From assembly GCA_937890335.1 (NCBI GenBank), contig CALBXO010000670.1, forward strand, positions 1 through 39,014: a stretch of DNA of 39,014 nt, given 5' to 3'. Position 1 is the stretch's first letter; each line of letters begins with the position of its first letter. The DNA is from an uncultured Pseudomonadota bacterium (lineage in GTDB: Bacteria; Myxococcota_A; Bradymonadia; Bradymonadales; GCA-2716585). Shown here piece by piece: positions 1 to 39,014 of the stretch. The position numbers and the translations under genes are program-made. The notes beneath the pieces are model-generated. The model was not told the origin of the DNA. It saw nothing but the letters and a program-made list of their open reading frames with translations, and made no database searches.

Positions 1-424
1 CGGTGATAGTCGATCAGCAGGTAGGCCCCGGCGTCCGGGTCCACCAGCATCGCGCCCGCGCCAAAAAGGCTCCCGGCGAAGAAGATCGCCGTACTGAAGG
101 CGATGGCCCGGATCTCGCTGCGAACCAGCCGCGGATAATCCACCGCAAAAAAGCGCCACAGCCGCCCCAGTCCAAAGCGCTTGGTGGCGTAGATGTGCGC
201 GTACGCCCGCCCGACCAGACCGTTGAGGTAGCCGAGCAGCTCCGGATTGCCGGTCAGCGACCGCGCGCGCACCAGATCGCTGGACACGGACCGGTAGAGA
301 TTCGCGAACTCGCGGGCGTCGTCGACGTCCAGCCCCCCCAAACCCGAGCCGTCGATCTGCACGAGCAGAGCCTCGAGCCGGCGCCAGGTGGGCTGTTTGT
401 CGTGAATGAAGGCGTTGACGTCCA
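1..424 (-). CDS. SpoIIM/DUF95-family membrane protein (partial, 3' end beyond window)
   Basis: The reading frame opens with ATG at 424 and runs off the left edge, giving about 141 residues (MDVNAFIHDKQPTWRRLEAL...). The start lies 5 bases after the DUF58 stop and has an AGGA ribosome site. The N-terminal pattern of an aromatic/basic 'PTWRRLE' motif, a helical region with 'LYRSVSSDLVRAR', 'YLNGLVGRAYAHIY', and then a first membrane segment near residues 110-130 is characteristic of the stage II sporulation protein M family. In non-sporulating bacteria these genes sit beside MoxR and DUF58 genes, as here. The role in such hosts is not established. It is probably an integral inner-membrane component working with the MoxR/DUF58 module. 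The truncation is only the window boundary. Confidence 0.85.
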
Positions 425-429
425 TGGTC

Positions 430-1983
430 CTACAGCAGCTGCCTGCGCTTCAGATCGACATACGCGTTGATGGTGTCCACCGAGATGTCCTCCGGTGGCC
501 GATCGATGACGTGGGCGCCCAGCCGGGTCAGCTCACTTTTGAGAATCTCGCGCTCGCGCAGAAGCTCGGTCGCCACCGCGCGATCAAACACACCGTCCAC
601 GTCCTCCGGCACCTGGTGGCGCACCGCTTGAAGATGACTGTCCGCCATCGTCACACACAGCGGCAGGTGCCGCGGCAACAACAGGCGCGTGTAGTCCACG
701 AGCGGCCGCGAGTGGTGCTCGTCGTGCAAATCCGTGAACAGCGCGACCAGGCTGCGCTTTCGCACGCGTCCCAGCAGGAACGTCACGAACGCCTCGTAGT
801 CCACGTGGCACAGGTCGCTCTCGATGGCGTAGAGCGACTGGAGGATGCGCCGGTACTGCGCCCTTCCCTTGCCCGGCGCGAGAAACGTCCGGACGCCGTC
901 CGCGAAGACAATGAGGCCCACGCGGTCGTCGCCCTTGATGGCCGTGTACGCCAGCAGCAGCGCCGCGTTGATCGCGTGGTCGAGCTTGCTCAACTCGCCA
1001 GTCCTGGACGCCATCAGGCGCCCGGCGTCGATGCAGATCACCACATTCTGGCTGCGCTCGGCCTCGTAGACCATCGTGATCGGCTTGCGCCGGCGCGCCG
1101 ACGCCTTCCAGTTGATGTCCCGGTAGCTGTCGCCGGCGACGTAGTCCCGAAGCTTTTCGAACTCGCCACCACCGCCCTCGCGCCGGACGCTCTTGAGTCC
1201 CAGCATCTGCAGATCCGACAGCCGCGACGCCAGCCCCAGCTGTTTGACGCTCTGCACGTTCGGGTAGACCTTCGCGACCTCGCGGGCGGGCTGCACCATA
1301 TGCAGCGTCGCCAGCTTCAAGCCCGACTCGACGCGCACCTGGATGTCGTCAAAGCGGTAGTCGCCACGGCGGATCGGCGTGACCATATAGGTGACCTGAC
1401 GCCGCGACCCCGGGGCCAGCTCCACGCCGGGACCGACGCCACCGCCAGGCGTCAACTCGCGCGCGAGGCGTCGGCGCAGGCCCTCGGTGCCTTTGCCCTG
1501 TTCCTTCTCCGCCGTGACATCCCGATCTTCGTCAAAGATCCAGCGGTGCTGAGAGCGACGGCGGCCCAGCTCCAGCAAGCGCGGGCGCAGCGGCCGGTCG
1601 AGGACCAGCTCGTCGTTGGTGCCGATGTCGTCGCCAGCGGCCTCAAATTCCCCGGGATAGCCATCGCGGACCCACACGCGGACCGACTCGCGCCCATGGT
1701 TCTCCAGCGTCAGGGTCACCGGGTTGTCCGCGCCCACCGACAGACGCGGCGAACGGCTGCGCGTCACGACGACCTTGTGCCGCCGCAGGTTCATGTAATC
1801 AAACGCCAGGCCGGCCAGCAGCGTCACATCAAACGCGATGACCAGGTACAGGACATCCCACCAGAACGGCGCGGCGATCAGCGGCACCATGCCCAGCCCA
1901 GCCAGCAGCAAAAGCCGCTTGCCCGGCAGGCATCGCACCCGCGTCGGACGCTCTGCGTCCGTTGCCGTGGCCGCCTCCGACAT
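430..1983 (-). CDS. DUF58 domain protein (vWA-like, MoxR partner)
   Basis: This 517-residue protein starts at ATG 1983, which shares its A with the stop of the MoxR gene (TGATG), so translation is probably coupled. Two hydrophobic segments lie at about residues 23-40 and 43-62. The DUF58 signature sits at about 274-300 (EFEKLRDYVAGDSYRDINWK). A von Willebrand A-like fold follows from about 313 (VVICIDAGRLMA), where the usual DxSxS metal site is DAGRLM, a form common in this family. A charged insertion at about 130-195 interrupts the N-terminal beta-rich part. DUF58 proteins pair with MoxR AAA+ ATPases in presumed chaperone or maturation systems at the membrane. A longer frame extends upstream to 2163, but it overlaps the conserved MoxR C-terminus and has no family-like sequence. 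Confidence 0.93.
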   Translation of the reverse strand: MSEAATATDAERPTRVRCLPGKRLLLLAGLGMVPLIAAPFWWDVLYLVIAFDVTLLAGLAFDYMNLRRHKVVVTRSRSPRLSVGADNPVTLTLENHGRESVRVWVRDGYPGEFEAAGDDIGTNDELVLDRPLRPRLLELGRRRSQHRWIFDEDRDVTAEKEQGKGTEGLRRRLARELTPGGGVGPGVELAPGSRRQVTYMVTPIRRGDYRFDDIQVRVESGLKLATLHMVQPAREVAKVYPNVQSVKQLGLASRLSDLQMLGLKSVRREGGGGEFEKLRDYVAGDSYRDINWKASARRRKPITMVYEAERSQNVVICIDAGRLMASRTGELSKLDHAINAALLLAYTAIKGDDRVGLIVFADGVRTFLAPGKGRAQYRRILQSLYAIESDLCHVDYEAFVTFLLGRVRKRSLVALFTDLHDEHHSRPLVDYTRLLLPRHLPLCVTMADSHLQAVRHQVPEDVDGVFDRAVATELLREREILKSELTRLGAHVIDRPPEDISVDTINAYVDLKRRQLL

Positions 1984-3002
1984 CAGCGGGGGACCTCCAC
2001 GGTGGCCAGGATCTGCCCGATGACCTCTTCGGTTGTGATGCCGTCGATCTCCACCTCTGGCTCGAGGATCAGGCGATGGCGAAGCACGGGATAGGCCATG
2101 AACTTCACGTCGTCGGGCGTGATGAAATCGCGCCCGCGCAACGCCGCCACGACCTTGGCGCATTTGAGCAGGTTGATCGACGCGCGCGGGCCGCCGCCGA
2201 GCAACAACGACGGCGACTGCCGCGTGGCGTGCACGACCCGGCGAATGTAGCTGACCATCGACGCCTCCGCGTGCACGGACTCCTGCGCCAGCACGCGCAT
2301 GCGCTCGATGTCAGCGGCCGTCAGGATCGGTTGCACACCGGCCGCAGCGATGTCGTGAGGGTCGAACCCGCGGTCGAATTTGTGGAGAATCTCGTCCTCC
2401 TCTTCCGCCGTCGGGTAGGGCACCTTGACCTTCAGCAGGAACCGGTCCAGCTGCGCTTCGGGCAGCGGGTAGGTCCCCTCGCTCTCCACCGGATTCTGCG
2501 TGGCACACACCATGAACAGCGGGCCCAGGTCGTGGCGCTGCCCATCGATGGACACCGTGCGCTCCTCCATGGCCTCCAACAGGGCCGACTGCGTCTTGGC
2601 CGGCGCACGGTTGATCTCGTCGGCCAGGCACAGGTCGGTAAAAATCGGTCCCCGAGTCAGGTGAAACTTCTGATGCTGAAAGTCGAAGACGTTCGTGCCC
2701 TGGATGTCGCTGGGCATGAGGTCCGGCGTGAACTGAATCCGCTTGAAGTCAGCCTGAATCACGTGGCCCAGAGTCTTGACCATGAGCGTTTTGGCCACCC
2801 CCGGCACCCCTTCGAGCAGGACATGGCCCCGCGCAAGCAGCGCGACGAACAGGTGTTCGAGGATGGCGTCCTGCCCGACGATCACCTTGCCCATCTCCGC
2901 GATGACGCGCTCGCGCACGTCCTGCAACGCCTTGAGCGGCGAATGCTCCGGCGTCTCCCCCAGCTCCTGGGCTGTCTTGGGCTCAAGCGGTGTGTCGGTC
3001 AT
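1983..3002 (-). CDS. MoxR-family AAA+ ATPase
   Basis: This 339-residue protein has a complete AAA+ core. Walker A GVPGVAKT is at 65-72, Walker B LCLADEI at 124-130, sensor 1 ATQNP at 167-171, and the EAQLDRF arginine-finger segment at 182-188, followed by the C-terminal lid domain. This is the APE2220/MRP-type MoxR seen with DUF58 genes. Such ATPases are thought to act as chaperones that insert metals or assemble vWA-domain partners, here most likely the DUF58 protein encoded directly downstream. The ATG overlaps the TGA of the DUF4350 gene by four bases (ATGA), and the stop overlaps the DUF58 start. Family assignment is secure. The substrate is unknown. Confidence 0.96.
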   Translation of the reverse strand: MTDTPLEPKTAQELGETPEHSPLKALQDVRERVIAEMGKVIVGQDAILEHLFVALLARGHVLLEGVPGVAKTLMVKTLGHVIQADFKRIQFTPDLMPSDIQGTNVFDFQHQKFHLTRGPIFTDLCLADEINRAPAKTQSALLEAMEERTVSIDGQRHDLGPLFMVCATQNPVESEGTYPLPEAQLDRFLLKVKVPYPTAEEEDEILHKFDRGFDPHDIAAAGVQPILTAADIERMRVLAQESVHAEASMVSYIRRVVHATRQSPSLLLGGGPRASINLLKCAKVVAALRGRDFITPDDVKFMAYPVLRHRLILEPEVEIDGITTEEVIGQILATVEVPR

Positions 3003-4333
3003 ACCCTCCCTCCGGTCATGGACTCAGTGAAACTCGCGATCCTGTTCGTGAGATCGATCAGCGCACGGTCGCGCACCCGCCTGCCGGATAGCAACGCCCC
3101 AGCCTCAGCACGGAGCGTCGCGTGGCGCTCGGCCACCTCGATGTGCCCCTCGGCGGTGAGTGCCCGCGCCAGCGCATCGCCGGCCAGGCCGGGTCGCATT
3201 CGATGGTGGTCCACCAGCCGGCGATCCAGGTCGTCCAGCATCACCGCGACTGCGTGGCTGGCGTGCCCGCCGCGGCGGTAGATGTGACTCATCGCCTTGA
3301 GGTAGTCGCCGCTGCCGCGCATCTCCTCCTCGTAGAGAGGAAGCGGAAACCCAAAGCGCTGCTGCACGCGCCACCCGATGACGAGCAGCAGGAAGCCGAG
3401 CTGGCAGACGACCACCCAGAGGCTGCTGTCGCGCAGGTACCCGGCCAGCGATCGGTCGTTGGCAAAGCCATGGTGGTACTCGTCAAACCACAGGCCGGCC
3501 TGCGGGTCGCCCCCACCGCGGTGGGCACCGAGTAGTTGCGCCAGCATCACCGCGTTGTCCTCGCGCGAGAGTCCGGCGTTTGTGGCGGGCCATGTGGACC
3601 GCAGGACGACAAAGCGCCCAGCGCCGACGGCGACCTGAGCAGCCACCACATCCCCGGCGTCGGTGACGATCAGCGGCGCATAGCCTGTAATGCCCTCGGT
3701 GACCTCCGTATTGCCCGTGTTGAAGGACATGAACCGGACCTCGGGTGTCCGCTGTCCTACCTCGACCGTCCGAACACCCGAAAACACTCCCGACGCCGCA
3801 GCTGTCGGGGTTCCCAGGATGGTCTCCGGCGGCCAGCTCCGCGCCGCCTCCGGCTCCTCGTCTCCGCCGCGGCGCCCGGCGGGCCCGTCGTCGTCGTCCC
3901 CGAGACCCTCCCACCAGCGCGGGCCCTGGTTGCCGGACAGGGCAAAGGCTTTCACCAATTCGGGCTCCGTCTCCGCGATCAGGACAAACGTATTCCCCTG
4001 CTCGACCCATCTGCGGATGGCCTCCACCTCCTTGTCCGTGAAGGCAGACTCCACAAACAGGAAACTCAGCAGCGAGCCCCCGCTGGCGCGCGGCGCAATC
4101 GAGACCAGGGTCCCGGACTCGGGGATCACTTCCAGGTTGTGGGTGACGCGGCCCGGCTGGAGCTCGAGCCGCTCGGCCAGAGCGTAGAGGGCACGCCCTC
4201 CCTCAGGGGCTGCGCTGAAGGTGGACAGACGGGTGGTGAACTGCGAGCGCCGCGTCGCCTCGCTGGACAGGAACCCGACGGCGGCGACGACCAGCACGAC
4301 GACGATGACGATGAGCACAAACCGGCTCTTCAT
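2999..4333 (-). CDS. DUF4350-domain membrane protein
   Basis: This 444-residue protein starts at ATG 4333, overlapping the DUF4129 stop as ATGA. The upstream extension to 4423 lies inside the DUF4129 coding region and is rejected. An N-terminal membrane segment (about 4-25) is followed by a periplasmic region with 'EGGRALYALAERL' and 'GTLVSIAPRA', where the DUF4350 fold (related to glutamine-amidotransferase/GldG-like domains) is expected. It also has the acidic patch LGDDDDG and 'WFDEYHHGF'. A second membrane helix (SLWVVVCQLGFLLLVIGWRV) leads to a C-terminal helical cytoplasmic tail with 'GDYLKAMSHIYRRGGH'. DUF4350 genes are standard members of MoxR-DUF58-DUF4129 operons. The molecular role is unknown. 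Confidence 0.85.
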   Translation of the reverse strand: MKSRFVLIVIVVVLVVAAVGFLSSEATRRSQFTTRLSTFSAAPEGGRALYALAERLELQPGRVTHNLEVIPESGTLVSIAPRASGGSLLSFLFVESAFTDKEVEAIRRWVEQGNTFVLIAETEPELVKAFALSGNQGPRWWEGLGDDDDGPAGRRGGDEEPEAARSWPPETILGTPTAAASGVFSGVRTVEVGQRTPEVRFMSFNTGNTEVTEGITGYAPLIVTDAGDVVAAQVAVGAGRFVVLRSTWPATNAGLSREDNAVMLAQLLGAHRGGGDPQAGLWFDEYHHGFANDRSLAGYLRDSSLWVVVCQLGFLLLVIGWRVQQRFGFPLPLYEEEMRGSGDYLKAMSHIYRRGGHASHAVAVMLDDLDRRLVDHHRMRPGLAGDALARALTAEGHIEVAERHATLRAEAGALLSGRRVRDRALIDLTNRIASFTESMTGGRV

Positions 4334-6483
4334 ACGTCCCTCCCGCTGTCGGACGACACCGCGCGGGCCCAGGCCAGGCAGCGCTCGAACATTGTGCGGT
4401 CCGCGTCGCGTTCGCCGTACCACACGAGATCAAAAACGCCGGTCAACAGGCGGAAAGCCTCCAGAGGTGACGCGTCCGCGACCCGACGACGGCGCAGCTT
4501 GGTGCGCAGCTCCGTCTCGTACTCCCAATTCGTCTTGGACTCGTCGTACGCGATCAGCTGGCGGCGGTGCAGTGCCACCAGCAGCGCCAGGTACAGACTG
4601 CGGATGGCCATCCTGTAGTCGCCACCGTCCGCCAGGCGCACGGCGCGCGTCTGCCAATCCTCCGGCGTGAACGCCAGCGCGTCCTCCTCTCCCGGCTTCT
4701 CCAACTCGATGGCTGCCGATGTGATGGGCTGCCCGGCAGGGGTCGCGCCCCGCGACTGAAAGCGGCGGAGCACGGCGAGCAACAAGAGCCCGATCGCGAC
4801 TGCCACGAGCACAATCGCCAGGATCTTGAAAATCTCTCCCTGCAGCTCGAAGTTCGGCGCATCAATGCCCGACGGCTCCACCGGGTTTGCCTTGTTCCAC
4901 TCGCCGGCGTTGCAACAGGCTTCCCGGTCTTCCCGGTCGGGCTTGTCCCATTTCCGACGGCGCAGATTGACCCCTGGCCGCTCGCGGTCCACCTCCTTGG
5001 AGGCGAGGTCGACGAACTCCTCCTGCTGGAGAATCCTGGCGAGCTCCAACTCGACATCCTGCGCCGAGATCACCTCACGGTCGGGAGCCGAACGCGGGCC
5101 AGCCAGGATCGCGTCAAGGCGCAGGCGCGCGCGATCGCGGTCGTCCCCCCAGGTGTTGCGCACGTCCGCAACGCCTTCGCGCACGTCGCGCCAGAAGACG
5201 ACCTCGCCGTCGGTCTGCGCGCCTTCCTCGCGAGCGACCACATAGGACTGAAGTTCCTGGAGGTCGTTCCACCCGTACTCATTGGTCTCGGACAGCAATT
5301 GGCGCGCGTGGCGCACGTCGCCGTCGAAGTCACCCTGGTGATCGACGACCTCCTCTCCCATGAGGCCGCCCTGCGCGTGCGCGCCCGGGTTCCCCACTGC
5401 GAAGGACGCCGCCAGCGTCGCGGCCAGCAGCAGACCGAGCGTCGCCCGATCACCATTCGCGCTGGGGTTGGGCCTGGAGGACCCGGCCAACCTGCGCTTA
5501 CCGCCACCGCCGCGCTTCACCGCGGCGAGCATGCCCCTGAGGTCCAGGGCGTCGCGCCGGACGCGACCGTCCACCCAGAGGTACGCGCCGGAGATCTGCG
5601 CGATGGGCTCCATCAGGCAGGCGGACAACAGCAGCAAGGTCCAAAACCAGAGACCATTGGTGAGGCTGAAGAACTGCTGCCAATAGCTCACATCCACATC
5701 GAAGAGGGCGTCGGACAGGGTCAGCAGCAAGCCGACGAAAAGGTGCAGGTTGATGCCGAGCAGCACGAAGAGAAACCCCAGCAGGTAGCTCAGTCCAATG
5801 CCGCGCGCCATGGTCTCGGAGCCCTTTTTCGCCTTCTGCCCCGGAGCGGACAGAGCAGCCGCGGGCATCATCTGCATCATGAGCCCCGACACAAACGCGG
5901 CACCTGAGGCACACAGGATCAACGATGTGATTCCCACCGCGTAGAGGACAAACTGCTCCATGTCGGGATCGGCCCGGATGGCAAAAACAACGACGGCGAT
6001 CGGGGCAATCCACACCAGAGTGGTGCGTACCAGACCTGCAAAGAGCACGTGAAGGCCGCGCTCGGCAGCCTCGGCAATCAGTCCCCACGCGGTCAGCTCC
6101 GGCAGGCCCGCGCGACTCGCCGCCGGCAGCGCACCGCGTCGCAAGACCTCCACCGCCCCGCGGTTCATGGCGGCACCGCAGACGGCTCTCCAGCCGAGCA
6201 GGAATGGCAGCGCGAGCGCCGCCAGCAGCACGAGATAATCGTATTCGTAGGTGGTCGCGAAGAGGCGACGCACGCTCGACAGGTACTCCAGCACCAGCAG
6301 GGTGCCGCCGAGCGGCAGCAGCCCGAGCAGCGTCAGCGACACGAACAGCGCGGCGTTGTGCCGCCAGGCAGACGCCGCCTCGTCCACCAGCTCCGGCACA
6401 GAAAACAAGCGGAAACCCAACGTGGCGTCGGCGCTGTGCGCGTCGCCATCCTCTGACCAGGGTTTGTCGTTCGGGCCTACCAC
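4330..6483 (-). CDS. Polytopic membrane protein fused to DUF4129 domain
   Basis: The proposed start is GTG 6483, which overlaps the stop of the upstream B-box gene (GTGGTAG). An in-frame ATG at 6558 would sit inside that gene. The product is about 717 residues. The N-terminal third holds about six hydrophobic helices and resembles generic integral membrane modules. A signal-peptide-like stretch at about 347-371, ending AHA-Q, begins a periplasmic charged region. A further helix (about 545-570) leads to the C-terminal DUF4129 domain, with 'LADGGDYRMAIRSLYLALL' and 'VFDLVWYGERDAD'. DUF4129 is a recurrent partner of MoxR/DUF58 genes and is possibly linked to transglutaminase-like modules. The fusion to a large polytopic N-terminus is less usual. 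No clear Shine-Dalgarno precedes the GTG, so the start is the least certain part. Confidence 0.8.
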   Translation of the reverse strand: MVGPNDKPWSEDGDAHSADATLGFRLFSVPELVDEAASAWRHNAALFVSLTLLGLLPLGGTLLVLEYLSSVRRLFATTYEYDYLVLLAALALPFLLGWRAVCGAAMNRGAVEVLRRGALPAASRAGLPELTAWGLIAEAAERGLHVLFAGLVRTTLVWIAPIAVVVFAIRADPDMEQFVLYAVGITSLILCASGAAFVSGLMMQMMPAAALSAPGQKAKKGSETMARGIGLSYLLGFLFVLLGINLHLFVGLLLTLSDALFDVDVSYWQQFFSLTNGLWFWTLLLLSACLMEPIAQISGAYLWVDGRVRRDALDLRGMLAAVKRGGGGKRRLAGSSRPNPSANGDRATLGLLLAATLAASFAVGNPGAHAQGGLMGEEVVDHQGDFDGDVRHARQLLSETNEYGWNDLQELQSYVVAREEGAQTDGEVVFWRDVREGVADVRNTWGDDRDRARLRLDAILAGPRSAPDREVISAQDVELELARILQQEEFVDLASKEVDRERPGVNLRRRKWDKPDREDREACCNAGEWNKANPVEPSGIDAPNFELQGEIFKILAIVLVAVAIGLLLLAVLRRFQSRGATPAGQPITSAAIELEKPGEEDALAFTPEDWQTRAVRLADGGDYRMAIRSLYLALLVALHRRQLIAYDESKTNWEYETELRTKLRRRRVADASPLEAFRLLTGVFDLVWYGERDADRTMFERCLAWARAVSSDSGRDV

Positions 6484-6749
6484 AGCAACAACATATGAAA
6501 GATCGCGTACCCGACGGACATGATCAGGACGACACTGCTGACGACCCCAAACCACCACAACGCGCGGCTCGGGCCCGCGATTTGGCCTTCATCGGCGTCG
6601 CGTCGCAGCTCGGCCACACACACAGCGCAATGGTTGATGCCATCGAACTTCGTGCTGCACTCGGTGCAGACCACCGTGCCACATTTGACGCAGATGCCGA
6701 CCCCAGGCCGCGCCGGGTGGTATTGGCAGGTCGTTTGGGTTGCGACCAT
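6477..6749 (-). CDS. B-box-type zinc-finger small membrane protein
   Basis: This 90-residue protein starts at ATG 6749, 9 bases after an AGGA ribosome site. The N-terminus carries a B-box-like metal cluster, C-x2-H followed by C-x2-C, C-x2-C and C-x2-C pairs (CQYHP, CVKCG, CTEC, CAVC). One C-terminal membrane helix follows (ALWWFGVVSSVVLIMSVGYAIF). B-box zinc fingers of this kind occur in bacteria fused to rhomboid or other membrane domains and probably bind zinc. It is the first gene of the MoxR operon and overlaps the next start. A longer frame to 6905 enters the divergent intergenic space and has no conserved sequence. A small zinc-binding adaptor at the inner membrane is an inference. Confidence 0.8.
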   Translation of the reverse strand: MVATQTTCQYHPARPGVGICVKCGTVVCTECSTKFDGINHCAVCVAELRRDADEGQIAGPSRALWWFGVVSSVVLIMSVGYAIFHMLLLW

Positions 6750-6906
6750 AGGCGCGCATCCTACCAAAGGCGTCGACCCCAAGGCCAGCGGCCGACGCCG
6801 GCGCCCCACACCCGCGCCGAAGCCGGTCCCGACGAGGGAGCGCGCAGACCCAACTTGCGCGCGCACGGGTTGTAAATGGTGCACCCGGGGTTTAGTTCTA
6901 CCCACG
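6750..6906. other. Divergent intergenic region between MoxR operon and PPC/coaBC operon
   Basis: This 157-bp stretch separates two divergent operons and must hold promoters for both. On the minus strand a TAGGAT hexamer lies about 8 bases before the B-box ATG, but I find no convincing -35 at the right distance. On the plus strand an AT-richer patch (TTGTAAAT near 6870-6877) stands out from the GC-rich background, without a well-spaced pair of hexamers. I see no gene, repeat or terminator. Confidence 0.5.
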
Positions 6907-7938
6907 ATGAACTACGCTACTTCACGCCACCTCCGTCGTCTGCTTGGTCGCCTGACCCGCGGCGAGAACCTCGTCGCCTCCATCGAACACATCTGCCGAA
7001 AGGAACAAGTCCGGGCAGGCACGGTGCGCGCAGTGGGTATCCTCCAGAAAGTCGAGCTTCAGACCTACGAGGCAGGCAAGGGGTACCAGACCACAATGCA
7101 GGCCGAGGGCACCTTCGAGTTGATCGCTCTGACCGGCACGATCTCCACGCTGGGAGATCAAGTGATCCTCAACAGCTACGTGCAGGTCGGCTTTCAGCAG
7201 CTCGCAGGCCAGCAATTGTTGGGCGGGCGGCTGTTCGAGGCCAGCGCGGTCAGCGTGGAATTCGTCATCGAGGCCGCCGACGACATTGTCCTCGAACGAA
7301 GACTCGAGGAGCGCCTCGGGTTGCCGATCCTCAACCGGATCGAGACCCTCAGCGGCGAATCGATGATGGACCGCGTGGAGGAGCCGGCGGCGACCACCCC
7401 TGCACCGGCTGCGCAGCCGGCCGCGGCCGCCCGGGAGGTTCCAGAGCCAGCCGTCGTCGCAACGCCTCAACGCAGGACGGCGCCGACCCCCAGTGAGGCG
7501 CCAAAGCCCGCGGCCTCGGCCCCCGCACCGCGCGCACAGGCCCCGGCGACCTCGGTCTCTTCGGACGGCACGGTCGGGACCGCCAGCGATCCCCAGGTGG
7601 TTCGCCGTCCGTCGTGGGGCGACGCGGTCGAGTACTCCAAGACCAAGAAGGCCCAGAAGAAGATGGGGGTCCCCGCAGCGTCCAGCGTCGACAAGTCGTC
7701 AGCCAATCTCGACATCGTCGTCGAATGGGGCGACGAACCCGAGATCAAGATGGGCGACATGCTCGAACACGCGCATTTTGGCCTCTGCAAAGTGCTCAAG
7801 ATCGAGGAGGACAACTACATCCGCGTCCGGAAGGCCAACCGGAAGGTCGTAGACATCAAGCTGGCTGTCTGTGAGATCACAGCCGCTGGAACCCACGACG
7901 GAAAGCCCTTGTTCAACTGCAAGATCAAGAGGCCCTGA
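6907..7938 (+). CDS. PPC/DUF296-like N-terminal domain protein with extra conserved C-terminus
   Basis: This 343-residue protein starts at ATG 6907. An upstream in-frame extension would run through the divergent promoter region and is rejected. Residues about 10-145 match the PPC (plant and prokaryote conserved, DUF296) fold, with 'GENLVASIEHICRKEQVRAGTVRAVG', 'FELIALTGTIS', 'SYVQVGFQQLAGQQLLGGRL' and 'AVSVEFVIEA'. The metal-binding histidines usual in bacterial members (an HLH-type strand and a GGH turn) appear replaced here by YVQ and GGR. An Ala/Pro-rich linker (about 158-235) leads to a C-terminal domain (about 275-343: 'MGDMLEHAHFGLCKVLKIEEDNYIRVR') that I cannot name. PPC domains bind DNA as AT-hook fusions in plants. 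The bacterial role is unclear. The stop is one base before the coaBC start, so they are co-transcribed. Confidence 0.75.
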   Translation: MNYATSRHLRRLLGRLTRGENLVASIEHICRKEQVRAGTVRAVGILQKVELQTYEAGKGYQTTMQAEGTFELIALTGTISTLGDQVILNSYVQVGFQQLAGQQLLGGRLFEASAVSVEFVIEAADDIVLERRLEERLGLPILNRIETLSGESMMDRVEEPAATTPAPAAQPAAAAREVPEPAVVATPQRRTAPTPSEAPKPAASAPAPRAQAPATSVSSDGTVGTASDPQVVRRPSWGDAVEYSKTKKAQKKMGVPAASSVDKSSANLDIVVEWGDEPEIKMGDMLEHAHFGLCKVLKIEEDNYIRVRKANRKVVDIKLAVCEITAAGTHDGKPLFNCKIKRP

Positions 7939-7939
7939 C

Positions 7940-9148
7940 GTGCTGGTCGGCAAGAGGGTCCTGCTCGGCCTCACCGGCGGGATTGCCGCCTACAAGGGGC
8001 CGGCTCTCGTTCGGGCGCTGACCGCCGCCGGCGCGGAGGTGCGCGTCGTCACCACCCAGGCCGCCGAGCGGTTCGTGACGCCCATGAGCCTCCAGGCCGT
8101 GTCCGGCCACCCGGTGGCGTCGGACCTGTTCGATCCGGCGTTCGAACACGACATCGGACACATTGAGCTGGCCCGCTGGCCCGACATCATTCTGGTGGCT
8201 CCCGCCACCGCGAGTTTCCTCGCACGCACGCGCCACGGGCTGTGCGCGGACCTGCTCGGCACCGTGCTCTGCGCCACGACAGCCCCTGTCGTAATCGCCC
8301 CGGCGATGAACACGCAGATGTGGCTGCATCGCCCGGTGCAGGAGAACGTGCGGGCGCTGGCGTCGTGGGAGGGCTACCACATCGTAAGCCCGGACAGCGG
8401 CGAGCTGGCCTGCAGAGAGGTGGGTGCCGGGCGGCTGCCGGATCCACCCGTCCTGCTGGACGCGATCGTCGAGGCGCTCGGCGTCCGGCGAAACACTGCG
8501 CTGGCCGGACGGCGCGTGCTCGTCACGGCGGGACCCACCCGCGAGCCGCTCGACCCGGTGCGGTTCTTGAGCAACCACAGCAGCGGAAAGATGGGCTTTG
8601 CCTTCGCCGCTGAGGCCGCGTCGATGGGTGCGCACGTCACGCTGATTGCCGGGCCGGTCGCGCTGGCCACGCCGCGCGATGTGGAGAGGATCGATGTCGT
8701 CTGCGCCCAGGAGATGTTCGACGCGGTCATGGCCCGAGCGTCCACCACCGACATCGTGGTCAAGGCCGCCGCCGTTGCCGACTGGCGACCTGCGGCCCCA
8801 ACCGACCAGAAGAAGAAAAAGGTGGAGGGGACCCTCACCGTCGAGTTCGAGCGGACCCAGGACATTCTGGCGACTCTCGGAGCCATGACCGACAACCGGC
8901 CGATCCTCGTTGGGTTCGCCGCGGAGACGGAGAACATCGAGGCGTACGCCCGCGGAAAAATCACCGCCAAAAACCTCGACTACATCGTCGCCAACCAGGT
9001 CGGAGGGCCCCGCAGCACGTTTGGCGCCGACGACGCCGAGGTCCTCCTGATCGCGCGCGAGGGCGTCGCGACCGGCATTGGGCCCGCGGCAAAGCATCAG
9101 GTAGCCCGGACCGTTCTGGAGCTCGTCGCGGCGGAGACACAATCGTGA
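7940..9148 (+). CDS. coaBC: Bifunctional CoaBC (PPC decarboxylase / PPC synthetase)
   Basis: This 402-residue enzyme catalyses two steps of coenzyme A synthesis. The C-terminal CoaB domain couples 4'-phosphopantothenate to cysteine, and the N-terminal CoaC flavoprotein domain decarboxylates the product. The N-terminal half has '[14 protein letters not shown]', the active-site His in '[12 protein letters not shown]', 'PAMNTQMW', and '[15 protein letters not shown]' with the conserved Cys. The C-terminal half has '[27 protein letters not shown]', '[10 protein letters not shown]' and a Lys-rich loop (KKKK). The GTG start at 7940 is one base after the upstream stop and places [11 protein letters not shown] at the usual N-terminus. 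The stop overlaps the next gene (GTGA). Both domains look intact. Confidence 0.96.
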
Positions 9149-10101
9149 CCGACGCGGAAGAACAAGCGCTGCGACGTTGGCAGGCAGGTGAGCTGGCGCG
9201 GGCGCTGCGGCGTCAGCTTGCCTGGCAGGGCGTGCTGGGTGCCGACGGCGCCCCCGCCTCTGCTCCGCTTCAACGCCGTGAGTTACGGCAGCGCATCCGC
9301 GCGGCGCAGCAGCCGGCCACGCCTGGGCCCGCCGCCGCACCTGGCCCAGCGGCCATCCCTCAGGTTCCCACTCCGGGGACGCCCGCCCCCGAAAACCCAG
9401 GTCCGGGCGGGCGTCGCCCCCAAAAGCAGGCCCCGACCCAATCGCCGGCCCCAGCCGCTCCGGTCGCGTCCTCGCCCGCACCCGGAATGCGGACAGAGAT
9501 CGCGGCCATGATGGCCAAGGGGGCCGAGCAGAACATCTCTCACGACGCGCTGCGTCAGGTGCGGGACGAGCTCGGAGATTGCCAGCGGTGCAAGCTGCAT
9601 ACGGGACGGATCAACATCGTCTTTGGCGTGGGAAACCCTGCCGCTGAGCTGGTTTTCATCGGTGAGGCGCCAGGCTTCCACGAGGACAAACAGGGAGAGC
9701 CATTCGTCGGAAAGGCCGGCGGACTGCTGGACAAGATGATCGACGCGATGGGGCTTGCGCGCAGCGACGTGTACATCCTGAACATCATCAAGTGTCGCCC
9801 TCCCGGAAACCGTGACCCCGAACCCGATGAGATGGCCGCCTGCGAGCCGTTTCTGATCCGGCAGCTCGCCGCACTCGAACCCAAGATCATCGTTGCGTTG
9901 GGACGGTACGCCGCCCAGGCGCTGCTGCGCGACACGACGGGCATCACCAAAATGCGGGGCAAGTGGCGCACCTACCAGGGCGTTCGGGTCATGCCCACGT
10001 TCCACCCTGCGTACCTGCTGCGCAACCCCGCAGCAAAGCGTCCCTGCTGGAACGACCTGCAGCTCGTCATGGCCGAACTGCGCGGCGAATCTACGCCGTA
10101 A
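9145..10101 (+). CDS. Type-4 (Fe-S) uracil-DNA glycosylase
   Basis: This 318-residue protein starts at GTG 9145, overlapping the coaBC stop as GTGA. The catalytic domain (about 138-312) is a family-4 UDG that removes uracil from DNA. It has four 4Fe-4S ligands, C146 and C149 (CQRCKLH), C217 ([11 protein letters not shown]) and C233. The GEAPG motif is at 173-177 and the HPAYLLR motif at 287-293. A long Ala/Pro-rich N-terminal extension (about 40-115), after a helical segment, is not part of the enzyme fold. Such extensions occur in phage-polymerase-related and myxobacterial members, and the function here is unknown. Coupling to coaBC may be only positional. The gene converges on the next one with a 3-bp gap. 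Confidence 0.95.
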
Positions 10102-10104
10102 CCT

Positions 10105-10725
10105 CTACTGCAGCGCGCCCGGGTCGACCCGCTTCTCGCGCTGCTCGAGACGCTTGGCCTCTTCTGGGCTCACGAGCAAAGCAAAACTCTCGAGGAAGCG
10201 TTTGACCAGCTTGGATTTCTCCTGCACGGCGTCCGCGTGTACCAGCACGGTGACGAGCACGGGCGCGTCGAATACCAGCATCGTCAACACGCTGACATCC
10301 ACCTCCTTCTTGGACCGCGACAGCAGACCACGACCGTTGAGCAGCTCGGTGACGATTCCGCGGTGCAATCCGGCCTTGGGCTTGGCGAACTGGGTGGCCG
10401 TTACCCCCACGAGCTGATCGATCTCTTCAATCGCGCCCGGAACCTCCTTGGGATCGTCGAGCAGCGTCACTACGGTGAGGACCTTCTTGTCCTTGGAGGC
10501 GATGATCCAGATGCCCGCACCTGACTTCATTTCCCAATCCTTTGGGACGCAGAAGCGCAGGTGACGAGACTCCTCGCGCACCTCGATCTCGTTGGGCTCG
10601 ATGTCAGTATTCCTGGCCGTGGTGACCAGCGGCAATTTGCGCGCGTCCTGCGCGACCAGCGGCGCTGCCGCGAGGGTCAACCCCAACACCGTCGCGATCA
10701 CCAAGAGTCGTTTCATCCGTCTCAT
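10105..10725 (-). CDS. Secreted protein of unknown function
   Basis: This protein has about 206 residues. ATG 10725 is preferred because AGGAG at 10737-10741 lies 11 bases upstream. The later ATG at 10716 would leave a shorter but still good signal peptide. The N-terminus (MKRLLVIATVLGLTLAAAPLVAQ) is a Sec signal with an Ala-x-Ala-like cleavage region. The mature protein alternates strands and helices, with 'EVREESRHLRFCVPKDWE' and a C-terminal Lys/Glu-rich helix. The layout recalls PsbP/DcrB-like folds in which a 'P-x-x-W' turn follows the first strand, but I cannot assign a family. It is divergent from the next gene with a 41-bp gap, so the two probably share a control region. Confidence 0.7.
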   Translation of the reverse strand: MRRMKRLLVIATVLGLTLAAAPLVAQDARKLPLVTTARNTDIEPNEIEVREESRHLRFCVPKDWEMKSGAGIWIIASKDKKVLTVVTLLDDPKEVPGAIEEIDQLVGVTATQFAKPKAGLHRGIVTELLNGRGLLSRSKKEVDVSVLTMLVFDAPVLVTVLVHADAVQEKSKLVKRFLESFALLVSPEEAKRLEQREKRVDPGALQ

Positions 10726-10766
10726 TTTGGGGTACACTCCTTTCCCACCCTGAACTCACAGGTCGA

Positions 10767-11675
10767 ATGGTCGATCGCGATCCGGTCACAGAACCAGCGG
10801 GCGACATGCTCGCCGCTCATACCCTGGTTGAACTCATCGTCTGGCTCGACCAGGGCGGCGATGAGCGCTACCAGGCCCTCGCAGACTCTCTGCTTGGCTG
10901 GAAGGGCAAGCGTCTGCGTGATGCCATTGCCGAGACCGGAGTGCAACACCTCGGGTCCCGCCAGACTTCCGTCTCCAGTGACAGCGACCCGGACGAACTC
11001 GAGCGCCTTGCGATTGCGGCGGGGCTGGTCCTGAGCACGAGCGCGCTTGGAGAATTTGTCCAGCAGTGGCTCGAGATGGACCCGGAGGACCTCGCGTTCC
11101 GGCAGCTGCGGTTGCGCGCCCTGGGCGGGCTCGTGCATGTCCTCTCCAAGCGGCGCGAGCAGGACATCGCAGCGCTGTCCGTCGCCCTGCTGGACGCGCG
11201 CTCAGAGTTGCCGAGCGACGAACCAGCCGTGAACGCCCTGCGCCGGGTGGACCTCGACGGACAGCTCGCAGATCACCTCTACCGGCAGTTTGGACGCGGC
11301 GACGCCGAGCTGGTGGCCCGCATCCGCGGCTGGCTCGTCACCAACGCCGGCTACGTGAACAAGGACAAACATCGGGTGCTGCGCACCGCCAGCGTCATGG
11401 GTCACTGGGAAGTCGTCGAGGCGATGTTCGCGTCTGGGTACCCGTTCGGTCTGCCGGGCGACGGAGGCCGCGACGACCCGCGTAACGCGCTGCCGTCCTA
11501 CGTTGCAGAGCGTCTCGCTACGGAGGCCAGCCCGCTGCTGGCCCAGATTACCCAGGCGTTGGTGGACAGAGGCGACAACGCCGACGCGGAGGCGCGAGAC
11601 GGCTGGTTCGCCGCCATCGCAGCCCGAGCCAGCGAGCCTGAGTTCGTCGAAGCCGCAGCACTTCTGCCCGGCTGA
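10767..11675 (+). CDS. Hypothetical helical protein
   Basis: This 302-residue protein has a predicted all-helical composition and no signal peptide or membrane segment, so it is probably cytosolic. The ATG has an AGGT site 3 bases upstream (ACAGGTCGA). No named domain is recognised. Residues about 200-230 ('GYVNKDKHRVLRTASVMGHWEVVEAMFASGYPF') resemble an ankyrin-type helix-turn-helix unit (hits of the form GHxEVVxxLxxxG), but only one clear unit is visible. Acidic Asp/Glu clusters surround it. The gene is transcribed away from the secreted-protein gene and converges on the AgmX-C lipoprotein gene. The intervening 28 bp contain only a weak 6-bp inverted repeat. Confidence 0.65.
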   Translation: MVDRDPVTEPAGDMLAAHTLVELIVWLDQGGDERYQALADSLLGWKGKRLRDAIAETGVQHLGSRQTSVSSDSDPDELERLAIAAGLVLSTSALGEFVQQWLEMDPEDLAFRQLRLRALGGLVHVLSKRREQDIAALSVALLDARSELPSDEPAVNALRRVDLDGQLADHLYRQFGRGDAELVARIRGWLVTNAGYVNKDKHRVLRTASVMGHWEVVEAMFASGYPFGLPGDGGRDDPRNALPSYVAERLATEASPLLAQITQALVDRGDNADAEARDGWFAAIAARASEPEFVEAAALLPG

Positions 11676-11703
11676 GCCGCGCCCTCGAACACGCCGGGCG
11701 CTG

Positions 11704-12192
11704 TCAGAACGCTCCGAACTGAAACACCCGCGAGATGTCGGTGAACTGGCCGTTGATCGGCTCCGGATACGGCTGCGCCTTGACCATCGTCACCACGCAA
11801 CCTTCGACCGCGGGATTCCGAAGCGTCGACTCCGTCACAGTTGGCCCCGAGCTGACCTTCCCACCTGGCCCGACCGTCATCTCCACAATGATGTAGCCGG
11901 CCAGGTTTGGGTCCCGCTTCAACTCGGGAAGGTAGCAGCTGTTCAGCTCGCCAGACAGGGCGTCGAGGCGCTGGGCGACCTCCATCTTGAAGGCCTCGAT
12001 TCTGCGCTCGATCTCGTTGCCTTCCGACAGTTCGTCGTCGTCCACCGCGACGATGCGGCCGGCCTCGGGCTCCATGGTTGGTACGGACCCGGGCGCCGCG
12101 ACCGGCCGAGGGTCCACAGGCTGCGGAGTCGGCGGCGGTGTCGCGCACCCGACACACAGCAGCGTCAGCACCAGGACCGCTCTACTTACCAA
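11704..12192 (-). CDS. Lipoprotein with AgmX/PglI (TonB-like) C-terminal domain
   Basis: This is about 162 residues if translation begins at TTG 12192. That start overlaps the upstream gene by 11 bases, has AGGG 8 bases before it, and gives a compact lipoprotein signal (MVSRAVLVLTLLCVGC) ending in a lipobox-like LCVGC. The longer frame to 12255 would place charged and Trp-rich sequence before the signal. After a Pro-rich linker and an acidic/coiled helix (about 50-85), residues about 80-160 match the AgmX/PglI C-terminal domain: 'NSCYLPELKRDPNLAGYIIVEMTVGPGGKV', then a second conserved Cys and 'VKAQPYPEP'. This domain usually tips trans-envelope proteins of the Glt gliding/TonB type. A free lipoprotein version beside a GltJ-like protein suggests a shared complex. 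Confidence 0.75.
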   Translation of the reverse strand: MVSRAVLVLTLLCVGCATPPPTPQPVDPRPVAAPGSVPTMEPEAGRIVAVDDDELSEGNEIERRIEAFKMEVAQRLDALSGELNSCYLPELKRDPNLAGYIIVEMTVGPGGKVSSGPTVTESTLRNPAVEGCVVTMVKAQPYPEPINGQFTDISRVFQFGAF

Positions 12193-12775
12193 TCTTGAAA
12201 CCCTGGGGCTCGTCCAGATCCAGCGGCCAGGCACCGCCCGTCCTGTGGTTGACAATCACCACCACGCGCGTGGAGTCCGGAGACCAGTACGCGGTCCGAA
12301 GCGTCGCCTTGGCGAAGCCGCCGCCCACAGCGTCAGGCCGCGGCTGCATCCGACCAATCTCCAGGCTCTGACGACCGTTGGTCACGCCGACGCGGAACAG
12401 CGCGGCCGCCCGCTCGAACTGGCCAAACACCTTCCATCCATTGGGCGCGGTGGTACCCGCCTTACCCGCAACGATGAACGACCACGGCGCGAACTGAGGC
12501 CCGCGGAACACGCCCTGTTCGGTTTCATCGGTGACGGCGACGGAAACCACCGGCAGCGGGTTGGTGATCTGGCGGACCTCCAGCTTGTTCCCCGCTTGCG
12601 CGTCGCGAATTCGAACGCAGAACGTGTCCGGATTGATGCCGCTCCAGGCGATGAAATCAACCCTGGTGACGAGGTCGCGATCCGCGTGCGCTGGGCGCTC
12701 GTGGACCACGGCGAGGGAACCGGCCAGCGTGAAGCCCAGGAGGACGACCGCCAGAGTATGAACAAATGCTTTCAT
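12182..12775 (-). CDS. Secreted protein of unknown function (AgmX operon)
   Basis: This 197-residue protein has a clear Sec signal (MKAFVHTLAVVLLGFTLAGSLAVVHERPAHA, cleavage near AHA-D). The mature part is rich in beta-strand patterns, with 'WSGINPDTFCVRIRDAQAG', 'WSFIVAGKAG' and a C-terminal 'YWSPDSTRVVVIVNHRTGG'. The last segment resembles a single WD40/TolB-like propeller blade, so a propeller-like sensor is conceivable, but the protein is too short for a full one. The ATG lies one base after the stop of the GltJ-like gene, and the 3' end overlaps the AgmX-C lipoprotein start. Its function probably relates to the same envelope complex, which is an inference from the operon alone. Confidence 0.72.
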   Translation of the reverse strand: MKAFVHTLAVVLLGFTLAGSLAVVHERPAHADRDLVTRVDFIAWSGINPDTFCVRIRDAQAGNKLEVRQITNPLPVVSVAVTDETEQGVFRGPQFAPWSFIVAGKAGTTAPNGWKVFGQFERAAALFRVGVTNGRQSLEIGRMQPRPDAVGGGFAKATLRTAYWSPDSTRVVVIVNHRTGGAWPLDLDEPQGFKIGK

Positions 12776-12776
12776 G

Positions 12777-15245
12777 TCACTGCAGCACGAATATCTTACT
12801 CACCTGCATCGGCCGGCCGGCGAAGCTCGCGAACTTCCACCGGCTGCGATGCGCATTCATACAAGCCGCGAACGGCGTATTCTTCACGACCGCGTCCATC
12901 CCTACGTCCTGAACCGCGCCAGAACCGGCGATGGTGACCGTGACCTTGACCTTGGATTTGGGAAGCGGACCGCTGACCTTCATGTTTCGCTCCAGACACT
13001 GTCCGGCCGATCGGCGGATGTGCTTGAAGCCAAGCTGCAGGTCGGCCCGCGTCAGGCTTGCGGGCAATTGCGCCGGCGCGCCCTTATCGGGCTCGTCCTT
13101 CTTGCGCCCCTCGATGTTGGTCCCGCCAGCCCCGGCCAGAAGCCCTCCGCCGGTGCGGACGCTTGGCAGCCGGCCCCCGCCCCCGCCGACATCCACACTG
13201 GCTCGCTCGCCAGTGTCCGCGACTTTGGGCTTGTCCCGCTCTCCAGGAGAGGCCTGCGGGTTGCCACCGACCTTGTCGGAGCTCGCCAGCGCCTTCTCCA
13301 GCGCCGAACGCGTGTCCTTGGGGGCTTTTGCCACCTTCCGGGGCTCCTTCTTCTTCTTCTCGTCGCCGGCTTCCACCTCAGCGTCCGTGTCGGCTGCGGC
13401 CACACCGGCGTCCGGCTCTTCGCCATCCGGCTCAGCGACGACTTCTTCCTCACCCAGATTGACGACCAGCTCCGCGAGCTCGTCCTTTGAGTAGGTCTTC
13501 AGATTGTCGACGTCGGCCCCTTTGACCTTCGCCGCGTCCGCCATCCGTCGGCCCTCTTCTACCTGCTCGGCCAACGCGCGCTTCTGGGTGTCGTCGTCGA
13601 GCACAACAAAGATCACGACGCCGGCGGTCACGGCGAAGAACAGCACAGCCAGCCCGGCGACCGCCGCGAACATCTGCGCGCGGCGCTTGCCCTTGCGTAC
13701 GGTGTCGAGCTGGATGAGCAGCGAAGCAGAGTGTTCGTCGTCCTGCCCGACTGCCTTCTGCGCCGCGGAGGAAATGGGGCGCAGCCCTCCCGGCACGGAG
13801 CTGCCGGTCTGCTCGGGAAACAACGCTCCCATGGTCGGCGCGGGGTTGTCTGCATCACTGGACGCAGACGGTGCCACAACCGGGTCTGCCGCCTTCGGCG
13901 TGGGCGCAGGTGCGGAGGGAGTGGGAGACGGGTGGGTGTCCAGCGCCGTCAGCGCTTCCACCACGCCCTCTGACATCTCCACCGTGGCGAGGTCCGCAGA
14001 ACCCTGCGCGTCGTGCACAGCTTGCGGGGCCGTGGACAACGATGCGTCGGTGTCGGCGTCCGCTTCCACGGATGCCTCGGCGCGCGCCTCGGCCAGGACA
14101 TCGCGCACCGTCATCGGGTCCGGGGCCGTCTCCTCGACAGTGCTGGCGCGGGCCCGAGCCTCCGCGACCACGTCCCGGACGGTCAGTTCGCTCCCCGCTT
14201 CTGGGGCGGGCGAATGCACCTCCGCCTCGGGTGCGACTGCCGGCGCTGGCTCCAGATCCGGCGCCTGCGCGGGCTCCAGCTCCGACACCGCGACGACGGT
14301 GACCTCCTCCGGACCCGCCGTCAGCGCTGCCAGAAGTTCCTCGGGCACGTCGCCCTTGACCGTCTTCTCGTCGTCGTGGCCCGCAGTTGCGGGCGCAGCG
14401 GGAGCCACATCCGGTTTCTTGACGCCCTTGAGCCGCTCGCGCAGCGATCCGGTGGTTCCGAGATTCGAGCCGCCCTTGAGCCGCTCACGAAGCGCCCGCA
14501 GGCGATCCTCGGTCGCGACCTTGCCACGCTTGCCAAGGGGCGGACGCGCGGCTTCCGGGAGACCGGCAGACGGAGCGACGGCGGCGGGGCGCGGGGCGGC
14601 CACTGGGGACGCCGCCGGCCGTGACATCGCGCTCTGGCCCTTGCCGTCGCCGCGCGTTCGCGAAGCGCGCTTCAGAATGGAGGGAAGATCCTGGGAGCTC
14701 GGCGACGAGGACGGGCTCGGTACAGGCGCACTCGACGCAGCAACGGGGCGACTTGCCGATGGATTCGGCGCGCTCTGCACATCGATCGCCGACAGCGCGA
14801 TCGTTGGGCTGTGCGGCCGGCGCACCGACCCTGCGGCGAAGTACTTTTGAAGCTCGGGGACATCCTTGCCCGGCTTCCACGCGTCGAACGTCTCGTTCCA
14901 CACATAGGCCTCATCGCCCAGGCTCCCACCGGCAAATCGCCCGGCGAGGTCCTCGACAGACAAAGGCCCGTACGTCTGCCCGCCCACGGAGTAGAACCAC
15001 GGAACTCCGGTCATCGGCGCTGGCGGGGGAGCTGCCCCCGTCCCTACAGCCGAGTGCGATCCCGTGTTGCGCAACCGACGCGCAAGATCGCCCACAGAGC
15101 GGTGCTCGGCGCTCGTCGGTCGCGACGGCTCCTTCACCACCATGATGTGATCGCATTTCTTACATCGGATGCGCAGCACCTTGGCGCGAACTTTCTCGTC
15201 GCCAATCAGGTACTTCGCTCCACAGCTGTCGCAGTAGAACTTCAT
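12777..15245 (-). CDS. GltJ/AgmX-like trans-envelope protein (zinc ribbon - GYF - TM - AgmX C-terminal domain)
   Basis: This 822-residue protein begins at ATG 15245, just after GGAGGC. Its order of domains is as follows. An MJ0042-type zinc ribbon comes first (C5, C8, C28, C31). A GYF_2 domain follows at about 82-137 (WFYSVGGQTYGPLSVEDLA...). A long Ala/Pro/Glu cytoplasmic linker carries repeated motifs (LRERLKG twice, TVRDVxAEARAxAS twice). One membrane helix lies at about 524-549. A charged periplasmic linker is followed by an AgmX/PglI C-terminal domain at about 732-822 with two Cys. This is the architecture of Myxococcus xanthus GltJ (AgmX), an inner-membrane protein of the gliding machine whose zinc ribbon and GYF domains contact regulators including MglA. 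Whether this host glides is unknown. Two co-transcribed exported proteins follow it. Confidence 0.9.
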   Translation of the reverse strand: MKFYCDSCGAKYLIGDEKVRAKVLRIRCKKCDHIMVVKEPSRPTSAEHRSVGDLARRLRNTGSHSAVGTGAAPPPAPMTGVPWFYSVGGQTYGPLSVEDLAGRFAGGSLGDEAYVWNETFDAWKPGKDVPELQKYFAAGSVRRPHSPTIALSAIDVQSAPNPSASRPVAASSAPVPSPSSSPSSQDLPSILKRASRTRGDGKGQSAMSRPAASPVAAPRPAAVAPSAGLPEAARPPLGKRGKVATEDRLRALRERLKGGSNLGTTGSLRERLKGVKKPDVAPAAPATAGHDDEKTVKGDVPEELLAALTAGPEEVTVVAVSELEPAQAPDLEPAPAVAPEAEVHSPAPEAGSELTVRDVVAEARARASTVEETAPDPMTVRDVLAEARAEASVEADADTDASLSTAPQAVHDAQGSADLATVEMSEGVVEALTALDTHPSPTPSAPAPTPKAADPVVAPSASSDADNPAPTMGALFPEQTGSSVPGGLRPISSAAQKAVGQDDEHSASLLIQLDTVRKGKRRAQMFAAVAGLAVLFFAVTAGVVIFVVLDDDTQKRALAEQVEEGRRMADAAKVKGADVDNLKTYSKDELAELVVNLGEEEVVAEPDGEEPDAGVAAADTDAEVEAGDEKKKKEPRKVAKAPKDTRSALEKALASSDKVGGNPQASPGERDKPKVADTGERASVDVGGGGGRLPSVRTGGGLLAGAGGTNIEGRKKDEPDKGAPAQLPASLTRADLQLGFKHIRRSAGQCLERNMKVSGPLPKSKVKVTVTIAGSGAVQDVGMDAVVKNTPFAACMNAHRSRWKFASFAGRPMQVSKIFVLQ

Positions 15246-15442
15246 CGCCTCCGATCTCTAGTCGAGATACACCGCATCGTCCTCCGGCGCGGGGCGCACG
15301 CAGTCTAACACGTGGCCCCGGGACCGACAACCAAACCGGGCCGTGGTCCGCTCCGCCGTCACCGACCTTCCGTCGCTTCTTCTATCGGCATCCCACCCCC
15401 CACAGGTTGAACCAATGGGGTCACAGCGGGTACAACGCTCTC
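15246..15442. other. Divergent intergenic region
   Basis: This 197-bp gap separates the GltJ-like gene (minus) from a small membrane-protein gene (plus). On the plus side it ends in a plausible promoter described separately. On the minus side, GGAGGC directly before ATG 15245 is the ribosome site. A TGTATC hexamer lies further up, without a matching -35. Short GC-rich inverted segments (GGCCCCGGG... near 15312) are present but look like background. There is no open frame with support. Confidence 0.45.
15407..15436 (+). promoter_or_regulatory. Sigma-70-like promoter, possible leaderless start
   Basis: TTGAAC at 15407-15412 and TACAAC at 15431-15436 are spaced by 18 bases. Each matches the consensus at four of six positions. 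The expected transcription start, 6-7 bases beyond the -10, falls on or next to the ATG at 15443. No Shine-Dalgarno lies before that ATG, which fits a leaderless message. Confidence 0.5.
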
Positions 15443-15994
15443 ATGGCGAAGTCTGTTCGCGCCCCTGTGCAAAGAGTTCTGGACGCCCTGGGGCTCAACG
15501 TCTCCCTGCAAGGGAAATACGGTGCGGAGAAGCTCGCGGTCCTCGCGATCTGGGGGATTCTCTGTGTCGCCTCCGTCGCGTGGTCCGTGTCGGGCACGGC
15601 AAAGCTCGACAACCCAATCGGTGCCGCAGTGGAGCTGCACCTGATCTCGACCTCTGGTGAGCATTGGTACTCGCTGCGCAACACCAGCGACTTTGAGTGG
15701 ACCGGCATCCGCCTCCAACTCAACGATCACTACGTCACGTCGCGCGCCGAGCCGCTGGGCGCGGGCGACTCGGACCGGTTTTTTACAAAGGATTTCCGGT
15801 ATCTGTTGTACGTGCCACGGGCCAGGCGCCACTCCGGCCCCCAACGCATCGCCGAGGGCGACGCCCCCGGCCCGACCGCCGCGCCGGACCTCAAGCCGGA
15901 AGTCCTGATCGTCCACACCGACCAGGGTGCCCACCGCATCTTGTTTCAAGAGGCCGGACCTTCCGACCCCAAGCCCGCAGGCAAGGCGCCGTAG
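15443..15994 (+). CDS. Small single-pass membrane protein of unknown function
   Basis: This 183-residue protein has an N-terminal basic/amphipathic stretch and then one membrane helix at about residues 36-53 (LAVLAIWGILCVASVAWSV). A mostly extracytoplasmic domain follows with 'VELHLISTSGEHWYSLRNTSDFEWTGIRLQLNDHYV', which reads like a beta-sandwich (Ig-like or CARDB-like) strand series. The C-terminal tail is Pro-rich. I cannot name a family. ATG 15443 was chosen because TTG 15407 is itself the -35 element of the only plausible promoter. The lack of any ribosome site and the promoter spacing point to a leaderless transcript. The gene converges on the CX4CH lipoprotein gene across an 83-bp gap with no clear terminator. 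Confidence 0.65.
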   Translation: MAKSVRAPVQRVLDALGLNVSLQGKYGAEKLAVLAIWGILCVASVAWSVSGTAKLDNPIGAAVELHLISTSGEHWYSLRNTSDFEWTGIRLQLNDHYVTSRAEPLGAGDSDRFFTKDFRYLLYVPRARRHSGPQRIAEGDAPGPTAAPDLKPEVLIVHTDQGAHRILFQEAGPSDPKPAGKAP

Positions 15995-16077
15995 GCGAGC
16001 TGCCCCGCCTCACCGATCGGCCCAAGGGTACGCAGCGATCGACGTTCGAAGGAACGATTGGGTGGCGCACTACGCCG

Positions 16078-17094
16078 CTACTCGAAGCACGGCTCCCAGT
16101 TCGGGAACTCCTGCGGGTTGAGCCACTTGAGCAACGAGATGAACTCGCAGCTGCCGGGGCGGCCGAGGGAGCCCAGACCATCGTGCGGATCCTGAGGGTC
16201 GTCCACGACCGGCCTCACCAACAGAGGTGAATTCGGCTGGTCCTCATGATCGATGTACCAGTACGTGCTGAAGTAATTCCACTGCGGAACACACTCGTCG
16301 TCTCCGGTCAGCAGGAAGAACCCGTTGCCGCGGCCGCCGTGGCAGTCATTGCGCCCGCATTGTTGCATCAGGACCGGGTTGACGTGCTCCACAAACGTAG
16401 CGCACGGCAGGTCTGCACCGTCGGGACAGGAGTCATAGGGGTAGCTGCGGGGTAGCCCATCGCGCGTGGGCAGCCCGTCGCACGGGAAGGCCCGATCCGG
16501 CGGCCCGTCCGGCTCCGCGTCGTCCGGCACGTCCATGCCCACGTCGGGCTCCTCCACGGTAATCGTCAGTCCGTTCTCGAGCCACGCCACCAGCGCCTGG
16601 TAGCCTGGCGCCGTACCGGCGTTGATGGGATGTACGGCGTTCTCGTACTGCCGCGCGACACGCAACAGTTCGGAGCCTTCCGGGTCTTCGCACGACCCGT
16701 CGACCGTCAGCGCCCGAGCGGACGCGTAGCTGACATCCAGGTCCCCCGGCGGATCGCCGTCGGGCACAAAGAATTCGCCTGGCGCGTCCCTGGACCCATG
16801 ACAATTTGCCGTGCCACAGCTCTGGCCGATGCTGGAGTACGCCTCGGCGTACCCACCCAGCGTGGGTTCGCAGGTCTTGGTCACGATGGCATCGGGCGGG
16901 ACATCGAGCTCGCCGTTGTTGCCGCCCGTGTCCTCAGGGTCGCCATTGTTGGCCGGCGCGTCGGGAACGCCGTTGTCGATGCCGGTGTCACCGCCGTTGT
17001 TGCCGCCTTCGTCCGAGTCGATGAACTCGACTGGCTCATTGCAAGCGGCGAGCAGCACTACCAGCGTCAAGGTCGCGAGAATGCGCCCGGACAT
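16078..17094 (-). CDS. Lipoprotein with two CX4CH (cytochrome-like) motifs
   Basis: This 338-residue protein starts at ATG 17094 with GGAGGT 8 bases upstream. The signal MSGRILATLTLVVLLAAC is a lipoprotein signal with lipobox LAAC. An Asn-Gly-Asp-rich linker follows (GGNNGGDTG...). Two CX4CH motifs, CGTANCHG (near residue 93) and CGRNDCHGG (near 245), lie in two similar halves, each with nearby 'P...LxxxxxLLRV/LVRP' segments. This pattern recalls duplicated cytochrome-c-like domains. CX4CH sites can bind haem in some multihaem proteins, but haem binding is not certain here. Position directly downstream of the multihaem cytochrome suggests an accessory redox lipoprotein. A terminator separates the two genes, so expression is probably lower. 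Confidence 0.75.
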   Translation of the reverse strand: MSGRILATLTLVVLLAACNEPVEFIDSDEGGNNGGDTGIDNGVPDAPANNGDPEDTGGNNGELDVPPDAIVTKTCEPTLGGYAEAYSSIGQSCGTANCHGSRDAPGEFFVPDGDPPGDLDVSYASARALTVDGSCEDPEGSELLRVARQYENAVHPINAGTAPGYQALVAWLENGLTITVEEPDVGMDVPDDAEPDGPPDRAFPCDGLPTRDGLPRSYPYDSCPDGADLPCATFVEHVNPVLMQQCGRNDCHGGRGNGFFLLTGDDECVPQWNYFSTYWYIDHEDQPNSPLLVRPVVDDPQDPHDGLGSLGRPGSCEFISLLKWLNPQEFPNWEPCFE

Positions 17095-17108
17095 GCCTAC
17101 CTCCGGAT

Positions 17109-17143
17109 AAAAAGCCGAAAAGGCCCGCCCTTGCGGGCGGGCC
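17109..17143 (-). terminator. Intrinsic terminator within the cytochrome module
   Basis: Read on the minus strand, a perfect 9-bp GC stem (GGCCCGCCC / GGGCGGGCC, 17122-17130 with 17135-17143) with a 4-base loop is followed by two T-runs (TTTT, then TTTTT, ending at 17109). It lies 22 bp after the multihaem gene stop and only 14 bp before the next ATG. It must therefore end or attenuate the long transcript. Confidence 0.85.
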
Positions 17144-17165
17144 CCATCGATGAGCCACCGCGGTC

Positions 17166-20100
17166 CTACTGGATGTAGTTGGCCGCGTCTCCCTGAGCGT
17201 TACCGTCCGCGTCGATCCAGGAGTCGAGGATCCTGGCGCCCGCGAAGTTGTTGTTCACGTCACCGACAAGCTTGCCGAGAACCTGGGCACCGAGCGGACC
17301 GGACATCTCACCGTTGGAGGCGCCGATACGTTGCGTACCGCGGTTGCTCAGCCGGGGGTGCGCTGTACCGGCGTTCGGAACGCCGTTGAGCTGCACAAGC
17401 CGGTCGAGGTCGTAGACGACATTGTTCGGGTCGAAGTTGTCTGCGGGCGCGCCGTCCGGGCAGTACTGCCGGTTGGCGTTGGCGTCGAGCGGGTTGACCG
17501 GGCAACCGGTCGCGTCGAACCAGAAGAGACCAGAACCAAGACCGGCGACCATGTGGACCCAGTAAGGCTCGTTGTTCTGGTTGCCCGTGTTCTGACCGAT
17601 CGTCGCCTGGAGCACGGCGTGGTCCACGTTGGCGTAGTCGTTGTCGAAGATCGCCTGGGCGAAGGCGATGTAGTCCGCGTTGTTGGCCGGGTCCTGGTCC
17701 ACGTTGTAGTGGCAGGACACGCAGTAGCGCGGGCCTTCGTTATTGTTGTCGATCTTGCCGCGGATGCTGTGCGCCGACATCTGGTTCTGGGCCAGCGCCG
17801 GGAACGGACTGCGGGTACCGTTGTCCGGGTTGTTACCCTCACCGAGGCGATCGGAGAAGGCGAAGACGGCGGACTCGTTGTTGTTGAAGTCCTGGTACCG
17901 GTAGAACCACTTCTCGGCCGGGGAGATCTGGGTGATCTTACCGCGGCTGTTGACGCCCAGGTAGAACGGAACCGGCGTCTGGTAGACGAAGTCCGCGTTG
18001 GCCTGGAACAGCAGGATGCGCTCACCCGTGATGTTCGACGCGAAGTAGTTGTTCGGGTTCACGTCGTACTGGTTCTTGAGGTGACAACCGATGCAGTTGT
18101 TGGTCCACGAGGCGTGGCAGCTGCTGCAGTCCATCGTATCCGTGTGCGAGAAGCCCTGCTGGTACTGGTTGGGGTCCGTCTGGATCGGGCCCGTACCGGT
18201 CTGGTTGTTGCCGTCCGCGCGACCCATGGCGTAGGACGCCTTCGGGTTGTACAGCAGGCGCTGTGTGAGCGGGTTGCGCTTGTTGTTCTGGACGATGACA
18301 TCCTTGGTCTGCGGGATGTAGTGCCGCTGACCGTTGAGGCGGCTGACGAGCCAGTAGTCACCGTTCTGATCGCGCGACACGTGACGCAGCGAGTTGTTGG
18401 CGTCGTCCTGTCCGCAATCGACCTGGTCACCCTCGTAGTTGGTGCACTGCGCATACGCAGCGTACTCGCCGGTGGAGCCGTGACAGCTCTCGCAGCGGAT
18501 GGCCACGCCCTGGTCCTGCCGGCTGCGGATCTTACCGCTGGCGGCGTTGCCCTTGGTACCACCGTGCAGGTCGTTGGAGCCGTGACAGTCGATGCAGCCC
18601 ATGCCGGCCTCGTAGTGGATGTCGGCGGGGGTGTCATCGAGACCGTCCCCGTCGTAGTCCTCATAGACGATGTGCTGGGCGGCTGCGCGGCCGTTGAACG
18701 TGTTGTTGTTGACGGCCGGGTCGTAGAGCCGGTCGTCAGCGGCCGCGTCGTCGAAGTCGTCCGGGTTGGCCGGGTATTGGAAGTTGTTCGTCAGGTCCTG
18801 GTTCTGGTCCAGACGCACGCCCCAGAACTGGAGCACGGTCCGGTTGGAACCCTGGTGGCAGCCGACGCAGGCGCGGTCGCTGATGCCGCGGACGAAGGTA
18901 CCGTTGTTCAGGAACTTGGCGACGTTGCGGATCTGGTGCGACTCCACATGCGCGCGCTCCGGAGCGGCGATCGCATCCGGGTCAGCCGGCTCGAGGCGGT
19001 CCACATTGGGATCACCGGAGCGGCTGCGGCCGTCGTAGCTGTACTCCATATGGCATGCCGTGCAGCCGGAGGAGCGGAAATCCGCGTACCGGTTGTTGGC
19101 GCCAGCGCTGTACAAGTGACAGTCACCGCAGGTGATGTTGACCTGCTCGTCGATGAGGGTCTCGAGCGGGCTGTTGTAGCGCACGCGGTTGGGACGCTGG
19201 GGGTCCTGGTTCGCGTTGATGATGTGGTTGGCCAGCGTGTTGGCGTCGTAGATGCCGTTGTCGCGCATCTCGCCCTGGAACTGCGCCTTCTCCGGCTGCT
19301 CCTGGAGGCGACCCACCTCACCGATCTCACGGTTCGCCTGCGCGTAGCCCGGGTTCTGAACCTGGCGCGGCGCCGAGTCCGAGAGGCTGTCGCCGTCCAT
19401 GTTCCGGCCGCGGTACTCGGAGATGCGGTTGTCCACACCGTACCCAAAGCGGGTCGAGGAGAAGATGCCGTTGGTGGTGCCGATGATGCTGCGGGGGACC
19501 CACTGGCCATGCTCATCGCCGTGGCAGCCATTGGCGCCGCAGGAGCGGCCCTCGGCCACGATGCGAAGATCGCCGGGGTTGATGAACTGGAGGTACTCGA
19601 GGTTGGTGAACTGCTCGCCCGGCCTGTCAGGGGCGGTATAGGTCTCGTTCGGAGCGCGTCCACCAAGTCGGTCGATGCCTGAGAGGGTCAGGCGGTTGAA
19701 GTATGCGATCGCATCGTTCTGGAGAATCTCGTCCGTCCCGATCTCGGGCGGGGCCGGAACGTGACTGCCCAACTTGCCCGCGCCGTCGCCCGCGCCGCCG
19801 TGGCAGCCGGTGCAACGCACGTTACCCTGCGGCGGGAACGGGTGCGGGTTCGACAGGCCGGGGCCCGCGTAGTCGTTGTAGTCGGAGCCGTTGTGGCAGT
19901 TCATGCACGACTCGCCCTGGGGCGTATTGTCGTCGCACGGGCCGCAATCCTCCGTGCAGGTAGTGCAGTTCTCGCCGTTCTCGGGGGAACAGGTGCCATC
20001 ACCGCAGGTGCACTCCGGATTCGGATTGCAGTATTGCGGGCAGACGTTGCAGCACTCGGTTACCTGCGGGATGTCCTCAGGGCCGAGCTCGCAGAAGTCG

Positions 20101-20354
20101 AGCTGGTCGCAGAAATCCGGACACTCCGGCGCGGGCACGTCAGGCTCGCCGTTGTTTCCAACGTCCGGCTCGCCATTGTTCCCACCATCCGGCCCACCGT
20201 TGTTCCCACCGTCGGGCCCCCCGTTGTTGCCGTTGTTTCCATTGTTGCCGTTGTTTCCGGCCTCGATGGGGTCGGGCTGACAGCCCCAGGCCCCTGCGGC
20301 CAACAGCGCCACCATCGCGACCAGCGCGGTAGCTCTCACATTCTTCGTGATCAC
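17166..20354 (-). CDS. Multihaem c-type cytochrome lipoprotein (10 CXXCH + 1 CX4CH)
   Basis: This protein has about 1062 residues. GTG 20354 is chosen because a GGGGGA ribosome site lies 5 bases upstream and a strong promoter (20398-20425) overlaps the longer frame. The signal MITKNVRATALVAMVALLAAGAWGC ends in a lipobox-like AWGC. A linker of repeated Asn-Asn-Gly and Gly-Pro-Asp units follows, and then a Cys-rich stretch with 'CGDGTCSPENGENC'. Eleven haem-attachment motifs follow across the protein: CMNCH, CTGCH, CGANGCH (CX4CH), CGDCH, CTACH, CVGCH, CIDCH, CESCH, CSSCH, CIGCH and CVSCH. The last 250 residues have none and may be a binding or structural domain. It is exported and lipid-anchored, probably on the outer membrane, and likely carries electrons. 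I do not recognise a named subfamily. No porin or second decahaem cytochrome is nearby. Confidence 0.9.
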   Translation of the reverse strand: MITKNVRATALVAMVALLAAGAWGCQPDPIEAGNNGNNGNNGNNGGPDGGNNGGPDGGNNGEPDVGNNGEPDVPAPECPDFCDQLDFCELGPEDIPQVTECCNVCPQYCNPNPECTCGDGTCSPENGENCTTCTEDCGPCDDNTPQGESCMNCHNGSDYNDYAGPGLSNPHPFPPQGNVRCTGCHGGAGDGAGKLGSHVPAPPEIGTDEILQNDAIAYFNRLTLSGIDRLGGRAPNETYTAPDRPGEQFTNLEYLQFINPGDLRIVAEGRSCGANGCHGDEHGQWVPRSIIGTTNGIFSSTRFGYGVDNRISEYRGRNMDGDSLSDSAPRQVQNPGYAQANREIGEVGRLQEQPEKAQFQGEMRDNGIYDANTLANHIINANQDPQRPNRVRYNSPLETLIDEQVNITCGDCHLYSAGANNRYADFRSSGCTACHMEYSYDGRSRSGDPNVDRLEPADPDAIAAPERAHVESHQIRNVAKFLNNGTFVRGISDRACVGCHQGSNRTVLQFWGVRLDQNQDLTNNFQYPANPDDFDDAAADDRLYDPAVNNNTFNGRAAAQHIVYEDYDGDGLDDTPADIHYEAGMGCIDCHGSNDLHGGTKGNAASGKIRSRQDQGVAIRCESCHGSTGEYAAYAQCTNYEGDQVDCGQDDANNSLRHVSRDQNGDYWLVSRLNGQRHYIPQTKDVIVQNNKRNPLTQRLLYNPKASYAMGRADGNNQTGTGPIQTDPNQYQQGFSHTDTMDCSSCHASWTNNCIGCHLKNQYDVNPNNYFASNITGERILLFQANADFVYQTPVPFYLGVNSRGKITQISPAEKWFYRYQDFNNNESAVFAFSDRLGEGNNPDNGTRSPFPALAQNQMSAHSIRGKIDNNNEGPRYCVSCHYNVDQDPANNADYIAFAQAIFDNDYANVDHAVLQATIGQNTGNQNNEPYWVHMVAGLGSGLFWFDATGCPVNPLDANANRQYCPDGAPADNFDPNNVVYDLDRLVQLNGVPNAGTAHPRLSNRGTQRIGASNGEMSGPLGAQVLGKLVGDVNNNFAGARILDSWIDADGNAQGDAANYIQ
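20140..20259 (-). repeat. Tandem linker repeats encoding NNG / GPDGGNNG
   Basis: Inside the multihaem lipoprotein gene, about 120 bases consist of short degenerate units (9-base NNG-coding and 18-base GPDGGNNG/GEPDVGNNG-coding). They produce a flexible hydrophilic tether just after the lipid-anchored Cys. Such repeats vary in number between strains by slippage. Confidence 0.8.
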
Positions 20355-20397
20355 ACTGTCCCCCTGACAGGTTTCTCCGGACACCAAAGCGTCCCCT

Positions 20398-20425
20398 ACC
20401 ATAGCAATATCGCTGCCAGCGTCAA
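20398..20425 (-). promoter_or_regulatory. Extended -10 promoter of the multihaem cytochrome gene
   Basis: On the minus strand TTGACG (20420-20425), a 16-base spacer and TATGGT (20398-20403) preceded by TGC form a near-consensus sigma-70 promoter with an extended -10. The predicted start near 20391 gives a 37-base leader that contains the GGGGGA ribosome site of GTG 20354. Confidence 0.72.
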
Positions 20426-20479
20426 ACGGCTGAGGCCGCAGCAAGTGCGTTCCGGGCCAGAATCGACGCAATAACGACG

Positions 20480-21538
20480 TTAGCAGAGATTTTTTTCGAG
20501 ATTCCGCAGCACTGCATCGGTCGCTGACTCCGTCGAGAGCTGTCCACCAATGTCCCCAGTGGTGTCACCAGACCCCAGCGCATCGCGCACGGCTGTCTCG
20601 ATCGCGACTGCGGCTTGCGCTGCGCCGTGTGTGCTCATCAGCAGGGCCCCAGTCAGGATCGCCGCGAACGGATTGGCCAGCCCCTGCCCGGCAATGTCGG
20701 GCGCCGTCCCATGAACTGGCTCAAACAGACCCAGCCGCCCCGGGTGGAGGTTCGCGCTGATGGCCATGCCCAGGCCACCCTGCAGCGCGGCGCCCATGTC
20801 GGTCACGATGTCGCCGAACAGGTTTCCCGTTACGATGACATCAAACTCCTCCGGGCACCGGATCAGGTGCATGCACAAGGCGTCGATGTACTCCTCACGC
20901 GTAACGATCTCAGGGAACTCCAATGCGATCGCTTTGAACGACTCGCGCCAGAGGGCACCCACGAACGGTAGTGCATTGGCTTTGTCGGCCATGCACACAG
21001 TCTTGCGCTTGTGGGCGCGCGCGTACTCAAACGCCGCGCGCACAATCCGGTCCACACCGCCGCGCGTACACACCATCGTCTGGGTGGCCACCTCGTTGGG
21101 CGTTCCGGCCTTCATTCGTCCGCCATGCCCGGTGTACAGCCCCTCGGTGTTCTCCCGGAACACGACAAAATCCAGGTCCGCGGCGGTCTTGCCCCGCAGC
21201 GGGACGAGGTCCTCGCGCCAGCACCGAATCGGCCTGAAGTTGATGTAGAGGTCCAGGCGGAACCGGAGCCCAAGGAGGATGTCCCGCGCGTGCCGGCTGT
21301 CCGGAACCCGCGGGTCTCCCAAACCACCGAGCAAGATCGCGTCGAACTCACGCTCCAGCCGGGCAAACTCGCTGTCCGGGATCGTCTCACCTGTGGACAG
21401 GTAGTGATCTGCGCCGTAGGGCAGATCCTCGGTCGTCAATTCGACATCGAACGCAGCGGCTGCCGCCCGCATGACCCGCAGGGCCTGCGGCACAACCTCT
21501 TTGCCGATCCCGTCGCCGGGTATGATCGCAATGTGCAT
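20480..21538 (-). CDS. Isocitrate/isopropylmalate dehydrogenase family, probably 3-isopropylmalate dehydrogenase (LeuB)
   Basis: This 352-residue protein belongs to the NAD(P)-dependent beta-decarboxylating dehydrogenases. The N-terminus IAIIPGDGIGKEV is the family signature. It also has 'LPYGADHYLSTGETIPD', 'AILLGGLGDPRVPD', 'LRFRLDLYINFRPI' with the substrate-binding arginines, 'FVVFRENTEGLY', the Mg-binding 'DVIVTGNLFGDIVTDMGAALQGGLGMA', and 'EPVHGTAPDIAG' near the coenzyme site. Length fits LeuB. Tartrate and homoisocitrate dehydrogenases are close alternatives, and no leucine genes adjoin to decide. ATG 21538 follows the tRNA-Phe gene by only 11 bases with no ribosome-binding sequence, yet the start is fixed by the conserved N-terminus. 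A run of seven A (minus strand, 20490-20496) lies just before the stop. Confidence 0.9.
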   Translation of the reverse strand: MHIAIIPGDGIGKEVVPQALRVMRAAAAAFDVELTTEDLPYGADHYLSTGETIPDSEFARLEREFDAILLGGLGDPRVPDSRHARDILLGLRFRLDLYINFRPIRCWREDLVPLRGKTAADLDFVVFRENTEGLYTGHGGRMKAGTPNEVATQTMVCTRGGVDRIVRAAFEYARAHKRKTVCMADKANALPFVGALWRESFKAIALEFPEIVTREEYIDALCMHLIRCPEEFDVIVTGNLFGDIVTDMGAALQGGLGMAISANLHPGRLGLFEPVHGTAPDIAGQGLANPFAAILTGALLMSTHGAAQAAVAIETAVRDALGSGDTTGDIGGQLSTESATDAVLRNLEKNLC

Positions 21539-21549
21539 GGGGTGGGAAA

Positions 21550-21622
21550 TGGGCAGGGACGGAATCGAACCGCCGACACGGGGATTTTCAGTCCCCTGCT
21601 CTACCGACTGAGCTACCTGCCC
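21550..21622 (-). tRNA. tRNA-Phe (anticodon GAA)
   Basis: On the minus strand a complete 73-base cloverleaf is visible. The 7-bp acceptor GGGCAGG pairs with CCTGCCC. The D-arm is GCTC-AGTCGGTA-GAGC. The anticodon stem GGGGA/TCCCC holds the loop CTGAAAA (anticodon GAA), and the T-arm is GGCGG-TTCGATT-CCGTC. The discriminator base is A and CCA is not encoded. The anticodon arm and identity nucleotides are those of bacterial tRNA-Phe. Confidence 0.97.
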
Positions 21623-21652
21623 GTGGGTGCGCCAGAGGCGAACCGGGGGCTA

Positions 21653-21681
21653 CTTATAAGCAGGTGCCCGGGGGGTGTCAA
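21653..21681 (-). promoter_or_regulatory. Consensus sigma-70 promoter of tRNA-Phe
   Basis: On the minus strand a perfect -35 TTGACA (21676-21681) and -10 TATAAG (21653-21658) are separated by exactly 17 bases. The -10 is followed by a C/G-rich discriminator (GTAGCCCCCGG), typical of stable-RNA promoters under stringent control. The predicted start lies near 21646, about 24 bases before the tRNA 5' end. It is also the only evident promoter for the dehydrogenase gene. Confidence 0.88.
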
Positions 21682-21847
21682 CGGAAAAGTTAGGACGTGC
21701 CACTGTGCGGGCCTGCGACACCGGGTTCACCGGCGTCTCGACCCCTCTCCGGCTTCTGCGGGCGAGCCGGAGCCTGGGTTTCCCGGCCCGAATCACCGGC
21801 TTCCAGTCCTTGCAGGCGCGCACGCGCCGTGGCCAGCCGTCCCGGAC
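21682..21847. other. Intergenic spacer between tRNA promoter and small ORF
   Basis: This 166-bp spacer lies upstream of the tRNA promoter and downstream of the 21848-22231 gene. It contains an A/T-richer patch next to the -35 (GGAAAAGTTAGG) that could act as an UP element. It also has an 8-bp inverted repeat at 21747-21772 with a 10-base loop and no T-run. No coding frame is supported. Confidence 0.5.
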
Positions 21848-22231
21848 CTACGCAGCCAAAGACTGCCCGAGGACGGGGTGGTAGCCCAGCGCGGCGTCGT
21901 ACTCCACGCGGGCCTGCTCCGGGCGCCACGGGCGCAGCTCCTGGATCAAGTCCGACAGGCCGGCCTCTTCCAGCGCGACCCTGCGGCACAGGTCGGCGTA
22001 GAGTGACGCGAGCGGTTCGCGGTGGTGCAACCGGGCCGCGACACCCCAACCGCTGTATCGCACGTCGCCCAACCGCTCCATCTCGCCCAAATCAGCCCCG
22101 CCCCGGTAGGCCGAGAGCACGACAGTCCACGCCGCTTCATCCCCGTCATCCAGGGCGGCCAGATCAAAGGCGCCATCGAGCAGGGTCACATGAACTCTGC
22201 CGTCGCTGAAACCGTAGGTCTGTCGCTTCAT
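21848..22231 (-). CDS. Small protein of unknown function
   Basis: This 127-residue protein starts at ATG 22231 with GAGGTGG 5-6 bases upstream. The extension to 22321 would cross a sigma-54-like site and is rejected. It has no signal or membrane segment. The sequence opens with strands (YGFSDGRVHVTLLDGAFDLAALDDGDEAAWTVVLSAYRGG) and ends in acidic helices (LYADLCRRVALEEAGLSDLIQELRPW). No family is recognised. The gene is alone on its transcript, between the GltG-like gene's terminator and the tRNA promoter. Confidence 0.6.
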   Translation of the reverse strand: MKRQTYGFSDGRVHVTLLDGAFDLAALDDGDEAAWTVVLSAYRGGADLGEMERLGDVRYSGWGVAARLHHREPLASLYADLCRRVALEEAGLSDLIQELRPWRPEQARVEYDAALGYHPVLGQSLAA

Positions 22232-22264
22232 GCTGCCACCTCTCTGACGATGCAGAGGGGCAAC

Positions 22265-22280
22265 AGCACGGGCCGTGCCA
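22265..22280 (-). promoter_or_regulatory. Sigma-54-like (-24/-12) site
   Basis: On the minus strand TGGCACGGCCCGTGCT matches the sigma-54 consensus TGGCACGnnnnTTGCW at every defined base but one, with GG and GC twelve bases apart. It lies 33-34 bases before ATG 22231, leaving room for a short leader with its ribosome site. The same bases form an imperfect palindrome (GCACGG-G-CCGTGC), so an operator or chance match is possible. Confidence 0.4.
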
Positions 22281-22348
22281 ATTGTTCCACGTCGGAGTTT
22301 TGACACGCTGCGCGCCGTCATAGACGGGCCGGCAGATCAAAGTGAGGA

Positions 22349-22393
22349 GCAAGAACGAGAAACGCCTCGCGGTCCGAGGACCCGCGAGGCGTT
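22349..22393 (-). terminator. Terminator of the GltG-like gene
   Basis: A perfect 12-bp stem (AACGCCTCGCGG at 22361-22372 with its complement at 22382-22393, 9-base loop) lies 21 bp after the GltG-like stop. On the minus strand it is followed by a moderately T-rich tail (TCTCGTTCTTGC). Confidence 0.72.
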
Positions 22394-22414
22394 CAAGCCG
22401 GGACACACTGTGAA

Positions 22415-23764
22415 TCAGTTTGCGCCCTTGAAGGTGAACGGATACGAGATCGCGCAGTGTCCACCCTTGGGCGGGTCAAAGCGCCAGCGCTTGACGACAC
22501 GGGTCATGCAGCTCTCGACCTTGGTGTTCTTCATCGACGACGAGGCGACGTACGACTTGAGCACCTTGCCCTGGAGGTTGACCGTCCAGTTGATGACGAT
22601 CTTTCCGCTCAGGTTCGGGTTGAGCTGGAGCTCCTTCTCGTAGCAGTACTTGATGGCGCCACTGCCGCGACGCACGACCGAGCTGATGTTGCTCTTCGCA
22701 CAGAACTGGCCGACGCGGGCGGCGCCCTGGGTGACGCGGGCTTTGACCTTGGACTTGCCCTTTCCGCCGATCTTGGCGTTCACGCCGCGACCACCGCCGG
22801 TGTCGACCTTACCCAGTCCGTGGATGCGTCCGAATCCCTCGCCACCACCTCCACGACCGGTACCACGCAGACCCATACCACCGGCGCCGCGACCCACGAC
22901 CAGGCTGTTGCCCTCGCCGCTCATCGCCACGTTCATCTTCGCGTTGAAGGTCTCCACATCGCCAAAGAGGTTGGTCAGCTGCGATTGGCTGATCGCCTTG
23001 TTGATGCCGAGATTCTTCACGTCGATCTTGTCGACCATCTCGCCGTCGACCTTGGGAATCTTGGAGTCAGGGATCTCGGAGTCAGGGTCGCCGAACTTGC
23101 CCTCTTCACCGCCGGCCTTCTTGCCGGTGGTGTCGTCGTCGACATCCTCCTCTTCTTCCTCTTCCAGCGGATCCGGTGGCTCTTCGGCCAGGAACTGCAC
23201 GAAGCGGTCAGGCAGCTCCAGGTCCGCACGGTCGATGCCCGGTTGGTAGAGCATCTCCGACCAGATCAGGATGATCGCGTGGAAGATGAGCGCGAGAACA
23301 ATGAAGCCGATCAGCGGCCATTCGAAGCCGGAGAATCCGCGGTAGAAGACCTTGGTGTCGCCCTCGACGAACTGGAAGAAGATCGTCATGTCGCCCAGGT
23401 TCAGAACGCCCCAATCACCGTCCGTGATGAGGAGCTCAAACGTGTTGACGTTGCCGCCACCGACCGAACCGACCGAACCGGTGCGGGTGACACCTTTGGC
23501 CTCGACCAGCTCCTCGATGGAGTAGTCCTCGCCCTGGAAATGCACTTTGCCTTCCAGACCGTCGGTGATCCGCAGGTGGTATCCGTCCGCCTGACGGCTG
23601 AACATTTCAAATCGCTCGGGGAGCGGCTCTGCGGGAACGTAGAAATCGTTCGCGCGGCTGTCACCGACGGTAACCGTGTTGGAGCTCACTTTGGTGAACG
23701 TCTTCTCCTGGAAGACCGTCCCGTTCCAAACGAGCGCTACTCTGAGGTCCTGGGTGCTCTTCAC
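22415..23764 (-). CDS. GltG/PglI-like protein (FHA-like - TM - AgmX/PglI C-terminal domain)
   Basis: This protein has about 449 residues from GTG 23764, which is preceded by GAGTGAGGA. TTG 23779 would add five residues. The N-terminal about 110 residues have an FHA-like beta pattern with 'NTVTVGDSRANDFYVP'. One membrane helix (about 148-168) follows, then an acidic periplasmic stretch (EEEEEEDVDDD), a Gly-rich linker (GRGAGGMGLRGTGRGGGGEGFG), and a C-terminal AgmX/PglI domain (about 350-449). That domain has four Cys, 'IKYCYEKELQLNPNLSGKIVINWTV' and 'SCMTRVVKRWRFDPPKGG'. This matches the layout of Myxococcus GltG (PglI), an inner-membrane partner of GltJ in the gliding machine. Its presence 7 kb from a GltJ-like gene supports a Glt-like complex. 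Transcription is monocistronic (own promoter and terminator). Confidence 0.85.
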   Translation of the reverse strand: MKSTQDLRVALVWNGTVFQEKTFTKVSSNTVTVGDSRANDFYVPAEPLPERFEMFSRQADGYHLRITDGLEGKVHFQGEDYSIEELVEAKGVTRTGSVGSVGGGNVNTFELLITDGDWGVLNLGDMTIFFQFVEGDTKVFYRGFSGFEWPLIGFIVLALIFHAIILIWSEMLYQPGIDRADLELPDRFVQFLAEEPPDPLEEEEEEDVDDDTTGKKAGGEEGKFGDPDSEIPDSKIPKVDGEMVDKIDVKNLGINKAISQSQLTNLFGDVETFNAKMNVAMSGEGNSLVVGRGAGGMGLRGTGRGGGGEGFGRIHGLGKVDTGGGRGVNAKIGGKGKSKVKARVTQGAARVGQFCAKSNISSVVRRGSGAIKYCYEKELQLNPNLSGKIVINWTVNLQGKVLKSYVASSSMKNTKVESCMTRVVKRWRFDPPKGGHCAISYPFTFKGAN

Positions 23765-23832
23765 GACATCCTCACTCAAGGGGTCCAGCGATCACTCCCG
23801 CCATCGCGGAGGCCCCTGGCTACAGGCGCCAG

Positions 23833-23862
23833 ACATTAGCGGTGAGCGCTCACTCTGGTCAA
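23833..23862 (-). promoter_or_regulatory. Promoter of the GltG-like gene with embedded palindromic operator
   Basis: On the minus strand TTGACC (23857-23862) and TAATGT (23833-23838) are 18 bases apart. The spacer contains the perfect 12-bp palindrome GTGAGCGCTCAC (23842-23853), exactly between the hexamers where a repressor would block polymerase. The core equals that of the symmetric lac operator, so a LacI/GalR-type or other dimeric regulator is possible. The start is predicted near 23826. Confidence 0.6.
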
Positions 23863-24013
23863 GCTCAATTCCGACGGACAAGGCTGTTCCGTCCTTCGCC
23901 GTTACTGACACCCGACCACGCAGAAGGTTCCGTAAAAAGTTGGCGCCCGGCGTCGGAACGTGACGAAGATGCAGTTGCACGCCGGTACCGAGGTCGTGCA
24001 CAACGGGATTGAT
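23863..24013. other. Divergent spacer before the pseudoprotease gene
   Basis: This is about 150 bp between the GltG-like promoter and ATG 24014. I see no well-spaced plus-strand hexamers. A short A-run (GTAAAAAG near 23934) is the only AT-rich patch. An in-frame GTG at 23960 and ATG at 23969 could extend the downstream protein but would precede its signal peptide. Confidence 0.4.
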
Positions 24014-24718
24014 ATGCACTGGTTCCTGACAGCAATCCTCCTGGCGCAAGGCGTACCCACGGTCCCGACATGGGTTGCGCCGGAGGCGCGGCGCGCACAG
24101 CTTGCACCCAGCGTCGTGGTCGTGGAGGTCTCCGCGCCGAAGCGCAAACACATCACGACCTTCGGGGACGACGGGCCTCGCGGCGCGGCCGTCTGGGTGC
24201 AACCCGCGGTGGAGGGCGCGGAGCCGTCGCTGCTCACGGCGGAGTACCTCGTGCGCGGCGCGGCGAGCGTGCGGCTGCGAGTTGGAGACCGCGTGTGGCC
24301 CACCAAGGTGCTGCGCTCCGACGCGCGCGTCGGCTTTGCCCTGCTCGAGTGCCCACCAGAGCTGGCCAAAACCCTCTCACCGGCACCGCTGACCCAATCG
24401 GAGCTCGTGCCGCACTATGGCTTCAGCATCGCGGACGCGCAGCTGATCGGCATCTCCGTCAACGGGCGAGGAACCGATCAGCTGGTGTGGTATTGGCGCG
24501 CCGCCCCCTCGCTGCCTCCCGGTCACCCCATCTTCGATGCTCGGGGTGATATGGTCGGTCTCTACGCGGTGCAGAGCCCCGAGCATCCGGGCGTCGGCTT
24601 CGCGATCTTCGGGCCGACGATCGCCGGTTTTCTCGCCGGTCCGCCCCCGGAGCCGGAGCCCAGAATCAAGCCCATGGAGCTGTGGGGCTCGGGTGGCAGA
24701 CGCGTGGACGACCAATGA
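24014..24718 (+). CDS. HtrA/trypsin-like pseudoprotease (catalytic triad lost)
   Basis: This is 234 residues from ATG 24014. That start gives a Sec-type signal (MHWFLTAILLAQGVPTVPTW). The body follows a trypsin-like HtrA fold: 'LAPSVVVVEV', 'GAAVWVQPA...SLLTAEYLVRGAASVRLRVGDRVWPTKVLRSDARVGFALLECPPEL' and 'LPPGHPIFDARGDMVGLYAV'. Compared with the family pattern, the catalytic His (TxAHVV) is Tyr in TAEYLV, the Asp (TDLALL) is Gly in VGFALL, and the Ser (GNSGGPL) is lost in PPGHPIF. No PDZ domain follows. It is therefore a probable non-catalytic periplasmic binding or scaffold protein. The stop overlaps the tilS start (ATGA), so it heads the tilS-ftsH-cdaA transcript. Alternative starts lie at 23960 and 23969. 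Confidence 0.78.
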   Translation: MHWFLTAILLAQGVPTVPTWVAPEARRAQLAPSVVVVEVSAPKRKHITTFGDDGPRGAAVWVQPAVEGAEPSLLTAEYLVRGAASVRLRVGDRVWPTKVLRSDARVGFALLECPPELAKTLSPAPLTQSELVPHYGFSIADAQLIGISVNGRGTDQLVWYWRAAPSLPPGHPIFDARGDMVGLYAVQSPEHPGVGFAIFGPTIAGFLAGPPPEPEPRIKPMELWGSGGRRVDDQ

Positions 24719-26073
24719 CCCCCGAAGGCGCTCTGGAGTCCTTGGTGGGCCAACGCGTGGCGGTGGCCTGGAGCGGTGGCGCGGACTCGACCGCGCTTTT
24801 GCACGCGGCGGTGGAGGTGCTCGGAGGGCCGGCTGTCGTCGCCCTCCACGTCGACCACGGGATGCGTGAGGGTAGCGCGCAGGATCTCGCGTTCTGCCGT
24901 GCGGGTGCCCAGCAGCTCGGCGCCACATTCGGCGAGGGGTCACTCGAGCTCGGGTCCATGGCGTCCGAGGCTGTCGCGCGCGCCGCGAGGTACAGCATTC
25001 TCGGTCAATTGTGCCGAGAGCACGGCGTGACCACGCTGCTGACCGGACACCACGGCAACGACAACCTGGAGAGCCTGCTCCTGGCGCTCATCCGCGGCAG
25101 CGGCCTGACCGGCCTCGCGGGAATCCGCGCCACGACCGACCTCGCCGCCATCACCGGCCAGCCGACCGATCGTGGCATTGCCGTCCGGCGCCCCTTCCTG
25201 CCGCTGACCCGGGCGGGGATTGTGGCGTGGCTCGGACAGCGCGAGTACCGGACGGACCCGACCAACCAATTGCACGACCGCCGGCGCAACCGGATTCGGC
25301 ACGAGGTCGTCCCGGCGCTGTTGGACATTGCGGACACGCCGGACCCCGCCCTGCGGACGCCGTCGACCCTGGACGCCGATCGCGCCCTGCTCGAGAGACT
25401 GGCCCGCGTGCACCTGGACCAGGCCCGGCGCGACAATGGCTGGGAACTGGAGATCCTCCTGCGCGCCGACGAGGGCCTGTGGCCGCATTGGCTGCGCGCC
25501 CTGCTCTGCACCCACACGGCCCATCCGCCCGATTGGGCCTCCGTCCAGCGCGTATTGGCCGCACTGGTGCGCGGTCGCAGCGGGCGATTTCAGGTTCGGG
25601 GGGCTGAGGTCACCCTCACCAAGGGCATTGTGCAGGTGTGGCCGACCATCCGGGAGGAGGCAACGCCAGCCGCGTGCACCATCGATGTCGGTCAGGACGT
25701 GATGTTCGGTTCATGGCGCCTCGCGATCCGATCTGTGGTCGGCCGCGCACTGCCTGCCGACTGCGAAGCATTTGACCTTGCCGGCATCGAGCTCCCCCTT
25801 CACGTCCGCGCTCCGCGACCAGGCGAGCGGATCTCGCGTTTGCATGGACGCACCAGCCCGATCCGCCGCCTTCTCGCCGATGCGGGAATGCCCGCGCATC
25901 GGCGCTCGTTCGTCCCCGTCGTGACCGACAGCAGGGGCCAGATGCTCCTCGTCGGCGGCGCGGGCCGGGCCCGGACAGCCCCCATCACCGAGGACACGGA
26001 AGCGACGCTGCATGTCTCCTGTAGTGCAACGCACGCACACGAGGATTGCGGGGGCGACCGAGGTTCTCTATAA
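24715..26073 (+). CDS. tilS: tRNA(Ile)-lysidine synthetase TilS
   Basis: This 452-residue protein is the N-type ATP pyrophosphatase that changes cytidine-34 to lysidine in tRNA-Ile(CAU), an essential step for reading AUA. The PP-loop SGGADST is at 20-26. 'ALHVDHGMRE', 'TLLTGHHGNDNLESLLLALIRGSGLTGLAG' and the TilS-specific 'RRNRIRHEVVPAL' follow. The C-terminal half carries the substrate-binding domain ('RAPRPGERISRLHGRTSPIRRLLADAGMPAHRRSFVPVVTD'), so it is a long, complete form. ATG 24715 overlaps the pseudoprotease stop. Adjacent ftsH is a very common arrangement for tilS. Confidence 0.96.
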   Translation: MTPEGALESLVGQRVAVAWSGGADSTALLHAAVEVLGGPAVVALHVDHGMREGSAQDLAFCRAGAQQLGATFGEGSLELGSMASEAVARAARYSILGQLCREHGVTTLLTGHHGNDNLESLLLALIRGSGLTGLAGIRATTDLAAITGQPTDRGIAVRRPFLPLTRAGIVAWLGQREYRTDPTNQLHDRRRNRIRHEVVPALLDIADTPDPALRTPSTLDADRALLERLARVHLDQARRDNGWELEILLRADEGLWPHWLRALLCTHTAHPPDWASVQRVLAALVRGRSGRFQVRGAEVTLTKGIVQVWPTIREEATPAACTIDVGQDVMFGSWRLAIRSVVGRALPADCEAFDLAGIELPLHVRAPRPGERISRLHGRTSPIRRLLADAGMPAHRRSFVPVVTDSRGQMLLVGGAGRARTAPITEDTEATLHVSCSATHAHEDCGGDRGSL

Positions 26074-26091
26074 GTGTTTGCTCCGAGCGGG

Positions 26092-26119
26092 TTGACCTCC
26101 GACCCCTCGGGCGTAGATT
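26092..26119 (+). promoter_or_regulatory. Internal promoter before ftsH
   Basis: TTGACC (26092-26097), a 16-base spacer and TAGATT (26114-26119) form a good sigma-70-like pair just after the tilS stop. The start would lie near 26126, giving about a 60-base leader before TTG 26188. A weaker pair (TTGCGG 26046, TATAAG 26069, 17 apart) overlaps the tilS end. Confidence 0.6.
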
Positions 26120-26187
26120 GGTCGAAGCTGCGGGCGTGGGAGCGCCGGCGGGATCGGGGTCGCAGACCCTCTACACAGGTCGAGATA

Positions 26188-28191
26188 TTGTTCAGCAAGC
26201 AATCCACGAAAACCATTCTGCTCTGGCTCGTCTTCATCCTTGTTGGCGTGTCCATGTGGAACATCATCAGCAATGGGTCCGAGGACGGCGAGAAGGTCGT
26301 GTTCTCCGACTTCCAGCGCGCGGTGGAGACCAACCAGGTCAAGGAAGTCACGATCACCGGGATGGAGATCGAGGGGTCCTTCACTGAGGCTGGGATCGAG
26401 AAGTACAGCACGAACGGCAAAGCGCGTTTCACCACGGTGGGCGTCGTGGACCCGGATCTGCGAGACGCTCTCGTGGCGAGCGCCGTCAAAGTGGAGTTCA
26501 AGAACGAAGACCAGGGATCCCTGCTCCAGACTCTGCTGATCTATTGGCTCCCGATGCTGCTCCTCTTCGTCGTCTTTTTCCTGTTCATGCGCCAGATCCA
26601 GTCCGGCGGTGGGAAGGCGATGAGCTTCGGCAAGAGCAAAGCGCGCCTGCTCAATGAGTCCCAGAACAAGGTCACGTTCGCCGACATCGCGGGCATCGAA
26701 GAGTCCAAGACCGAGCTGCGGGAGATCATCGATTTCCTGAAGGACCCCAAGAAGTTTACCAAGCTCGGAGGGCGGATTCCGAAGGGAGTTCTCTTGATGG
26801 GTCCTCCGGGCACCGGCAAGACGCTTTTGGCGAGGGGTGTGGCCGGCGAAGCGGGCGTTCCGTTCTTCACCATCTCCGGCTCGGACTTCGTGGAGATGTT
26901 CGTGGGAGTCGGTGCCAGCCGCGTGCGCGACTTGTTCGAGCAGGGCAAGAAGCAGGCGCCGTGCATCATCTTCATTGACGAGATCGACGCGGTGGGCCGC
27001 CACCGTGGCGCCGGTATGGGCGGCGGTCACGACGAGCGGGAACAGACCCTCAACCAGCTCCTTGTGGAGATGGACGGCTTTGAGTCGAACGAGGGCGTCA
27101 TCCTCATCGCCGCGACCAACCGGCCCGACGTTCTGGACCCGGCGCTGCTGCGCCCGGGTCGCTTCGACCGCCGTGTCGTCGTACCGCGACCGGACATCGG
27201 CGGGCGCGAGGGCATTCTGAAGGTCCACACGCGCAAGACGCCGCTGGGCCCGGATGTAAAGCTGTCCCGTATCGCTCGGGGAACGCCTGGTTTCTCCGGC
27301 GCCGACCTCGAGAACCTGGTCAATGAGGCTGCCCTGATGGCCGCTCGCGCCGGTAAGGATCGGCTCGAGATGGAGGACTTCGAGGCCGCCAAGGACAAGG
27401 TGCTGATGGGGGTCGAGCGCAAATCGGCCATCGTCAGTGAGAAGGAGCGCCGCCTGACCGCCTACCACGAGGCGGGCCACGCCCTGGTCGCCGCGCTCCA
27501 GGGCAACACCGACCCGGTCCACAAGGTGACCATCATCCCGCGTGGGCGGGCGCTGGGTCTCACGCAGCAGCTGCCGTCGGAGGACAGGCTGACCTGGACC
27601 AGTGACTACGCCATCAAGCGCATCAGCATCATGATGGGCGGTCGCGCCGCCGAGGAGCTGATCTTCAACGAGGTCACCAACGGCGCTGGCATGGACATCA
27701 AGATGGCCACCGATCTGGCGCGCAAGATGATCTGCGAGTGGGGCATGAGCGACAAGATGGGGCCGGTCGCCTACGGCTCGGGGGGCGGAGAGAATCCGTT
27801 CCTGGGTCGGGATGGACTGGGCGGTCGCGATCACGCCGAGGCCACAGCTGTCGAGATCGACCAGGAGGTCCGCCGCCTGATCACCGAACAGTACGACCTG
27901 GCCCGTGCGCTTCTGTACGCCAATATGGACAAGCTCCAGATCATGTCCGAGGCACTCCTGAAGTGGGAGGTCCTCGATCATGAGGAGATTGCGGCCATCG
28001 TGCAGGGCCAGGACATCGAGCAGATGCGCGTCACACGCCAGGCCCAGCGGGCCGAGCGCGACGCGCGACGCGTGCCCAAGACCGATTACACGTCCAAGAT
28101 TCGGGAGAAGATTCGCGAGGCAACCGAGGAGGGCACTGGCCAGGGACCGACCCAGACGCTGCCCGAGACGGTCGAAGCCCAAGAGTCCTGA
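26188..28191 (+). CDS. ftsH: ATP-dependent zinc metalloprotease FtsH
   Basis: This is 667 residues from TTG 26188, which places the first membrane helix (8-24) at the usual distance. The GTG at 26074 would add about 38 residues that span an internal promoter. A periplasmic FtsH_ext domain (about 33-110) and a second helix (116-134) precede the AAA+ module. Walker A is GPPGTGKT (205-212), Walker B IIFIDEID (260-267), and the second region of homology '[18 protein letters not shown]'. The M41 peptidase has HEAGH at 427-431, with downstream acidic residues for zinc. The pore motif is in the '[10 protein letters not shown]' segment. It is a membrane-anchored quality-control and regulatory protease. 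The C-terminus is short and acidic. cdaA follows 12 bases later. Confidence 0.97.
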
Positions 28192-28203
28192 CGGGAGCAC
28201 ACG

Positions 28204-29103
28204 GTGCTCGACACCATCTTCAGCTTTGTGGGGGCAACGGATTGGCTGTCTCTGGCCGTCACCGTCCTCGACTTTGCGATCGTATACTACGTCATCTACC
28301 GCAGCCTGCTCCTTATCAAGGGCACGCGCGCGGTACAGATGTTGATCGGCCTGCTGGCCATCATCATCATCTTTTTCGCGTCCAAAGAAGAGTACTTCGA
28401 CCTCCCGGCGCTTCACTGGCTGCTCGACACCTTCATCAGCTCGTTCATCCTGATCATCATCGTCATTTTCCAGGACGACATCAGGCGTGGGCTGTCGCAG
28501 GTTGGCGCGACCTCCATACTGTCATCCATCTCGACCCGGCAGGAGACCCAACTCATCGAGGAGGTGGTCAAGGCCAGCTCGCAGATTGCGCACACGCACC
28601 GCGGCGCGCTGATCGTGATCGAGCGTGAGGCCGACCTCGGCCCGTACGCCGACTCGGGCATCCCGCTCGATGCCAAGGTGAGCAAGGAGCTGCTCGTCTC
28701 CATCTTTCATGGCGACAACCCTCTGCACGACGGCGCGGTCGTGATTCGGAGTGACCGAGTGCAGGCGGCGGGATGTATTCTGCCGCTGACCAACACCCCT
28801 AGCGTGGACCCGAGTCTGGGTACGCGGCACCGGGCGGCTCTGGGCCTGTCCGAGGAGACGGACGCCGCGATTGTTGTCGTCAGTGAGGAGACCGGCATCA
28901 TCTCGGTCTCGTACAGGGATGAGCTCATCCGGGGCCTGGACGCGACCAGCCTCCGGGAGCTGCTCCACAGGATCTTCGCCTACCACGGGCCCGACAAGGA
29001 CACGCAGAAGCGGCGTCCGGTGATGAGATGGCTTCGGAGTCTGCCCAACCGGCGGGCCCCCGCGTCCAAGGCGGCGCCCGACACCGGGGAGTCCGACGCG
29101 TGA
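28204..29103 (+). CDS. cdaA: Diadenylate cyclase CdaA (c-di-AMP synthase)
   Basis: This 299-residue protein begins at GTG 28204, 6 bases after GGGAG. Three membrane helices in the first about 90 residues precede a DisA_N (DAC) domain. The catalytic motifs are DGA at 176-178 (NPLHDGAVVI) and GTRHRAALG with RHR at 208-210. It condenses two ATP to cyclic di-AMP at the membrane. A charged tail after about 265 is variable. The gene order cdaA-cdaR-glmM is the classic arrangement known from Firmicutes and also occurs in other phyla. CdaR is encoded in overlap (GTGA) directly downstream. c-di-AMP usually tunes potassium transport and wall turgor. Confidence 0.95.
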   Translation: MLDTIFSFVGATDWLSLAVTVLDFAIVYYVIYRSLLLIKGTRAVQMLIGLLAIIIIFFASKEEYFDLPALHWLLDTFISSFILIIIVIFQDDIRRGLSQVGATSILSSISTRQETQLIEEVVKASSQIAHTHRGALIVIEREADLGPYADSGIPLDAKVSKELLVSIFHGDNPLHDGAVVIRSDRVQAAGCILPLTNTPSVDPSLGTRHRAALGLSEETDAAIVVVSEETGIISVSYRDELIRGLDATSLRELLHRIFAYHGPDKDTQKRRPVMRWLRSLPNRRAPASKAAPDTGESDA

Positions 29104-30050
29104 AAGCCTGGTTCACACAGAACATCGGGCTCAAGCTCACAGCGCTGCTGCTGACCCTGATCCTGTACCTCTTCGTCCTGGGCGACAGGCGCGAGGACGT
29201 CCGGGCCGTGTTTGTGCCGGTGACGGTGGCCGTTACGTCAGAGCAGGTTCTGCTCAGTGACCCGGTCAAGGAGCTTAAGTTCACCCTCCGCGGTAAACCC
29301 AGCAGCCTGGACCGACTCGAGAGGCTCGGGTTTGAGACCATCATCGTCGACACCAAGACAGCCCAGCAGGGCCGGGTCGAGTTCGAGCCGGCGATGCTCG
29401 ACCTCCCCCCCGGCGTCTCCGTAGTGTCCATCAAGCCGCCGGCGATGGACATCCAGCTCGACGTGAAGGGGACACGTTCGGTTCGTGTGTTTCCGCGTAT
29501 CCAAGGTGCCCCGCGCGACGGATACCGCGTCGTGTCGCAGCGCACCGTCCCCACGCAGGTGGAGGCGGTTGGCCCCAACAGCAGGCTGGACGACATCTCG
29601 GCGCTCACCGAGTTCGTCAACATCGCGGGGCGCACGGAGACACTGCGCACCGTGCTGTCGATTCGAGACCTGACCTCCACCGGGATCGAGCTGCGACCGG
29701 ACACGGTGGAGCTCATCGTGGAGATCGAGCCGATCAAGATCGAGACCACGTTCAGCGACGTGGCGGTCGAAGTCCACAACACGCGCTACCGTCACAAGAC
29801 CGACCCACCATCCGTCGAAGTCACCCTCCAGGGGCCCAAGGATGCGTTGGAGAAACTGACAGGGGGCGCCGTCGCTGCCGTGGTCGACGCGAAATCCGAA
29901 GACAACAAGCCTCCCGGCACGTACAAGAAGCGCGTGGAGGTCACCAACCTCCCGCCCGAGGTACGGGTGGTGAGCGTGAAGCCGCCCTTTGTCTCCTTCT
30001 CCACGATGGAAGAATTGCCGGCACCGCTGCCGGATCAGGATGAACCATGA
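29100..30050 (+). CDS. cdaR: CdaR/YbbR-like regulator of CdaA
   Basis: This 316-residue protein starts at GTG 29100, overlapping the cdaA stop (GTGA). An N-terminal membrane helix (about 8-27, '[20 protein letters not shown]') anchors a large extracytoplasmic part made of YbbR-type repeats. Each has a 'V.V.V...G' core: '[14 protein letters not shown]', '[31 protein letters not shown]', and '[21 protein letters not shown]'. In characterised systems this protein binds the CdaA transmembrane region and modulates its cyclase activity, and also contacts GlmM. Overlap with both neighbours (GTGA and ATGA) suggests matched expression of the three. Confidence 0.9.
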
Positions 30051-31435
30051 GACGCCTGTTTGGTACCGACGGAATTCGAGGTGTGGCCAATCGCTACCCC
30101 ATGACTGCGGAGATCGCCGTACGTCTGGGCCAGGCGGTCGCGCACCATTTTCGCCATGAGCACCGCCGCACGCGCATCCTGGTTGGCAAAGACACTCGCC
30201 TGTCGGGCTACTTCTTTGAGAATGCCCTGGCCGCCGGGATCACGAGCATGGGCGCAGATGTCATGTTCGTCGGGCCGCTGCCGACCCCGGGGATCGCGTT
30301 CCTGACGACCGATATGCGCGCGGACGCGGGCATCGTGATCAGCGCGAGCCACAACCCCTACCAGGACAACGGCATCAAGATCTTTGGGGCCGACGGATTC
30401 AAGCTCCCCGACGAGGTCGAGCTTGAGCTCGAGCAGCTGATCCTGGCCACCGACCCCAAGAGCAGCCTGGACATCGAGGCGGAGGGCGACCCTCTGGCGG
30501 GGCTCCTGGACCCGCATAGGATCGGGCGTGCGCGCCGGTATGAGGACGCGCGCGGTCGCTACCAGGTGTTCGTGAAGTCCACCTTTCCCAAGGCGCTCGT
30601 GCTCGACGGCCTGAAGATTGTCGTCGATTGCGCCAACGGTGCTGCCTACAAGGTCGCGCCCGCGGCGCTCGAGGAGCTCGGCGCTGAGCTCATCGTGCTC
30701 GGGGCCTCTCCCGACGGCACCAACATCAACGCGGAGTGCGGTTCACTGCACCCGCGCTTTGCCGCGGCCAAAGTGCTCCAGTCCGGCGCCAACCTGGGCA
30801 TCACGCTCGACGGAGACGCGGACCGCCTCATCCTCGTGGATGAGAAGGGACAGCTCGTGGACGGCGACGCCATCATGGCGCTGTGCGGCATCGAGATGAA
30901 GCGGCTCGGAAAGCTGACCGGAGATACCGTGGTCGCCACGGTCATGAGCAACCTTGGGCTGGAGGTTGCCCTGCGTCGCCACGGCGTCCATCTGGAGCGG
31001 ACCCAGGTCGGCGACCGCTACGTCGTCAGCCACATGCGCGAGCACGGCTTCACCGTCGGCGGCGAGCAGAGTGGGCACCTGATCTTCCTGGACCACGCCA
31101 CGACGGGCGACGGTCTCGTCGCCGCCCTCCAGGTGCTGGCCATCATGCAGCGCACCGGACGCCCTCTCAGCGAGCTGCGCAAGGTGATGGAGCACTACCC
31201 CCAGGTCCTGGTGAACCTGCAGGTCCGGGAGAAGCCGCCCATCGGAGACATGGAGGACGTGCAGGCGGCCATCGATGTTGTCAACGCCCGCCTGGGCGAC
31301 GACGGACGCGTCCTGGTCCGCTACTCGGGCACGGAGCCCAAGGCCCGCGTCATGGTAGAAGGCCCCAACACGGCGATGATCAACACCTGCGCAAACGAAA
31401 TCGCCGACGCGATGCGCCGAGCGATTGGAGTCTAG
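30047..31435 (+). CDS. glmM: Phosphoglucosamine mutase GlmM
   Basis: This 462-residue alpha-D-phosphohexomutase converts glucosamine-6-phosphate to glucosamine-1-phosphate for UDP-GlcNAc, peptidoglycan and LPS synthesis. The N-terminus [11 protein letters not shown] is the family signature. The phosphoserine is S101 in [11 protein letters not shown]. The metal loop is DGDADR at 255-260. The sugar-binding loop is GEQSGH (near residue 340), and the phosphate-binding '[15 protein letters not shown]' is near the end. ATG overlaps the cdaR stop (ATGA). Co-transcription with the c-di-AMP synthase suggests the wall-precursor and turgor signalling link known from other bacteria. Confidence 0.97.
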
Positions 31436-32164
31436 ATGAGCCACCTCAGCTCCGCGGTACGTCTCGGCGTCAACGTCGATCACGTCGCCACCCTCCGTCA
31501 GGCCCGCGGCACTCGCTACCCCGATCCGGTGACCGCGGCCGCCATGGCCGAATTGGCCGGGGCCGACCAGATCACCATCCACCTGCGAGAGGATCGGCGA
31601 CACATCCAGGACCGGGACGTGCGGATCCTGCGGGAAACGGTGCAGACCCGGCTGAACCTGGAGATGGCGGCCACCGCGGAGATGGCACGGATCGCCCTTG
31701 AGACGCTGCCGCACATGGTGACGCTGGTCCCCGAGAAGCGGGAGGAGCAGACCACAGAGGGCGGGCTCGACGTGGTCCGAGCGCAGGCGATGCTCGCGGA
31801 CTACATCGCGCCGCTGCGCGACGCTGGGATTGTGGTCAGCATGTTCATCGATCCCGATGTCCAGCAGGTCCAGGCGAGTCGGGACATCGGCGCTGACAGC
31901 GTTGAACTGCACACCGGTGACTACTGCGAAGCCCCGGAATCCGAGCGGGAAGCGCTGCTCGGCGCGCTCCTGACGGCGGGGGAGTGCGGCCACGACCTTG
32001 GGCTGATCGTCGCAGCCGGCCACGGGCTCGACTACAAGAACATCCTGCCCGTCGTGGAGCTCGGTGTGTTTGAAGAGTTCAACATCGGCCACTCCATCGT
32101 GGCGCGGGCCGTGTTCGTCGGCTTCGACAGGGCCGTCGGCGAGATGATCGCGCTGCTGGTATGA
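31436..32164 (+). CDS. pdxJ: Pyridoxine 5'-phosphate synthase PdxJ
   Basis: This 242-residue enzyme forms pyridoxine 5'-phosphate from deoxyxylulose-5-phosphate and 3-amino-2-oxopropyl phosphate. Family motifs are '[16 protein letters not shown]' at the N-terminus, '[20 protein letters not shown]', 'LNLEMA', '[19 protein letters not shown]', 'FIDPD' and 'GHGLDYKN', all on a TIM-barrel layout. The ATG directly follows the glmM TAG with no spacer. The last four bases overlap the next start (ATGA). acpS, the usual next gene after pdxJ, is absent. Confidence 0.96.
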
Positions 32165-33729
32165 GAATCTGTACGGCGGCCCAGATGCGCGAGTGCGACC
32201 GGCTCACCATCGAGGAGGTGGGCCTGCCGGGGATCGCGCTGATGGAGACCGCTGGCCGGGCCGCCGCCGACGCCGTCCTCGAGCTGTTGGCCGAGCGGAC
32301 CCGCCCGACCACCGGGATTTTCTGCGGTCGCGGCAACAACGGCGGCGACGGGTTTGTGATTGCGCGGGTGCTGCTCCAGCACGGGTACGCTGTCGATGTG
32401 TACCTGCTCGGTTCGGGGTCGGGATCGTCGGGAGATGCTGAGGTCAACCTCAGCGTCCTGCGGACGCTCGTGGACCAGGACCTTGCCCCCGGCCGCTGCC
32501 AACTTCATAGGCTCGGCGACCAGCTGGCCGATGGCATCTCCATCGCCGGCCTCCTGCACGGCATCCCAGCGTACGACGTGGTGGTCGACGCCCTGCTTGG
32601 TACTGGCCTCGGCGGCGTGGTCCGCACGCCGTACAAAGAGGTTGTCGAACACTTGAACCGCGCGCGCTCCTATGTGGTGGCGGTCGACATCCCCAGCGGG
32701 CTCGACAGCGACACGGGCCAGGTCCTTGGCGTGGCGGTCGACGCCGACATCACCGTGACGTTTGGCCTGGCAAAGCGCGGGCAGGTTCTCTACCCGGGCC
32801 GCAGCCACTGCGGCGACCTACGTGTTGTAGACATCGGTATCCCGGATGGTGTCTGTGACCGCGCGGGCGTGGCGGGTATGGCGCTGACTCGCGCCACGGC
32901 GCGCGCGGCGCTGCCACCGCGCCCCACCGGCGGGCACAAGGGCACGTTTGGTCATGTCCTGTGCCTCGGCGGCACCGGAGGTCATACGGGCGCGATTACT
33001 CTGACGAGCATGGCCGCGCTGCGCGCCGGCGCGGGCCTGTCCACCGCGGTGGGTCTCACGCCGGAGATCGAGCGGGTCGCACAGGTCCACCCTGAAGTGA
33101 TGACGTGGGTAGTGGCGGGCCCTTCCGCGCTGGCGTCGCTGGCTGCGGGCAAGACGGTGGCGGCCGGCCCTGGACTTGGTGTCTCCGCGGCCGCCCGCGA
33201 CCTTGTGCTTCAACTCTGCGACCTGGACACGGTCCGGGTGCTGGACGCGGACGCGCTGAACATCGTCGCGCGCGAAGTGGACGCCGGCGGGTTGCTGCGC
33301 CGCGCCGCGGAGAAGGGGCCGACGATTCTCACGCCACACCCCGGCGAGTTTTCGCGGCTGACCGGCCGGAGGATCGCAGACCTGCTCGCGGACCCGGTGG
33401 CGGCTGCCAGGGACTTTGCCACGGATACCGGCTGCATCGTCGTCCTGAAGGGAGCAGCCACTGTGGTGGCCCATCCCGATGGGCGCTACGCTCTGAACAC
33501 GAGCGGCAACCCTGGAATGGCGACCGCCGGTAGCGGCGATGTACTAACCGGGTTGATTGCGGGTCTTGCCGCACAGGCAGGCTCGGACGCTTGGAGCGCC
33601 GCGTGCGCCGGCGTGTTTGTCCACGGCCTGGCCGGGGACAGAGCCGCTCAGAGCGTCGGGCGTCGGTCGCTGACGGCCACCGACCTCGTCGCGCACATTG
33701 GGGGGGCCCTCGAGGCATGCGAGGCGTGA
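32161..33729 (+). CDS. Bifunctional NAD(P)H-hydrate epimerase/dehydratase (NnrDE)
   Basis: This 522-residue fused repair enzyme has an N-terminal YjeF_N epimerase domain (about 1-220, with GRGNNGGDG at 57-65 and '[12 protein letters not shown]'). This domain interconverts the R and S hydrates of NAD(P)H. The C-terminal ADP-dependent dehydratase domain is ribokinase-like (about 250-520, '[21 protein letters not shown]', 'DADALN', '[12 protein letters not shown]', '[15 protein letters not shown]' near 450-465). Both halves look complete. ATG 32161 overlaps the pdxJ stop. The 3' end overlaps or abuts the following exported-protein ORF. Confidence 0.94.
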
Positions 33730-34991
33730 GCAGACAGCGCCTGGTTTCCGGCGTGGCGGTCGCGGTGGTGGCGTTGATGGCCACCGCCTCCACCTGCGAG
33801 AACCAGGACTACCTGACGGGGCCAGCGGTGGCGGTACCGGCGGACAAGAGCGCGCCTGCGGCTACCGCGGAGATCACGCACCCGTACGACGCCCTGACCA
33901 CCGTGGACTTCATCGTCTACAACACGGGCGGTTCTACGATGACGGTGGAGGTCTCGGCGACCACGTTGACCCTGTCCACGGAAGACACCGTCGACGCAAC
34001 CACCCGCGACGTGGGCGGCGTTTTTGGCGGCCTGGATCTGGGCGGAAACACCGACGGCCCCGTCACGTTTGGCACCACCAGCGGTAGGGCCTTGACCATT
34101 ACCGCCGGCGCCAGCGCGGTCGGACGGTTTTCCGCCCGCGACCTCGGCACCGGCATCTCGGTCACGCTCGAGGTCGCGTGCCTGAGCAGCACCTGCGAGG
34201 GTCGGCTCGAGTGGGTGATCCTGCTTGGACAGGTGGAATGCCGAAGCGACGAAGACTGCGCCGCGGACGAGGTTTGTGATGGAGAGGGGCGCACGTGTGT
34301 GGAGGAGAGCTCCAGCTGCTCGACCCTGGGAGCTCGCGGTCCGCGCGCGCCGCTGCTCGCAGTCCTCCTCCTCGGCTTGCTCTTCTGGGGGAGGCGCATG
34401 CGCGCATCGTGCGGGCGGTCAAAACACCGGACCATCGCAGCGCTCGGGGCGTCGTTGGTACTCCTCGCACTCTGGCTTGTGCCCAGCACGGCCAGCGCAC
34501 AGCGCTCGGTGTTCGATCGTGCCACCGCGCAGCTGAGCGTCGGGACCGGTGTGCGCACGTGGACCGGTGATCTGGCGCCCGACACCAAGTCGGGCATCAG
34601 CCTCAACGTCGTCCAGGGAATCCAGTACAGAAACCTGGGTTTCCAGATGACGCTGGGGACGACGTACTACTTGACCACCCAGCAGGCCCCTCCCCTCTCG
34701 AAGGGCTTGCAGACGTACTCCCTGCGGCTGGGGCCGCGGTTCTACCTGCCGATTTGGATTTTTCAGGCCTACGCCGACGTGGAGTACGAGAGGCTGGGAT
34801 TCATCTCCAATTCCCTGGTCCGTTTGACCGGAGAAAAGATAGGCTACCACGGCGTCGGTGGCGCAGGTGGCATCCGCTGGGTACCTGCGCCATTCTTCGT
34901 GGACTTCCGCACCGGGTACACAGAGCTCTTTGGGCTGAGCTCCGGGCAAGTGTCCTTCGCACTGAGTGTGGGGCTGGCCGGGCAAATGTAG
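33717..34991 (+). CDS. Exported protein with MYXO-CTERM-like tail fused in frame to a beta-barrel-like protein
   Basis: This 424-residue ORF starts at ATG 33717 (or GTG 33726, overlapping the nnrDE stop as GTGA). Residues 1-27 form a signal ending in a lipobox-like TASTC. A beta-rich domain (about 45-175) follows, then a Dickkopf-like Cys cluster (CRSDEDCAADEVCDGEGRTC). Residues 201-229 (Cys, Gly/Pro-rich, hydrophobic LLAVLLLGLLFWG, then RRMR) look exactly like a MYXO-CTERM sorting signal, which should end a protein. Instead the frame continues into a second signal peptide (about 238-261, ASA-Q) and a beta-barrel-like domain with alternating aromatic strands to the end. An internal ATG at 34398 (residue 228) with GGGGGAGG upstream could start the second protein separately. 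Confidence 0.7.
   Translation: MRGVSRQRLVSGVAVAVVALMATASTCENQDYLTGPAVAVPADKSAPAATAEITHPYDALTTVDFIVYNTGGSTMTVEVSATTLTLSTEDTVDATTRDVGGVFGGLDLGGNTDGPVTFGTTSGRALTITAGASAVGRFSARDLGTGISVTLEVACLSSTCEGRLEWVILLGQVECRSDEDCAADEVCDGEGRTCVEESSSCSTLGARGPRAPLLAVLLLGLLFWGRRMRASCGRSKHRTIAALGASLVLLALWLVPSTASAQRSVFDRATAQLSVGTGVRTWTGDLAPDTKSGISLNVVQGIQYRNLGFQMTLGTTYYLTTQQAPPLSKGLQTYSLRLGPRFYLPIWIFQAYADVEYERLGFISNSLVRLTGEKIGYHGVGGAGGIRWVPAPFFVDFRTGYTELFGLSSGQVSFALSVGLAGQM
34398..34991 (+). other. Possible separate gene start: outer-membrane beta-barrel-like protein
   Basis: ATG 34398 has a strong GGGGGAGG site 3 bases upstream. It would make a 197-residue protein with its own Sec signal (cleavage near STASA-Q) and repeated amphipathic strands (e.g. 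RNLGFQMTLGTTYYLTT, YSLRLGPRFYLPIWIFQAYADVEYERL), ending near QM without a terminal Phe. This reading competes with a single fused protein from 33717. The two share frame and have no stop between them. Confidence 0.55.
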
Positions 34992-35003
34992 TCCCGGTGC
35001 CGA

Positions 35004-35951
35004 CTACTCTGGGATGGTCGCCGCGGTCTTGATCGCGAGCTTATCAATCTGCCCAGACTTGGGGCACACGTCGTCGCTGCAGGCGACCATGGCGACGTAC
35101 TTGGCCTTGCGATCCATCCAGACCAGGTAGGACACGTCGCCAAATCCAGCCCGGAACGACTTCTCGCCGACGACCTTGACCTGCTGCGCGCCGGGGTACT
35201 GCCTCTTGAGGTCGTCGAATCGGCGGTTCCTCACCGACGTGGAGGGGATCCGCCACACCTGGAGGGCGACGCCCAGCTTGTCGCGGCGCACCGGCTGCAG
35301 CCGTTTGAAATCGTAGTCGCTGGAGGGAACTCCTGCGGCCAACGGGCCCGGGCGCAGGGTCCCGGCGTAGCCCGTGGATGCCTTGACCTTGCTCACGGAC
35401 AAGCCAGCCGCCAGCCCCGGCGGCGGCTTGGTGATGGCGCCTACCGCGCCCTTCTTACCCGGCGTCAGCTTGACGCCAGCGCCGGCACCGCCCGGAGCGG
35501 CCGCCAGCTTGCCTGCAGGAGGTGAGCCCCCAAACTTGCTTCCTGGGACCGCGACGCCGAGCTTGCCCGGCGAGGGGAGACCACCAATCTTCCCTTTGCC
35601 GGCCGCTTTGCCCAGCGAGATCTTGTCGAGCTTGGGCTTGAAGGCCGGCGGCGGTCCGCCCGCGTCCGGAGAACCCCCGGGGGTTTTGGCCGCAGCCTTC
35701 GCCGCGGACACCTTCGCCGCGGACTTGTTGACCGGTCCCTTTTCTGCCGGGGCGTCCTTCTTCGCGGCGTCTTTCTTGGCGTCGGACCCGTTCTTGTCCT
35801 CGGCGCCCTTTTCGTCGCCGGCCTTCGCAGACTCGGCGGCCTGATCCGGGCTGTCGGCGCTGCCGAACGGGTTGGAGCAGCCAGAGCAGCCGGAGGCAAG
35901 CAACGAGAGGGCCATTGTCGCGGCCGCGAGCCATCTCGAGGCGTTCTTCAT
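35004..35951 (-). CDS. Lipoprotein with Lys/Ala/Pro/Gly-rich region
   Basis: This 315-residue protein starts at ATG 35951, overlapping the dynamin-like gene's stop as ATGA, with GGAG 8 bases upstream. The signal [22 protein letters not shown] is a lipoprotein signal with lipobox LASGC. A long low-complexity stretch (about 30-190) is rich in Lys, Ala, Pro and Gly, with repeated 'GKLxxxPG' and 'KxxxGGxP' units. The C-terminal about 110 residues form a compact domain ('[23 protein letters not shown]...[29 protein letters not shown]') with one Cys pair. No family is recognised. Coupling to the TPR-dynamin gene suggests joint action at a membrane, which is inference. Confidence 0.75.
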
Positions 35952-38848
35952 GACGTGATCTCCAGTCCCGTTGCCATAGCGCGCGCTTCGATGGCCAGGA
36001 CGAGCAAGTCCGCTCGAAGCGTGTCGCAAAACCGCACAGTCATCGCGAAATATTCCTCACCCTCAGACACGATTGCGTCCGCGAGGCCGCCGGATTCTGG
36101 CATGACGTCGCGCAGTTTCGCGCGCCTGTCGTCTCCGGGTTCCATGCGGGCCGCCTCGCGCAGCAACCGCTCGGCACCCGGCGCGGACGCACGCCCGCGA
36201 GCGATGGCAACGTAGCGGCCATGCACCCGCTCGGTCAACAGTCGACGTTGTGCTGCCGCTCGGTCCAGCCAGTCACGGACCCGACGCGAGATCAACCTCC
36301 GGTGCTCCGGAGACTGGTCCCGCATGAGCCCGTCGGCGCCCTGCGCCACAACGGCGTCGGTCTCTCGCAGCTGCGCCTCCACACGCCCAGCGCTCCGTGC
36401 CAGCACGTCGTCGTACCGAGCCTCGAGGAACCCCAGAACGAACTCCAGATCTTCCTCGTCGAGTCGGGGGCGCACGAACAGCGTGTCCAACAGGCGGTTG
36501 CCGGGCTGCGCGGTCTCGTCGACCTCCCTGAGGACAACGTCCACGAGAAGCTCAAAGGCACCCTCGAGCCTGGCCATCTCACCGGGCACAAACGTCTCCC
36601 GCAGCGCCGTCTGCTCGGCCTGTATGCGCCGGCCGATTTCATCTACGGCGGTCGCGGCGGCTTCGAGCGACTCGCCGCGGGCGTTGGCCTCGCTGCGTAC
36701 ATCGGCCGCCAGTGCGTGGAGCGAGACCACGCCGTCGACGCACTTGATGGACCCGGCACGATCAAAAATGTGCTCTTCCAGCGCTGCGGTGAGTGTATCG
36801 AGGCCCGAATCGTCGCCCGAATCCTGGGCGTCGCGCCCAGTTTTCGCCTCCACCGCGGCGAGCGCTGAGATCGGATACACGCCGACACAGCCGATGGCTG
36901 ACAACGCCCGGCCCACGTGTTCCACCACCTCATCCACCTCGGACGCGCCGAGCCGATCGATCTTGTTGATCACGACCACCAACCGCTCGGACGCATTGTG
37001 AATGCGCTCGAGGTGCGTCAGCTCGGTCTCGGCCAGTGCCTGCGTGGCGTCGAGGACCCACACGATGGCCTCCGCTCGGTCCAGCGCCTCTGCCGCTTGC
37101 CGCTCGTGTTCGTCGTCCAGGGCGTTGAACCCAGGTGTGTCCCAGAAATTCACCCGTCGCAGCGTTGGGTGCGGGTAGAGGTACTCGATGTGGTGGATGG
37201 AGCCAGCGTCCCGCTTGACCCGCCCCTTCACGTCGCGCAGCGCGATCTCCTCGATCTCGCCCGAGTGCAGGTGGAGCTGCGCGGCCCTTCGTGGACCAAA
37301 CCGCAGCACATCGATGTGCGCGGTCGTCGGAAGGACGCCCGTCGGGACGATGACCTCACCGACCAGGGCGTTGACCAGGGTGGACTTGCCGGCGTTGAAC
37401 TCCCCGAGGATGGCCACGTCCAAGGGCGCATCCAATGCGTCCAGGATCGCGGCAGCCCGCTCGCGCAAGCCGGCCAGGTGCGCGGCGGCACCGATCCTGT
37501 CGTGGAGGGCCCGCGCCGACTGGAGCAAGGCCGCCGGATTGCGGGTACCAACCGCGGGCAGCGTCACCGGCGTCGCGAGGCGCGCGTAGGCCAGTGCCAG
37601 GGTGTCCTGGACCTTGTCCCCGTCCGGGTCGGCCTCCGCTGCGGTCAGCGTCTCCACCGCCGCGGCAGGGTCACCGGCGTCGATCAGCACCTGCGCCAGA
37701 CGCGTTCTGGCGCTGAGTCCGGCGCCTTGTTCGACCGCGGCGGCCAGCTGCCTACGTGCTGTCCCCAATTCGCCGGTGGCCGCATGGCAGGCGCCGAGTC
37801 CCTCCAGTGCCTCCGCGTCCCCGCGTGTGACCGTCAGCTGGTGGTGGAAGCGTTGGGTCGCCAGCGAGACATCCCCCAACTCCAGCGCCGCCCAGCCGGC
37901 AGCGCCAAGTGCGGCGGGGTCGTCCGGGTGCCGAACGAGAGCGTCCGTCAAGAGGTCGAGCGCTCCCTGGGCGTCCCCTCGGGCGAAAGCGATGCGCCCT
38001 CTGACTGTGGCGACAGCGTCCGCACCAAGCCCCTCGAGCAGTCCGGCGGCGCGATCCAGTTCCCCAGCGTCAAGAGCGCTGGCGGCGGCGTCCAGTGACA
38101 ATTCCGGCCCTGGTTGATGAAGCAGCGCCGCCTCAAACCGCGCCAGCGCGGCCGGCGCCAGACCGCGACGCGCGAGGATGCGGGCCTCGGTGGCCGCGGC
38201 CGCTGGATCTCCGGCGATGGGCGCCAAAGCTGCTTCCGCCTCATCGACGCGGTCGAGACTCAGGAGGCAGGTAGCCAACTCGATGCGCGCTGCGCCCAGC
38301 TCCTCACCGAGTTCGTCGCTTTCGACGGCGAGCGCCTTTCGGAGCTCGCGGACACCTCGGTCCGGGCGGTTTCGGGAGACATAGACCTGGGCCAGCGCGC
38401 GACGCGCTCGGAACCGAACGTCGGCGGGCGGCTCTCCCTCCAGACTTTCGCGGAAGGCGCGCCGCGCATCTTCGGGTGCACCCTGTTCAAAGAGCACCTG
38501 GCCCAGCTTGAGGAAGACTTCCGGAGTGGGTCGCGCCGCCGCCGCGCTTCTCAGCGCCTCCACGGCCTCCTCGTGTCTGCCGAGGGCCGCGAGCGCCGTG
38601 CCTCTGAGCTCGTCGATACGGGCAGCGCCCGCCTTCCGGTTGACGATGGGATCCAGCAGGCGCAGCGCCTCGGCGTGCTCGCCGCTCGCGATCGCCTTCT
38701 GCGACCGGATCAGGGCGGTCCGGACATCGTCCGGCAGCATGACGTCGTCCAAGAGGCCGCTGACGCGGCCGGTCAACCTGTCGATGAAGCTCACGGCGTT
38801 CTCACCGGCATTGTCGGACCGCTGCGCGGTCGCCGTGTAGACGGCCAT
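35948..38848 (-). CDS. TPR-array / dynamin-family GTPase fusion
   Basis: This 966-residue protein starts at ATG 38848. GTG 38794, with GGTGAG 6 bases before it, is a credible later start. Residues about 45-425 are about ten TPR-like helix pairs (e.g. '[11 protein letters not shown]...', '[13 protein letters not shown]', '[20 protein letters not shown]'). A dynamin-type GTPase follows. G1 is GEFNAGKST (482-490), G2 the TT pair at 508-509, G3 DTPG (570-573), G4 NKID (628-631) and G5 SAL (661-663). The remaining about 290 residues are helical and could form a stalk or membrane-binding region, with no clear paddle or membrane segment. Bacterial dynamin-like proteins remodel or protect membranes. 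The TPR array would add protein recognition. Confidence 0.85.
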
Positions 38849-38896
38849 TGCTCTGGGGCGGCGGGCGCGAGCGACCGAAGTTTCCGCGCAGCCGCC

Positions 38897-39014
38897 CTAT
38901 TTGGGGGCCGCACCGTCGGCGGGCTTGTCGCCAGCGGGCGCGTCCGCGGGCTTGTCGCCGGCGGGCGCGTCCGCGGGCTTGTCGCCAGCGGGGGCGTCGG
39001 CGGGCGCGTCGGCG
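38897..39014 (-). CDS. 3' end of a repeat-tailed protein (partial)
   Basis: A frame enters from the right edge and stops at TAG 38897-38899. It encodes at least 38 residues ending ADGAAPK, preceded by repeats of the nine-residue unit ADAPAGDKP. Only the tail is visible, so the family cannot be told. It lies on the same strand as the dynamin gene, 48 bases upstream of it, with no clear terminator between. Confidence 0.6.
   Translation of the reverse strand, partial: ADAPADAPAGDKPADAPAGDKPADAPAGDKPADGAAPK
38921..39014 (-). repeat. 27-bp tandem repeat (coding, ADAPAGDKP units)
   Basis: Three near-identical 27-base units (38921-38947, 38948-38974, 38975-39001) and part of a fourth differ at only a few positions. 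They keep the frame of the partial gene and give a Pro/Ala/Asp/Lys linker. More units may lie beyond the window. Confidence 0.85.

Follow-up and report, generated by a model that had tools for sequence, protein, structure and literature searches.

Organization of the tRNA-Phe/leuB-like locus

The window analysed in this study (the whole stretch of 39,014 nt) comes from an uncultured relative of predatory bacteria and contains, on its minus strand, a tRNA-Phe(GAA) gene that is followed almost immediately by a gene of the LeuB/isocitrate dehydrogenase family (hereafter the leuB-like gene). A co-directional gene, gene X, lies upstream of this pair and a multihaem c-type cytochrome gene lies downstream (Table 1). 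The adjacency of the LeuB-family and cytochrome genes is conserved in this genome and in a relative, G004, and in three genera of the family tRNA-Phe has gene X, which encodes a small protein, next to it.

Table 1. Features of the tRNA-Phe/leuB-like locus (positions in the window)
Feature	Position	Strand	Evidence
Gene X, upstream, co-directional; no Pfam family; start uncertain	21848..22321	-	Neighbour in G003 and G004
tRNA-Phe promoter, -35 element TTGACA	21676..21681	-	Sequence; recurrence in relatives
-10 element TATAAG, then a G/C-rich stretch	21653..21658	-	Sequence; TATAAG also in G004
tRNA-Phe(GAA), CCA not encoded	21550..21622	-	ARAGORN
TTTCCCACCCC, tRNA 3' trailer and sole leader of the downstream gene; no Shine-Dalgarno (SD) sequence	21539..21549	-	Sequence; fold
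LeuB/isocitrate dehydrogenase family gene (Iso_dh), 352 aa	20480..21538	-	Pfam PF00180, NCBIfam NF002898, PDB 1w0d
Promoter-like site TTGACG-16-TATGGT before the cytochrome gene	20398..20425	-	Scan
Multihaem c-type cytochrome gene frame; its start is uncertain and probably lies well 3' of 20471	17166..20471	-	Syntenic in G004

The two promoter elements are separated by 17 nt on the minus strand. The pattern TTGACA-N17-TATAAN was found once in the window and in none of 200 simulated windows, and the promoter is conserved before tRNA-Phe in relatives (TTGACA-17-TATAAG in G004 and TTGACA-17-TATACC in G003), which places it above chance. Comparable TTGAC-/TATA- pairs precede tRNA-Phe in several further genomes of the order, with the -10 variants TATAAG, TATAAC and TATACC. 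Judged by this recurrence, the predicted promoter is the one that ordinarily precedes tRNA-Phe in this bacterial group. It had been called perfect in the preliminary description, which holds for the -35 element; the -10 element matches at five of six positions, so this wording was slightly overstated.

The tRNA-Phe gene, which ARAGORN recovered without an encoded CCA as had been described, is present in a single copy in the assembly according to a whole-genome tRNA search and the anticodon listing. Across the tRNA genes listed for this genome, CCA is never encoded, and the discriminator is usually followed by T. RNase Z is encoded (336.9 bits against a curated cut-off of 292.95), so both elements of an RNase Z-processed precursor, a tRNA lacking CCA and the enzyme, occur in the same genome. 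Such processing is expected for tRNA-Phe because it lacks CCA, and it is plausible that RNase Z cleavage leaves an 11-nt SD-free leader, the predicted product being UUUCCCACCCC-AUG. In the literature searched, no direct precedent was found for leaderless bacterial mRNAs generated by tRNA processing, although such an absence is weak evidence.

The tRNA discriminator and the ATG at 21538 are indeed only 11 nt apart, with no SD in the gap. Folding of the tRNA-leuB precursor predicted that the leader and AUG are unpaired and that the tRNA fold is undisturbed by the downstream sequence. The reading frame is open upstream through the tRNA, up to a TAG located 114 nt 5' of the ATG, and no other in-frame ATG, GTG or TTG is present in between; alternative upstream starts were rejected on this basis. 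The homology to many relatives also sets in at residues 1-3, so the start is secure, in agreement with its earlier assignment from the conserved N-terminus. Nearby, just one purine-rich stretch resembles an SD; it is intragenic (AGAGG before a GTG at about codon 16) and lies past the conserved PGDGIG motif.

A consensus scan of the tRNA-leuB interval, covering only sigma-70-like sites, detected no promoter, consistent with the previous statement that no other one fits there, and no terminator-like site was found in the scan. The locus thus has the layout of a tRNA-mRNA unit, i.e., a promoter 5' of the tRNA and a same-strand protein gene 3' of it without an intervening terminator. With 11 nt, the predicted leader exceeds the distance of about 10 nt from 5' end to start codon below which an mRNA counts as leaderless. 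Considering that the cytochrome gene has a promoter-like site of its own, both here and in G004 (TTGACG-16-TATCTT), the putative tRNA-leuB unit may comprise no more than two genes.

SD usage and other tRNA-gene junctions in the genome

An SD-like 4-mer was observed at the right distance before 14 of 30 first-ATG starts compared with 22 of 133 internal ATGs, in a small sample with crude start choice; this test replaced an earlier one, based on the best start per gene, whose result was hardly above the control. These numbers imply that SDs are used in this organism, yet many starts have no obvious one. SD-free starts are therefore only partly unusual here, about half of the sampled first-ATG starts being without an obvious SD. 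No 16S rRNA from which the anti-SD could be read was found in the assembly.

Several other tRNA genes directly precede protein-coding genes in this genome. Junctions with SDs were observed behind tRNA-Leu(TAG), tRNA-Met and tRNA-Leu(CAA), at distances of 24, 20 and 28 nt, respectively, and tRNA-Thr is located directly before tuf. The group tRNA-Gly-Thr-tuf with tRNA-Trp (G000:C195:1-4500) and a tRNA-Thr-Tyr pair at a contig end (G000:C909) apparently represent the two parts of a single classical tRNA-tuf cluster, divided between contigs. Behind a tRNA-Arg(TCT) gene lacking CCA (G000:C308, about 13176-13260; L055 1501-1583), the ATG of a TonB-domain gene lies 8 nt past the discriminator without an SD, and an alternative GTG lies 2 nt past it. 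The product of this gene (TonB_C/CarboxypepD_reg) has a signal-peptide-like N-terminus. A conserved tRNA-Arg/TonB junction was looked for, but in the relatives inspected tRNA-Arg(TCT) is not followed by one.

Conservation of the junction in relatives

G004, a member of the same family, is the nearest relative that has the locus, and its LeuB-like protein is 68% identical. The order gene X, tRNA-Phe, leuB-like gene and multihaem cytochrome gene is kept in G004, with the promoter and tRNA-Phe inverted so as to face gene X. There, tRNA-Phe is followed by a strong intrinsic terminator and the leuB-like gene has its own SD, AGGAGG, shortly 5' of the ATG. The tRNA-Phe of G003 also converges on gene X, opposite to the orientation in the window; no leuB-like gene was found in G003, which is 65% complete.

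Similar results were obtained from a wider set of genomes. SD-like leaders precede most of the close leuB homologues, and no tRNA was detected within 1.5 kb of the other homologues among the loci with that much flanking sequence. In other relatives most tRNA-Phe genes are solitary, many having a hairpin-like stretch behind them when inspected by eye, and in none of them does a leuB-like gene follow tRNA-Phe, as assessed by tRNA-Phe flanks and tblastn. Searching 379 genomes of the phylum with a degenerate junction pattern (tRNA T-arm, then 25-55 nt and the IPGDGI codons) returned a match with a tRNA in one genome only, that of this window; a second match, in G189, had no tRNA at that place.

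The preliminary description had suggested a comparison of the 11-nt junction across related genomes. The junction proved not to be conserved, with the tRNA inverted in G004 and the junction absent in G003 and all other genomes searched, and a conserved tRNA-Phe/leuB operon was rejected. Since two relatives at the family level share the opposite tRNA orientation, the arrangement in the window is most simply regarded as a derived state, which would have arisen via inversion or re-insertion of the promoter-tRNA cassette. Divergence of the leader sequences is too great for the breakpoints of such a rearrangement to be located.

The downstream enzyme and amino acid metabolism

The leuB-like protein belongs to the Iso_dh family (315.5 bits with PF00180), and its best PDB match is 1w0d, LeuB of Mycobacterium tuberculosis. 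Its scores fall below every curated LeuB cut-off (378.9 versus 393 bits for NF002898 and 279.1 versus 353.2 bits for TIGR00169). The second Iso_dh gene in the genome is isocitrate-dehydrogenase-like. Neither LeuA nor LeuC was detected at the family cut-off in this genome, which is about 91% complete (best scores of 148/599 bits for leuA and 99.9/560 bits for leuC), or in four relatives of the family. Moreover, complete leucine and phenylalanine synthesis is absent from the published Bradymonadales (PMC7460792). The lack of these pathways and of LeuA and LeuC at the cut-off makes control by an amino acid signal a weak proposition, and the earlier label of "amino-acid-linked enzyme" is doubtful for a protein that misses both its expected partners and all curated LeuB cut-offs.

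Possible origin and expression of the junction

The explanation that we favour, with moderate confidence, is that a local rearrangement in this lineage joined a cassette of promoter and tRNA-Phe head-to-tail to the 5' end of a LeuB-family gene that already existed, yielding a tRNA-mRNA co-transcript from which RNase Z would release an mRNA with an 11-nt SD-free leader; no regulatory purpose is needed. The leuB-like gene would then most likely be the second part of a transcript started at the tRNA promoter. RNase P would trim the 5' end of the tRNA, RNase Z would cut after the discriminator (21550/21549), and the released mRNA, with its leader predicted to be unstructured, would be translated by SD-independent initiation. 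From the sequence features, co-transcription of tRNA-Phe and the leuB-like gene is likely, and its combination with RNase Z-type release is the simplest reading, as the conserved promoter belongs to the tRNA itself, no terminator separates the two genes, the genome encodes RNase Z and no CCA-encoding tRNA is listed. This part of the preliminary interpretation stands. The regulatory link drawn in it is not supported, considering that the junction is not conserved and that neither starts poor in SDs nor tRNA-mRNA junctions stand out as exceptional here. The presence of the arrangement in a single genome and the opposite tRNA orientation in relatives make an accidental tRNA-mRNA fusion, rather than a conserved regulatory device, most likely.

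tRNA sequences are a common source of assembly misjoins, and the draft consists of 972 contigs with 4.8% contamination, so an apparent flip of the tRNA segment could be an artefact of assembly or binning. However, the assembly has only one tRNA-Phe, the promoter stands in its natural register to the tRNA and both flanks are syntenic with G004, which makes such an error very unlikely. A different possibility is that the leuB-like gene is expressed mainly by read-through from gene X, or from a promoter in or close to the tRNA that escaped recognition, in which case the tRNA would be a passenger and the 11-nt leader would not be the main functional 5' end. Gene X and the leuB-like gene are co-directional both here and in G004, where the tRNA promoter cannot serve the latter, and the promoter scans were limited to sigma-70-like sites. 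On the other hand, gene X is separated from the tRNA by about 170 nt and a strong tRNA promoter, and in any transcript running through all three genes the tRNA would still be present and its 3' end would still be cleaved. We consider this possible but unlikely as the main route, while gene X, upstream on the same strand, could make a read-through contribution.

A selected device, in which the amount of an amino acid enzyme depends on tRNA maturation and a stringent-type promoter, would fit the G/C-rich stretch 3' of the -10 element, the lack of another SD for the leuB-like gene and the stringent-response system reported for Bradymonadales (PMC7460792). It appears highly improbable, however, given that the junction occurs in this genome only among the genomes searched, that the tRNA is oriented oppositely in G004 and G003, that LeuA and LeuC are not found at the cut-off and that published Bradymonadales have no complete leucine and phenylalanine pathways (PMC7460792). 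It is also rather doubtful that this lineage repeatedly uses RNase Z 3' processing to make near-leaderless SD-free mRNAs, at both the tRNA-Phe/leuB-like and the tRNA-Arg/TonB-domain junctions, with the rate of tRNA maturation feeding the translation of specific proteins.

If RNA mapping confirms the favoured rearrangement and co-transcript, the locus would be a clean natural case of a gene captured by a tRNA promoter via a tiny rearrangement, with an mRNA 5' end that depends on tRNA 3' processing and with relatives that show the seemingly earlier arrangement. Without conservation, it is more informative on operon rewiring than on regulation.

Comparison with known systems

In enteric bacteria, the thrU-tyrU-glyT-thrT-tufB operon combines tRNA genes and a protein gene in one transcription unit (PMC6134099). 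The present locus resembles it in the order of promoter, tRNA gene(s) and protein gene, and tuf of this genome likewise lies behind tRNA genes. However, this tuf has a purine-rich SD-like leader, whereas the tRNA-Phe/leuB junction is 11 nt long without an SD; further differences from the tufB operon are that tRNA-Phe lacks CCA here and that the arrangement is not conserved. Leaders shorter than 10 nt were reported for 264 mRNAs in Streptomyces coelicolor and five in Escherichia coli (PMC4681348). The putative leuB-like mRNA is similar in having a start codon near its predicted 5' end and no SD, but its leader is just beyond that definition, and its 5' end is predicted from tRNA 3' processing, whereas theirs are mapped transcription starts. 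The closest likeness within the same genome is the tRNA-Arg(TCT)/TonB junction, which shares the missing CCA, a short gap (8 nt) and the absence of an SD, and differs in its tRNA and gene. The tRNA-Phe/leuB-like locus is most likely a genome-specific tRNA-mRNA fusion, a further example of the co-transcription already known from tufB, with an unusually short SD-free junction.
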